This document shows positions 1-64,000 of a DNA stretch of 64,000 bases, piece by piece. The position numbers were made by a program, and so were the translations under genes. Location: contig OY811975.1 in assembly GCA_963681505.1 (NCBI GenBank), positions 2,518,149-2,582,148 on the forward strand, written 5' to 3'. Within the stretch, counting starts at the first letter, position 1, and every line of letters starts with the position of its first letter. Source of the DNA: Eunapius fragilis. Its lineage: Eukaryota > Porifera > Demospongiae > Spongillida > Spongillidae. The notes under the pieces are model-generated. The model did not search any database and was not told where the DNA came from. It saw nothing but the letters and a program-made list of their open reading frames with translations.

Positions 1-727
1 TGTGTGTGCAGCGGTAACAGCTTCACTCTGAATGGGCCAAATGCAAATTCTCTACTTGCAGCTCGTATAACAATAGTATCTGCACTCCCATTGGTCCAAA
101 GTCTCAACTCACTGCCTTTCTGCTCAGGTTTTTTGTGATGCCAACTGGAGCACTGCCAATTTCTATATCAGACAAAATGGACTATAGGTATGTATCGATG
201 CGCTGCAGGTCAATGTGTAAGAACATGCATGATGTGTGTGCAAGTGTGGGTTAATAAATAAAGCTATGTGTGCATGGTCGTCAATAAAGTGATTGCGCAA
301 GTCAAACGTTGCAGTTTACAAAACTAAACCGGTTTCTTTTTACAGGTGGTGCACAATTGGCGTTGCTTCTGCTTTCAATTTTACTCGGCTGTGCATCTGG
401 CTGCGTTAAAAGCTGCTTAAACGTTCTCAAAAGTTCAGAAGGTGGAGAAGGCAGTAAGTTATACTCATGCAGCGCATGCGTATAGCCCTGTAATTGTGTA
501 ATTGCATGTATATGTGTAGATTCATCGCTGCATCACTTATCAAATCATGCAGTGGTCATCATTTTTTTCTTTCAGACCATTTGTGTGCTGTAGGTGTGCT
601 CGTGTGCTGCATACTGTCGGGCCTGATAAGCCTGGTACTGTTTGCTTGGTGGATAGCCGAGCTGGTGATCATTGGAAAGAACCAACGGCTAACCGGCAGC
701 AGCTGTGCCCTAACACCTGACCTGTGA
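1..727 (+). pseudogene. TM2-domain protein, copy 1 (broken, 5' end outside window)
   Basis: The 3' part of a gene closely similar to the two intact TM2-domain genes at 6.3-10.6 kb and 20.5-25.5 kb. Exon 2 (1 to about 187), exon 3 (346-453) and exon 4 (576-727, stop TGA) align with those copies. The last exon keeps the TM2 ending with the Trp-Trp pair in LFAWWIAELVIIGKN. Exon 2 has about 7 nt fewer than the other copies near positions 34-45, which shifts the frame and creates a TGA at 136-138. One conserved Cys of the extracellular region is also lost. Splice sites of exons 3 and 4 remain intact, so decay is recent. A real protein starting in exon 3 is possible but unlikely. Confidence 0.75.
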
Positions 728-912
728 AGGGTCAAAAACTTTATTTAGATTAGGTTTAGATGAGGTTTAGCTAGCATTCAGTTCAGTTTAATATATGCAA
801 AACCATATATATGATATGTATAGCATGTTTAGATTTGTATACGCATGATGCTGTTTTATTAAAGATAGCCGAACTATGAAAACCATCAAGTTATTGCATT
901 CAAGAGTTTTGC

Positions 913-1180
913 ATGTATCGAGTAATGCACTGGCATACGTACCTTAGTTTGATGTCACAACTGATCCCACTTGCGATGGAGACTTATGCATGGTTATTGG
1001 AAGAGAGCCCCAATCTATTTTGTCCCGTCTGGCTTCTCATCCGGTCATCATCACTTCTTCCCAGATGTGCAAGGTTCTCATTTAGAACTACAGCATGCAG
1101 GCTGAACTTCACCCTGTGGCCAGAGCTTTGCTGGCAAAATGTACACCTTGGCCTCCTGGACAGATCTTAAAGATATGGTT
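913..1180 (+). pseudogene. Retroelement-like protein fragment
   Basis: A short stretch reads IPLAMETYAWLLEESP in one frame and SRLASHP in another. This resembles, with frameshifts, a segment I recall from repeat-derived proteins of cnidarians and sponges that are often labelled reverse-transcriptase-like. More pieces of the same family appear at 3.4, 4.1-4.3 and 49.8 kb. It is frame-broken and without function. The family name is from memory and needs a search. Confidence 0.35.
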
Positions 1181-1924
1181 TGCTGTTGTTATTAAAATAT
1201 GTGCTAGGGTAACTACTATGTGTTATGATCAAGTTCATGTATTATATTTCATAACTTTTTATAGATGTATCATAACACAACCCAAAACACTTGGGGTCAT
1301 TTACTCTATGCTTCGATTCCTGGCCTCTGCCTCCTCTGCTGCAGCCCCTACAGACAAGCTTGCTTAAGTGATAAGCAGTAAGGGAGAAAAGGCAAGGAAC
1401 ATGACATACAGAGTGCATGCATGAAACCGATTTGTGATCGCTCGGACTCTCTTCTGGTCGCATGCGTACATGTCTTTCACTTTTGGCTTGCTTCTAGGTT
1501 GCCACAGTAATTAAGCCGTTTCAAAATGTATCAGAGCATTGAAATTGCATGTCACCAACAAATACTTGCATGGGATGAAATAAGTAATCTAATGTCAATA
1601 CACAAAAAGTTCCTATCTGAAATCAGCTCTAAATATATTTCCAAAACAATACATGAATAAGAAGGAAACGAGTATGTTAATGAAGCAGAAAAGTACATAG
1701 TACGTATTATTTCCCAGTGTATATGTACAATCAACATCCACACATCCTTTCTCCGAATTACTGGATCTGATTTAACTTCTCACATCGACTGTTAGATTAA
1801 TTGCATCCTAATGGCTTACGAAGCGTGTTGTCATAATACGTGGAAGTTGAGTTCTATATGAGCTGTAGGTGGACTTGCGTTGGCAGTTGGATACTTCTTT
1901 TCTTTCCTTCACCCTGTCATGCAG

Positions 1925-2062
1925 GTTGCACGCCTTGAGGATGGTCACAGCGACGTGCTACAAGATGGTAGCTGTCACCAGCACAAATCACATGCCTATA
2001 CCAATACTCCAACCAATCCATCTGTCTTGTCTGGTCAGGGTGCATGTCATGGTATAAAATGA
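1925..2062 (+). other. Possible terminal exon of an unrecognised gene
   Basis: A very good 3' splice site (pyrimidine-rich TTTTCTTTCCTTCACCC, then ATGCAG) precedes an open stretch of about 45 codons ending in TGA. No partner exon or protein family is recognised. This may be chance. The rest of 1200-3000 shows nothing I can support. Confidence 0.2.
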
Positions 2063-3339
2063 CATTCTCTGCATAGTCATGTAGAGAATGTCTAGCCAAT
2101 TGTAAACCTGATTGGATAGATATGTTCTGTAGCTTGGGTCCGTTTCAGAACAGATCGTCCAGATGGCTTTATCTGAGCCATGTATACAAAAAGCAGCATT
2201 GCTGGTCATAACTGTAAACTGAGTTTATGATGTACAAGAATCAGTATCAGAAGCCAAATGTGTGCTCCCAGCCACTATCACCAATCACCCTTATATGGAG
2301 CGTAGTTCGTTGGCTGTAGTTCTCAACAGTCGGGTTGGAAGTGAGGGCAACTGTGTAGGGTAGGAGGAACAACACGCCTGTCACCATAGCAACTACCAAC
2401 ATTCATAGAACCAAGCACGGATAGAACCACAAAGATTGTGGATTGTGGAAAAGGCAAGTATGTTAACCCTTGAACTGCTATAGGCCACCAAAGTGGCCAA
2501 GCCAGATTGGTGCTAATTATTCGTATGTGGTTAACTCATACATGTATGTCATTGTGCCAGAGACTGTTCTTTGAAAGCAAAGCTGCCTTGTAGTCCAATC
2601 AAAGTACCACCAATCCCGTAAGATATTGTAGCTGGTTGTACCCTACATGTAGTTGCAGCCCCAGGTATCTAGTGTATTTGAATATTGGTGCATGAAAACT
2701 TCCCACATCATAACAGTCAACAAGGGTGTGTTTGAGATTATTCATAGTCATGACAGAGACTATTATTATATTCAAATGCACTAGAGTGCTAGTGGTTTGG
2801 CCTAACAAATCACTTGTTGAGTATTATGGTAAGTTTTCATGGGTGCAGCATAAGCAATACTTTACGGAATAGATAGTGCATTTATTGGACTATAATGTAG
2901 CCTTGCAAGTGCAAGGAATTATGTGGCAACATGATGTGTATGCTAGCTATATACAATTTATTATTTAATGTCAATCACGCTTAGCCATCTTAGGAGTTGA
3001 AGGGTTAATCATAGTCCTCGGCAGTTTGGAGTACGATAGATATATGAGAGTGGATAAGAACCCCCCACAGCTCTTTGCCCCAAGTTAATTCTGCCCATAC
3101 AATGCCTGTCATGGGCAGGTGTGTGCCGGCAGTAGTGGCAGACCACAATGACAATGATGGTGAGGGTGAGGAGGTAGGAGGGGAACACACGCTGCAGGCC
3201 TGTTTTGATTGCGTCATTCACTCCATCCTACAAACTCCCGAGGTCAAGGGAAACATGAGTTGTCTGTGTTACAGTGAGATTGAGGACAAACTATATCAGC
3301 GGGCAGCAGTGGCCGTGGTCACTGAGTAGCAGAAGCCTA

Positions 3340-4290
3340 ACACCAATGATGCCAAATGTTCCGAAGAAGTGTGTTGGGGGTAGATGCACCTCAGGTTTAT
3401 ATGGGAGACTCAACCTGGCCGCCCTGGTGAGAGCAAATTATAGAGAAATGCTGTCCTGTTCAATGTCCATTGAAGACACTTGCTAAATAGTTGGGTTGCA
3501 TATTTTGTAGGCTTCAGGTGGCCTTGACACTGATTAACTTGTGAGGAAGCTTTTGTTTATTAATCTGTTTGGCCAGAGTTACCCTGCCAAGCCTAGTCTC
3601 TGATGCTGCAGCTGTTTGATGTAGAGGTTAGACAATGCTTTGTACTGAGTACAGCTACTGATAGTGCTTGGAAACAGGCTCAACTGAGCTAAGCCATGGA
3701 TGTCATGGCTCCGTTCCGTTTCCCACCATTCCTCTCCTGCCTATATCGCCTCCCTTTGTGCGTCTAGCTTTGGCCCAGAATCCATATGTCACGCGGTTGA
3801 TCTCTTAAACAATTTGTCTGAGGTAATCTCTTTTGATGCTATCACAGCCTCACCCGTCCACCAAAGGGTACTGCCAACGAAACTAGAGGACCCACCAGTT
3901 CTCTTTGTTGTTGGGATCATCATCTCCTGCCGACAAGGCTCGGCTGCTCTCTGTGTCAGCACCTCATGCTGCATCCTGGCAGGTCATACCTTCTCCTGGT
4001 CTTGACCTGCACCTTGACACTATAATGATGTATATCCTATGGTGGCTATGAATGGACACAGCTAGATACTTGTGCCCATTATGCCCTCTGGCACAGCTCT
4101 TGGCCACCATGGCAACCATGCTCGCAAACAAGGTGGTGATAATCACTGGCCACAACCATCTGCAAACTTGGTTGTTGATTTCTGCCATTGTGCCCATCTT
4201 GGAGAGAGGGTAGAGTCAGACAGTGGGCTTACACCAGGCCAGGCCAAAGTCATGGATGTACTTGTCCTTAATTGGGAGAGAGGCCCTTGA
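3340..4290 (+). pseudogene. Eroded retroelement-like fragments
   Basis: Two pieces of the family seen at 913 occur here. Around 3390-3450 the reading is YGRLNLAALVRANYREM. Around 4180-4290 it is HLGERVESDSGLTPGQ, followed by VLVLNWERGP. They are out of the usual order and separated by non-coding sequence, so this is a rearranged remnant. Its origin is inferred from remembered family motifs. Confidence 0.4.
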
Positions 4291-4374
4291 CATAATGGTG
4301 ACCTCTCACATGAAACCCCTCTATGGCAGAGCTAGTATGTTTTGAGGCTCAAGTGGTTTAATTTCTAACCAAAG

Positions 4375-5330
4375 ACCCTAATTATAAAGCATGTGCATCG
4401 TGTTATGTCCCCAATTGAATCCGCAGACCCCAATAGAATACCTATATAAGAACATTTCCATAGGCAGTTGCTTACACATTAGCCTAAGAACAATGCTTTG
4501 AATAGGAAAGTCGGTGCAAGGTCACATTGGTAGAATGGCTGCATATATTACACAATATGGTGCATGGACCCAGGTGCATTGTCATACAGGATGTGGTTGT
4601 CAGGTTAGCACCCCACTCTCCATATGATACTGTAACCTTTATTCCCTCTACCATGCCATCACACCCAGGTCAACATAAGCAATTATACAAATGTTCTCAA
4701 GACACAAAACACCGAGACAATCACCTATTCTGGGTCATTGCTTATTAGCATAGGGGATAGGGGACACCTATTCACAACTACCTCTCAACCATGTACACTA
4801 TGGATGGGAAGGGGACAGTTATGGGGGACTATGATGGGGAGGAGGGGACAGTGATGGGGAGGAGGGGACAGTGATGGGAGGAGGGGATAGTGATGGGGAG
4901 GTGGGGGAAATGATGGGAGGAGGGGACAGTGATGGGGAGGAGGGGACAGTGGTGGGGAGGAGGGGAAGTGTAAGAGGAGGGAGGCGTAAATTATTGAGGA
5001 ATGCTGTCCTGTTCAATGTCCATCGAAGACACTTACTAAATAGTTGGGTTGCATATTTGTAGGCTTCAGGTGGCCTTGATGCTGCCTCACTTGTGTGGGA
5101 GCTTTTGTTAATATATCCATGAGGCCTCAAGTGTAGACTCTAATTATAAAGCATGTGTGTAGTGTTATGTCCCCAATACATTGCTTTGAATAGGAAAGTC
5201 GGTGCAAGGTTTCTGGTAGAATGGCTGCATATATTACACAACATAGTGCATGGACCCAGGTGCATTGTGATACAGGATGTGGTTGACAGGTTAGCACCCC
5301 TCTCTCCATATGATACTTTAACCTTGATCT
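4375..5330. repeat. Duplicated segments flanking a GA-rich minisatellite
   Basis: The block at about 4380-4645 recurs at about 5143-5330, sharing GAATAGGAAAGTCGGTGCAA and a long run after it, with an internal deletion in the second copy. The block at 3445-3525 recurs at 4998-5078. Between them, 4806-4975 is a minisatellite of about 22 bp units built on GGGGAGGAGGGGACAGTGAT. No gene is seen. The pattern suggests local duplication of non-coding DNA. Confidence 0.8.
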
Positions 5331-5339
5331 GCAGCTATA

Positions 5340-6144
5340 TACTGTAACCAACCCCCCTTCGCCTTCTGTAACCTTTAATAGTTTTGTTTTCTCAACTGAT
5401 ATACGTACCATAAATACTCCTCGTTCCAAAATAACATATGCCTGCACATGATAAGCAGCAATTTTGAATTGTCTGATATGTCATCAGGTTGATATTGAAC
5501 ACCCCCCATGCATACCCCCTCACATATGGTGCCCATATCATTATATTAAGATCAGTTAACTGATTCACTCACAGTTTCCACGCGCACTTATGAATAACCA
5601 CACCCACTTATGAATAAATAATTTCAGCTCCCCCGAACCGTTCCTACGCCACTGCCGCAAATGCTCGCAGACTGCTTATGCATTCGCATGAACCAAAGGT
5701 TGACGAGAGCCCTCTATAACGCCAAGTAATCCCTCAGTGGGCCCGGACTGAGTATGCCGCATTTGAAATGTACTGAATCGCTACATCGGCGTGCCTTTTC
5801 GCAATTTAGTATGCTTCACCAATGCAAGCCGTGGGTCTGAGCGGTACCTCACACCTGACCATGAAATTTGTGTATATGGCTTTTGGCGCCTGGGTAACCT
5901 GGTCTTGCTGGAGTGTCAATTACACCACAGCATACCGATGTTTCAGCATGCATGTGATTTCCGCCGGCGGCATGAAGTTGCACGCATCTCCTAGCTTCTC
6001 ACGAAATAACCGCGACTAAAAACCAAGCACCATGCCGACAATTACTAATTACAAATGCCATATGACTGTTTTACATGTACCGTAAAACGCAAATCGATTA
6101 GAATTTAGACAATCGCAAGCATCCATTTCTACTAACCTGACTCG
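5340..6144. other. Intergenic, no feature seen
   Basis: AT-rich sequence with only short ORFs and no splice-consistent coding stretch. It lies upstream of TM2 gene 2 and may hold its promoter, but no clear TATA box was identified. Confidence 0.6.
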
Positions 6145-6283
6145 CAGGGGCGGATACAGACAGGCGTGGTTGTAGGGTAAACAGGATATTATCGGATATT
6201 TGTACGTAAAACAAAAATTTACGTTGATATATCCGATAATATCCTGTTTACCCTACAACCACGCCTGTCTGTATTCGCCCCTG
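6145..6283. mobile_element. Palindromic MITE with hAT-type ends
   Basis: Nearly the whole 139 bp folds back on itself. The left end CAGGGGCGGATACAGACAGG is mirrored by a right end reading CTGTCTGTATTCGCCCCTG. The CAGGGGCGGAT terminus is typical of many hAT-type elements in animals. The flanks CTGACTCG and CTGAGACA share only four bases, so an 8-bp target duplication is not clear. It lies just upstream of exon 1 of TM2 gene 2. Confidence 0.7.
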
Positions 6284-6297
6284 CTGAGACAAAAGAG

Positions 6298-9200
6298 ATG
6301 GTTTCGAATGTAGTCATCGGCTTGGCGGGATGTCTAATTTTGATGATTGCACACCTGGAAGCCTCCCCAATGGAGCGGTAAGTCCCGTGTCAAATACACG
6401 CCGGGTATACATGTATATGGTCAGTTGCAAACGCGGCATATTACGCATACGAAGGCGGGCGCCTTGCCGATTGGTGGTCAATTTCTTTGGCGTGTTTACG
6501 ATAGCTTTCGTCACTTATCAGTGCTTCGAGTATCCCGTGGTTGCGTGGTAGGATGTCAACGCATGTGCGTGAACGTTTGGGTGTGTCATTCATTCCATTG
6601 AAGCCTGATATAAGCGAGCATGCTTCCGGCATCGTTCGTCCCCATAACCTAATTGTACTTACTGATATAAACAGGGTGCTTCGGCGAATCGGCAAAGCTT
6701 GCGTTAGAACGTTAAAAAATTTGCGCAGACATGCACGCGCGATAAAATCACCCAGCTGGATATTTTAGGAGAACGGGTGTTCAGACAGATGATAATAAAA
6801 ATGTGCATAGGTTGCACATCTTGAGTGCATGGGGGAGCGCGTGGGGGGAGGGGGCTTACACATCAATTTACAGGGGCGGATGCAGGATTTTGGGGAGGGG
6901 GGCGACATGAATAATTGATGAAGGGGAGGGGCGCGCGCGAAGCGCGCAAAAATTTTTGTGGTGCGCATTTCAATTTTTCCACAGATTGTACATTTAAGGG
7001 GGCCGGGGATTGGAAACTAAGGCAATCAACACCAATAAATGAGCGACACTCCGTTACATTCTGCCGGGTTTCCAGGCTATTGACAAATTGTAGTCTTATG
7101 GATTTAAATGGCTGTGTTGTTGCATGCACGCGCTTTCCTTTGCTATATGAGCCAATTAAAATTTACCATCACACTCCGGCAGATGACCTACTTCAAGCAG
7201 TGAACAGTATAATTCAGCATAACATTCGCGCGCGAAAATTTTTTTGTACACACACTCCTAATTTATCCACAGATTGTACATGTAGGGGGATTAGAAACGG
7301 AGGCAATCATAACCAATAAATGCGTGCCACTCCGTTGCGTTCTGGTTTCCAGGCTATTGTGGTTTTGCGGATTTAAATGGTTGGTGTGTTTTGTCGCAGA
7401 TTTGCATTGTACGTTACATGCGCCGGCTTAGTTTCTTTGCTATTTTAACATTAAAAATTTAAATTTGCAATTGTTTTGCAGCAAGGTGCATTCAAATTTG
7501 ATGGGTACTCATAATAGAGCACGAATCAAAATAACTGCGAAAGGAACGACCGTGGGTTAGCATTTTGGAATATACATTTACCTTACGTATAAATAACAGC
7601 CTAATACGTATTTCGCAATTCACAGAACTAAAATATAGTACTAACCAATGAATAAGCAATAAGAATAAGCTGTTTAGTAACTTCACGAAGTGCACTCCTT
7701 AGAAATGTATATCTCACGTAAGACACTGATTATTTTCATATTCACGTTCGAGGGGGGGTCCAGACACCCTGGACCACCCCCCCCCCCCCCCCCCCATCCC
7801 CCCCCTTGGATCCGCCACTGGTACGCAACCAGTGACGCCGATCTCGAACGCTTCATTGAAATAGCTCGTGAGAACCAAAGTGGTTAAAACGGCACATGTT
7901 ATCTGATAATATTCATTGTTTAAGTCATTGTTTAATTATATTCATAATCCCATCCGAGGGGGGTTCCAACCCTGGAAACCCCCCCCCCCCCCCCCCCCTG
8001 TATCCGCCACTGGTTTATACATACACTATATGCATTCTGTGGTTGTTCATGTGGTTGTATCATGCATGCATATGATCAGTTTTCTACGAGCTATCACAAT
8101 TTCACATGGTAACTGAATATTCAAAATGTTGTGTCATCCTAACACCCAATCCCATCTAAGTTTCTGAAACTAAGGAACAGAAGAATGACATCCCCAATAG
8201 TTGATAGCCGTTCTTAAAATGTGGAGTGTACGCGGGTCACATGTTTACGAAATCTCGAGGTACATAGTTAAAAAAAAACCCTTGTTGTTCCCTTCGTTTG
8301 GGATTACAAGTACTTCACGCGAAATGACCCAGTCCAGACGGTCAGCAAATAGAAAATGTCTAATTTTTTTTTTTGTGAGGACGATAGATTGCGTAAGTAA
8401 CAGCTGGGAACAGTGGAAAATTACAGACATTAATTGCATTTTTGGGGTAACCACAATTGAAGTGTTAAAGTTAACGCGGTAGCGACGCTGCAAATTACAA
8501 AGTGTTAAACCGTAGCTGTGCATAAACTCAAGTCACGTAACTTTTTCAAAAAGGACGTCCTCAGTTTTGGTTTTCCTTACCACAGACTTGACTCTCGCTT
8601 AGCAATACTTGTACACACCCCCGTGAATCTGTACAAATAAACATAAAAGGGGGAGAAAAAAATCAGTACGTCAATTTGTGCACGAAACAGTGTGATAGGC
8701 GGTATAGATTTGCACACAACCTGCGCAGCGCAATCGATCAATTACACAGTTACGCGCGTGCATCGATCGCGCGTAACATAAACATATAATGACACGAATT
8801 CTTAGCGTTCTATATATAATATTTCTCGTGCATTTCACCGCAGGACTATAGTGCTGTTAGAATTTCGTCTGAATCGCAGCATGCACAGCAGCTGCCATAG
8901 TTGACATGCAATTTATTTTTACTGAAATTATGTTTTGAACAATAAAGTGTATACCATTAGAAAGTACAAAATCTCTGCATTCCGACGATATATGTTATTT
9001 GCGCGCTGATGTATCTGCACAGCAAAAACTGATTGATCATGTCACTAGAAATTGAGAATAGGGCATCGATTTTGAGAATCGAGTGTCCCACATTTCGGTC
9101 TTTATTATGCAGTCGTATACACTGATTGATGCGGCATGTCGCTAGAATTAAATTGAGGAGGGTATCGAACCTCGCCATAATGACAAGGAAATAGTGCCAA

Positions 9201-10627
9201 ACTTCATCATATACGATAGTAGATAGCATTGATGGATTTGTAAGTTATATAGTGATTCAAACGCAAATGCATGTGCTAATAACATTTTTTACATGTATAC
9301 GCGAGGGGCATTGTCTACGGTATGGATAATCTTTCTCAAGCATGCCGCCATAATGACAAGGAAATAGTGCCAGATTTCATCATATGATACTTACATGGGA
9401 CAGTGTCCAGCTAAATCACCCTTATGGTACTTTCTCAAAATTTCCAAAACAAAGTAGCGCTCGCATTGAAATGTATGGCTAATTATATAAATTCAGCGCC
9501 AAATAACTTTGTGAGGGATAGTCCGATTTAGGATGCGTAAGGACCATTTGACAGAAGCTCATGGGTGTTCAAGGGAAACCAAAAAATTTGAAAACTTGAA
9601 AAACTAGCCAGAAGGGTGATTCTGCTGGACACTGTCCCATATATCTTTTGGATAACATTACAATGGTCAAGTTTATACAGTGATTGAAACGCAACGCGCA
9701 ATTATAACAATTTTTGCATGCATATATATATATACGCGAGGGGCAATTAATCGTGAGCTGCAATCACATGCATGCCTTGGATATGCAATCCCACGCAGGT
9801 CTAGTGAACTCCATGTTATTACATCAAGACAGGCGTTTTCCTGTGTGAACGATTCCAGTTGTAGCCCGTCAAATGTCAATAGTACGGGGGTCAAATGCAT
9901 CAACGGCGCTTGTGTGTGCAGCGGTAGCTGCTTCACACTGGATGGGGCTACAGCCAAATGCAAATTCTCTACTTGTGGCTTGTATACCAATAATGTCTGC
10001 ATTCCCATTGGTCAAAAGTCTCAACTCACTGCCTTTCTGCTCTCGTTTTTTGTTATGCCAACTGGAGCAGCCAACTTTTATATTGGACAAAATGGACTAG
10101 GTATGTATGTATTGATGCACTGCATGAAGATGCATGCAAGTGTAACAAAGTGCATGATGCGTGTCAATACGGCAGCTTACACTGTCGAACTGGCTCCTTT
10201 TACAGGTGGTGCACAATTGGCGGTGTTTCTGCTTTCAATTATCCTCAGCTGTGTATCTTGCTGCGTTAAAATCTGTTTAAGTGGTGGAGATGGAGAAGGC
10301 AGTAGTAAGCTGTACTAATGCGCATGCGTATACATATAATTGTATAATGTATATATATATAGCCCTGTGCTTTGACCATATCCCTCTAAATATGTGTGCA
10401 GATTGTGTAATTGTATGTAGACTCATCTCTGCGGTCATATTAGAACATGCAGTGGTAATAATGTTCTTCATTTAGATCCTTTGGGTACAATTGCAAATGT
10501 GTGTACCAGACTGCTGTCATCGCTGGTAGGACTGGTACTGTTTGCGTGGTGGATAGCCGAGCTGGTGATCATTGGAAAGAACCAACGGCTAACCGGTAGT
10601 GGTTGTGCCCTTACACCTGATCTGTGA
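6298..10627 (+). CDS. TM2-domain membrane protein, copy 2
   Basis: Four-exon model: exon 1 6298-6377, exon 2 9799-10100, exon 3 10206-10304, exon 4 10476-10627 (TGA). Phases agree at each junction (2, 1, 1). Exon 1 encodes a signal peptide (MVSNVV, hydrophobic GCLILMIAHL, EASPME). Exon 2 encodes a Cys-rich extracellular region of about eight to ten Cys, then the first membrane span (LTAFLLSFFVMPTGAANFYIG), the conserved start of a TM2 domain. Exon 3 gives a second hydrophobic segment and exon 4 the final one with FAWWIAELVIIGKN. TM2 proteins are multi-pass membrane proteins, some linked to Notch signalling or phagocytosis in other animals; the role here is unknown. Exon 1 was assigned by its near-identity and matching phase with copy 3. 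The 3.4-kb intron 1 is filled with MITE remnants. Confidence 0.8.
6871..7819. mobile_element. hAT-type non-autonomous element remnant with tandem internal repeat
   Basis: Starts with CAGGGGCGGATGCAGG and ends with TTGGATCCGCCACTG, the ends expected of a hAT-type MITE. Inside, a unit of about 290 bp occurs twice (about 6943-7232 and 7233-7460), sharing TTCCACAGATTGTACAT-like sequence and TTTCCAGGCTATTG. A poly-C tract sits at about 7777-7800. A second, separate right end (TGTATCCGCCACTG) follows a C-tract near 8000-8013. These could be two or three overlapping insertions in intron 1 of TM2 gene 2. Confidence 0.5.
8020..9390. other. Intronic, no further feature seen
   Basis: Part of intron 1 of TM2 gene 2. 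Short ORFs on both strands lack recognisable domains or codon structure. No RNA gene was seen. Confidence 0.6.
9394..9645 (-). mobile_element. 250-bp MITE with TGGGACAGTGTCC ends
   Basis: Imperfect inverted ends: TGGGACAGTGTCCAGCTAAA on the left and TTCTGCTGGACACTGTCCCA on the right. The body matches the copy at 21783-22032 in the opposite orientation, including the phrase TTGAACACCCAT/ATGGGTGTTCAAG. It lies inside intron 1 of TM2 gene 2 just before exon 2. The superfamily is not assigned; the short AT-rich flanks would fit a TA-type target. Confidence 0.75.
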
Positions 10628-10943
10628 AGGGCAAAACTTTATTTAGATTAAGCTTAGTTACCATTCAGTTGAAAAATAAGCAACAAACCATGTATTTTTT
10701 AGATTTGTATACTGTTGCTGTTTTACAATCTTTTGCCAAACTGTATGAAAATCGCCGTTATACATATGTATATGGGATCGTGGTAGCGAAAAGGTACCTG
10801 GTGCATATTTTTTCAAGCTTAATTTTCTAAGAGGCACTTATGTCCTCTACAACTTCTTTTTTACGCACTGGAAATTAGTCTGTCCATCATGGAGTTACAG
10901 TGTAATTACGCGTATACATTAATTGCACCCGCCATGCAAAATT

Positions 10944-11309
10944 GAAGTTCCTTCCTGGAAAATTCTAATAATATGCGCTAGGTCCCTTTTCGCTGCCACG
11001 GATCTTTCATCAGCGGCAGATCATGAGATGCAAAATCCTCACTCCGGCAATTGGTGCTCGACCTATAGTCCTTCAGATTCGCCATCCACCAGTGACGTCA
11101 CAAATGTCTCCCGGGCCATTAGATCGGGCAAAACAAAGACATGCAGCTGTGCTGCTTTATGAGCTGAATATCGAGTAGGCTCAACCTGCATTTGGTGAGG
11201 GCAAATTTGACAGCGAATTCTTTCCATGCAGGTGAATCCCTTCTTCGAGGGGTCGTGGCAGCGAAAAGGGAACTAGCGCATATTATAAAAATTTTCAGGT
11301 AGGAACTTC
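10944..11309. mobile_element. 366-bp MITE with GAAGTTCCTTCCTG ends
   Basis: The left arm (GAAGTTCCTTCCTGGAAAAT, then TATGCGCTAGGTCCCTTTTC) is mirrored on the right (GAAAAGGGAACTAGCGCATA, then ATTTTCAGGTAGGAACTTC). No coding capacity. Half-copies of the inner arm occur at about 10775-10805, 20255-20285 and 21230-21275. Confidence 0.7.
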
Positions 11310-11653
11310 AAAGTGACGCTAGCAATTAACTGCTATATATGTTATGCGCGAAGCATGGATTTGCGCAATCCAGGGATTGCCCTGCGCAAACCCTGGATCC
11401 ATGGTTTGTTTGCGCAATCTCGAGATTGCACCAACGTGTATTGACGTAATCAGTTAAATTTAGAATTAAAGGACTGAAGCTATTACAACTTGTATTGATA
11501 ACAGTCTCTTGGTCTCCAAGCTGTTTGGGCTTTTTCAACACCATACGTTGCGTATAGCTGCTTCATCATCCAACTGTCAGTTGCTAGGCGTTGTTTAGAG
11601 CGGATCGGTTATATGTGATATGGATGCTCTAAAGGACCACCTTCCAGACGTTT

Positions 11654-12676
11654 TTGGTGGATTCATTCTTGTCAGGGATGAAACCTGGCAGTAAAGTAAT
11701 AACAAGAGCAAAGGGCAACAAGATCGTTGCGCTTTTGAAGGGGACTTGTAACGATAGTGGTCATCATTTGAAATTTTGGGTAAAGTCACGCAAATTTTCC
11801 CTGATGTCCTATCCTGCGCTTGGTCTGTTGGATGTGCTTTGCTTGCCTGCCAGAAAAAAGGTGAGCATTAGAAAATGTGATAATTATTTTTTACTTGTAC
11901 TTGTTTTTTTCTGTTTTAACCATACAGGATTGTATAGTGACACCACCGTGCTTAGCCACGTTAGAAGAGTGGCTTATATGTTGAAGACTTCTTTGAGATA
12001 CTTCACAGGGTGCATTGCCAAGAGCGAGGTCATGTGGGCTACAAAAAAACTCTTGCAGAGGTATTCTGGTGGAATTTGTTTCATGAATATTATACAGTAT
12101 AATAGAGTACGGTTTTTACTATTACAGATTTCGGCATGCTATGGGTGTCTTCCACGGTCAGCTGTGCAGAAGTTTGTGAGCCTGTGCCCCCTTTGCAGTA
12201 CTCAAAAAGTACAGCGCAATCAAGCACCCCTGAAACCCATCATTGCATCAGGATTTATGAGTAGAGGTCAGGTGAGTTACACTTTATGCACAGCAAAACA
12301 AAGTTGACAGTGGTGTTTAACAAGCTAGGTTGACCTAATAGACATGCGCCACCGACCTGATGGACCGTATAATTGGATAGGACACTACTTGGACCATTGG
12401 TCTAAATTCCATGTACTATTTGCCCTTCAGAGGAAGAGTAGCAAAGAGGTGACCTGGATCCTTGCAACAAAAGTTATTGCATATCTTGGTTTACCCAAAA
12501 TATTGCAATCTGACAATGGGCGAGAATTTGCAAGCACTTTGATAGCCAAATTAGTAAAGAACTGGCCTGGTGAAATTACCGTTGTCAATGGCGGACCACG
12601 CCGTCCTCAAAGCCAAGGACTGGTGGAAAGAGGCAATGCGAAAGTGGAAGAAATGATAGCTTGTCATTTTTCATGA
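11654..12676 (+). pseudogene. Ginger transposase: zinc-binding and integrase core
   Basis: Open reading from 11654 holds an N-terminal segment and, after an intron-like gap, a Cys-containing finger (LCPLCSTQKVQRNQAPL). A clear intron at 12272-12328 (GTGAGT to CTAG) leads into VDLIDMRH and then the integrase core. The DDE residues are visible: D in YLDHWSKF, D in LQSDNGREF, E in GLVERGN. The order matches rve-family integrases. Part of the element at 11340-16778. Downstream exons are not continuous in frame. Confidence 0.75.
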
Positions 12677-13059
12677 AAGCAAGGGAACTAAGTCCTGGAC
12701 AGACTGGCTACATGAAATTCAATGTAAGTATAATTATCTACTACATCAGTTAGTGATAATTATAATTGCAGATAAATTGAACACTTGCATGCATGCAACA
12801 ACAAAGACAACTCCTTATCAGCTGGTGTTTGGTTAATCTACTCATTCGTCACCATTTCCTGGTACAACCAAGGGCATTGTTATGGAAGAAGCAGTGTCTG
12901 ATATCTTAGGTGCAGTACACATGTGTAGCTTGTATTTATACAAAAAAACTTGTAGACTTTTACAAGGCACATTTTGTTTTTGTGGTCTCTAATATTCACT
13001 TAGATGTATTTTTTGTGATGCTGTGATAGATTCTTGTGACTAAAGAATTGTAAAATTGT

Positions 13060-13740
13060 AACTATACTGTATGGCTAAGGTACCTTGATGTACTTGTTAT
13101 TTCGTATATTACTGCAGATACATGTGATGTTAATTGTGAAAGAAGTGTCTGCAGATGTACAGGGTGTATCAGGTGAATTGTTTTTAATTTATGCTAGCAA
13201 TATTATTCATTGATTCAGATTTTTACAGTCACTGGTAATTTTGATAAAGAAGAAAATGATGAATCAGGTCAGTAAATTATATACAGTATGATAATATGTA
13301 GTAATACACAAGGCCAAGGTACTTTAATGCACCTGTTAACTCCATACATTGCTGTAATACTTGTGATGTTGAGAAAGAAGTGACTGATATGCATGTATCA
13401 TGTAATTTGTACTTTCCTACTAACATTATTTAGTCACTCTCAATTTGATTCAGATTATTTCATTTACAGCCACTGGTATTGTTGATAAAGAAGGAAGTGA
13501 TGAATCAGGTCAGCAAATTTTATGCAGTATAATATACATTGAATAATAACACAAGGCCAAGGTATCTAAATGCACTTTGTTACTCAATAAATTGCTGCGT
13601 GGTGTTGAGAAAGAAGTGACTGATATACATGTATCAGGTGAATTGTACTTCCCCGCTAACATTATTCAGTCACTCTCAATTTGATTCAGATTATTTTATT
13701 GTTGATAAAGAAGGAAGTAGTGAATCAGGTCAGTAAATGA
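13060..13740 (+). repeat. Three tandem units each holding a short exon-like block
   Basis: Units of about 210-240 bp repeat three times. Each contains a block reading TTGATAAAGAAG..GATGAATCAG followed by GTCAGTAAAT or GTCAGCAAAT, at about 13230-13267, 13470-13509 and 13697-13728. Two are preceded by TTTACAG. These look like duplicated short exons with 5' splice sites inside the Ginger element. Confidence 0.65.
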
Positions 13741-15009
13741 TATGCAACTTGTATGTGTAAATGTATAATATTACATCACTCCAAATTCAGATGCAAAGCA
13801 AAGTGAAACAAGTGTAACACAATGCATAAGTGAGAAGAAACCCACATACATGAACTATAATAATGGTATTAATTTTATATAATATTAAGTGATCGGTATA
13901 GTTAAGGTTAAAAGCTTTGAATAAATAGCATTATGGGTAATCATATTATTCATACTAACGTCTGCTGCAAAAGATCAAGATGATTTCTATGCATGGTAAT
14001 TAAGGTAATAATGTTTAAAGCAATGTTGCATTTGCAAACTTTTCTGTGTGCAAATTTGTTACAGTTCTGCAAATATGCACCTGTTCAACTATATCAAAGC
14101 AGAAATGGATCGATTGAAGGTCATACCAGATGCATTTATTAAAAAATTTATTCATTGTATCCATCAACCCATTCAGCCAGAACTTATTGGAATAATTCAG
14201 GGGAAAACAAACTCTAATTTGCACAACATATATTGGCATGGAAGCAAGAGTGAGAAGAGTAACATTCACCTTCATGACAACTTTGGACCATCCAAAGTGC
14301 TGCCTGATCATTTGGTTAGTCATTAATGAAGTTGTAATTATGTACACTTACATGGTTATAAGCATGCTCCTTATATGGCAAGGAAGATTATGTACATATC
14401 TGGGTACTGTTACAAATGCATATATGATGCGTGGATATGGCATATCATATGTTTATGAAGTTTTGATACCTGAGGTGAGTTCAAATAATAATCAAATTTT
14501 TCATCTAGATACACATGTACATGTAGCTTGTTTTTGCTTTGACCTACAGTTTTATACTTGGATGGATTAAAAGCATAAATTTGTGAGCTCTACTGGTTCA
14601 GAAAGTACTGAGCTAGCAAAGGCTGACGATGATGATGATGGAGTAGATGATGATGTTGATGCTGATAGTGATGATAATGAAGGTATCGCAATGCAATTAT
14701 GATGAGGGGTAATTAAGATGTGTGTTTAAATGTCATGTATTTATCCCTTCTTAAGATTCATTCATAATTATGATAGCCCTTAGTACATGTAGCAATGATT
14801 AATTTTATCTCAGTTTAGTAGCTTGTTTTTTGTATGTTGTATTTAAAGCTCATTTTGGCAAAATAGTATATTTTTATTGTGTAATTTCTTACTTGTATAG
14901 GGCAATATAGTGGCAGGTTTGGAAGCTCCTTCAAGCACCTCAAAGCATGTATTGACGCAGACAAGCATTACCGCTGCAATGCTGAAAGAATGAAAAACTC
15001 GTATCTGGT

Positions 15010-15660
15010 CTGAAAGAATATGAAAAAATTTTATGTTGGAGACCTAGCGTCTGTTAGAATCCCTAGAATTGATCGGGCCCGTACAGACACTAGACGATTA
15101 CCATGCAATGTTGTGGAGAAGACTGGAAAAAAAGCATATGTTTCATCGCCTTAGGTGTGCACAAGGAGTACTTAAATCCTACTATCAGGAAAGTGAATTA
15201 GAGTTGTATCTTGGTAGTAGCTCATCAAATGATGCATTAAAGGTGAAAGGATGGAAGGAGGAGAAACTCATTAGCTTGCGTGAGGCTTCAAAGAGGCAGA
15301 ACCCTTGTAATAAATTCTATGGAGACAATTGCTCATGTCAGAAAGGCTGCTCATCACAGCGATGTGGTTGTGTCATTAAAGGTAAACCATGCACTGCATG
15401 GCCATTGCCATGGAGGGAGGCCATGCCAAAATGAAGTGGAGCATATTACTCCTGGACGCTCATCCAGCAACAGCACAATTGAAGGAAATGATGAAGCAAA
15501 GCTTATTTCTCCTGGAAGCGCACTGAGTAACAGCACAAAAAAAGATGAAGCAGAACTTATTACATGTACTTTGGAGGCTCACAGTACAAATCAAGAATAT
15601 TGCTCATGCAAAAAGGACTGCTCATCCAGTCATTGTGGTTGTGTCCTGAAAGGTAAAAAA
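15010..15660 (+). pseudogene. Ginger: GD-VRIP segment and CXC domain
   Basis: 15015-15150 reads KKFYVGDLASVRIPRIDRAR, the segment that usually follows the integrase in this family. It stops near 15150 and continues in another frame (LRCAQGVLKSYY). Two Cys-rich motifs follow, NCSCQKGCSSQRCGCVIKGK and YCSCKKDCSSSHCGCVLKGK, which match the CXC (tesmin/TSO1-like) zinc-binding pattern. At least one frameshift separates them from the integrase. Confidence 0.7.
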
Positions 15661-15769
15661 TCCAGCAGTCTTTGCCATGGAGGGAAATCATGCAAAAATG
15701 AAGCAGAATGTATTAATCCTATTTGGGTGTCTGAACTAAGTTTAAATTTAGATGACAAGAATGCTATCC

Positions 15770-16275
15770 TTTTAGGTAATTGGTTGACAGACAAACACAT
15801 CTCTGCTGCTAAACAAACTACTTAAAAGGGGATTTCCACAGTGTAAGGGATTAGACAATCCAATTTTGGGGGAAAACTTTTCATTTCCTATCCTAGCTGA
15901 GAGGAGAGGGTGTTCAAATGTTACATGTAGATAAATCCCATTGGATCTGTGTGTTAACAATTGGATGTACTTTTGGGGAATTAAATGTATATGACAGACG
16001 ACTTACCACTCTCTCTCCAGCAATACTTAAGGTTATTTGTTCACTTCTTCACTGAAGTAAAAGTGACGTGACTGTCTATCATGCAATTGCAACAACAGTC
16101 TAATGGAAGTGACTGTGGGGTGTATGCAATAGCATGTGCAGCATCTTTGTGCAATGGAGATGAGCCATCAGACCAGTGCTGGGATGAGAAAAAGATGCGC
16201 CTTCATCTCCTTCAGTGTTTTGAAAGTACCTCTATGTCAGACTTTCCAGCTTCAGCTGCAGAGGATGAAAGTTAT
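15770..16275 (+). pseudogene. Ginger: Ulp1-type cysteine protease domain
   Basis: NWLTDKHIS near 15778 starts the domain. The catalytic His sits in DKSHWICVLTIGC (about 15927-15970) and the Asp in LNVYD. The Gln/Cys pair is in QQQSNGSDCGVYAIACA (about 16090-16140). This His-Asp-Gln-Cys order is that of C48/Ulp1 proteases, which cleave SUMO-like proteins. The parts lie in different frames, so the domain is not translatable as it stands. Confidence 0.75.
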
Positions 16276-16304
16276 GCACAATGTACCCCCACAATCCTAA
16301 ATAC

Positions 16305-16481
16305 CCTAAAGGTACCAGTCTACTGCATTTGTCGCCTTCCATGGCACAAGGAAGATATGCTACAGTGTGGCCCGGGACGTGTACGGAATGGTATCACCCA
16401 AGCTGCTTGTCTTTGCCTTACCACATTTTTATGAGTTCTAAACCATGGTGCTGTTCACTGTGCTCGGTGTCTCGTGTATAG
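16305..16481 (+). pseudogene. Ginger: PHD finger
   Basis: VYCICRLPWHKEDMLQC continues after a one-base shift near 16375 as EWYHPSCLSLPYHIF and then PWCCSLCSVSRV with a stop. The spacing gives the Cys4-His-Cys3 pattern of a PHD zinc finger. It is the last domain of the transposon and lies just before the right inverted repeat. Confidence 0.75.
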
Positions 16482-16787
16482 TGCTGTACAAAATAGTCCT
16501 TTTGTTTGTATACGCGCATATCATCATGATACCAGTCAATGCATCGTTTCACATTTGATGTAATAAAATCATTCTGCGTTTAAACCATCGCTTATACATG
16601 TACATGTACATATGTATACTTTGCGCAAGAACAATCCCAGGATTGTCCCGATCCATGGTTTGCGCACGCGCAATCCGAGGATTGCGCGGTCAATCCATGG
16701 TTTGTGGTACAAATCATGGATCCAGGGTTTGCGCAGGACAATCCCTGGATTGCGCGAATCCATGCTTCGCGCACAACATATATATTA

Positions 16788-16858
16788 TTCTTTTGCTTGT
16801 CCTGGAAAAATTTCATAAAGTATCATAAGGGTTATTTTGCTGGACATGCACTGTTCCA
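16788..16858 (+). mobile_element. Fragment of the 250-bp MITE family
   Basis: CTTTTGCTTGTCCTGGAAAA through GGTTATTTTGCTGGACATGC matches the right half of the MITE at 21783-22032. It lies immediately beyond the Ginger element. The left half is absent. Confidence 0.6.
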
Positions 16859-17559
16859 TATCATGTTTTCATCTATTACAAAGGCGGTATGGTCAATATC
16901 ACATTGCGTAAATTCCACCACCGGTGTACCTCAAGCACAGCGAGAGTTCACTAAACACTACGAGGTATTGCTATACAGTTGGTATGTGTGGAGAGCACTG
17001 AAATGTGCAATTTTAATTCAACAGCTTCATACACATAAACACATGGTACATACAACACATACGTGTATGTATAAATGCTCAGGACCTAAACACGCTTAAA
17101 ATGTTTCAGACCATAGCCCTCTGGTAATCCGTTGGTTAACATCCAACAGCAGCTAAAAGAATATTAGGATTAGTGGTACTGGTGAGGATACTGTCAAGTT
17201 TTCTATACCATGCAAATGCAAAGTCACTCATGCATGTTAAGAAGAGGCCACTTTGGTCACCAAGTGCTCTGATCACAGGTGGGTATGTGACTGTATGTCT
17301 CATTAGTTGCGGAGTCACATAGAGCTACTAGCTGGCCTATCTGCTTAACACCACCTCATATAAATCAACATTCCATGTGACTTCCATGGTATAGTTGGTA
17401 GTCATGATTTGTTGGTAGTACAGGTTAATGGGTAGGGTTATGCTGAACATACAGCCAAGGCCTACACACAGGGCATTATTCTTTACATTACTTACATACT
17501 GCATGGGCATATTAAGAACTTTGTACCCTCACCTAAACACATCTGTACTGCAAACACAC

Positions 17560-18800
17560 CCACACATACCTCTCCCCACTGATCACGGCTATATATACGC
17601 ACACCCAAACACTCCAGAACACAGACCATGGCTATCTACACACCCCAGCTGGCTAAGCACACTACCCACACTCACCCTCACACACCTCAGTGCCATTTAC
17701 ACCCCCCAGTGATTTGGATGAGGTTTTGCTTTTGATCAGACATATAGTCAGTACATGACAAATTTGGTCAGACATTGATAAACTTTGACCGGACAAGTAG
17801 TTTAGTTACTAGGATCATGCATTACATTTTTCATGTGGCTACGTGGTCACGATCAAGGGGATAGTAGGTAAGCCGCACCATCTCGTTTTCAGCTCTTTTT
17901 TAAGAATGTTCTGCTAACAGCTTACAAGGACTATCCTCAGGTCAGGCGTGCTACCTAGTAGGGCATAGCCTGACCTGAAGTCTTGTTTTGGCTGAAGGTC
18001 TGGTATCAAGCCTATGCACCAAAGATTTGTACCCATTTGGATTAGCGAGTATGGGCTATTACCACATATAGCCCACACAGGATACAAATCTTGGTACAGG
18101 CTTAATACTCACTGAAACGTGAAGGCTGGGCTACGCCCCAACTAGTGTACTACCTGCTTCTCAGACATCTTGTCCCCACATGCGCCTATTTACCCGCCAA
18201 TTGTCTAAATAGGTCAGAAAATGTCCGATGTCCAGCCGTTATCCAAATTGGCAGCACTGATCACTATAGACACCCACCCACAGCACACTGACCATGGCTA
18301 TGTACGCACACACATCCCAGCACATGTACTGATCATGGCTATGTACACACACACACCCAGCACATGTACTGATCATGGCTATGTACACACACACACACAC
18401 ACACACACACACCCAGCACATGTACTGACCATGGCTATGTAATGTACACACACACACCCTGCACATGTACTGACCATGGCCATGTACACCCCCCCCCCAG
18501 CACATGTACTGACCATGGCTATGTAATGTACACACACACACACCCCCCCCGCACATGTACTGACCATGGCTATCTACACATACACACACACATCCCTAGA
18601 CGCCCCATGTATGCATGGTTGTAAAACACATTCCCACACATACCACAATGCACTGACCATCCACACCCACACACACCACAGACCACTGACTGCATGTGGC
18701 TCTGCCCATTGATACCTACACACACATACACACAAGCACACACACACATACACACCCCAACATCCACAGACTAGGCTATGTACACGCATCCCTACACATC
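17560..18800. repeat. CA-rich minisatellite and microsatellite block
   Basis: From 18240 to 18600 a unit of about 55-65 bp repeats at least five times, each with TGACCATGGCTATGTA, a CA run and CCAGCACATGTAC. Degenerate units extend back to about 17570 and on to about 18800. ORFs here on either strand are translations of the repeat and not genes. 17880-18150 before the array is unique sequence with an imperfect inverted repeat (GATTTGTACCCATTT/ACAGGATACAAATC). Confidence 0.85.
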
Positions 18801-19274
18801 CCAGACACTAACCATAGCATCAATGTAAAAATAATTACTGTCACATTTGGATTGAAACAACGAAGATGATGAAGTCAAATTGATTCGGCGCCATTCCAGT
18901 CATACTACTCCCAGTCCTGGTAAAGCTGTGGCACATAGCCCACATCCTGGCCAGGAATACTGCATCTGTGTCCAATGTAGCCAAGGAGTGTGCTCTAATT
19001 TGGGTCACGCCAGCTTACTTCATAAGGCTGCTGTGCAGCAGCATCTTCCTCTGGTAAGGTACACACGCTACCTTGGCCATCTGCCTATCATCACCATCAC
19101 TTTTATCACCATCAATGCTATTCCCATCACCACCATCACCTTCACCCTCGTCACCACCACTTTCATCACTATGACTCGAGCTACGACCATCCATGATCAA
19201 CCACCATCACAGCAAACATTGTTCACACCCTATACCTCCATAGTCGATGATATCGTTTTCCCATCTCAGAGTAA

Positions 19275-19282
19275 CACACACA

Positions 19283-19327
<45 letters not shown>

Positions 19328-19340
19328 ACACACACACACA
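19275..19340. repeat. (CA)n microsatellite
   Basis: A run of CA dinucleotides with few interruptions. The preceding 19080-19190 is CATCAC-rich simple sequence. The region 19350-20485 shows no gene; it contains a C-tract at about 19930-19957 and a G-tract at about 20341-20364. Confidence 0.9.
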
Positions 19341-20326
19341 AATTTGACTGCTGGGCGTGGTCGTATCCTTGTACTATTGCTAACCTGGGTCTATAATCCT
19401 TAGAGTATATTACGCGATCTAGCTCGTCATGCCAGATCAGCTAGAGATATACATTTTCGACAACTTCTTCACCAAACCGGTCCAAATGTTTAACTCCATC
19501 GAGCACATGCACGTTTTCACTGAACGTGTGATACACCGCAGTTTTTCGTTCCCGACTATACAGTTGACCCCTTTAATTCCGCATCCTTTTGCGTTTTGTA
19601 GCCCTTTTCGTGTAGACAGTTCATAAGTGCATGCATGCATGCATGCCATTACTTTCATCAGAGATAATATATCTCTGCTTGCGTTCAGATGTATATTGGA
19701 CCTAAATATTTCGTGGCAGGCATCGCATAATGGACCTTTTTAATACCGCTGAAATTGACATCACAAATTAATTGACAAAGCATAAGTCGTTATAGATACG
19801 CCAGGAAGGAACACAGGAAGTAAAAAATGAATGATAAATGAATGCCTAACTATACATTACAAAGTGAAGTACCTTCGCCAGCTACGCTGCAGATGTTACA
19901 GGCTCACACGGTGTAGGAAGTCAACCGCTCCCCCCTCCCCCCCCCCCCCCCCCCCCCTAAAAAAAACCGACTACGCGCGTGTCTCATTAGCAACTTCCGC
20001 AATGTTTCGTTGCATAGAAACCCCTTACAAAAGCTCCATTGTACGTACAAAATAAAACTTCCAATTACAAAGTTGGCCCCATTTTTACTTGTGTGACGTC
20101 AGCGGTTAAAGGTCCATTGTTACACATGTTGAAATTTTGCATTTACATGCATTGTGCATTGGGCTATGATGATCATGACCTAGAAACGCGCGCAGTTCTG
20201 TTGGAGAACGAGCCGTTGTAACTAGGCCTATATAGGCAAGAGTATACTATATATATGGGGTCGAGGCAGCCAAAAGGGACCTTCCTATTACGGTATTCTG
20301 ATATGTGCAGTGGTTGCATGGTGAGT

Positions 20327-20357
<31 letters not shown>

Positions 20358-20485
20358 GGGGGGGCTGACACGATGTATTAAACTTGACAAATATCACACT
20401 TCATCCTGCCACAAATTCATTAAAAGACAGCTATTTATACTGTGTTACGCATGCGCATGCATCATTTTATTCAGTTAGCCCTAAA

Positions 20486-21668
20486 ATGGTTTCGAACGTA
20501 GTCATCTCCTTGACGGGATGTCTCTTTTTGATGCTTGCGGGCCTGGAAGCCTCCCCTATGGAGCGGTAAGTTCCGTCCGGTCAAATACACGCTGGGTATA
20601 AAGTATATAGAGAGATAATTATGATACAATAAAATAATGATGACTCAAGCATACAGCACGGCGTTATAAGGCGGGAGCCTGGTTGATTAATCGGTGGTCA
20701 TGCAATTTCTTAGGCGTGTTGTATATAACTTCATCACGTGCTTCCAATATATCCTATGCATGGCCCATACGGACGTCAGCGCAGGTGTTTAATTTGTTTC
20801 ATCAAAACCTGATAACAGCACGCACATCGCCACTCGTCACCAAAATTGTGATATACATGCAAGGTTCTTCGGCAAATCGGCATGGCGTTATATATGAATA
20901 CCGCATGCATCTATACATATCTATGCGTACAGTTGTTATTGCACCAATACCTCGACCTATATATAGAGCGAACTACGGGTGCACTCGATTCCACGCAATA
21001 GTATAGTGTATTTAATCCGGGCCCTCGGAATACTAGTAATCTACCCCCCCCCCCCCCCCCCCCCCCTTCCTAGCTTATAATTTAACTATAAGCAGGTAGT
21101 TTTCAAATTATTCAAAGCGACACCTGTGTCCTCTACAACTTCTTTCTTACGCACCGGAAATTAGTCCGTCCATTATGGAGTTACCGCGGTCGGCAGGTGT
21201 AAACGCGTACATTTTAATTGCACGCGTCAACTTTGATGCGGAAAAATTTTATGATATGCGCTAGGTCTCTTTTCGCTGGCTCACGAGCGTTTGCAGCCAT
21301 ATCTATTTTAATTGGACAGTTGGTGAAAAATTGAAATGATGTCTCATGCTGTCATTGACAACCAGAACTGAGAAATCGGGCGTGGAGTTCGACTATAGCG
21401 CCATTACATTGGAATCTTTATAAAAAGAGGCATCGTTATTCTATTCAGTCATAAACAAATCCTTGTGGCCCCGCTATATCGCTACGGCAAGTGGTTGTGA
21501 GGGCGGGAACCCCCCGAGAGAGATCCTTCTGCTTACAAAGTTAACGAGTTTTACAATTACGTTCCCATGCAACCCTAAGAAAGTTTCCTTTCAGAGTTAT
21601 TCTAAGAGACAAAGAGAAGGTAGTAAGGTAGTATATCTAAACCAAGTGCATGCTCGTAGCCACATTTT

Positions 21669-21707
<39 letters not shown>

Positions 21708-24700
21708 CTGCAGGATGTGTGTTTCTGAATTCGATTGACAGCTACATGCATATAAATATAAATAATTATATAAAAAATTATATGGGACAGTGTCCAGCAG
21801 AATCACCCTTCTGGCTAGGTTTTCAAGTTTTCAAATTTTTTGATTTCCTTGAACACCCATAAGCTTCTGTCAAATGGCCTTACGCATCCTAAATCGGACT
21901 ATCCATCACAAAGTTATTAGGCACTGAATTTATAATTAGCCATACATTTCAATGCGAGCGTTACTTTTCTTTTGCTTGTTCTGGAAATTTTGAAAAAGTA
22001 CCGTAAGGGTGATTCTGCTGGACACCGTCCCATATATATATATAGTATCGCTCGCTAGTCGTTACGGTTTATATATCGGACTCTTTTTTGAGAGGGCGGA
22101 TTTTATGGAGCTATTGAAAAGAGGTTCTCCTTAATGATGGCGCGCGATGTTGACCCGATACCTAGCTTATACGTGGTGAATTCGAAAGCTGCAGTGTATG
22201 CAGTAGCTGTCATGCACGGTAGTATTCAAGCACAGCAAAACATTACTCAGGCTTCATTATGGCAGTCTTAGTCTGGTGCTCAATCGGTCCATTAGCGAGA
22301 GCAATTTTGGCAAGAAGATCTGCTCCAGATCATGTTTTGTAACCTTATATAGTTAGGTTTAAGACTTAAACCTAACTATATAAGGTTACAAAACATGATC
22401 TGGAGCAGACTTTAAGTGCTTTATTACAGTAGTATAATAGATTACTATGTGCCCAGTATTCTCTTGAATTAGAAAAAAATATTTCAAATAGGTTTTTTAC
22501 GTGGATGAGTACTGAGATGAGACATAGCTTGTACTGTTTCCTCCTCAATTCGCACCAATGGAGGTTTTGAACCCGTCAAATCGCCAATTTAATACAATGA
22601 AGATTTCAAATATAATATGGGACAGCTAGTGTCCCAGCATAATCAGCCTTCTGGGTAGTTTTTCACGTTTTCAACAAATGGTCCTTACACATCCAAAATT
22701 GGGCTATCCATCATAAGGTACTGAATCTATCAGTATAGTCATATATTTCAATGCAAGCATTGCTTGTCCTGGAAACTCTGAAAAAGTATCACAGGGGTGC
22801 TTTTTTTGCTGCATGGACACTTCCATATATTATAAAAATAGAATCTTTTTATGCATGGTTCGGAAGTTATAGTGATTCAAACCAAAACGTGACGACTTTA
22901 TATCATTTTGTTTATATGTTCTTTTTCGTTTTTCAGTTTCCTCGAGAATCAATTTTAAAATCGGAGTTTCAAATGGCGAAATCGCGCAACCATATACACA
23001 CAAGGGGTGCATGAAAACCATAGATTTAGAGAGGGATTGGAAACGGGACTTGTTAACACCAATCAACAGGTTCACTCATTGTAGTAGGAAATAAAATGGC
23101 GGAATCAAGGGAGGGCGATGCTGTAACTGCTTTATAATTATATCAGGTATTTTCTTAAACAAAGAGTCGTGCGTAGGGGTGACAAATGCTATCTATATAG
23201 ACGGAAAGTACATCCTACTGGACGCTGTCCATCAACTTTTAGAAGACGCTTCATTTCGAACGAAATCACCTGTCGCAATAGATCTAAAAGCGTGGCAAGC
23301 AGCTGTACAGATGAATGAATGGTGCAAAAAGGACGCCAATGAATTCATTTTTCAACAGTTTTCTCAGAAACTAGTCACAAAGCTAACAAAGACTTTGCGA
23401 ATCGACGCGCACGGAATCCCGAATAGATACAAAGTGTGGGAGCTGTATTATACTATTCGCGGTTCGTCAAAGCAGTTCACTCTCCCAGCTTATAACCAAG
23501 CTTGATAATGTTAAGCACACCTTCCCTTAGTTCACATTTCCAATGTTATCAGCATATAAAGAATACACAGTATCAATCCCAATCTCAAACATGCTATGTT
23601 GGGGTAAAGGAGCAGGGGCGGATACAAGAGGGGGTGGGGGGGTGGGGGGTGGGTGTTGGGGGGTTGCAACCCCCCTTTCATATAAGGTACCTCCTGAAGC
23701 GGACCCCTCCTCCCCCCACGCTTTTCGTATCGCGGTTCTCAACCCCCCCCCCCCCCCCCCCACTTGGAAAATCCTGCATGTATCCGCCCCTGAGGAGAGA
23801 CTAAATGTTTCAACTTGAAGCAAAGCTGTTCCACGGTTGTAGCTGGCTTTTCCACATAGAATTGTAAAGGGAGAGAAACCAAAAAGGACAACTTTTGTCT
23901 CTTCTTCCTTTCGTAGTTCTTTGTACTTGTGAGTCGCAATCGGCGATGTCCACCCGTTCACACCTAAGTTTCAATTAGAAAAATTAAAATAGAGTAGGCT
24001 ATCTAGTGTCACGTTGTCATTACACCAGTTCGTTCACGCAATCAGTACACAACAAGAAAAACGAATAATATAATTGCAAAATAGGTCCCAGCGCACGCTG
24101 TACGTCCACAACCGTACGCATGTCCAAAAGGTTATTGGCCACTCTGTTACAAGTATACAAAGCGTATTAGAGCCAAAACCTATCTAGTTCGATTTGTTTT
24201 AGCAAGCGCCGCTCGATTATACACAAAAATAGTCAATATGAGAAAGCTAACGTTTCCTACACGCCCACAAAGGCATCGCTAACACACGGAACGCTGGTCT
24301 AATGAAAAACTCGCTTCTAAATACATTTCCAGTCAGAAGCATACGTTTCCTAATATCCATACCTTTGAAGCAAGTCGCAGGACGCAAGAGAAAGCCTCAA
24401 ACTAGACAAAGACCTGTGTTTTTTTTTTTCAAAAAAGTTCCAGTAACCTGGTCGCAAAGAAAGTGTTAATTGATACTACATTAACGGACCGAAGGGTGCA
24501 CAATATGATGTATGTATCACTTGATCCATTTCCAATCCCTCCCTAAATAATCTGTGTGAACTGTCCCATATAATTCTTTAATTGTCTTGTAGCACGTGTT
24601 AATAATTTACAATATTTCTCATGTATAGGACTAGGGAACTCCATGTAATTACAGTGAGACAGGCATTTTCCTGTGTGAACGACTCCAATTGCAGCCCTTC

Positions 24701-25462
24701 AAATATAAGTAGTACGCCGGGGGTCAAATGCATCAACGGCGCTTGTGTTTGCAGCGGTAGCTGCTTCACACTGGATGGGGCGACATCCAAATGCAAATTC
24801 TCTACTTGCGGCTCGTATACCAATAATGTCTGCACTCCCATTGGTCCAAAGTCTCAACTCACTGCCTTTCTGCTCTCGTTTTTTGTGATGCCAACTGGAG
24901 CAGCCAACTTTTACATCGGACAAAATGGACTAGGTATGTATCGATGGGCTGCAAGTCAATGTGTAAGAACATGCATGATTTGTGTGCAAGTATGGGTTAA
25001 TAAAATTAAGCTGCTATGTGTGGTCGTCAATAAAGTGATCAATGTTGCAGTATACAAAACTGAACTAGTTTCATTTTACAGGTGGCGCACAATTGGCGTT
25101 GCTTCTACTTTCAATTTTACTCGGCTGTATATCTTGCTGCGTTAAAAGCTGCCTAAGCGTTCTCAAAAGTTCAGAAGGTGGAGAAGGCAGTAAGTTATAC
25201 TCATGCAGCGCATGCGTATAGCCCTGTATAATTGTGTAATTGCATGTATGCGTAGATTCCTCTCATAACCATGCCATATCAATTCAGTGGTCATCATTTT
25301 CTTCATTTAGATCTTTTGGGTGCAATTGCAAATTTGTGTACCAGACTGCTGTCATTGCTGATAAGCCTGATACTGTTTGCGTGGTGGATAGCTGAGCTGG
25401 TGATCATTGGAAAGAACCAACGGCTGACCGGTAGTGGTTGTCCCCTTACAGCTGACTTGTGA
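20486..25462 (+). CDS. TM2-domain membrane protein, copy 3
   Basis: Four exons: 20486-20565, 24629-24933, 25082-25189 and 25311-25462 (TGA). Splice phases match those of copy 2 (2, 1, 1), and intron 1 is 4.06 kb. Exon 1 encodes a signal peptide (MVSNVV, hydrophobic GCLFLMLAGL, EASPME). Exon 2 encodes a Cys-rich ectodomain (KCINGACVCSGSCF, KCKFSTCGSY) and the first span with MPTGAANFYIG. Exons 3 and 4 give two more hydrophobic segments, ending FAWWIAELVIIGKNQRL. Three paralogues within 25 kb in the same direction indicate tandem duplication. Exon-1 surroundings and parts of intron 1 also align with copy 2. No defect is seen. The family is firm; the function is not established. Confidence 0.82.
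21783..22032 (+). mobile_element. 250-bp MITE, best copy of its family
   Basis: TGGGACAGTGTCCAGCAGAA at the left end and TTCTGCTGGACACCGTCCCA at the right end are inverted repeats. The flanks are TAT/ATA-rich. Related copies: 9394-9645 (inverted), a diverged one at about 22617-22836, and half of one at 16788. It is inside intron 1 of TM2 gene 3. Confidence 0.8.
22319..22409. repeat. 91-nt near-perfect palindrome
   Basis: Arms of 45 nt, TCTGCTCCAGATCATGTTTT and onwards, are exact inverted copies around a single central A (GGTTTAAG-A-CTTAAACC). No transposon ends or coding potential are recognised. In vivo it could form a long hairpin or cruciform. It may also be a cloning or assembly fold-back. 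Confidence 0.85.
23179..23505 (+). CDS. Unrecognised ORF of 108 codons
   Basis: Reads like protein (IYIDGKYILLDAVHQLL, ALVMNEWCKK-like and LPAYNQA segments) with a plausible 3' splice site (ATATCAG) just upstream near 23146. I do not recognise the family. It lies inside intron 1 of TM2 gene 3, same strand, so it is probably the remnant of an inserted element. Confidence 0.3.
   Translation: MTNAIYIDGKYILLDAVHQLLEDASFRTKSPVAIDLKAWQAAVQMNEWCKKDANEFIFQQFSQKLVTKLTKTLRIDAHGIPNRYKVWELYYTIRGSSKQFTLPAYNQA
23613..23792. mobile_element. hAT-type MITE with G- and C-tracts
   Basis: Begins CAGGGGCGGATACAAGAGGG and ends TGCATGTATCCGCCCCTG. Internally it is a G-rich half and a C-rich half that can pair. 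Same end family as 6145-6283, 6871, 26467 and 31975. The flanks TAAAGGAG/AGGAGAGA do not give a clean 8-bp duplication. Confidence 0.7.
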
Positions 25463-27560
25463 AGGGACAGAACTTTATACAATTGTTTAGTTATGCACAC
25501 ACTGTCCGCATATATAGATTTTATTGGACCGATGTATATGATCGTTAATTGTGACCTCTCCGCTAAACCTTTCAGCTCTTTGGGGTTGTGCCCGATAGGA
25601 CTCTGTCGCCAAGGGAAAACAACCCCCCCCCCCCCCCCCCCCCCCCCCTTTCAGCTCGGTATTTAACAACCTGACACTCTCCTCATACGACTTCATCTTG
25701 AGGCAGCATACCGAAGATGATACTTGTTTCATTGATTTTTTTTTCTCATATCGTATTACATTGACGGTATCGTTGATTGTAAACAATTTGCTGCTGCTAC
25801 TGTAGTTTTCTGGTTTAGTATCGACAATTCTAAACTTGTCAAGATTCGGCCGTAATGATACGAGTGACATAGTACGGCACAAATCTAATGATATACAATT
25901 ACCAGCATATACCATCGACTAATTGATCACAGTAGACACTCTTCCAGCCAATTCTGAAGCTATTGGTGAAATTTCCATGTGTTCCTATGCGTGGTCAAGG
26001 TATAATTCCGACACTGGGTACGAGAACATGCAGTATACCCTTTTGTTCTCAATAACCGCGCGGTTTTGCGTCGTAAAACAAACGCGAAACTGCTCCCAGC
26101 ACTTTCGCTTTCTCGTTCGATTACAACACTAGCTAAACGATCCGATCATCAGGAGTCATGCATGTTGTCTTGACGCCGAGTTCAAAATCTGAACATCCAT
26201 GTGTGTCCCAGCCCGCGAGAAATGAAACCCAAATGTGTCCCAGCATTCAGAATTACATGCAGGGAGCATAGCAATAAGCATATACAAAGGCTGCAGTCAA
26301 ATTGCGCCAATGGAACTCCAAGCACAGCTGAAATGGAGTTAATTCTTATCGAACAAAAATTGCCCTCATGTGCATGCTGTGGTCCGCCCTCTGGCAGATC
26401 CAGATAATGTACACCAGAATTAATATCAGGAGCATCCACGTCAATTAAGAGTTTCCTCATTCTCCTCAGTGGCGGATACGGGGGGAGGGGGAGGAGGGTT
26501 TTCAGAGGTTGGAACACCCCCCTTGGCACGGATTATGAAATAATTAACAATATTTAGGTTTTTTCCAGGTTTGTCCTTTCTTTTAAATACTGGCACGATA
26601 TATCAGTTTCTCAAGTCTAATACAAGTATAGCCAGTTTTATTGCTTATCAGCTGCTTACGCCAACTTTAAGTCATTAAAACAACAAAGATAGTATCCACA
26701 TGCAGGGACTGGGAACGATGTGCATGCTGATGTTACACCAAACCCATGATTCAATGGCGGTGGATTGTGACCCAAGCAATTTTTTTTCACCGAAAAAACA
26801 CGTGGTTATCTGTTCGCGCGCTACCAATGCCCTCAGTACTAAGTATGGGACAAGTAAGATTTTAGTTTACTGAGATTAAAACGAAAATGAATATTTCGTC
26901 CACCCCCGCAGCTTGCGCTCTTTTCTGGTACAAAATGCCTTAAACACGTACATGCATGTATCATTCCCATCCACCACAATTGGCAGTTATAATCCATTAT
27001 TCACCCTCTATATACAATTCAATAAATACTGAGCAGTACCAGCTAGAAACCTCATGGTGGAACACCGCTCCCCGCATATGACAAAGCCGCCAATCGAGAC
27101 ATGTACGATATTCAGAATGTCATGGCCGAACGTCTGGAGTATTTGGACACCTGTCACCTGTGCAAAAGAGTACGTAGCGCGTTTGATTAATGCACATGTA
27201 CAATACTGCAGAGAAAGTGCGAACGTATTTAAATTGCCGTGCCCACTGCGCGTATGTTAAGGGAGGGCACTGATGGTTACCTTCAGCCGGGTCCCCAGAC
27301 GTGCGACTAAGTGTTGATTAATCACGATAACCCGTTAGTATGCCTTTGTACAGGCGGGAAATGCGTAGGGCATATAAAAAGGGGTAATCGATTTGCTACC
27401 GATTTCAGGAAACGAATATCGACCAATCGCGACTAAGAAAAACAGAACCGGTTATTGAAATTCTGAAATCGGTAACCTGCTATTCTACTAAGTGCATATA
27501 ATCAGCCGAATAGATAATCGCGAATCAATAACCGATTAACCTACAAAACCTGAAAATCGG
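25463..27560. other. Intergenic, repeat ends only
   Basis: No gene supported. It contains a C-tract at 25622-25648 and a solo hAT-type end CAGTGGCGGATACGGGGGGA at 26467. Open frames exist on both strands at 26182-26529, but they have no recognised domain. Confidence 0.5.
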
Positions 27561-27568
27561 TTACACAC

Positions 27569-27772
27569 CTTAACTGCATGCTGCTCCACTTCAACCAGCA
27601 GCACTGGTAATGGGTTACTGACAATGCATGTAATTTTGGAATGATGTATAACCCATCTTACCAGCAGCCACTTTCACCATTCCCGAAACTGCATGCTGCT
27701 CAACCTCAACCACCGATGCTGGTAATGGATGAAATTGACAATGCATGCAATTTTGGAATTATATGACACCTC
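27569..27772. repeat. Tandem duplication of an 85-bp unit
   Basis: AACTGCATGCTGCTCCACTT at 27573 recurs as AACTGCATGCTGCTCAACCT near 27688. Both are followed by CTGGTAATGG, then GACAATGCATG and AATTTTGGAAT. Non-coding. The stretch 27780-28630 beyond holds no feature I can support. Confidence 0.7.
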
Positions 27773-28633
27773 ACCTGTCAGGTGCTAGATGTTTCACTGC
27801 ATTTGAGCATGCATATAGTTCCTCTGCATGCATCGATCTGTCTTCCTGGATTCTATGTTCCTCCAAACAGAGCAAGGAAATGACTTGAGATGCATTTAGC
27901 ATCCTAAAGAAATTGTAATTAGTTACACATCAATGTCACAATACAGTTGCCATTGAAAATACAGTGCCAGCAGAAATCAATTATTCTGTTATATATGATA
28001 TTGGCAATGTTGTTAGTGGAAAGATCATAACCTTATCAGCTCGTGGCAATTTATGTATCTGAAGCATCATTTTACTCCTGACAAAAATTCAGTTCCCATA
28101 ATTCACACAGACAATAAAGAGTGGCAAAAATGAAAAGGTGGTTACACTTACGTTCCAGCATACGTGCCAGTATAAATGGCTACCATACAGCCCATCTCAG
28201 AAGGGTGGTTTTTGCAGATATTGTATAGTATATCCACCTTTCAAATAAAGGCATGTGTTCAAGTTACGAAACCAAAAGCAAGCAATGGGAAAAGATGGTT
28301 ATTTGGCACAGCATGAACAATTGCAGTATCACAAGGATGCAGTGTTGAGAAGTATGTTATTTTGTGAAAGTATTGAGAATCCTCAGCACTCATTGCCATA
28401 GAGTATCTGAATCAAAGTAAAAAAATGTATGACAAGAACTTCAGTATCATAAAATCAATTGTAAAATGTATAATATTTTGTGGAAAACAGAACATACATC
28501 GAGATGATTATACAAGTAACAGTCCAAATAGGGGCAATATTGTAGGACTCTTGTAAATCTTGGCACAGAATGACCCATGCAATACTCAGTGAACACTTTG
28601 AACAAGGGAAACGAAATGCCACCAACATCCAAG

Positions 28634-28920
28634 ACAAGAACGGAAACAAGAGTGACAGAAATTTTACTGGAAAATTGAAATAGGCCTATATTTAGCCCAT
28701 TACTCAGGCATGAGCTGATATATTTTGAGTGTGCTAAATATAGGCCTATTTCGATTTTCCAGTAAAATTTCTGTCACTCTTGTTTCCGTGCTTTTTACAC
28801 CACCATTGGTCAATCCTATACACCAACAACTCTCTCGTTAGAGAAAGTTTTTATATACTTGTTTCATAAGTTTTTTTTCGCCCTATCATAGTCAATAATC
28901 AAATGTCTTTTTAAAATAAG
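28634..28920. mobile_element. Palindromic MITE, family P (left arm truncated)
   Basis: ACGGAAACAAGAGTGACAGA on the left pairs with TCTGTCACTCTTGTTTCCGT on the right around an AT-rich centre with AGGCCTATATTTAGC. The right arm continues through TTTTTACACCACCATTGGTC to GAGAAAGTTTTTATATACTTG. Homology with the copy at 50010-50363 extends outside the palindrome to about 28920. Confidence 0.75.
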
Positions 28921-29576
28921 AATTAGTAGAATGTATGATGATGTGTCCTCGCCCACACCCTCTTCTTCTTCTTCGGGGCTGTCCTCCTCTCCGGCCTCCT
29001 CGCCATGCTTGTTCTGGCCAGGCGTGTCAGGGTGGCAGTCACCATGCAGGTCAGGGGGGCAGTACTGCTGGTGGTTAAATAATATTTACCTCTTTTTGCA
29101 AAGTGCACTATTCAGCGAGTGAATGACTTTTACACCTTGCAAAGCCTTAACACGTGTGTAGACTGTGCTATAATTCTATTGGTCCAATTCCATCATACAA
29201 ATGACAGGGAGGGAAGGGGTTTATGTGTATCAGTTGTGCTAAAAATCTATTGATCAAATTTGATCCAGTAAAAATGCTCCCATCTAAACATGGAGGTGTA
29301 GCCGACTTGCGTATAGATGGATAGTGTGGGAACTCAGGAAGTGAACTACATGGCTCAGTGTAGATCGATAAGTAAGGAAGCCTTTTCAGATTAAAACAAT
29401 CTACTGTACACACAGTTGCATGCTTTAGTGAATGGTTTTGTGCAGATATCCGTGCTGTACATACTCTGGTGGGCCCTACTACCGCGTTTGGTCAGGTAGT
29501 AGGGTGACAAGCCCGACCAAACGTGGCCGCCCGACTATGCTGTACAAATGTTGCATGCACAGCGTTTTAATGTTAA

Positions 29577-30150
29577 TTAATACAATATGCCATAACTGGT
29601 AGTGGTATTAGTTCTGTGACCCCTGCGGTACCGCGAAGCACATTTAGCCAATCGGACAGCAGGGTCATTCCAATACCGACCGCGACTCCTTTTAGATGCT
29701 TTAATGGCAGCTGAATTGTCCTCGTATTTCTGCCTGTTAGCAGGTGCAGCGCGGTTTCCCCCGAGGTCCTCTTCATATCGCCGCCTTTTAGCAGCACGGT
29801 TCTCCTCGAGGTCGTCTTCATATAGCCGCCTTTTAGCAGCACGGTTCACCTCGAGGTCCTCTTCATATCGCCACCACCTTTTAGCAGCACGGTTCACCTC
29901 GAGGTCCTCTTCATATCGCCACCACCTTTTAGCAGCACGGTTCACCTCGAGGTCCTCTTCATATCGCCACCACCTTTTAGCAGCACGGTTCTCCTCGAGG
30001 TCCTCTTCATATCGCCACTGCCTTTTAGCAGCACGGTTCTCCTCAAGGTCCTCTTCATATCGCCACCTTTTAGCAGATCGCTTAGATTCAATATCTGCGT
30101 TGTAGTTGTCGCATACAGAGGCCTTCTTCTATTCGGGATTGGCCTTGTAG
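29577..30150 (-). pseudogene. Charged tandem-repeat protein fragment (NRAAKR..RYEEDLE repeats)
   Basis: On the minus strand about eight 48-bp units encode a 16-residue repeat of the type NRAAKRWWRYEEDLE, followed by a basic tail that stops at 29577. Upstream, the same frame reads YKANPE, then TAG, then KKAS, so an in-frame stop separates it from an N-terminal part near 30130-30170. Similar KAAKRRRYEENPE-like repeats occur, as I remember it, in repeat-derived sponge and cnidarian proteins. The plus-strand Arg/Ser-rich ORF over the same units is a shadow. Confidence 0.5.
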
Positions 30151-30559
30151 AGCGCTAGGGCTTTAGCTTTGTGCTTAGACACTTCTTTTGATTACAAGAA
30201 GGCATTTTTAGAAAATCAACTTCACTATGGCCAAAATAAACTGAACTGCACCAAATACATTTAGTGCAGGTTAGAGACCTAAAATTATTAATAAAAATCT
30301 CCATTATTAAATAGAACTTGATATGTGTCTATATGACATGTAAGGATAACGTGCCGGCAAATTTCGAAGCGATTGGTACTATTCCCGTCCTTCTAAACCG
30401 GGGAACGAGAAACAGGAAATTGTTTGTTTCTCTATAACCACACCGTTTTATGACACGGAACCAACGTAGAACTGTAGATCGTTGTGCTCTCATTCCATCG
30501 CGATAAAGAGATAAGCGATCTGTTTCTCCGTTGTCCCTCCAGACGCTAGTGAAGTTTTA

Positions 30560-30965
30560 TTAATGACTTCATCAAGCCTCAATCAATCCTATATTGAACC
30601 TGCTGCCGCAGGTTCAGAAAGAACTAAGAAAAAGTATTAATTCTGAGTTTCATGAATTAATGTATGCAGATGCCTTACGGATATCAAATGATGTTGGGTG
30701 TGAAATTAATGTGCCACGTATTGCAGGAAGGCACACTCACAGAACAAACGCAGTAATGAACAACTGAAGACTACTATCGCATGAATGTAGCTGTACCTTT
30801 TATGGACCATCTTCTGCAAGAACTTTTAACACACGCTTTGAGCCGGAAAATAGAGTTGGCAATGATATACCCTGCAGCAATTATAAATGAGAATAATTTG
30901 AGTGACCTAGTCAGTAGGTTACAGTTAAAGATATGCCATCACCATCATCACTGCAATCAGAATTA
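30560..30965 (+). pseudogene. hAT transposase fragment
   Basis: Frame-broken text reads ALRISNDVGCEINVPRIAGR, then HTHRTNAVMN, then EDYYRMNVAVPFMDHLLQEL. This is the order VPR..GR..HR..YYR.N...PF.DHL characteristic of the central part of ZMYM/THAP12-like hAT transposases. A stop interrupts it near 30768. No ends were found. Confidence 0.65.
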
Positions 30966-31074
30966 AAGCTTTGGAAGACGTTCTTCTCGCGCACTATACA
31001 TCATACATACTCTCACGCAAGAATGAATCGTTCTGTAGTTCCTAGTAAGCAACCATAGGCATAGAGTTTCATTT

Positions 31075-31975
31075 ATCCCGGGGGGGGCTTGTAAATTTTC
31101 GCGATTGGTTATGATGGTAGTTCTGTACAAGTTATTATGATATTACCAGGCATTAAGTGAACAAACAATACAATGCATGCGTTGATTCGATTAAATGAAG
31201 TCGTTTTAGTTGATGCTTACACAATATTGTACTATGGAAGAATAGAGTAATGAAATCAGTTATTACTGAGATGATGTAGGATGATAAAGAGAAAATGTAT
31301 TCATATGTACAGGAGCTTTTTTTATATACTCGTCAAGTAATTGGTTTAGGTCAAATTTCGTCACTGTATCTGAATGGTATGAAATAACTGCCACATGATT
31401 CAACCGTTCTTGGGTCATAGTTGATCGCAGATAGGATTTGAGTCTTCGAAGGCCAGAAAAGGACCTCTCTGCTGTGCATGTTGACACAGGCATGCAAAGT
31501 ATTATTCTCAACAATTTTGCAAACTCTACCTGACAGACTACCTCCTTCATGACCTCCCTCATCATCACATTCATTGCTCTTATTGGAGGCCACCACAACC
31601 GCACTCCCACTACACTGTCCGCGACTGGCTCTGTTGCATCTGCTGAACTCTGCGAACCTTTCGGCAGTTCGCAAATCTTAAAGAAGTGGTCGATTCGCTT
31701 CATTTGTCAAATTGATAATTAGGCGTACTGTATACCGCGTGGAATATCGCATGCGCAAACGATCGGTACAATTATAAGAGCGCGTGAATAATTAATTATT
31801 AAATTAATGATACAGGTTTCCCGGGGGGGGGGGGGGGGGGGGAGAGCCGGGCCCCTGAGCCCCCCCCCGCCGTACTCTACGCCTATGTATGCATCCCCCT
31901 TGCCACGAATGACCACGCCCATTCATTAATTATTCATATTGGCCCCCCCCCCCCGTCACCGAAATCCGCCCCTGG
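31075..31975 (-). mobile_element. Internally deleted hAT element with fused ORF
   Basis: The minus-strand ORF 31263-31703 (146 codons) joins a transposase-like N-terminus (MKRIDHFFK) directly to the hAT C-terminal dimerisation domain (CTAERSFSGLRRLKSYLRST, then RLNHVAVISYH). The catalytic middle is missing. The upstream end at 31975 reads CAGGGGCGGATTTCGGTGAC on the minus strand, a hAT-type terminus. The other end near 31075 is not recognisable. The ORF is intact, so a short DNA-binding/dimerising protein could in principle be made. Confidence 0.65.
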
Positions 31976-32230
31976 ACTCCTTCATATTGTTGAGAGTCTA
32001 GAACAACTACCCTCGACGGTGTTGGTGCGATGGCAACGATCCTCGAGCGGTCTGGGGTAGAGGTCGGCATTTTGGTAATCGAATTTCATTGCTCTTTAAG
32101 TCATTACCCAAGCGCCCTAAAAAGTGCAAAGATATCACTGTCTGGAGGCTCGATACACAAAGGATACTTCTATGGCGTTGTGGCGCAGGGGGGGAGGGGG
32201 GGGAGGGGGCAGATATATATAAACGCCGCC

Positions 32231-32262
<32 letters not shown>
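31824..32262. repeat. Cluster of long G- and C-tracts
   Basis: G-tract about 31824-31841, C-tracts near 31860 and 31945-31954, and a G-rich then very long C-tract about 32190-32262. These break any reading frame. The tract at 31945 lies inside the hAT end. Confidence 0.85.
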
Positions 32263-32739
32263 AGGTTATGCATGCACTTTAAGCTATAGCAGCACGCACA
32301 TATGTGTACACGTCCATGATATCAATCAATCTTAGTTGGGGAAAAGAAATACACTTCACTTTTCATCCATAAAGTAACAGAAGTTTTTCGTGTCTTGAAA
32401 AAGCAGCATGGGGACTAGGATGTTATCTGTAGGGGTCTACGATAATAATTATGACATCACATGTCCATGCATCGCATGTAAATTGTCACGGTCATTGTTA
32501 CGTGCAATGACAAAGAATGGCGTACATACACAGATATACATTCAAATAGAGGATGAACGTGCAAATGAATTGATTATTGATTCTTTCGTCAGTGTTAGCA
32601 GTGTTTTGCGTTCTACTGACAAGAGCAATAATATCCTTCAAGCCTCTCCTGCACCATCGTGGACCTCAATAATGTTTTCACACGCTTTAGCTATGCTCGG
32701 CAGTACAGGAACTGATCGGTATGGCAGAAATGATGCCAT

Positions 32740-33269
32740 TCACTTTTCATAACTCCGGAAACGCATATTTAAGATGATATACTTCATTGCACAGTTCTGG
32801 GGCGAAAAGTATTTTTCTAATCCCCCCCCCCCCCCCCCTTCGCCACAAACTATACTTTACGAACTGAGGCAGCATAAATCAAGTTATATTAGGGGGCGAA
32901 AAAAGGGTTATGAGTCATAAGGGAAAAAAATTTGCTCCAGTTCTGAAAGTGTGCGTTTAGCTCCTGCGTTGAATTGCTCCTTGTTTCTGAAATAGAAAAT
33001 GTTCACGACTTTCTTTGGACTGCTAAACGTGCGCTATCTGATTCGTGCCTTTTCGGCGCTGTGGAAAGACACGAAGGGATCGAAGCATGAAAGCTTTACA
33101 TTCTCGTTTACACCAAATGTCACATATATACTTACGCACTGCACAGGTGGTGGTGGTACGTTCCGTGTACATGTGCAGGTACCACACAACAGAGGTGATG
33201 CAATCACAGAAATTAATTAGCATGAGTCTATACATGCAAAGCAATTCCACTTACGCCACCTGGGGGTTG
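32740..33269 (-). CDS. Last micro-exons and possible terminal exon
   Basis: 33269-33255 is a 15-nt exon (acceptor TTAG) with an alternative CAG acceptor that would leave 5 nt and break the frame, so the 15-nt form is preferred. 33138-33136 carries the sixth Cys codon. 32863-32861 has a weaker GTAAAG donor. The proposed terminal exon (acceptor TTTTCGCCCCAG, 32796 to TGA at 32742-32740) stays in frame but adds an odd seventh Cys, and no polyadenylation signal is obvious. This 3' end is the least certain part. Confidence 0.45.
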
Positions 33270-36200
33270 CTAATTGGTACACGAGTCCACGCCGTGACAG
33301 GAGCGCATCGTTTAAGTTTAATTTGTGGAAAGAGAGTCACAAAGGACGAAACGAATATGAACGATGAATAGACATTCTCGCAATAATACACTTACGAACT
33401 AACGAAGCGTCAGAGTGCATGCAATGTGGGATGAAGTGCAACGTAACGTGCATGAGCGCGCATCCATCATATGCGGCAAACAGTGCGTGGCTACTTACGC
33501 CCTGTGTATAGTCACGTCGAGGGCAGAAGTCATTTAAGTTTATTTCATTATCGGAACGGGAAGAACTTGGTCAATGACATAACTCACCCACTTAGTTAAA
33601 AGTAGAAAGGGTAAAGTATATATACGTGAGTGAAGAGACTGATATAAAATTCTGCTTCAGCGATGTACTTACGACCTGCAGTGTTGAGGTATTCATGTAG
33701 GGTGAGGTGGTGCATGTTTATAGAGATGCTGTTGTACCAGTGCGTAGTGATGGACTTACCCACTGAATGGACAAACCACGTGACATGCTGTTCGAAAATT
33801 TGTATAACACAATTCACTTACGCACTGCATTTATTTGGAAGCACGCAACGGGTTAACAGTGATCACAACTGAGCAGAATTCGACATTGACGGAAAGATTA
33901 ATTATTGTACTTACGGCCTGCATATGTTATTAAGTCCATGAGAGGAAAATGTTCGAAGTAAAGTATTAATAGAGCCAATATTATGCACTTACGTTCTTCG
34001 GAAGTTTATATAATAAGTCCCGTAATACAATCAGTAAAGATGAGCGTACTGCATCAAACAAAATGGTTGCAACTTACGTCCTGCAAAAGAAACATGCAGG
34101 AAAGGGGGGGGGGGGGGGGGGGGGAGAAGAATGCAAATGACACTGCATGCGCAAGTAATCGTAAATAGATATGTTTACTTTCTAATAGTTGAATTATATC
34201 AGCAGCGTACGAATGAAAGAACACAAAAGAGTTATAGTTTCTTTCTGCAACTAGAGCACTTACGCACTGCAAGACAAAGGAAGGATATGTTTAGACATGC
34301 ATTACTATCGTCTAGGGCAACTTACACACTTCATAATGCAACGCACAGGAAATCATGATGCAAGCATTGTTTACATAAATAGAAGTATTGGTTGGTTTCA
34401 CCACGGCGTTCGTATGCACAACAGTTTCACGTGGTAAATAGCATTGTAAAAATTATGTTTGTAACGAAACCCACTCGCTGTGGATCATTTCCGTGCATTA
34501 TTCCCCAACAAAGCGTGAAAAGGAATTAATTGATGAATCAATAATGTTAACCAGCGAAAATGGCCGTCTCACCCCCTGAAAGAGAGAAACGGAATTAAAC
34601 AATGAGGTATAAAATCAATCTACTGGCGGGCTCGTTTAGGAACTACCCTAACGCAAAACCAGCAGAGCGGCGTCTTAATTGCACCATTAACATGAATTAA
34701 AGAACTGAGGGCGTCAGTTGAACTCACCCACTGCAAGTAAAAAAAGACAGAACGTTGTAAAAATATTCCTGCCTACCGTTAATACACTAATATCGTTATA
34801 CTTACAGGAGGCTGCATATTCATATTCCACGTGGCGTATATGCAAACCAAACAGACAAAATGCAGGGCATGTAAAGTGCAAACCAATACGTTCATGCGCA
34901 GAATCTTCACTTACACAAAGCTGCTCCATCGAGGTTCAACAGGATCGTTTGTGCGTGACCACACAAGAGTGCTCTCAAAACTTGAATTATATAGGCTGTC
35001 AAATTGTCACTTACACCGATCTAACGTAGTTTTGAAAAAATAAATAAAAGTGCATGTTATAATCGTACAAGTATCTCTTTATAACTGTATATGTGTTATG
35101 GGTACGAACAAATCATATATTGGACCATACGTGCACCATATCCATCGAGAGTATTGCATGGACGGGTTATTAAACCTTAAATAAACCGTAAGACGTACAT
35201 TTATATCATGCAGTACTGCCATACAATACATATTGGATAATCTCCCATCATTGTTTTAAACGTTTTCAATGCATGGGCCGCATGTAAGGTTTGCCCGCGC
35301 GCTAAAACTGACAAACGCATTCGATTCGCTCGGTATACAATATTGCCAAATGAATGTCCCCCGTATAATGATAGATACATGCTATATACTAGCGTCAATG
35401 TACTACAAGCATGCCTTGGTGTGTATTTTCTATTTACATTTTTACATGTATGGTCTAACAAACTTACAATGCACTTGATTGTGGTCACGTGGCAGGAAAA
35501 GGAAAAAAAAAATGGCATGCAGCATTTTAAGCAATAGATTAGTACGAATGATGAAACCGCTTACGGGATACCCCCGACGTTGTCTATCAACAATCACGTT
35601 GTAAAATCAAGACCGTGCTTAATACTGTCAAGAAAAAATACATCAGCTAGCTCACTCGATCACATCCCCGTTCGAGTTCACTGGATATGGAAACAGAATA
35701 AAATTTTGCATCATCACATCGGCCTGTATATATGTTAGCTTTGTACCATCGTTTCATTTACCGTATGATTGACTTAACACCGCGTCCGCGAGTAATCTGG
35801 GTCACCATTTGGGGGCATTTAAAAAAATAAAAGGTCCGCTAGTAATGCAGTCGTAAGCACTATATGAAATTCTAGTACAAGAACCTATTGGATTATACTA
35901 AGAATCTATCCTGTACCAAATGGATTTGTTGTAGAAGAGATGTACATACTTTTAATAATGCGGTTCGGTACTCAAAAAGGCATGTATAAAGTGGATTTTG
36001 AATGTTAATACAAATACTAAAACACTTCCTGATCACGTACTTACTTGTGCTAGAAATAAAAATCACGTTTTTATCCTTTAAACAAATGCCAATTCTCCAA
36101 GCAATTGCGATGAAGCTGATGGGACCAGTCCAATTACTGCAGTTAACTAACCACCAATAGTTAATGTACGGGATCAATGGATTCTGCAGAACAGCCTCAT

Positions 36201-39200
36201 CGTTGCAAATGCAAAGTTGGATCTTGTCCATTGTGTGGCAGCGCATGCAAAAGATGCGGATGTGCTTGTGATGGGGTAGAGCCTGGAGTGGCGCTTGCTC
36301 GGAGTTCTGGGCAACGTGGTCCGAAGCGACTATCGACTGGCAGCGAGCAACGAGATGCAGCGAAAAGGGCTAGAATTGAGATTGCAAAGGCAACAGAGCT
36401 AGAGGAGCGAACCATTGGGACGGAGCCATCTATTAAACAGGTAGAATCAGTGCATGATCTATGGCAAGCGTTTGGATGGAGCCAAGCAACCAAGAAGAAG
36501 CTGCCTAACGAAGATTTGAGGAAAGGTGATGTGTTGCTAAAGGAATCAGGTGGTTCAGGATGGAGTACGATGGTTCAAAGCGTTCTTGCAGCAGTGGTTA
36601 GATGTGCTGAAATCTTGTATCCAGCAAACTCTGACTCCCTATTAGAAGAAGTTGCCGCCAGACTTTCACAAAGCTCAAGTTCAATTACTACAAAGGATGA
36701 AAATAAAGTTACTGAAAACACAATCATGATCATGAATGCTAGTCAGAAGCGCTCCATTCAGGCACGTGTTGCTCGTGCAATTTTGGTGAAGGGACTTCCA
36801 GCTCATCGCATACAATCTTTGAAGAGGGACGGTGTTTTCACTCTAGGTGGTTCTTCAGTAGACCAAGCACGGAAAGATTTCAAAGTGATGGAAGCTGGAA
36901 TGTCTCTGTGTATCCCTCCTATAACAAGATGCCGTTTTGATGAACAAATACTTCATGAAGCTGTTATGTTCATTTTATCGAAGGACAATGTTACTCCAAT
37001 ATCTTGGGGGACAAAGCAAATAAAACTCAGTGATGCAGAAACAGTCACCCTACCTTCTCTAACACGCCGAAACTCAGCCAGGCACATGTATGAAAATTAC
37101 ATGGCATTGTGCTCTGAAAGGAGCACAAATTCTGCTGCTGGTGGCTCACATCTATCAATTTCACGGGCAAGGTTTTATGAGATATTGAGAAATATAACAG
37201 CTGGTGGGGAGAAGATGCTGTGTGCTGTCGACTATGTTACAGGGGTTTTGGTAAATGACCAAGTTACCTTGTTGCAAAGAATTGTGGATGACATTGTTGA
37301 TGCAGAAAAGAAGCCTGTATTGACAAACTACATTACGATAATGCGCCTCTTCCTGAAACAGCAATATGATTCTCATGCTTTGACACAGGGAGATGAGGTT
37401 GGAACACATGGGATTGATTATGGTCTTTGTAAACCTGACTTGAGTGTACCAGCTCGTACAGGGAGATGTAATGGGTGCAATTTTGTTAATTTTTGCATAT
37501 CTGAGCTTCAGGAATCAGTTGCAGCAGCGGATGCTTTGGAAGTAATAAAAGATGCTGCTGAAAAATTAGAACTGTATCGAGGGCACAGAGTCCGTGTCAC
37601 CAACCAACAAGTACATTTGGAGAAAATTATCAAAGACATGGAAAAAAAGTGCCTTGAAAACAAGAGAAGTTCTGAAGCGCTTGTTGTTGCGGATTGGAAG
37701 ATGAAATTTGAAGCAATGTCATCTCGTGAAACGTCTCAGCAACACTTTGCAAAACGAGGAATTGGTTGGCATGGGTGTTTATGTTTATACTTCAAGTATG
37801 AAGAACATTCAATCGATGATGGTGGAGTTATAAGTACCACAGGTAGTGCTGTAAGATATACAGTCTATTGTGACCAAATTTTGGAAGGTTCCAACAAACA
37901 GGATGGATTAGCTGTTCTTTCAATGCTTGAAGCATTTCTGAAGCAACTCAGTGTAGAGCTCCCACATATTAGAACTGTGACTCTGCAATCTGACAATGCT
38001 GGGTGCTATCAGGCCAAAGAATTGCTCTTGCTAATTGCAATTTTAAATACCTCAAGCAAAATCAGGATTGTCCGTTTCATCCATACTGAAACACAGGATG
38101 GTAAAGGCTTAATTGATGCCCATTTTGCGAAGGGAACTGCACATCTGATGAAGTTTATGAAAACATCTCAGCAGAATAGAATCAGAACAATTGCAACAGC
38201 AAAAGGTCTTGCTGCAGCTCTTGCATGGGGGGGGGCGGTATTCAAAATTCATTTGTACAGCTGATCACTGTAGACAGAGAAAAGCTTCAGAAATTGAGTG
38301 CAGCAATTGGCAAGGTTGTAAAGGAAGCAAAAGGGTATTTTGCACGCTGCAATGATACGTTTTATATGGAGTGTGAAGGAGAGTGGGCAACTCAGAAATT
38401 GACAGGAATTGAAGAACTGACTAAAGCTGAGATAGTTTTCAATATCAGATGTTTTGCCTACAGTGGCATTGGAGATGGTGTAACATTTCGCACCAGTTTG
38501 AAGACAGGTCTATTTAGGCCATGCAGCTGCAATGCCTCAGTGAATGATCTTGAAGCTGATGGTAAGGATGATGATGATGAATCTACAGATATCGGTGGTG
38601 AAGAATTGTTTGTCGATGCAAATGAGGTAGCTGATTATATATTTCATGTTGAAGGGGATGACAACGAAGTTGAAGATCAAGATGAAGGAGAAGAGAATGA
38701 TGAAGATGAAATTTATAGTGAAGATGAAGATAATGAGATTGCTCCAGCAGGATTCTCAGGCTATGGTGAAAGTGACCTCATAAGGGGGGTAGAATTGCTG
38801 ACTGGTGTTTGCATACAGAAAAGATCTTGTCTTTCCAACATCATGGGGCCTCGTAATCAACATAGAAGTGTTCGTAATCCACATGCAGGGCCTGGAAATG
38901 GACAGCTTATACGACAAGATATGGTGGCAGCAGCGGTACGACTTGCTAGCATTCTTATAACAAACCACAGTGTTAACATCACAAACGGTCATTCTGAAAT
39001 GGAGGAATATAATCTGGCAGCTCATTTTGAGATCTCTGAAAAAAATCATAACCATAAACACCAAGGTTGGGCTAGGCGTCCGCAGCGAGGGGCTCAGTAT
39101 GGTCGATCATACTTGGAACCATACAAGAAGGACATAAAACGGATGTTTGAGCGAGGAGCTCGTGTTTCCTCAGACAAAATGAGTCCATGTGCTATGTTGG

Positions 39201-40628
39201 AGGAGCTTCAGTCTCTCTATCCTGGTCGCTACACCTTACCTGGGGAGAATGAAGTACGTGCAGAAATTACTAAGTTGTTTGGTAGGAAGAAGGCCAGTGA
39301 TGAGGACAATACAGGTAGTGATCATGATGAGAGTGAAAATGAAGCTAAAAGAGGAAGAGGAAGCAATCTACCAAAGCAGTATGTTAAATACCTAGAAGAA
39401 TTGGTAGAGCGCAATCCCACAATCAAGCCTGCTGAAGCCCTGAGAAATCTCAAGGCTGCACTTTGCCTACCACATCCCTCTGAACACGACAAAGCAATCA
39501 CAACCAAAGTTAGTAGTCTAAAAAGAAAAATAAAAGTCAGAGAGAAAGCAAACATTTTGTAATTTTTATTATCGTTATCAATGGTGTGTAGACCGATATG
39601 CTATTTTATTGAACTGAATAGTTTGCCTCGCGACATTGTGTACAGCTAACCTGGTTCCAGTGACTATAGGGAAGGAGAGCATTCACAGCCAACACTGGTA
39701 CTGTGACTAGTGGGCTTTTATTGTATAGTATGGATTGATTTACATGAAGTACATGTTGGGCGCTCCTATCACTAACCAGCCGCGCTAGCGCTATAGTATA
39801 GAGTCCACCCCGATACATACAACGGTTTGCTTGTAAAACGATTTTCTACACAAATGACAATCCTAAAGTCATAGTTTCATTTCAGTTCATATACTATGCA
39901 CTTCTGGAACATTTTGGACGAGCAAAACATCGGATGCCACTGATGTCGACCGGTCACTTGCCAGCTCGTAGATAGCATTGGGCAGACCAATGGTCCTCTC
40001 ACTGAACGCATCAAATGTTGTCTCAAGAGTTGTAGTAACAGTATCCTGTGTCAGAAAAGAAAAATAATAATCAGCGGACCTTTTATTTTTTAAACCTCCC
40101 CCAAATTTTGGCCGTTTTCACCCACTTTACTCGTGGACGCGGTGTTAATTACATCTCGTCTACACACGATATGCCTCGCGGAAATACATAATCTTTATTG
40201 TATAATGAATGCAGTTGTAAGGGATGCCTAGCTGTTACTCCAGTACTTATTAAAAAGCACAACTGACGGTAGTGTATTTACAATCTTTTAGGTGTGTACA
40301 TTCCCGTATATATTGCTTATGGGGTGAACTTTTTATTGACAAACCTCAATTAGAAGTGCTCTACATAACCTTCGTCAGGACAATTACGTGCGCCTTTATA
40401 TTGCATATGCATGCCTTAACGTGTTCTTACATACCGCGCATACATGTGCCAGCTTACCTGTCATTCGTTGCTCGTCAACTTCACCTGAGCGAGAAGTTAT
40501 CATGGAAGTACATTCAACGCTGCGCGAGGCCAGAGGTACTTACCATTCTTTCCGCGTTTGTAGTTCATTTGGCGGGAATGAACGCAGATGGCTAGAAGAG
40601 CGATTATCATAACAGTTTTCATGACCAT
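32740..40628 (-). CDS. Micro-exon gene for a secreted Cys-rich (cystine-knot-like) peptide
   Basis: Minus-strand model: exon 1 40628-40544, exon 2 40484-40458, exon 3 35680-35656, exon 4 35583-35565, then micro-exons at 35473-35468, 35020-35015, 34920-34915, 34811-34806 (6 nt each); 34730-34728, 34575-34573, 34328-34326, 34266-34264, 34080-34078, 33995-33993, 33917-33915, 33824-33822, 33762-33760, 33675-33673, 33590-33588, 33501-33499, 33398-33396 (3 nt each); 33269-33255 (15 nt); 33138-33136 and 32863-32861 (3 nt each); and a possible last exon 32796-32740. Exons 1-4 total 156 nt, so all micro-exons are in phase 0 and the frame stays open for about 98 codons. Cys codons fall in six micro-exons with spacing C-x4-C-x4-CC-x3-C-x10-C. 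I infer a secreted, disulfide-rich peptide; target and activity are unknown. Confidence 0.75.
33396..34730 (-). CDS. Thirteen consecutive 3-nt micro-exons
   Basis: Each exon is exactly one codon between a 3' splice site and a donor: ten have GTAAGT; the exons at 34728 and 33588 have GTGAGT and that at 34573 has GTGAGA. Good pyrimidine tracts precede several acceptors (for example CTCTCTTTCAG at 34576, TTTTTTTACTTGCAG at 34731, TTTGTCTTGCAG at 34267, GTTTCTTTTGCAG at 34081). Introns are 59-244 nt and mostly unrelated in sequence, so this is not a simple tandem repeat. Cys codons are at 34328-34326, 34266-34264 and 33824-33822; Trp codons at 34730-34728, 33762-33760 and 33590-33588. Confidence 0.8.
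34806..35473 (-). CDS. Four 6-nt micro-exons
   Basis: Positions 35473-35468, 35020-35015, 34920-34915 and 34811-34806. Each is two codons flanked by AG and GTAAGT. The first carries the first Cys codon and the third ends with the second Cys codon. The 34920 exon has a second acceptor three bases upstream (GGAG/CAG, a NAGNAG-type site) that would add one residue. Introns between them are 447, 94 and 103 nt. Confidence 0.75.
35565..35680 (-). CDS. Exons 3 and 4 of the micro-exon gene: propeptide-like part
   Basis: Exon 3 (35680-35656, 25 nt) has a strong acceptor (TTTTATTCTGTTTCC..CCAG) and a GTGAGC donor. Exon 4 (35583-35565, 19 nt) has a weaker TAG acceptor and a GTAAGC donor. Together with exons 1 and 2 they bring the frame to phase 0. 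They encode a polar stretch with an Arg-Arg pair a few residues before the first Cys, as expected for a propeptide cleavage site. The match of 25+19 nt to the needed phase supports the model, but these two are less certain than the micro-exon array. Confidence 0.55.
35778..40144 (+). mobile_element. TTAA-target DNA transposon (4.37 kb), near-complete
   Basis: Flanked on both sides by TTAA (35774-35777, 40145-40148). The ends are inverted repeats of about 70 bp: left CACCGCGTCCGCGAGTAATC, then TTTGGGGGCATTT and AAATAAAAGGTCCGCT; right the complement, ending TCGTGGACGCGGTG. One long coding region fills the middle. TTAA targets occur in piggyBac, Kolobok and Sola3 elements. The ends do not look like piggyBac, and a Sola-type origin is my best guess only. 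It is inserted in an intron of the minus-strand micro-exon gene. Confidence 0.85.
36177..39562 (+). pseudogene. Putative DDD/E transposase, single frameshift
   Basis: First frame 36177-38264 (695 codons), second 38225-39562. The two overlap at a run of nine G (38227-38235), where one base fewer than needed shifts the frame; this could be a mutation or a base-calling error. The N-terminus is Cys-rich (HRCKCKVGSCPLCGSACKRC), probably zinc-binding. Candidate catalytic acidic residues are in VVADWKMKFEAM, TLQSDNAGCYQ and KGLIDAHFAKGTAHL. A CNGCNFVNFC motif lies mid-protein. The second part has a long acidic region and a Lys-rich C-terminus. No superfamily was recognised with certainty. Confidence 0.75.
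40544..40628 (-). CDS. Exon 1 of the micro-exon gene: signal peptide
   Basis: The first ATG (40628, context CAAAATGG, matching a Kozak site) starts MVMKTV followed by MIIALLAICVHS, a classical signal peptide with a short basic n-region and hydrophobic core. Later in-frame ATGs at 40622 and 40610 would still give a signal sequence. The exon ends with one base of a split codon at a GTAAGT donor (intron from 40543). The next exon (40484-40458, 27 nt) follows after a 59-nt intron with AACTTCTCGCTCAG as acceptor. Confidence 0.75.
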
Positions 40629-40701
40629 TTTGACCCAACGTAAACGTGTAGAAATTCAAAGCAGTTTGATCCGATGAAGAGAAGAGCAACTTGAGGACCC
40701 G

Positions 40702-40708
40702 TTTTATA
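40702..40708 (-). promoter_or_regulatory. TATA box of the micro-exon gene
   Basis: On the minus strand GGTATAAAACGGG lies about 75-80 bases upstream of the ATG at 40628. A start site some 30 bases downstream (near CTTCATCGG, about 40675) would leave a 5' UTR of about 45-50 nt. No other good TATA box lies close to this start codon. Confidence 0.6.
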
Positions 40709-40926
40709 CCAAATCAGCAGGAAGCAAGGGACAACGTATTCGTATACACCATGCGCATGTTGGAAGACTAATCGAAATTCGTATCCAGCACGCACTACGA
40801 AGATCGACCACAATTGCGGAAAAAACCAAAGGCACTTTCGACAGTGTGAAAGTGGACGTGTACCATCTATATCGTCTTCCACGGAGTAGTGCGATATGCA
40901 ATACGAACAAGCAGAAGGGCGTCACT

Positions 40927-42840
40927 TGTTGTTGAACTATACATGCATGCTGTGATGTAGCTGTAACCTTGCGTTGCGTTATCCGAATTAAGACAACTTC
41001 AGGATCGTTGCGAAGCATCTTTCCATCATGTGACACCGTAAAGCGCACGTGCACGCATATGAGCTTGTCCATCCCATATTTCACCTTGAGACTAACTCGG
41101 TTTGAGACTAAACGCTAATAACGTCACCGCTCAAGAGCTAATTGCGTCAATGTCACCTTGAGGCAATTCACGTGATTGCCTACAGTCTAAACGCTAATGG
41201 AGTCCTTGCTTTGGGCTGAACAGGGTTTGTGTCTTGAGCCTACGCTCGAAGCTCATGATCATAAGTTGAGAGCGCGACCTTCAGGGCCACCGTATGATAT
41301 AGTACTTTGTCAATGGACGTATATGTTCCTCCTCACAGTATAGACATGTGCATAAATTTTCAATGACCGCATTACTGCATACATGCATGTCAGATATTGT
41401 CGGGGAGGGGGGGGGGGGTAGGCGGGTTACATTGATTAGTTCATAATGAATTATTACCACACTGGCACAAGGTTTTCCATATGTAGTCTGTTTCCTACAA
41501 AATATCAAGCCGACTCTAGTAAACAGCATCTAGAATATAGTACGCATCTCCAGACTCTAGTAAACAGCATCTCAACGTAGGACAATAAACGAAAATACCA
41601 CATGCTTTTTAATCGTTTCTTAAATTAAGCCGTTACGTTTATTAAAGTGCACTAAGGTAGCATATATATAGATCAGGTCTTTGGCCCTGCCGTCGTGCCC
41701 ACCTGAACGAGAAATTAAGGTCATGACCTAGACCCTGATGACATACACCCTGGATGGAGAAGAGGCAAACTTGCGGTACTTCGCCATCACATCACCTTAT
41801 ACAGTGGTTGTTGTGCATCGTTTTATTTTCCAGGCCTTCAATGTTTTTTGGAACAATGATAAAATCTGATAATGCTCATATGTAACTAGTTTTCAACAAA
41901 TACCGAAAGATAGGGGTCATCATGTGACTTGATGCCTTGTCAACATTTTTTGTGCAATCAATTCGATATGCATTTAGTTAGTAAAAAAAAAAATCAAATA
42001 TGGAAAGAAAAAAAATTCTATATGCAAGTTTTAAGTTGATTTCTCACCATTCTCCAATGCATCGGGGTTTATGGTTAATACGTCTACGGCCCCATCGCGA
42101 TAGCCTGAGTCGAAATTCGGAGACGGTCAACCGTTCGGTTTGAGCACTACACGGCGCGACAGTGTACCGTATGCAGTCCTGTATATTACACCTACATTGT
42201 TTGCCACGCGTCTTCACTCGACACGTGGGAATTTTTTCACACAACTCGTATGCAGAGTCTGTATACGTCTCAGAACGAACACTTCACTTATAATCGCGGT
42301 CTGAATGCGGCTTCGGCATATTGGTTGTCACCTGTCTGCATAACTTCAGATGATCGTATGCAGACTCTGTGCATGTCGTGTATTCGAATCCTTTACAATG
42401 CTTCCACTGATCTGCATAACTGAAGATATGCAGGACCTGTATACGCCTGTATACGCCAGTATAGCGGGAAACCTTTATTCAATAACAGCTACAGTTTCAA
42501 TACAAACAACCAAAATATATTATCAGTGTTCAGTTGGCAGGAGCAACATCTCCAATACCTTCAAGCAATTAGCGTTTAGACTGTAGGCAATCACGTGAAT
42601 TGCCTCAAGGTGACATTGACGCAATTAGCTCTTGAGCGGTGACGTTATTAGCGTTTAGCTCAAACCGAGTTAGTCTCAAGGTGATATATGGGATGGACAA
42701 GCTCATATGCGTGCACGTGCGTTTTACGGTGTCACATGATGGAAAGATGCTTCGCAACGATCCTGAAGTTGTCTTAATTCGGATAACGCAACGCAAGGTT
42801 ATACAGCTTCATCACAGCATGCATGTATAGTTCAACAACA
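40927..42840. mobile_element. 1.9-kb element with ~275-bp inverted ends
   Basis: Left arm 40927 to about 41200 (TGTTGTTGAACTATACATGC onwards) is repeated inverted at about 42567-42840, ending TATAGTTCAACAACA, with high identity. The 1.37-kb interior has no long ORF; it holds a short G-tract near 41401 and a 20-bp direct duplication (ACTCTAGTAAACAGCATCT near 41513 and 41553). This looks like a non-autonomous transposon with long terminal inverted repeats. Target duplication is unclear. Its left end is about 220 bp upstream of the micro-exon gene's TATA box. Confidence 0.75.
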
Positions 42841-42849
42841 CTGAAGCGG

Positions 42850-43860
42850 GTACGTACCATGTTTTGTATTGTGATGGTAGCTGAATACCACGCATTTCTA
42901 TTGCTTATCGAATCTTGTTCGTTATAGAAGAGAACCACTGACGTTTGTAAGAAGCTGGTACTTCAGTTACACATAGTGGCATGGGCACGGGAGGTTTTTC
43001 TATATTCATGTGCTCGGGAACCAGGTTAATGGCGCGAAATGAACGAGAAATGTGCAATAATATTGCACAGCTGTATCTCCGTAACGGATCAAGTAAAATT
43101 TAACGAACAGGGCAAATCGATAGGCACAGGACCCATCTGCGTATAAACTGAGTTTGAAGTTAATTGAGATGTCCTGCCGAAAGATATGGCCAGTTTGAAC
43201 CCCAAGAGGTATCGGACGTTGCAACACTGACATGAAGCTAATGCAAGACCCCAAATCTATTTTACCTTATAGAAATGGTGTAGTATGAAGTGTTGAAAAT
43301 AGGAAGTCAATAGCGTTTACCGTTCCGAAGTTCTATAGCGATTCAAACGTGAGTCATTATTGTAACTTTTAAAATATATAGCGAAGGCTCATTTTGTCGG
43401 AAACTGATCCATACATATATATATCGGAACCTACGCGAGTAGGTTCCCTATAGGAATCCTGCAGTATCATGAATGTCATTAAAAAATGCGACCCGCTAGT
43501 AACTCGCGTAACAAGAAACGGATAGTTTAGCTCTTTGTTGCCATCGAACCAGAAGGCAAAGACGGTCATTGTAATGTTTTGTTCCAGTCTTCAAACTGTT
43601 TGCTTTAAGAGAACAAAATAGCTCGTGTTTTCCTCGTCCCCATGCCAATTTTTCTCCGTCGTCGTCGTCGTCTTCTCGGGTGAGTATGACTCCGGATAGG
43701 AATGGTTTTAAAGAGCGCAAGTTATACCAATCGCTTTAGAATCTCCTGGAAGGACATCTTCAAGTATCAGATATATGACTAAAGCATAAAACTGATATAC
43801 GAAATCATTACGTAATATGGAGTGCTATATTTAACCGTTCCCATGGCGACAAAAAATTTA
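42850..43860. other. Intergenic, no feature seen
   Basis: Only short ORFs without recognisable domains. A small CGTCGTCGTC run occurs near 43660. Confidence 0.6.
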
Positions 43861-43864
43861 GGAA

Positions 43865-44159
43865 ACAAGTAATAAAAACATTCTCTAGACGAGAAGGTTG
43901 GTGGTATATAGGAATCAAAGGTGATGGTGGTGTAAAAAGCAAGGGAACAAGGTTTCTGATTGAAAAGGAAAAATGAAATAGACCTATATTAGCAAGCACA
44001 TTTATATATGACAACATGTTGCTAATATAGATCTATTTCATTTTTCCTTTTCAATCAGAAACCTTGTTCCCTTGCTTTTTACACCACCATCACCTTTGAT
44101 TCCTATATACCACCAACCTTCTCGTCTAGAGAATGTTTTTATTACTTGTAGAACAATGT
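43865..44159. mobile_element. Palindromic MITE, family P (complete)
   Basis: Both arms are complete: ACAAGTAATAAAAACATTCT to TAGACCTATATTAGC, mirrored to TTTTTATTACTTGT. A loop of about 25 nt lies at the centre. Almost the whole 295 bp would fold into one hairpin. Other copies: 28634, 47795, 50065 and a fragment at 54354. Confidence 0.85.
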
Positions 44160-44199
44160 TACTGCTGATTTATTTTTATTTACCATAATACATTTTCCC

Positions 44200-44480
44200 T
44201 GATTATTGGCAGCATCCGCGTTCCATACTGATTGGGATTGGGATGCTAATACAAAAGTGAAAGCTCAAGGACTGCTGCATACATTAAAGTCAGGGCAGCC
44301 AATCATTTCATTTCTTGTAGCAAAAAATTCACGGATTGGTAAAACCTCTTGCTACGAAGTTGCAGAAGAAAGTTCAGGACGTAGTACAGGCCTACAACAT
44401 GATTGACACTCACTGCAATTTCAATCTTGGATGGTTTCCTGCTCGTGTTAGTGCAGTACAGAGTTGCGATTTCAATTCTT
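44200..44480 (+). pseudogene. hAT transposase fragment
   Basis: Reads DWDWDANTKVKAQGLLHTLK and PIISFLVAKN, then after a frameshift near 44335 KKLQKKVQDVVQAYNMIDT. This segment is typical of the middle of ZMYM/KIAA1586-like hAT transposases. It lies directly beside a complete palindromic MITE. Broken; no ends. Confidence 0.65.
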
Positions 44481-45598
44481 AAAGACTCCTGCATTGTGCA
44501 ATAGTACATAGATACTCATTAATTATAGCTCAGCACGTTACTTATACGGGCTATCCTCTATGGTGAAGGAAGCTTCCATCGCTTTGCTTTAACAAGTGCA
44601 GTACCCATGCGTTTTTGTTCCTCTTGCACTTTGCCTAGGTTTTTTCTGAATTCTTCTCTTATTTGTTTCATCTCCTGGCACAGCAATTCAGGGCTTTGAT
44701 TCCGGCCCCGTAACAGCACGCAATATCACCCGGAAGAGCGTGCTTCCGAAATTTGCGTGCCATGTGCTCTCGAAATCGTGAGTGGACCGAATGATTTATC
44801 GGTCCCGGAGGATAATTTGTATGCGCACGGGGTAATTCGAGATCTTCATCGGGCGCGAACGTGCAATTTTGTACGAGACCGAGCAACACACCCGTGTACC
44901 CACAATTATTGTATGACGTAACGGGTTAAGTAAACTTGTTATATGCTGTGCAAGGTTGATAATATAGTTAAATTATATTTTGCAGAGGTTATTTAAAAAA
45001 ATTTATTTGTTGATTCGAAGTTACAAAATACACGTATGAAACACTATGCTTAGAAAGTTGACGATAACTGGGACAAAACCTGTTTATAAAAAGAAAAGCA
45101 TACTGAGACATCATGCACTGATCGATACAAGGCTTTACCTTGGCGGTACGTGGTAACATCTGATTTTTAAACCGTTCTTCACTGCTGTCAAAGCGATACC
45201 CCACAGAACAACATCTGTGGAAGGAAAAGGATAACAACCATAGTCAGCGACTTACCGTTACCTTTTAGCGCTCTTGTTCAGACGAATGTAGCAAAATTAA
45301 CACACCAGGAACCAACTTTTCAGCCTACGTATACAGTACAAAGCACCATTATTCGGTTCCTGATGTTACGTCGGCAAATTAACAGTCGTAAAGGTCAGTC
45401 TAAGAAGGTTATGAACAAACATAGTACCGCACAAACACATATTTGACGTAGTTAAAAAAGCTTACCGGGTGATGAAGCGTAGCGGTTCTTATTAGCCAAA
45501 AAACGCCACTAGAATAACTTCCCAATAATTTTTTTCAGATTTCCTGACAAGCAAAGCTTACAGTAACTCACCTGGCGCTGGCTTTGGGTACCGCACCA

Positions 45599-47480
45599 CA
45601 GGGACGTAGCACTCAATATATGAGTGGTCCGGCAAATTTAAGTATATTCATAGTAATTACAAAACTGTTTACACAATGAACTGTTGTAGCAAACTTACAA
45701 ATTCAAACAAAGAAAACAACCCTGCCCGATGTTGTGAACCCTTCACAAAGCTATTAAGTGTATCCTTAAGGTCAAGTGTGTCTGTTCTTTCTTTGTGAAC
45801 ATTAAGCATTAATAGGTGATTAAGCCGTTTCTGTAACATTTTGGTCCTGAGATATGTTTTAACCCGCCTAAGAGCACTGAACGATCTTTCTGATGTTGCA
45901 TTTGTTGCAGGCATTACTAAAACAAGTTGAAGCACTTTTTTCACTTCAGACAACAGACTTTGTTGACCCTGAGAGAGAGAGGCGATGTAATCCTTGACAT
46001 CAAAGATACTCATATTATTTTTCAATGGCTCATTTTCTCCTTAAGAACCTGCTGAAAATGCAATCCAAATGTGATAAGTTGTGCCTCAAGTAGACCGTTG
46101 TTAAAATCATCACCATACAAGGAGCAAATACCATTTAGATCATCTTCCAACTTCTCTTGCTTCATTGCTTTTATCAAGAGAGCTTCCAATTGTGTATCCG
46201 GGTTGATCAAAACGTTCTTGTATGGCGGCAAGGATAAAATCTATTACTTCATAATAACCCTGCCTGTATAAGGCATTTGGGTCTGCATAAAAATCACCAT
46301 CAGATTTACCATCATCAAACCTCTTGGGTTTTTTACTGATTCTAGGAAGCTGAGGTTCATCGACATTTTGTTTGGATGCCATAAGGTTACCTTAAAAGAT
46401 CAAAAGATGCATCATTGCGAAGTGATTTTAATATAGCAATAGTCATAACAGCAATTTCATGTCCTTCCATAGCAGACATGGATTTGTGTTGCAGAGTGCA
46501 ACTAAGATTATGAGTGCTTTAAGACCATCTCACCTAAAATGACTCCATACAAGTTATCGAAGGTTTTCATCTGAGCTGATACCCCATGAATTCTTGCTTT
46601 TGCTTCAGTATCATTGCTTACATCAACTGACTCTTCCCATGTCAATTGCAAAACTTCGTAGTTGCTAATAATACTACCAAGTGCATCTGCTCTTACAGTC
46701 CATCTGGTAGGACATAGTGTTCTGATGTTGTTTCTAAAGCATTTCTCATAACCTTGGATTGTTTTACTGTGTCAGCAACAGCAAGATTTAATGCATGACT
46801 GTAGCAATGAGTGAGAATTGCTCTTGGTTCAATGTCTGCTATTTGTTTGGCAACGCCACTCCTTATCCCACTCATCACACTTGCCCCATCATAGCATTGT
46901 CCACGTAGTTTTGACATTGGAAGATTCATTCGTACCATCGCATCCTTGACCACAGATACCAAAGTTGTAGCATCAGTGGAATCCACAGCATATAAGCCTA
47001 AAAACTCTTCATGCACTTGCAGTTCTTCAGTGACATGTCTTATGACAAGTGTGACCTGCTCCATGTTGGATGAATCAGTAGTTTCATCTATCATAATGGT
47101 CAGAAAAGGAGAAGACTGGAGCTCAGCCATGGTTTCTCTTAACACTTGGAGACTTATTGTTTGGATGATTTCATTTTGTATTTCTGGACTGGTGTAAACA
47201 TTGTCCTTTTTAACAAGCCAGTTTTTGAGCATGGTATCACTGTAAGCTTTCATATGCATGAGTTGCCTCTGAGAGCCAATCCTTGTCTACACAGAAACCG
47301 AATGCATTGTATGATTTCAAACAAACCGTGCCGATTATTCTGTTTTTCTGAAGCATGTTGCTTTGACAATAGCTCTCCAACATCTGGGGTTGTAGAAGGA
47401 AGAGTTACCATCACCATTACGGAAAGAGCTTGATTCATGGTTCCTGAACGATACTGTAGCATTCTTTCCAATTAGAGAAG
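45599..47480 (-). mobile_element. hAT transposon, decayed transposase
   Basis: The 3' end reads CAGGGACGTAGCACTCAATA on the plus strand, a hAT-type terminus that recurs at 59102. Minus-strand pieces, N to C: a start near 47460; 46693-47259 with FLTIMIDETTDSSNMEQV, LRGQCYDGASVMSG and ILTHCYSHALNLAVAD (the RNase H-like catalytic region of hAT transposases); 46140-46382 and 46022-46231; and 45669-46025 with the dimerisation motif TSERSFSALRRVKTYLR. Changes of frame, and a stretch at 46390-46690 readable only in part, show it is inactive. The 5' terminus beyond 47480 was not found. Confidence 0.8.
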
Positions 47481-47794
47481 CCAACAACCACCTGCCACAA
47501 TGATGCAAAGCACAAAAGATACAAGTACTTCAAAAAGAATGGGCCAAAAATCAAAACATGGCATGTAAAAAAAAAAAACATGCATCTATTGTTTAAAAGT
47601 CTAATTGAATCCTATACAACATGTATATTGCATACATGTGCATGCAAAAAAAGTACTGGATGCATGTGACCTGCCAAAAATATGGGAGAAACCTTTCTAT
47701 ACCGAAGAAGGTCCCATGTACAATCACGATGACGAAGCACAGCCTGCTGGCAAATCATCCATTATAAAATATGTAATCGACTGTGTATATGAAG

Positions 47795-48008
47795 CAAAAA
47801 GCAAGGGAACAAGGTTTCTGATTGAAAAGGAAGAATGAAATAGACCTATATTAGCAAGCACATTTATATGACAACATGTTGCTAATATAGGTCTATTTCA
47901 TTTTTCCTTTTCAATCAGAAACATTGTTCCCTTGCTTTTTACACCACCATCACCTTTGATTCCTATATACCACCAACCTTCTCGTGTAGAGAATGTTTTT
48001 ATTACTTG
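47795..48008. mobile_element. Palindromic MITE, family P (left arm shortened)
   Basis: AAAAAGCAAGGGAACAAGGT onwards pairs with ACATTGTTCCCTTGCTTTTT. The right arm continues to GAGAATGTTTTTATTACTTG, immediately before the overlapping ORF cluster at 48023. The outer part of the left arm is missing. Confidence 0.8.
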
Positions 48009-48022
48009 GATATACAAGCATC

Positions 48023-48394
48023 ATGGCAAGCTATACAGATGGAATTGAAGAGGCTGCAGTTGAGATTGTGGAAGGAGAGATACTGAAAGACTTGAGGTCT
48101 GAGATAAAGACGCTCGAGAGGAAAAAGACAGTATACACGTACTTGCACACTATTTGCAACTTCGTTGCCATGATTGGTGTTGTGGTGTTGGGCGGGATTG
48201 GCACGGGGAGCGTCAGCCTGGTTATGAGTAAGATATTGTCAGGTTTCACGATTGGTGTCGCGGTGCTGAACGCAATGGTTGTATGGTCCATTAGAGAGCT
48301 AGGTTCCATAGATAATAGGTTGAAAGAAAGAACGTCAAGTCTTGGAATCAAACCGAAATGGCTCTCAAGACCGAAGCGAAGCAGCAATAGATGA
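48023..48394 (+). CDS. Cluster ORF A: small protein with two membrane segments
   Basis: 123 codons from ATG 48023. A charged, helical N-terminus (SEIKTLERKKTVYTYLH) is followed by two hydrophobic segments (FVAMIGVVVLGGIGTGSVSL and ILSGFTIGVAVLNAMVVW) and a basic tail. No family recognised; the layout recalls small holin- or SLATT-like membrane proteins by architecture only. It starts 15 bases after the palindromic repeat and overlaps ORF B by 53 bases. No introns. Confidence 0.5.
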   Translation: MASYTDGIEEAAVEIVEGEILKDLRSEIKTLERKKTVYTYLHTICNFVAMIGVVVLGGIGTGSVSLVMSKILSGFTIGVAVLNAMVVWSIRELGSIDNRLKERTSSLGIKPKWLSRPKRSSNR

Positions 48395-48767
48395 CCCGTG
48401 TGCTTACCTAGAGATGCTATCGATCAATGATGAGGAGAGCTGGGAGGATAATAGCATGGTTAGATATACAAAGTTTCAATCAGTATTAGGTGAGATCAAA
48501 AGGAGACAGTTGCAATTCAATGGAATGCCGCTTGATATAGAGTTTATGCAAGAAGCATCCAAACAGAGGTTATGCGAAGATGAGTTCGATCGTGTGTTCG
48601 ACGATCCAATGATACAGCTAAAAGTAAGAGGAGTACTAGGATCAGACTTTTGTGATGCTGTTGGTATATATTATACAGCTGATGAGCAGGAAGATGATAT
48701 AACTGTTGGACTGGATGAGATACCAAGTGGTGATAATAAATGGATCATATCACACGTCGCAACATAG
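48342..48767 (+). CDS. Cluster ORF B: acidic protein, unknown
   Basis: 141 codons, rich in Asp/Glu, with predicted helices (FQSVLGEIKRRQLQFNG, EFMQEASKQRLCEDEFDRV). The start at 48342 is inside ORF A and the end overlaps ORF C by 28 bases. No recognised family. The continuous overlap of coding frames is unlike host genes in this window. Confidence 0.5.
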   Translation: MESNRNGSQDRSEAAIDDPCAYLEMLSINDEESWEDNSMVRYTKFQSVLGEIKRRQLQFNGMPLDIEFMQEASKQRLCEDEFDRVFDDPMIQLKVRGVLGSDFCDAVGIYYTADEQEDDITVGLDEIPSGDNKWIISHVAT

Positions 48768-48850
48768 AAGCGTGCATTCAAAGATTGTACGCTCAAGATG
48801 ATTGGCGCACATTAATCACAGAACAACCAGATGAATCACCACGCACTTAA
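48740..48850 (+). CDS. Cluster ORF C: 36-codon protein
   Basis: ATG at 48740 inside ORF B, stop TAA 48848-48850. Reads RRNIEACIQRLYAQDDWRTL. It overlaps ORF D by 20 bases. Supported mainly by its place in the overlapping series. Confidence 0.35.
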   Translation: MDHITRRNIEACIQRLYAQDDWRTLITEQPDESPRT

Positions 48851-49179
48851 GTATTTGGCACCTGGTGATCCCCCTATTGGGCAGATAATAACTGCGCTGA
48901 AGAAGATACCAGGATGGAAGGGGAAAGCGATTGATGCATCATGGTTTAAGGCGAGATTAGGATCATTGAAGCGCCCAGAGATAACACATGATACAATGGA
49001 GACCGCATGCAGCATATATGGATGCGTCGTTTCAACCGGAGAACTGTGTGTATAAGCCATACTATATTTGGCGCATCTTTCATAATTTAGGTGTCTCGCT
49101 GGATGGATGGTTCAAGACGCCAAGCGCGAGATCTATGAAAACATACAATGCCGAGTATGATATAGAGTGTTTAAACTAA
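48831..49179 (+). pseudogene. Cluster ORF D, frameshifted
   Basis: Frame 1 from 48831 reads HALKYLAPGDPPIGQIITAL and KAIDASWFKARLGSLKRPEI to about 49015. The protein-like text continues in the next frame to 49179 (YYIWRIFHNLGVSLDGWFKT). One frameshift near 49015 separates them. Family not recognised. The set A-D could be the remnant of a virus-like or Maverick-like element. Confidence 0.45.
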
Positions 49180-49319
49180 TAGAGGAACAGAACAGGATAC
49201 AGTAAAGATATATAGAGAGGAGGAGAGCTAGGTTACAAGATGGTGTACATATCGATGTGCATGTTATGATACATGCGCGCAAGCATAAACAGAAATACAC
49301 TAGATAAGCTTGTCATTAT

Positions 49320-49790
49320 CAGGTCCGCGGAGTGTTGGTAGCTCATTATACAGATGGTTGACCTTGTGTGTAGCTATCTGGTCGACTAGTGTAGTGATTA
49401 ATCTGAAGCTTGCTCGGTGATATTATATACATCATTTATAATGCATCACGTAAAGCCCTGCCGTCATTGATAGGTCGCGGAGTGTTTGTAGCTCATAATA
49501 CAGATGGTTGACCTTGTGTGTAGCTATCTGGTCGACTAGGTCGCGGTCATTTTGGATGAGCAAAACAGGCATGAACCCATTTTCTATATAGCTGTAGTAA
49601 TTATTCCGCAGATATCTCGGTGATATAACATACATCATTTATAATGCATCACGTATATCATGCGAGGGTCACCTGAAGCCCTGCCGTCATTATTAGGTCC
49701 GCGGAGTGTTGATAGCTCATAAAACAGATGGTCGGCCTTGTGTGCAGCTATCTGGTCAACTAGTCCGCGGTCATTTTGGATGAGCAAAAC
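49320..49790. repeat. Three tandem units of about 170-200 bp
   Basis: Each unit has GGTC(C)GCGGAGTGTT, GTAGCTCAT, CAGATGGT(T/C)G and AGCTATCTGGTC (at about 49321, 49471 and 49694). Two also carry TCATTTTGGATGAGCAAAAC. ATATAC..ATCATTTATAATGCATCACG also repeats between units. A retroelement-like scrap (GGGAGGCTGAACCTCAACCT) follows at 49845. The region could be a replication or control region of the neighbouring ORF cluster. Confidence 0.7.
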
Positions 49791-50009
49791 AGGCAAGAAT
49801 ACCCCCTTTTCTATGTACTGGCTGAGGTCCCAGCTGCCTTATATGGGAGGCTGAACCTCAACCTAGTTAGACCCAATGCCACAGCCATCCTCTCCAGATG
49901 TTTTTCCCCCGACTATTACCTATAGTAGGGTGCATTTATTTATCTTACTGCTGTATAATTGTGTATCGGTAACCATTTTGTCAATTGCAATAAAAATACA
50001 TATTCATAA

Positions 50010-50363
50010 TTATTTTAAAAGACATTTGATTATTGACTACGATAGGGCAAAAAAAACTTATGGAACAAGTAAATAAAAACATTCTCTAACGAGAGAGTTG
50101 ATGGTATATACAATTGACCAATGATGATGTAACAAGCACGGAAACAAGAGTGACAGAAAATTTACTGAATTGCATCGAATAAGGCCTATATTTAGCACGC
50201 TACAAAACAACAGCGCATGACTGAGTAATGGGCTAAATATAGGCCTATTTCAATTTTCCAGTAAAATTTCTGTCACTCTTGTTTCCGTGCTTTTTACACC
50301 ACCATTGGTCAATCCTATATACCATCAACTCTAGATCTCTCGTTAGAGAATGTTTTTACTTGT
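50010..50363. mobile_element. Palindromic MITE, family P
   Basis: Arms 50065 onwards (ACAAGTAAATAAAAACATTC) and up to 50363 (GAATGTTTTTACTTGT), with AGGCCTATATTTAGC around the centre. It is most similar to the 28634 copy, and homology with that copy also covers 50010-50064 (ATTTGATTATTGACTACGAT). A C-tract follows at 50382-50408. The stretch 50410-51450 shows no gene. Confidence 0.8.
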
Positions 50364-51568
50364 AATATGGGTTCGTATTTATCCCCCCCCCCCCCCCCCC
50401 CCCCCCCCTTCACCGAACTTGTTGATACTTTCCGACGAGCGTGGAACAAGAGTAACAGACTTCTAACACTGAGCAGAAAATTTCATGGATTTGTACAGTG
50501 TACATTTTTGTGTCAGCCTACTGCACGTGCACAGAAGTCACATGGCACATCAATATGGTTACATGAAGAGCCATCGACTCGTCACCATGAAGATTCTCGA
50601 TGCATGCTTGGGCACTGCATGCCTCTGTCATGCCCTTTACAAACTCAGCTGTATATGTCTGCAAATGTCTATTGAGAAAACAATCAAAATCAGTGAGTAC
50701 TCATAATCCACAACATCCGTGTTAATCTCAACTACGCGTTTACCACGAAACAACAGCACCTGTCTTAATAGTAGCCCTCTAAATTTGCTGACAGGCATGC
50801 GGAAGCAACGCTTTTGTTATACCTTATATAAAATAGTTTTGATAAGTCCTTTTAAGACTATTTCACAACGTACCTGATGTAAAATATATGGCTATTAGGG
50901 CTTTCGGTTTGAATTTTTTTTTTGTATGCAGCATGCATGTGAATTCTGAAATCTATTTTTGTATGCAGCGCTCATGAGTATACACATGCTGCACTGCATT
51001 GGTCCGATGATGATTACAATTGTGTATGGCTTAATTGTATTTTATTAGACTCAGAGTGCTTCGCGCACTCGGTCGCCTTTGCTTCTAAGCATACATGCAT
51101 GTATCGCAGATTAGCCTGACAAAAATTAGGGACGTCAATCTTTAAAATGGCAAACCATCATCACGCTTTTCATTTGAAAGCTTCATTGATACAAAATTAA
51201 GTAAACCATCACATGGTTATTTTCACGGCGGAGTTTTGTAAGGGATTTCTATATACAGCGGAATATTGCTGTGTAGTATGCCGGTATCACTTATATCAGT
51301 GCAGCATACAAGGACAATTAAGAGAAAGGTATGTACACGGCTAATTTTAAGCCAGGTCATATCATATCCCTCATATCATATCCCTCATGCACTTCTAGCG
51401 TAAACAGGATAGTACAACCGTACCGCGGCCGGTATATGTAAGTAGCCGCAAGTTAATTTGCCAGATATTACACAAAGATTCCGTCAAGAAGAGTCAGTCC
51501 AAATCCTGTTTATTCCTGAACCACCTCTCAATGGTAAGTTGCGCGTTTATAATTTTCTGTGCATGCAT

Positions 51569-51569
<1 letters not shown>

Positions 51570-51640
<71 letters not shown>
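51570..51640. repeat. (TG)n microsatellite
   Basis: Over 35 TG units followed by a TG/CATG-rich tail to about 51775. It lies between a possible upstream donor (CAATG/GTAAGT at 51533) and the receptor start codon at 51840, so it may be intronic or 5' UTR. Long Thr/His or Val/Cys ORFs across it are artefacts. Confidence 0.9.
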
Positions 51641-51649
<9 letters not shown>

Positions 51650-51839
51650 GTACATGTATGTGTACTGTGTGTGTGTGCGTGCATGCGTGTGTGCGTGCGT
51701 GTGTGTGCATGTGCGTGCGTGTGTGAGTGCATGTATGCATGTGTGTGTGCATGTGTGTACATGTGTGCATGAATGTATAATGGAATACTGGTACATTTAT
51801 TATGCGTATGTATGTTGGTCAAACAGATACGTCGATACA

Positions 51840-53573
51840 ATGGAACAGTACGATTTCACGCTATTGCGGGTGGCCATGCTTTTACTAATCCTGCACTGTG
51901 TCGGACAGTGTACGGGTAACAAATACTGCAATTCATGTCCCAGTAACTCTTACAAGAGATATCTAATTTGTGAACAGGATACGTGTGATTGGCTACTCCT
52001 GAATGGATTATGGGCTGGCAATGTCACAGAGGGAAGTAATGACGTGATGATATGTGATTGTCCGAATAGATACTGCTTTTATAATGATTCAGGTCCGTTC
52101 GTTAGAATTCCATCTAATGATAACATGGTCGCAATGATGGATCGTGTATTGTGCAACGCAACTCACAGGACGGGAATTCTGTGTGGTCAGTGCCAGCCGG
52201 GATACGCGCCCGCCATTAATTACGGTGGTCGACATTCCAGTGAGTGCGTCCCTTGTGACGAGCACAGTTCAAAAGTGAACTGGATCTACTACATCCTTTC
52301 GGTCTACGTACCTCTCCTTGTGGTCTTCCTCGTCATCATCGTGTTTAACATCCGCCTCACCACTGGTCCATTGAACTCATTCATACTATTTGCCCAAGTC
52401 ATCTCTTCCAGTCTTGGCGATAGCGACCAAGAAGGCATTGCGGGCCTGCACGGCCTGGGTTCCGAGGCTTTTGAAAAATCGTACCAAATCCCGTACAACC
52501 TTTTCAATCTCAACATTTTTGGAAGCCTTCTCCCTCCTTTTTGCCTACACGAAAGCCTAAATACACTAGACACCATAGCCCTACGGTACGTCGTAGGGTT
52601 TTTCCCCTTGCTAATAATCTTGGCAACAGTACTTCTCGTGCGATGTCAGAGGTGCCTTAAAATGGGGGCTAAACTGCCGCCTTGCTTTCAAAACTGTCAA
52701 GCTGGCACTTCACTGCAACACGCATTTGCGGCGTTCGTTCTCCTTTCCTACAACCAGTTATGCCAGGTTACTGCTTACTTGCTTACACCCGTATCGGTGT
52801 TCGATCAATCCTTTCAAGAAGTGAACAATCGAGTTTATTTTCAAGGCGACTACTTAACTACTGACGCTACGTACACCGTTCGCTACAAGCTCCCCGCATT
52901 ACTAGTGACCATCCTTCTGGTCCTAGTGCCTATCGCGCTCCTTCACTATCCGCTGAGGTGGGTGGAGCGACTGGTATCGAAGGTGAGCTGTTTGAAGAAA
53001 GTATACCCTTCTGCGAGCATCGCCATATTGCTAGATACGTTCCAGGGCTGCTTCAAAGACAACCGACGCTACTTTGCCGGCCTGTACCTGGCGCTGAGAC
53101 TACTGCTGTTCTTTGCATTCTTGCAACCACTTCGGCCACAGCTGCTCATTCAGCAGATTCTTTTTATAGTGTACGCTTTTCTAGTCGCTTTTCTAAAGCC
53201 GTACAAAGACAAGCTACTGAACTATCTGGACATCGCTATGTTTACAGATATAGCACTCATTAATGCAGTTTCGGCGTATGCAGCCAATCACGTTGAAACC
53301 GATTCGGTGCCAGCCCTTTTAGCGTGCATAATTATTGGAACCATCTTAGTGTTCTTGCCTCTGCTCTACTTCATTGCCTACCTGCTGTGGCATGGCACTA
53401 AGCGCTGCCACACAGGGGCTATGAAGAAGACGAAGGAGTGGTATGGGAAGGTAAGGGCATTAAGAGGAGCGAGAGGCGGAGGTGCGCCACGAGTTATTCT
53501 AGAGACCTCAGAGTCTCACCCATCAAACGACGCTCTTTTTATGCGCCTAGACTATGAACAGTACCGTTTATAG
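51840..53573 (+). CDS. Multi-pass membrane protein with Cys-rich ectodomain
   Basis: 577 codons without introns from ATG 51840. A signal peptide (LLRVAMLLLILHCVGQC) is followed by a Cys-rich extracellular part of about 125 residues with paired Cys motifs (CNSCPSN, CDCPNRYC, GILCGQCQPGYAP, ECVPCDEH) like EGF/TNFR-type modules. Then come about eight membrane segments (for example YILSVYVPLLVVFLVIIVF, FFPLLIILATVLLV, LPALLVTILLVLVPIALL, LLACIIIGTILVFLPLL) and a short cytoplasmic tail with basic residues. The start was chosen because it begins the signal peptide; an in-frame open stretch upstream is microsatellite. It resembles large families of orphan receptors I associate with sponges. Ligand and function unknown. 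Confidence 0.8.
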   Translation: MEQYDFTLLRVAMLLLILHCVGQCTGNKYCNSCPSNSYKRYLICEQDTCDWLLLNGLWAGNVTEGSNDVMICDCPNRYCFYNDSGPFVRIPSNDNMVAMMDRVLCNATHRTGILCGQCQPGYAPAINYGGRHSSECVPCDEHSSKVNWIYYILSVYVPLLVVFLVIIVFNIRLTTGPLNSFILFAQVISSSLGDSDQEGIAGLHGLGSEAFEKSYQIPYNLFNLNIFGSLLPPFCLHESLNTLDTIALRYVVGFFPLLIILATVLLVRCQRCLKMGAKLPPCFQNCQAGTSLQHAFAAFVLLSYNQLCQVTAYLLTPVSVFDQSFQEVNNRVYFQGDYLTTDATYTVRYKLPALLVTILLVLVPIALLHYPLRWVERLVSKVSCLKKVYPSASIAILLDTFQGCFKDNRRYFAGLYLALRLLLFFAFLQPLRPQLLIQQILFIVYAFLVAFLKPYKDKLLNYLDIAMFTDIALINAVSAYAANHVETDSVPALLACIIIGTILVFLPLLYFIAYLLWHGTKRCHTGAMKKTKEWYGKVRALRGARGGGAPRVILETSESHPSNDALFMRLDYEQYRL

Positions 53574-53792
53574 TTCATGAGCTGTAGCTGCGCGTGCATG
53601 AAACACTTATATATACTTGTTTATATAAATGTGCAATGTATTAGAAGATCGATTTATTTTTGTCTGTGTCATACTGATGGCGGGTTGCATACAAATAACC
53701 GTCTATTCATTCGACACTACAGTACTGTATAGACCTTATTCGACCGCAGTTATGAATACATTAATGCATTGCATGTGACAGACAGAGAAATA

Positions 53793-53902
53793 GTCTCGTA
53801 CCCAGACCCACGCCACAGCAGTGGATGGATTACATCACCACTACTTCCACGTAGTGGTGATGTAATCCATCCACTGCTGTGGCATGGGTCTGGGTACGAG
53901 AC
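53793..53902. mobile_element. 110-bp foldback MITE with TA flanks
   Basis: GTCTCGTACCCAGACCCACG and onwards is mirrored by CATGGGTCTGGGTACGAGAC. TA on both sides (53791-53792, 53903-53904) fits a Tc1/mariner-type target. One mismatch in the arms is visible. It lies about 220 bp downstream of the receptor gene. Confidence 0.8.
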
Positions 53903-54240
53903 TAACAGAGAAAGGCGTCGCATGCTTATGCTTGATACAGTCGTGGAAGTTACGCTATAAAAAGAAAGGTATGTTATCCATGTGAGGCCGGAATTCTGAT
54001 AGCGTGGGCGCTTACACGCAAGTATGCGCCTATCATTGTTACGTGAGACCCCTCCCCCCCGGGGGGGGGGCATTGGGAGGGATTTGACCTTTATTAAAGC
54101 AAACTGCCCCTGGTTGGGGGTTTATAACCGGTGAAATGCTTATACTACGTGGTCTGATAAATGGTCAAATGCGTGCCCGACCATGTGGCCAGTATAATGA
54201 TATTCTCGCGTCAAATCCCCACCTAATCCCGACTTCGCCC

Positions 54241-54352
54241 CGGGGGGGGTGTGGGGGGGTGGGGGGGTGGGGGGGGGTGGGGGGTGGGGGTGGGGGGGTG
54301 GGGGGGGTGGGGGTGGGGGGTGGGGGTGGGGGGGTGGGGGGGTGGGGGTGGG
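54241..54352. repeat. G-rich minisatellite (GGGGGTG)n
   Basis: About 110 bases almost entirely of G with regularly placed T, on the plus strand. It is strongly G-quadruplex-prone. It is followed at 54354-54431 by a fragment of the family P repeat (AAAAACATTCTCTATGAGAA to GTGTAAAAAGCAAGG). Confidence 0.9.
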
Positions 54353-54502
54353 AGCTAAAAACATTCTCTATGAGAAAGTTGGTGAGATGCAGGATTTGAA
54401 GTCAATGGTGGTGTAAAAAGCAAGGAAGCAAGGGTCTGCAGCGGCGGAGGAAGGTATTTCTATTTGGGAGGGTAAGGCTATGAATATACAATGAGTGGGC
54501 GT

Positions 54503-55387
54503 TGTAGTGTAATTGTTTTGTACTAGTCACGTGCGGGGCGCGTGAATAACATTAACATCACATGGTGGCAGCGGTGGGTGCGTGACGTGCAGAGTGAAGT
54601 TGAAGAGGAGCACGTCAGCGCAACCCCGCAGTGCGGAGGATTAACCATCAAGCGTGGCTGCGGAGAAAGGATTGAATGCGCCGAGAGTGGGCAAATGCCA
54701 GTTGACGTTGTTACTTACGCGCCAGAGCTAAAAAATAAAAAGGGCCAGAGCCTGAGCGCAAAGGCGAGTGTCAGAGCCTGGACAAACGGTCAGAGCCAAG
54801 GGTGAGAGCCAGTATGAAGCGTGAGGTGAGCAAAGGTGACCGCAAGCTATGGCAAGCCACGTGGCCAGTCAGAGGTCTGGGACCGAGGTGACTAAACGTC
54901 CGCCGAGATTGGCAGATGACATTGTTTGTCAAGCGCCAGAGCCAGAGCCAAAAGGGTCAGAGCCTGAGTGCAAGGGCGGGTGCCAGAGCCAGAGCCAAAC
55001 GGTCGTAGCTGGAGGTGAGAGCCTGTATGAAGCAAGACTTAGTGGAAACTAGAGGGACCAGATTGAAAGATGACAGAGACAGCCAGTGTCCAGAGAGAGA
55101 CAGCTAGGAGGGCGAAGGAAGCCAAGAGAGCAAAGGAAGCCAAGAGGGTGAAGCCTGAGCCGGAGAAAGGCAAGAGGGTGAAGCCTGAGCAGGACCTAAG
55201 TCAAGAGAAACAGCTAGTGTCCTCATGCTAGAGGGTAGGGAACCTGAACACAATTTAGGAAGTATACAACAGAGAAGGCAGAAGAGACAGGTGTAAACAG
55301 AAATAAAAGAGCAGACATTGGGGAAAAGGAGTTGTAGTGTAATTGTATTGTACTAGTCACGTGCGGGGCGCGTGAATAACATTAACA
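54503..55387 (+). mobile_element. Miniature LTR retroelement with 55-bp LTRs (TRIM-like)
   Basis: Direct repeats 54503-54557 and 55333-55387 (TGTAGTGTAATTGT..TAACATTAACA) differ at one visible base and begin TG and end CA. Five bases after the first, TGGTGGCAGCGGTGGG (54563) looks like a tRNA primer-binding site. Just before the second, GGGGAAAAGGAG is a polypurine tract. The 775-bp interior has no gag or pol and is built of degenerate CAGAGCC-type repeats. A target duplication is not clear. Small ORFs inside are not considered genes. Confidence 0.7.
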
Positions 55388-55599
55388 TCGAATCCTACAG
55401 GCGTGGTATATACATGTAACTGTTTCACATGCGGAAATGAACTTAGGTTACTGCAACGGTCGCACTGACAGTTCACCCGCCCCCCGGCGGTTCCGCCGCC
55501 GCTGGTCTGTGATAGTAATCGAAAATGTCATAGTCCTATATTTAATGAAATTTTTTTTTAAAGATTACATCTCTGAAGTTCTTTTCAGTCTTTCACGAT

Positions 55600-56520
55600 G
55601 ATGTTTTATCATGCTTCTGTTGCTTATGCATAAGCCTTGCATGTTCTATTTCTAACCTTACATTATAGTTAGCGTTCTGCTGCTGTTGAACATATCTAGC
55701 CCTCCCTATTGCAAATGAGATCAGTTTTTCTTGACTATGTTTATCCTTTTCTTCTAACCACTGTAGAGTTCTGTTTCTTTTAGATTTGACTTTGCCGTCA
55801 ACAAAACCAATGGTTGCATTTGTCGCACACGTCGTATTTCATGGTCAGTTAGAGCAAGGGTTTGCTCTGAATGCATGTTGTGTATTGGAGCAGTTTGACT
55901 TCTGGATAGCATTTCTTCAGTAGGGTTAACGTTCGATAATGCACCAGTTAAATATGGCTGGTGTATTTACAAGGTATTGTAATCTATTGACACTTTCGTT
56001 AAGGATGGAAACCACTTATTTAATTTAATTACTTTTACCTTCATTATTGAAATAAAATATCTATCCAAGGTCCTGTTATTACCTTTCCAATTAATCTAAG
56101 TACCCAAAGCTGAGTAAGTATGCAATTATGTTGTAAGTCCTTTATAAGAGATGTTCTCAGAGTGGTATTACTGAGGCACATACTTTGCAGGTAATGAAAA
56201 AATTTATCTTTCAAATTATTCCATGCACTTAAGTAAAACAGAACATGAAACTTATTACCTACATATCGCACAATCACACCAGGCTTTATATTTTCTTGGC
56301 GAAGAAAATGCTTGAATTCTACAGGATTACCCTTGCCTTGCTTATAGCGCATCTTTGTTAGACCATATATAAAATTACCAACCCTACCAAATGCGCTACT
56401 TTCTATGTTGTGTTGTTTATCATATTTGTTAAAAGCACCTCTGATATCAGTTGATATACTATCTTTAGGATGAACATTACATTCAAGTTCAAGAAGTGTA
56501 TGCTCAAAGTGAAGTAAAGA
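55600..56520 (-). pseudogene. Transposon-derived protein fragments, unrecognised family
   Basis: The minus strand carries protein-like text in separate frames: KMRYKQGKGNPVEFKHFL and RYVGNKFHVLFYLSAWN (56044-56352), and downstream NRTLQWLEEKDKHSQEKLIS with NYNVRLEIEHARLMHKQQKH (about 55610-55800). I recall similar GNRFHVLF motifs in repeat-derived metazoan proteins, but I cannot name the superfamily. Stops and frame changes show decay. Confidence 0.45.
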
Positions 56521-57732
56521 AAAGCCTCATCTATACAACCCATCACAGGTTAGTTCCACACCTCTGCCTCAGCCAACTTCCAGGATGGTGCTCGACTTGA
56601 TGTATAGCATATGGTTTTTTGGGGGAGTCGTTTTGAGAGAGCATTTTCTGACATAATGGTTTTCAACCCCTATGCACAATTCCTGAGCCCTTGTTTCCAT
56701 TGGCCTCCTCTCCTTCATAGTATGTGTGTATATTTGTGAGTTTACCTAAGGATTATTGCCCACGAATTCATGGTTTGTTGAGTTATTGCATAGTCCACAT
56801 CCTGGGGACTCCATCTAGATCCTGAAGAAATCCAATCCACTGAGGTCGCCATCACATGGTTGCTACATGCCGGTGTAGACGCATCATGGCATTGTGCATA
56901 ACATTTTCCCTTCAGTGCAATTTATGACAACTGACCCCTAAGGTGATCTGATTGATATCGTCGATCTATCCGATAGCCGTGGTACGTGGACAATAAACTT
57001 GAGTAGATATAAAGCATCACTGAGATATAGATTTATGCGAAGTGTTTGGTTATTTGTTTCGTGTCAGTATGCTAAGCGGCTTACAAGCGTCAGTTTGGGA
57101 AAGAGATCGCATGCATGTGCATGTGCCCTGTACAACGTACGGGGGTTGCACTCGCTACAATGATCTAATGCCAAAATTGGTCAGACCCCGGACCACTTTT
57201 GGTTTACCAAAAAGTGGTCCGGGTTGCCAAAAGTAGTCCGGGTGCTAATTGACGGTTAATTACCAAAATATTTATAAATACTTCATCCACGTGGCGTTTT
57301 CAAAATATGGACGACAGTTTAGAGCAGTTCGGAGATGATGCAACCCCTTCAGGTACTAATAATCGGGATCTGGTAGAAGCGGTGTTTCAATATCTGTCAG
57401 AAAAGAAGTACCCATTGGGGTCTGATGATAGTTCAAAAGAATGATTAGAAAAAAAGCCGCTATGTTTGTGATTCGAAAAGGTGTGATGTATTTCAAGAAA
57501 AAAAAGAGGGGCAAAGTACGTACGCTGCATGGGCACTATCGCAAAACAATTCACTATTTGTATTGCGTGTAAACTTGCAGGTTGCGGATGTTCAGTTAGT
57601 GAGAAACCGCCGCGAACAGCTGAAGCCTGTCACTTTGACCCATCAGCCGGCCACATGGGAGAAAAGAGAACAATTGCTAGGATCACAGAACGTCTCATAT
57701 GGAGTGGAGTTGTCAACGATGTGAAAGAAATG

Positions 57733-57780
57733 GCAAGTAAATTGTTAAAATTCCACCTTAATACATCATTATTCTTATAG
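57733..57780 (+). other. Probable GC-AG intron in Ginger A
   Basis: Between KEM and IRSC the frame is joined if GCAAGT (57733) is used as donor and TTATAG (to 57780) as acceptor, a 48-nt intron. The homologous intron of Ginger B uses GTAAGT (from 62780 on the minus strand), which supports the position. Confidence 0.5.
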
Positions 57781-59101
57781 ATACGCTCCTGTGATACATG
57801 TCAAAGAGCAAACCGAAAAACAATGACACAAACCGCCCAGCTAAATCCAATAACAGTAAAATCTCCGTGGTTTCATGTGGGTATTGATTTTGTAGGACCA
57901 CTGAACCCTGTGTCTACCAAAGGAAACAAGTATATCCTTACACAATAAGTGACTATTATACTAAGTTTGTTGATGCTATTCCACTACCAGATAAGAGCGC
58001 TCATCATGTTGCAGGTTCATTATTTAAAGTAATGCTGTCACAATATTGCAGAATAGTAACAATTCATTTACGTTTACCATACACAGATCTTTACTGATGA
58101 GAATGGGCATTCCAAAGGTATTGACAACTGACAATGGAAGTGAATTCAAAAATCAGCTGGATACGAGATTGACAGCGATGTTAGGAATAAAACGAATTTT
58201 TACTATACCATATCACCCACAGGTTTGTTTATAACTACACATGTATGTGTATCATAGAGCACAATGATACTATTGTTTCTTGATATGAGCATGCATCTTT
58301 GAATAGATATGTAATGTAATCTAATTGGATTATTTGTAACTACTGCAACATATGTTAAAGAATTCAAGCAGTTAATTAATTTCAATCCTGAGTTGTAAAG
58401 CACTGCGTTCTATTGCAAACACCCTATATATAAAGCAATGTGCTAAATTTATATACATGTATACATTCCTTTGCACTAATAGGCTAATGGCTTTGATGAA
58501 AGATATAATCTAACACTGCAAAATATGTTGGTGAAATTTGTGTCAGAAATTTGGGATGAATATTTAGACACCTGTGTATATGCCTATAACACATCGGTTC
58601 ATGAGTCAACATCATTCTCACCATTTGAGGTAATGTATGGACGCAGAGCAGTTTACCAATAGACATTGAAATAGATGAAATTAGTCATACAATAATTTGC
58701 GTGATGTCAAGGAAAGTGATACCACAAGTATCATGGCTTCTTTAACTAAACAGCGTCTTGAAATACTGCAAATAGCAGAGGAAAATATTCAAAAAGCCCA
58801 GAACAGACAAAAATCCACTTATGACCGAAAACATTCTAGCCCAAATGCGTTTGCTGTTAGTCAATTAGTCTTGAGAAAAGATTTCCGAAGAAAGAAGAGA
58901 GCAGGAGGGAAGCTGCATGGACACACCGTATATCGGTCCTTATCTTATAACCAAGTGTCATAGCAAGGGAATGTATAGGCTTCAACTTGTTGGTGATAAG
59001 TCCAGCACCATTGAAAGAATTAGGAGTGCTTACCTCATGCCATACAAAGTACAGCATGGTTGTATTGAAACAAGTGCTAGGCTTGTGTATGTAAGCAATA
59101 A

Positions 59102-59157
59102 CAGGGACGTAGCACTCATTATAGGAGTGGTCCGGCGAATTTAATTATATTCATAAC
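59102..59157. mobile_element. Solo hAT end inside Ginger A
   Basis: CAGGGACGTAGCACTCATTA and the next 35 bases match the terminus of the hAT element at 45599 (CAGGGACGTAGCACTCAATA..). No body or second end follows, so it is an excision scar or truncated insertion within Ginger A. Confidence 0.7.
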
Positions 59158-60019
59158 AGCTAAGTTGCCATATCGGGTCGAAGCAAATTACAATTACAGA
59201 TAACAGGAATCAGGAATCGGTTCAATCGTTGCAAACTGACAGCTTTCTAAATGACGCCACGGGCACTCACAAAATAATATTTACTTATCTAGTAACTCCG
59301 CCTTTTTAGATCATACAATTGATCAGCGATTCACTTGCAATGACCTGGTTGTTATATAGTAAAATGAACTGACACACATTTTTAAAAAATTAATTTCTAA
59401 TTTAAGTTCTAATTTATGATACTTTGCATGCTATGTGTTCTCGTTTATTGTGAATACATATGTAGAACAAAAGAATTGACTTGCAGCAATAAGGTGAATA
59501 TGCACTGAGTAAGAATCTTGATGTGTCTTTCTGGATTGAATACAAAGCATTTTATGGTAAAGCACCACTCAAAGAAGCTTTTGGAGGAAACTTTGTCATT
59601 GTGAATGAGGATCTACAGGACAATTTCGACAAATTCGTAAAAAAGGTTTACACATACATTAACAGTGAACATAGGCTGGTTAAAGCTGTTCAACTGCTTC
59701 AATTGTCATGCAGATCATCAAATAGTTCATATCAAACTGTGCATTTGCTTGGCACAAAATATTGCCTAATGTCTGCGTTTGATCTTGACAGGTTATGTGA
59801 ATGGGTTGTCACACGAATTTTTGTCCTACGTAATTTTTATCCGTGGGACTAAAAGTTTTTATCCTAGGACAAAAAGTTTCAGAGACTTTTTATCCCTAGG
59901 ATAAAAAGTTTCTGAAACTTTCTGCCCCACTCTAAAACTTTTTGTCCCATTTTTTAATCCCTGGGATAAAAAGTTTCTGAAACTTTCTGTCCCACTCTAA
60001 AACGTTTTGTATTTAATGT

Positions 60020-63000
60020 CACCTGTTAAAACAGATGATAAAACCGGTGTACACATGAGATATCGATATAATGACTATGCTTACACTGTTTCAAATGGTT
60101 ATTGGCTTAGTATTGAAACTAGTGATTCAAATTACATAAGCACATATAATCATAATCAAAGCTGATTCAAATCCTTTTAACAGTTTCAAAGTGGATGAAC
60201 GCATTAGTGATATATATACATTCATTGTAATGGATGTTAGCTTCTGTTTCACATGTATGAAATGCATGCTTTTGCCATTTTTTTATCTTTCCACAAGGTC
60301 CATAGACATAGATTGTGGTTTGAAGTAATAAGACTGAAGCAATGATTTCAATTTCTGTAGCCCATGTACCCAGTAACTGCATCTCTGCCTGTTCTATGTA
60401 AGTATCCATTGTTTCACCATCATTAATAAGGCAGGACAATTGAGGATTTGCTGCGTTATCAATTATGTAGGTTGTAACCAGTAAGCGAACTTCTTGATGA
60501 TAGTCCTGTGAACCAGTAAGTGAAAATGAAAGTGCTCGAAAAAAGCAATTACCATCAAGAACAATTCTGGTTGTTGAAGATGGACAGTGATTCACTGAAA
60601 CCATTACATGTGTAGTGTGATGTTCCATGTTTCCATGGATGTATGGGAGCCCGAGTAAATTGCAATGATCTTTTTGCCATTCCTTACATACAGGTATGTA
60701 ACAAATTTGAGATATTTGCTCATTTTCAACTGCATCTATATGTATGCCATCTGATAAATTTTCATCTGTTTCCTCCAAACATCGAAGCACATTATCTTCT
60801 GGTACTGGTATGCCATTCTTAGGTTCACTTGGTTGCAATAAGTTCTCAATAGTAACTTCCTTGTCACAGCAAAATGTCCTTTTGTTATATATCCATAGGC
60901 ATAAGTCATCAAGATCTGATCCATCCATTAAAAAATACATGTTTCCAAGTACATTCACAGACTTCAATGCGATGTCACAAGATTTTAACCAAATATTAAT
61001 CAGTTCATTAGCTTTCACCACATTGTATGATGCATCAATGTATGAGCTAACTTTCTTGTTAAATTTTTTTAATTCATCCTGCAGGTTCTCATTAACAATA
61101 ATGAAGCTACCACAAAATACTGCCCTTAATGAAGTGTATCCATAATATTCTCTGAACTCAGTCCACAAAGAAACAGCTAGATCCTTGCTTAGTGCGTATT
61201 CTCCATCTTGTACATTCAGCAGAGTTTCCTGTTAAATAATGTAATAGTACATAAAAATGGTTGAAATGCAAATTTACAACTTACATCAAAATTTTCATCA
61301 TCCTCATTAGCATCATACCTTTGTGTGCAAGCTCCTAACCTCCATAATCGCAATAAACTTGAAGAGTACAGCAGCTCTTTAAGTGTTGCATCACCTGTAG
61401 CATTCTGTGGAACAGTGTTTTCATTCTGCATGATATAATCTCTGTCCTGTCCACTTAAATCTTCAGAAATGCTTTCATGGGAAGTGGAATCTTTTTTAAC
61501 AGTGTGATGTTTCTTCATGGACAGATAGGATGCCTTATGTTCAGCTGATGCTTTATGTGTCAAAGTATGCTCTATCTGTTCCAAAAACACTTTCAAATGA
61601 TCTCCATGAACACGATCTACCTTTCCATTGTCACACCTTTTCACCAAGAAAAGAACCTTTCCTATATCTTTTATTACTTCATATGGGCCCAGCCATTTTG
61701 GATCAAGAGCACCTCCTGCTCGCTTTTTGCGCCTGAAGTCCTTCTTCAATACCTTATCTCCAATGGCAAAATGGATCTTTTGCCCCTCTTTCTGCTGTAA
61801 TTAATCTTCTGTATTTTTTGGGCATTTATCACATTTCTCTTCACATTCTCCAGAATCTCCTTTCTTGCATTGGTTAAGTATACATGACAACAATCCTAAA
61901 CAATTAAGAAAATTCTTATACAGTTTTTAAAGTTACATGTATTTACTTACCCTGTCTTGCTGAGTATCTGGATTCTCATAGTCCTTCCTCATTATATGAC
62001 AGTTCAAAGGCAATATTGCTTTTCTCCCAAACATGACTTCAAAGGGCGAATAAAGGGAAGAAGCATGTTTTCCAGTGTTGTAGGCAAACACATGACAGTC
62101 AATATAGACATTCCAATCTTCCTTTTTCTCATTCACAAATTTGACAATCATGTTCTTCAAGGTTTGATTCCATCTTTCATCTAAGCCGTTGGCCTATATA
62201 GGTAATGGTGCATGGCTGATAGCATTTATGAAATAATAAAGTATAGTATAAGTTATACCTGAGGATGATAAGGTGTCGTGAAGTGCCTCTTAATACCTAA
62301 CAGCTCTGTCATCTCTTTGTCTAAACTATTTCTGAATTCCTTGCCTTGATCTGTTGTAAGCAGCTTTGGGAGTCCCATTCTCATGAAAATCTAAAACATA
62401 TGCGCAAACACATGCAAATAACAAATACCATAAGTAGAATATTAGGATACCTTCAGCAGAGAAGCAGCAACGCTGGTAGCATGCTTACTAGGAAGAGGCA
62501 CAGCATCTACCCATTTAGTGTAGTAGTCTGAAAGTGTAAGGATAAACCTATTGCCGCTGGATAGAAAGCAGGAGTAATAGGGCCAATAAAGTCAATCCCC
62601 ACATGATACCACGGTGAATGAATTGGGACTGGATGCAGCTCAGGTTGAGAGGAAAGTGGCTTCCTACTTGATTTTTGACAGACATCACAAGCAGCAATCT
62701 GTATAGTGCATTAGTGATTAAATCCCACTACACAATTTGAGCGTCAACGAGCAAAAGATCAACAACAAAAAAAAACTTACCATGCTCTTCACATCCCTCA
62801 GGATGCCCTTCCACATAAACCTTTCTTTGATTCTGGCCACTGTTTTAGTGACCCCAAAATGGCCTGAAGTAACATCCACGTGACAAGCCTGTGCAACCCG
62901 CATCTGTTCAGTTCGGTTCTGTATATACCTCACAGTAACTTCCTACGCCAAACAGTACAATCTAACAAAGCTTCGCGGCTAATGCGTGTGTTTGTACCTG

Positions 63001-63427
63001 TTTTCCTACTTTCTTAACTCGGTAGAATAGGTTGCCTCCCTTCACTGAAAACCTTTCCGCCCTTTTTCTGATCTGTCTTTTTCTCGTGCCAGAACATCCC
63101 TTTGGATAACTATTCTGAACCAGGTAAGCGTACACATCGTCCACTAAGGCATCTTCGTCAGAATCACAGTCAGACATAGCTCTCTACCACGTGCGTTTAT
63201 AGCGATATATAACGAGCGGACAAAAAATTTCAGTAACGGACAAAAAGTTTCTGAAATTTTTTGACCTAGGATAATAATTTTCAGGCGGACAAAATTTTTC
63301 GTGACAGGGTCTGTCACGAAAAATTTTGTCCGCCTGAAAATTATTATCCTAGGTCAAAAAATTTCAGAAACTTTTTGTCCGTTACTGAAATTTTTTGTCC
63401 GCTCGTTATATATCACTATAAACGCAC
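60020..63427 (-). mobile_element. Ginger1-type transposon B with OTU protease
   Basis: Minus-strand exons in order: 63177-62998 (MSDCDSDEDALVDDV start, donor GTACAA), 62942-62781 (H2C2 finger: ACHVDVTSGHFGVTK..), and an exon from 62699 (ACDVCQKSSRKPL; integrase D in HVGIDFIGP). The D in TTDQGKEF falls near 62345. A later exon has ANGLDERWN and VFAYNTGKHASSLYSPFEV (62160-61933), then a GPY-type region (61749 onwards: GPYEVIKDIGKVLFLVKR) and the OTU region. The frame breaks near 62560. The terminal sequence at 63190-63309 is built of GGACAAAAAGTTTCTGAAAT-type repeats, shared with Ginger A's tail. Confidence 0.75.
60167..61168 (-). CDS. Ginger B C-terminal exon: OTU-like cysteine protease
   Basis: 333 open codons. 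The first 100 residues match Ginger A 59523-59800 (EFREYYGYTSLRAVF, IIVNENLQDEL). The OTU domain follows: VLDGNCFFRALSFSL with the catalytic Asp and Cys, GTWATEIEIIASVLLLQTTI in the middle, and a His near the end in ITNAFIHFETV. OTU enzymes are deubiquitinating cysteine proteases; some Ginger1 transposases carry one at the C-terminus. This is the best preserved exon of the element. A start at its first Met is nominal, since it is spliced to upstream exons. Confidence 0.7.
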   Translation of the reverse strand: MWTEFREYYGYTSLRAVFCGSFIIVNENLQDELKKFNKKVSSYIDASYNVVKANELINIWLKSCDIALKSVNVLGNMYFLMDGSDLDDLCLWIYNKRTFCCDKEVTIENLLQPSEPKNGIPVPEDNVLRCLEETDENLSDGIHIDAVENEQISQICYIPVCKEWQKDHCNLLGLPYIHGNMEHHTTHVMVSVNHCPSSTTRIVLDGNCFFRALSFSLTGSQDYHQEVRLLVTTYIIDNAANPQLSCLINDGETMDTYIEQAEMQLLGTWATEIEIIASVLLLQTTIYVYGPCGKIKKWQKHAFHTCETEANIHYNECIYITNAFIHFETVKRI

Positions 63428-64000
63428 GTGGTAGAGAGCTATGTCTGACTGTGATTCTGACGAAGATGTCTTAATGGACGATGTGCACGCTTACCTGGTT
63501 CAGAACAGTTATCCAAAGGGATGTTCTGGCACGAGAAAAAGACAGATCAGAAAATGGGCGGAAAGGTTTTCAGTGAAGGGAGGCAACCTATTCTACCGCG
63601 TTAAGAAAGGAGGAAAACAGGTACAAACACACGCATTAGCAGCGAAGCTTTGTTAGATTGTACTGTTTGGCGTAGGAAGTTACTGTGAGGTATATACAGA
63701 ACCGAACATAACAGATGCGGGTTGCACAGGCTTGTCACGTGGATGTTACTTCAGGCCATTTTGGGGTCACTAAAACAGTGGCCAGAATCAAAAAAAGGTT
63801 TATGTGGAAGGGCATCCTGAGGGATGTGTAAGTTTTTTTTTGTTGTTGATCTTTTGCTCGTTGACGCTCAAATTGTGTAGTGGGATTTAATCACTAATGC
63901 ACTATACAGATTGCTGCTTGTGATGTCTGTCAAAAATCAAGTAGGAAGCCACTTTCCTCTCAACCTGAGCTGCATCCAGTCCCAATTCATTCACCGTGGT
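62608..64000. repeat. Large head-to-head inverted repeat, arms of at least 690 bp
   Basis: The centre is at 63308-63310 (GTGACAG-GGT-CTGTCAC). The left arm runs to 62608 and the right arm to the window edge, where CACCGTGGT still matches, so the repeat continues outside. About 10 bp of indels and a few substitutions separate the arms. Both arms carry the 5' part of a Ginger1 gene diverging from the centre. Confidence 0.9.
63441..64000 (+). mobile_element. Ginger1-type transposon C, 5' part (continues outside)
   Basis: The mirror image of Ginger B: the first exon starts at 63441 (MSDCDSDEDVLMDDV) and differs from B at about six residues (for example Lys-Trp for Lys-Arg in the RKRQIRK segment). 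Its donor GTACAAAC and the following H2C2 exon (from about 63676) match B. The first base of the finger exon's donor region reads GATGTGTAAG instead of CATGGTAAG, so splicing may differ. The third exon begins near 63910. Confidence 0.75.

Follow-up and report, generated by a model that had tools for sequence, protein, structure and literature searches.

Can a protein be assembled from exons that each hold a single codon? The question is raised by a locus in the sponge Eunapius fragilis (assembly GCA_963681505.1, contig OY811975.1, positions 2,518,149 to 2,582,148; this 64,000-nucleotide stretch is herein the window), where an initial annotation had recognized a recurrent arrangement of acceptor, one or two codons, and donor on the minus strand. 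Pattern counts confirm the arrangement. The window contains 19 matches to the motif AGNNNGTRAGT, compared with 3.45 expected from shuffled sequence (0 of 100 shuffles reach 19), and 13 of the 19 matches lie on the minus strand at 33,130-34,732. The spacing is strict; for the 18 GTRAGT sites on the minus strand between 35,500 and 33,100, the nearest upstream AG is at 3 nt in 13 and at 6 nt in four, and the remaining site has an upstream AG at 5 nt and another at 15 nt. Our best reading of the sequence is that the window gene is a member of a sponge family predicted to encode small secreted, mostly Cys-rich peptides, the mature part of which would be encoded almost residue by residue in separate exons.

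The array spans 35,473-33,136 on the minus strand and comprises 19 micro-exons bounded by strict splice signals, placed by these signals and by the gene model. There are 14 exons of 3 nt (rather than the fifteen first counted), including the 13 in an unbroken row that had been described, four of 6 nt, and the one of 15 nt. The 6-nt exons come first (micro-exons 1 through 4: Cys-Ile, 35468..35473; Ile-Gly, 35015..35020; Leu-Cys, 34915..34920; Pro-Pro, 34806..34811), followed by the single codons (micro-exons 5 through 17: Trp, 34728..34730; Gly, 34573..34575; Cys, 34326..34328; Cys, 34264..34266; Asp, 34078..34080; Asn, 33993..33995; Ala, 33915..33917; Cys, 33822..33824; Trp, 33760..33762; Val, 33673..33675; Trp, 33588..33590; Gly, 33499..33501; Phe, 33396..33398), the 15-nt exon (micro-exon 18: Gln-Pro-Pro-Gly-Gly, 33255..33269), and a last single codon (micro-exon 19: Cys, 33136..33138). 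Thirteen single-codon exons have GTRAGT donors; the other, micro-exon 6, is GGG followed by GTGAGA. All 19 micro-exons have a length that is a multiple of three and lie in phase 0, and their codons are stop-free with six Cys, as had been claimed. The introns between them range from 59 to 447 nt, the upper value matching the earlier figure, and are mutually unrelated (mean local score 14.6; shuffled introns, 14.5); YTRAY branch-point-like words are found in seven of 19 window introns. A terminal coding exon (33023..33058, minus strand; acceptor gtctttccacag) encodes Arg-Arg-Lys-Gly and further residues up to a TAG stop; none of the common poly(A) signals is present in the ~620 nt downstream of it. 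The series had been drawn from 35.47 to 32.86 kb: its beginning stands, and its end was rejected, as the best model already stops before the 32.86-kb site and that site has, after TTC, the donor GTAAAG.

The complete model has 23 exons on the minus strand and keeps a single open frame from ATG to stop, giving a 98-residue precursor; the micro-exons contribute 27 of the 98 residues and account for almost all of the mature-looking part. Exon 1 (40544..40628, 85 nt; MVMKTVMIIALLAICVHS..., donor gtaagt) holds the start codon and a signal-peptide-like segment; the N-terminal segment of the precursor is hydrophobic (mean hydropathy 3.41), and a TATA-like tataaa can be read ~80 nt upstream. Exon 2 is 27 nt long (40458..40484, phase 1 to 1). 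A signal-peptide exon in phase with the array had been proposed, yet exons 1 and 2 both end in phase 1; phase 0 is restored by a 68-nt exon 3 that the initial annotation lacked (35656..35723, minus strand, phase 1 to 0; acceptor ...gctaacatatatacag, donor gtgagc). The length of exon 3 is 2 mod 3, and the signal exons thereby connect in frame with the phase-0 array. A phase-1 reading of the array straight from exon 2 is itself open in the window but was rejected on the basis of stops in phases 1 and 2 across the family, a likeness between the window gene and locus L022 that is in phase 0, and the phase shift introduced by exon 3.

Most of the 4.7-kb intron 2 is a 4.4-kb DNA transposon (35774..40148) with TTAA at both ends, inverted terminal repeats starting from CACCGCGTCC, and plus-strand ORFs; it lies outside the message, and a candidate exon at ~40.04 kb within it was assigned to the element instead. 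With an insertion of this size between them, exons 1 and 2 (40.6-40.4 kb) and the array (35.5 kb) could belong to different genes that the transposon separates or misjoins. We consider this unlikely: exon 3 connects the two parts in frame, and loci L040 and L044 share the same layout of a signal exon, a propeptide exon with a phase-1 end, an exon of 2-mod-3 length, and phase-0 codons (terminal exons are ambiguous in L040, L041, and L044).

Far from being the one odd gene initially supposed, the window gene is one of a family spread across the genome. On contigs C1-C5, 29 places (matches merged by eye) fit a pattern in which 3-nt exons link three donors; on the same contigs the backward control of this pattern gives 245 matches versus 408 forward. 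Runs of single-codon exons number 13 in the window, 19 in L063, and 16 twice in L041. The micro-exons of L022 decode to ACIFGWCPLKCCDKCYVPGAG, with a terminal exon that by eye begins with Cys, and resemble the window mature peptide CIIGLCPPWGCCDNACWVWGFQPPGGC with a Smith-Waterman score of 61, which is equaled or beaten by 16 of 20,000 shuffles; the introns of the two loci are unrelated (306 pairs, mean score 14.7 versus 14.3 shuffled). An LRF segment at the start of L022 was read as part of an upstream ordinary gene and discarded. The signal peptide MLKELALLVALL... has 32 genomic matches at E≤1, 10 of them on C1-C5; eight of these 10, including the query gene and a 100%-identical copy, are followed by a same-strand array at a distance of up to 5 kb, and two have none. 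A scan for signal exons found them for the window and for five of 11 other loci, some of these truncated. The L023 precursor is a hand-completed model, and the chain exons ISFWK and MSFWK were dismissed as decoder artefacts of nearest-AG choice, the true reading being ...DSKDKLLE or DSEDELLE.

Are these arrays coding sequence, or minisatellites whose unit happens to hold AG-NNN-GTAAGT and which are neither spliced nor translated? Homologous introns, most of 75-95 nt, are found in several arrays (L041, L044, L063, and L077), and true minisatellites do match such patterns: L010 is one, 15 of 72 rows were judged so by eye in the Cys-Cys-pattern search, and all matches listed for a 4-nt control pattern, chosen since the array introns themselves contain TGAATG, are minisatellites. 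Against a repeat origin, introns are dissimilar within the locus for the window, L065, and L016, and some arrays are preceded by signal-peptide exons. Furthermore, the absence of stops is restricted to phase 0: in 25 chosen arrays, phase 0 has 0 stops in 501 codons, compared with 10 among 476 codons of phase 1 and 40 among 476 of phase 2 (50 of 952 pooled outside phase 0; P = 6e-10), a count that leaves out L017 (a paralogue with TAA in one single-codon exon), L074 (a stop in the last decoded exon), L019/L020, L049, L050, L055, L057, L064, L068, L076, L080, L081, overlapping windows of counted arrays, and minisatellite loci. This largely contradicts the repeat reading. The outcome of the 4-nt control, with minisatellites alone among the matches listed, also speaks for splicing and translation of the arrays. 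All 10 arrays examined conserve codon position 3 more than the other two; pairwise identities are near-random at positions 1 and 2 (0.18-0.43) and higher at position 3 (0.29-0.80), although the flanks are alike (0.41-0.88), and splicing could help to hold position 3, as it is the last base before the donor. We therefore regard minisatellites as an extremely improbable explanation.

The introns likewise bear a signature consistent with splice-site use. In nine arrays with unrelated introns, AG is 13-fold depleted over the 20 nt preceding acceptors (6 of 2,546, compared with 239 of 7,385 elsewhere in introns; P = 1e-23). Together with the open model, the L022 likeness, the lack of stops, and the variation among codon positions, this AG exclusion supports at the DNA level the proposal that the window harbors a secreted-peptide gene of single-codon exons. 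The splice sites could nonetheless be real while most single-codon exons are skipped, or serve as decoys resembling zero-nucleotide recursive sites, leaving a mature message without them. Exons so short are hard to recognize, and their juxtaposed acceptors and donors look like ratchet points, at which the RS-exon is usually skipped according to sections of PMC8605326. Decoys need no reading frame, yet phase 0 is entirely free of stops in the chosen arrays; the codon-position pattern and the codon change in some paralogue pairs also point to translation, and we judge skipping very unlikely.

Recursive splicing nevertheless provides a useful comparison. At its ratchet points a donor directly follows an acceptor, and stepwise use would regenerate a donor (sections of PMC8605326). 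Acceptor and donor are similarly juxtaposed here, with 3 nt between them at 13 of the 18 GTRAGT donors in the window array; recursive points retain zero nucleotides and leave nothing, whereas the array codons bear translation signatures, the introns are short, and one codon would stay at each step. We propose that the short introns are recognized by intron definition and removed successively from 5' to 3'. Each acceptor would deliver three nucleotides and an intact GTRAGT that at once serves as donor in the following step; such a ratchet would be akin to recursive splicing with one codon retained per step. U1 pairing would be placed on the intron side, as only 25 of 310 single-codon exons end in G (22 selected loci, among them L017 and some mutual paralogues). 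The Arabidopsis APC11 single-nucleotide exon and known 3-nt exons also fall below the size expected for exon definition; those are isolated, whereas the sponge exons are serial and form most of the mature peptide.

The codons of some arrays change faster than the introns around them. Only micro-exons with AG and GT aligned in both sequences were counted; comparisons with L044 (P = 1e-7 and 9e-5) were not used, as its tandem units may be misregistered. In L077/L078, 12 of 63 exon positions and 97 of 1,776 intron positions are changed (P = 2e-4), with seven nonsynonymous and zero synonymous codon changes; L077/L082 (P = 1e-4) and L078/L082 (P = 9e-4) also show an exon excess, each with nine nonsynonymous and four synonymous changes. 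The same holds for L049/L050 (8 of 30 versus 33 of 816; P = 4e-5) and L023/L037 (15 of 42 versus 188 of 999; P = 0.015). There is no exon excess in L075/L076 (P = 0.67), L079/L081 (0.24), L080/L081 (1), L054/L049 (0.25), or L054/L050 (0.63), and L079/L080 stands at P = 0.05; the C1 18-Mb group, L016/L021, and L054/L055 show exons and introns changing at similar rates. Aligned Cys are kept in the pairs tested for exon excess, those with faster exons among them; several loci were located via a Cys-Cys pattern, so their Cys are kept by construction, and of the five Cys counted for the C20 group, only two are independent of it.

Such conservation bears on whether every codon is used each time. If codons were translated but the subset differed per transcript, one gene would yield a peptide mixture, and skipping of any window micro-exon would keep the frame, as all are phase-0 multiples of three; such a choice among small symmetrical exons is known from schistosome micro-exon genes (sections of PMC4350168). 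The Cys retained in paralogue pairs, partly a product of locus finding, suggest that complete frameworks matter, and the strict donors suggest constitutive use; alternative inclusion thus seems to us rather doubtful. In the same sections of PMC4350168, schistosome genes of this class have coding regions made mostly of very small symmetrical exons, secreted products, and accelerated evolution. The sponge genes may share these features: secretion is predicted, codon change is rapid in some pairs, and the window micro-exons hold almost all of the mature-looking part but 27 of the 98 residues. The two systems, compared by description, differ in host (a sponge versus a flatworm) and in the sponge runs of 13, 19, and twice 16 exons of exactly one codon. 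Schistosome micro-exons measure 6-36 nt.

Searches for relatives returned little. The window precursor has no relative at E≤10 among 5.8 billion proteins in a search that needs shared 5-residue words, and a sister precursor has 10 relatives that look like unspliced read-through. The named relatives of a neighboring gene come from Ephydatia muelleri (54-57%; for one match the species is read from its Em prefix), as fits a sponge. Pfam gave 0 families for the window precursor, both without exon 3 and in full, and three sub-threshold matches for the L040 precursor; the 27-residue window part found only chance matches in the PDB (E of 4.8 and above). No solved or curated knottin was thus matched by the full precursor (Pfam) or the 27-residue part (PDB). 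The precursor has the knottin Cys order C-C-CC-C-C (C-X4-C-X4-CC-X3-C-X10-C), with these six Cys all in the array and two further Cys in exon 3, and by Cys order alone the window peptide may be called knottin-like. Like the predicted window peptide, stryphnines, asteropsins, and halichondamide A are small, Cys-rich, and sponge-made (sections of PMC13418204 and PMC11382151), a likeness to sponge knottins and halichondamide A that is by description, with sequence comparison via the PDB search alone. The precursor of the stryphnines is divided into signal, intermediate, and mature regions, and the main text of PMC13418204 has 0 occurrences of "intron," "splic," or "gene structure." Neither serial single-codon exons nor micro-exon genes of sponges are the subject of any literature match listed, in searches whose scope left out preprints and the majority of subscription journals.

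The single codons of L044 read A-T-P-P-T-P-P-P-I-W-W-K-K-T-P-A-W. Precursors of proline-rich macrocyclic peptides of sponges were reportedly described by Lin et al. (2024, PNAS). These are, as L044 is, sponge-encoded (cited in a section of PMC11382151). The peptide pattern of the sponge family is common with that of conotoxin-like superfamilies; the exon architecture differs. Such superfamilies combine a shared signal peptide and conserved Cys with hypervariable loops.

Taken together, we think it highly probable that these genes diversify secreted peptides by stepwise, ratchet-like splicing and have grown by duplication of codon-plus-intron units. In the common layout, conventional exons with signal peptide and propeptide would be followed by a frame-setting exon, phase-0 single-codon exons, and a short terminal exon. 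New residues would arise by tandem duplication of a ~90-nt codon-plus-intron unit, which never shifts the frame, a route that has been shown in part. Afterward, non-Cys codons would diversify, fast in some families, with Cys and splice signals retained as in toxin-like or defense peptides. A more far-reaching idea, to which we give little credence at present, is that codon-per-exon genes evolved in sponges with one codon plus one intron as the duplicated evolutionary unit, and that a single gene, with every subset of its codons joinable in frame, could yield a combinatorial disulfide-rich library by a codon-wise ratchet.

Long series of single-codon exons would probe how short an exon the spliceosome can still join, and they would open models of intron definition and stepwise splicing to direct tests. 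They imply a class of secreted sponge peptides that is hard to detect for standard gene prediction and for aligners unable to place 3-nt exons. In such genes, introns may act as a scaffold of peptide diversification: copying a codon with its intron would make the protein one residue longer, in frame.

The initial annotation had claimed a minus-strand gene of single-codon micro-exons, and the series of 3- and 6-nt segments between AG and GTRAGT is borne out by AGNNNGTRAGT counts and AG-to-GTRAGT distances. The window contains 19 copies of AGNNNGTRAGT, where shuffled sequence gives 3.45, and 13 of the 19 fall at 33,130-34,732 on the minus strand. For the 18 GTRAGT sites at 35,500-33,100 (minus), the nearest AG lies at 3 nt in 13 and at 6 nt in 4; the remaining site has an AG at 5 nt and another at 15 nt. 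Elsewhere in the window these distances are scattered. In the rebuilt minus-strand gene model, exon 1 (40,628-40,544) encodes the start and a signal-peptide-like segment, and exon 2 (27 nt) retains phase 1, whereas the array of micro-exons requires phase 0. A candidate exon of 68 nt (2 mod 3; 35,723-35,656), directly past a transposon and with a clean acceptor, a gtgagc donor and the required frame open, restores phase 0. There follow 19 micro-exons, in order four of 6 nt, thirteen of 3, one of 15 and one of 3, and a terminal exon with its stop at 33,023. The predicted product has 98 residues, MVMKTVMIIALLAICVHSRQMNYKRGKN-G-EVDEQRMT-G-RCDDAKFYSVSISSELERGCDR-CIIGLCPPWGCCDNACWVWGFQPPGGC-RRKGTNQIAHV, with six Cys in the array part in knottin order (C-C-CC-C-C).

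Intron 2 (4.7 kb) is mostly a DNA transposon (40,148-35,774) that has TTAA ends and inverted terminal repeats (CACCGCGTCC); it carries two overlapping plus-strand ORFs (36165-38264 and 38180-39562), for which Pfam gave nothing at E<=0.001. The named relatives of a neighboring receptor-like gene are Ephydatia muelleri proteins (54-57%), which marks the genome as that of a sponge. Duplicated plus-strand ORFs at 9656-10318 and 24606-25145 encode similar Cys-bearing membrane-like proteins with a weak, sub-threshold late nodulin Pfam match, and the word AGGCAGTRAGT is repeated at 10,024, 24,857 and 25,185. At 29577-30128 lies an Arg- and Glu-rich tandem repeat that looks coding and is open in both orientations. 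Minus-strand ORFs at 60167-61800 carry an OTU-like protease domain, match an integrase C-terminus below threshold and are probably a retroelement remnant; another minus-strand segment (46693-47286) matches DUF4371, a domain typical of hAT-like transposon-derived proteins.

The genome (219 Mb, 24 contigs) was searched with a pattern of three consecutive donors, 3-nt exons and introns of ~50-80 nt, which gave 408 matches against 245 for the backward control (count only). The matches listed (~100; contigs C1-C5, C5 to 11.4 Mb), merged by eye, form 29 distinct places, decoded in part only, and one minisatellite. A 4-nt-exon version gave 203 matches. Judged by eye, those listed, which run from C1 to C11:1.24 Mb, are minisatellites of short period grouped in five regions on C2, C3 and C11; C1, C4 and C5 contribute no listed match. 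Two neighboring single-codon Cys exons gave 72 matches, by eye 57 array-like (14 contigs) and 15 minisatellites. Among individual array loci, L063 decodes to PGRGTTCPGDCPDYCCLGK from nineteen single-codon exons in a row, L011 to a peptide starting CGSKCPGGCYNLCCC, and L041 comprises 33 exons, 32 of them single-codon. L063 (C12:3.127 Mb) and L064 (C12:3.139 Mb), on opposite strands, are identical over 1,670 bases of intron and 57 of exon, either a very recent inverted duplication or an assembly effect. Selecting loci by pattern presupposes AG-NNN-GTAAGT, and in some cases Cys, and so biases both the spacing statistics and the Cys conservation of loci other than the window; the tests of phase, stops, AG exclusion and codon position carry no such built-in condition.

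Concatenated micro-exons of 25 chosen arrays, a set that left out L017 (one TAA) and L074 (its decode ends in a stop-bearing exon), contain 0/501 stops in phase 0, 10/476 in phase 1 and 40/476 in phase 2 (p=6e-10). An earlier 22-locus set including L017 had 1 stop in 310 single-codon exons, with 19.7 expected from positional composition. The TAA of L017 (C1:18.03 Mb) aligns with Tyr in its paralogue L012 and Asn in L019; L017 is perhaps a pseudogene or has a skipped exon. Between-unit identity in ten arrays is 0.41-0.88 for flanking intron bases, 0.18-0.43 for codon positions 1 and 2, and 0.29-0.80 for position 3, the most conserved codon position in all ten. Splicing may contribute to this, since position 3 is the last base before the donor.

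Upstream of the acceptors of nine arrays, AG occupies 6/2,546 dinucleotide positions within 20 nt compared with 239/7,385 further upstream (p=1e-23); this scarcity is the AG exclusion zone normally seen at genuine 3' splice sites. Array donors hold positions +3 to +6 (e.g., 2/72 changed between L077 and L078). Just 25/310 single-codon exons end in G, and donor recognition must therefore depend mostly on sequence within the intron. This may explain the strictness of GTRAGT, which is itself partly a product of the search pattern. Because a 3-nt exon hardly fits U2-side and U1-side complexes together, the simplest scheme has introns defined and removed one at a time, starting at the 5' end; we infer that each step would leave a normal-sized upstream exon ending NNN/GTRAGT. 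Such a scheme would fit the model, joining intron definition with recursive splicing, that PMC4674806 proposes for an Arabidopsis one-nucleotide exon.

A scan for first exons at the window and 11 other loci found signal-type exons for the window and five of the 11: L040 (MLKELALLVALLTFVTDARP), L044 (MLKELALLIALLAFVTDARP), L041 (MLKELALIVTLLALFADARP), and L012 and L014 (MLVLIAALFALSAIAVEARS). No convincing first exon was found for L042, L019, L022, L054, L061 or L074, some of these loci being truncated. The first signal peptide searched has 32 genome matches at E<=1; eight of the ten on C1-C5 are followed within 5 kb, on their own strand, by a three-donor-pattern array. These eight include the query gene and a copy 100% identical to it; the other two matches have no such array. 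The second signal peptide has 3 matches, at arrays L012, L014 and L017. L040 and L044 are laid out like the window gene: their propeptide exon ends in phase 1 and is followed by a 2-mod-3 exon and then phase-0 codons.

Exon and intron change between paralogues is mixed across pairs. Exons have diverged faster than introns within the C20 family (L077/L078, 12/63 vs. 97/1,776; other pairs, 18/60 vs. 240/1,792 and 19/54 vs. 238/1,713), the C2 pair L049/L050 (8/30 vs. 33/816) and L023/L037 (15/42 vs. 188/999). No such excess appears in L075/L076, L079/L081, L080/L081, L054/L049 or L054/L050, and L079/L080 gives p=0.05. Rates are alike in the C1 18-Mb group, L016/L021 and L054/L055, and in the C12 group exons are more alike (28-39% different) than introns (47-61%, beyond good alignment). 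In the pairs with faster exon change, with no excess or with p=0.05, aligned Cys are kept, those in the Cys-Cys search pattern by construction. The closest peptide relative of the window, L022 on C1, has micro-exons reading ACIFGWCPLKCCDKCYVPGAG and a terminal exon that, read by eye, starts with Cys. Its local alignment score of 61 with the window peptide was reached by 16/20,000 shuffles, and L022 introns show no relationship to those of the window gene (mean score over 306 pairs, 14.7 vs. 14.3 shuffled).

Within L041, L044, L063 and L077 introns are clearly homologous (mean local score 58-102 vs. ~15 shuffled). No such homology links the introns within the window, L065 or L016; L022 introns are near background save for at least one pair above it. 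We read the two kinds as plausibly two ages of one history. A unit of codon and ~86-88 nt intron would duplicate in tandem, each copy adding one residue with the frame unchanged, and with time the introns would lose similarity until codon and splice signals alone remain. L044, with 12/16 introns exactly 86 nt and 14/17 codons CCA, ACA, TGG or AAA, would be a young array. This young-looking locus (C5:10.69 Mb) reads ATPPTPPPIWWKKTPAW, a peptide reminiscent of sponge proline-rich cyclic peptides.

Neither runs of single-codon exons nor such sponge genes appeared among the matches listed from the literature searched, which excluded preprints and most subscription journals. Exons of 1 or 3 nt standing alone are already known (PMC4674806; PMC8831610), and small symmetrical exons are a feature of schistosome micro-exon genes (PMC4350168). 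Knottins from signal-bearing precursors are known in sponges (PMC13418204), as are disulphide-knotted short peptides (PMC11382151). Because sponges make such molecules, the array products are probably secreted defense or signaling peptides.
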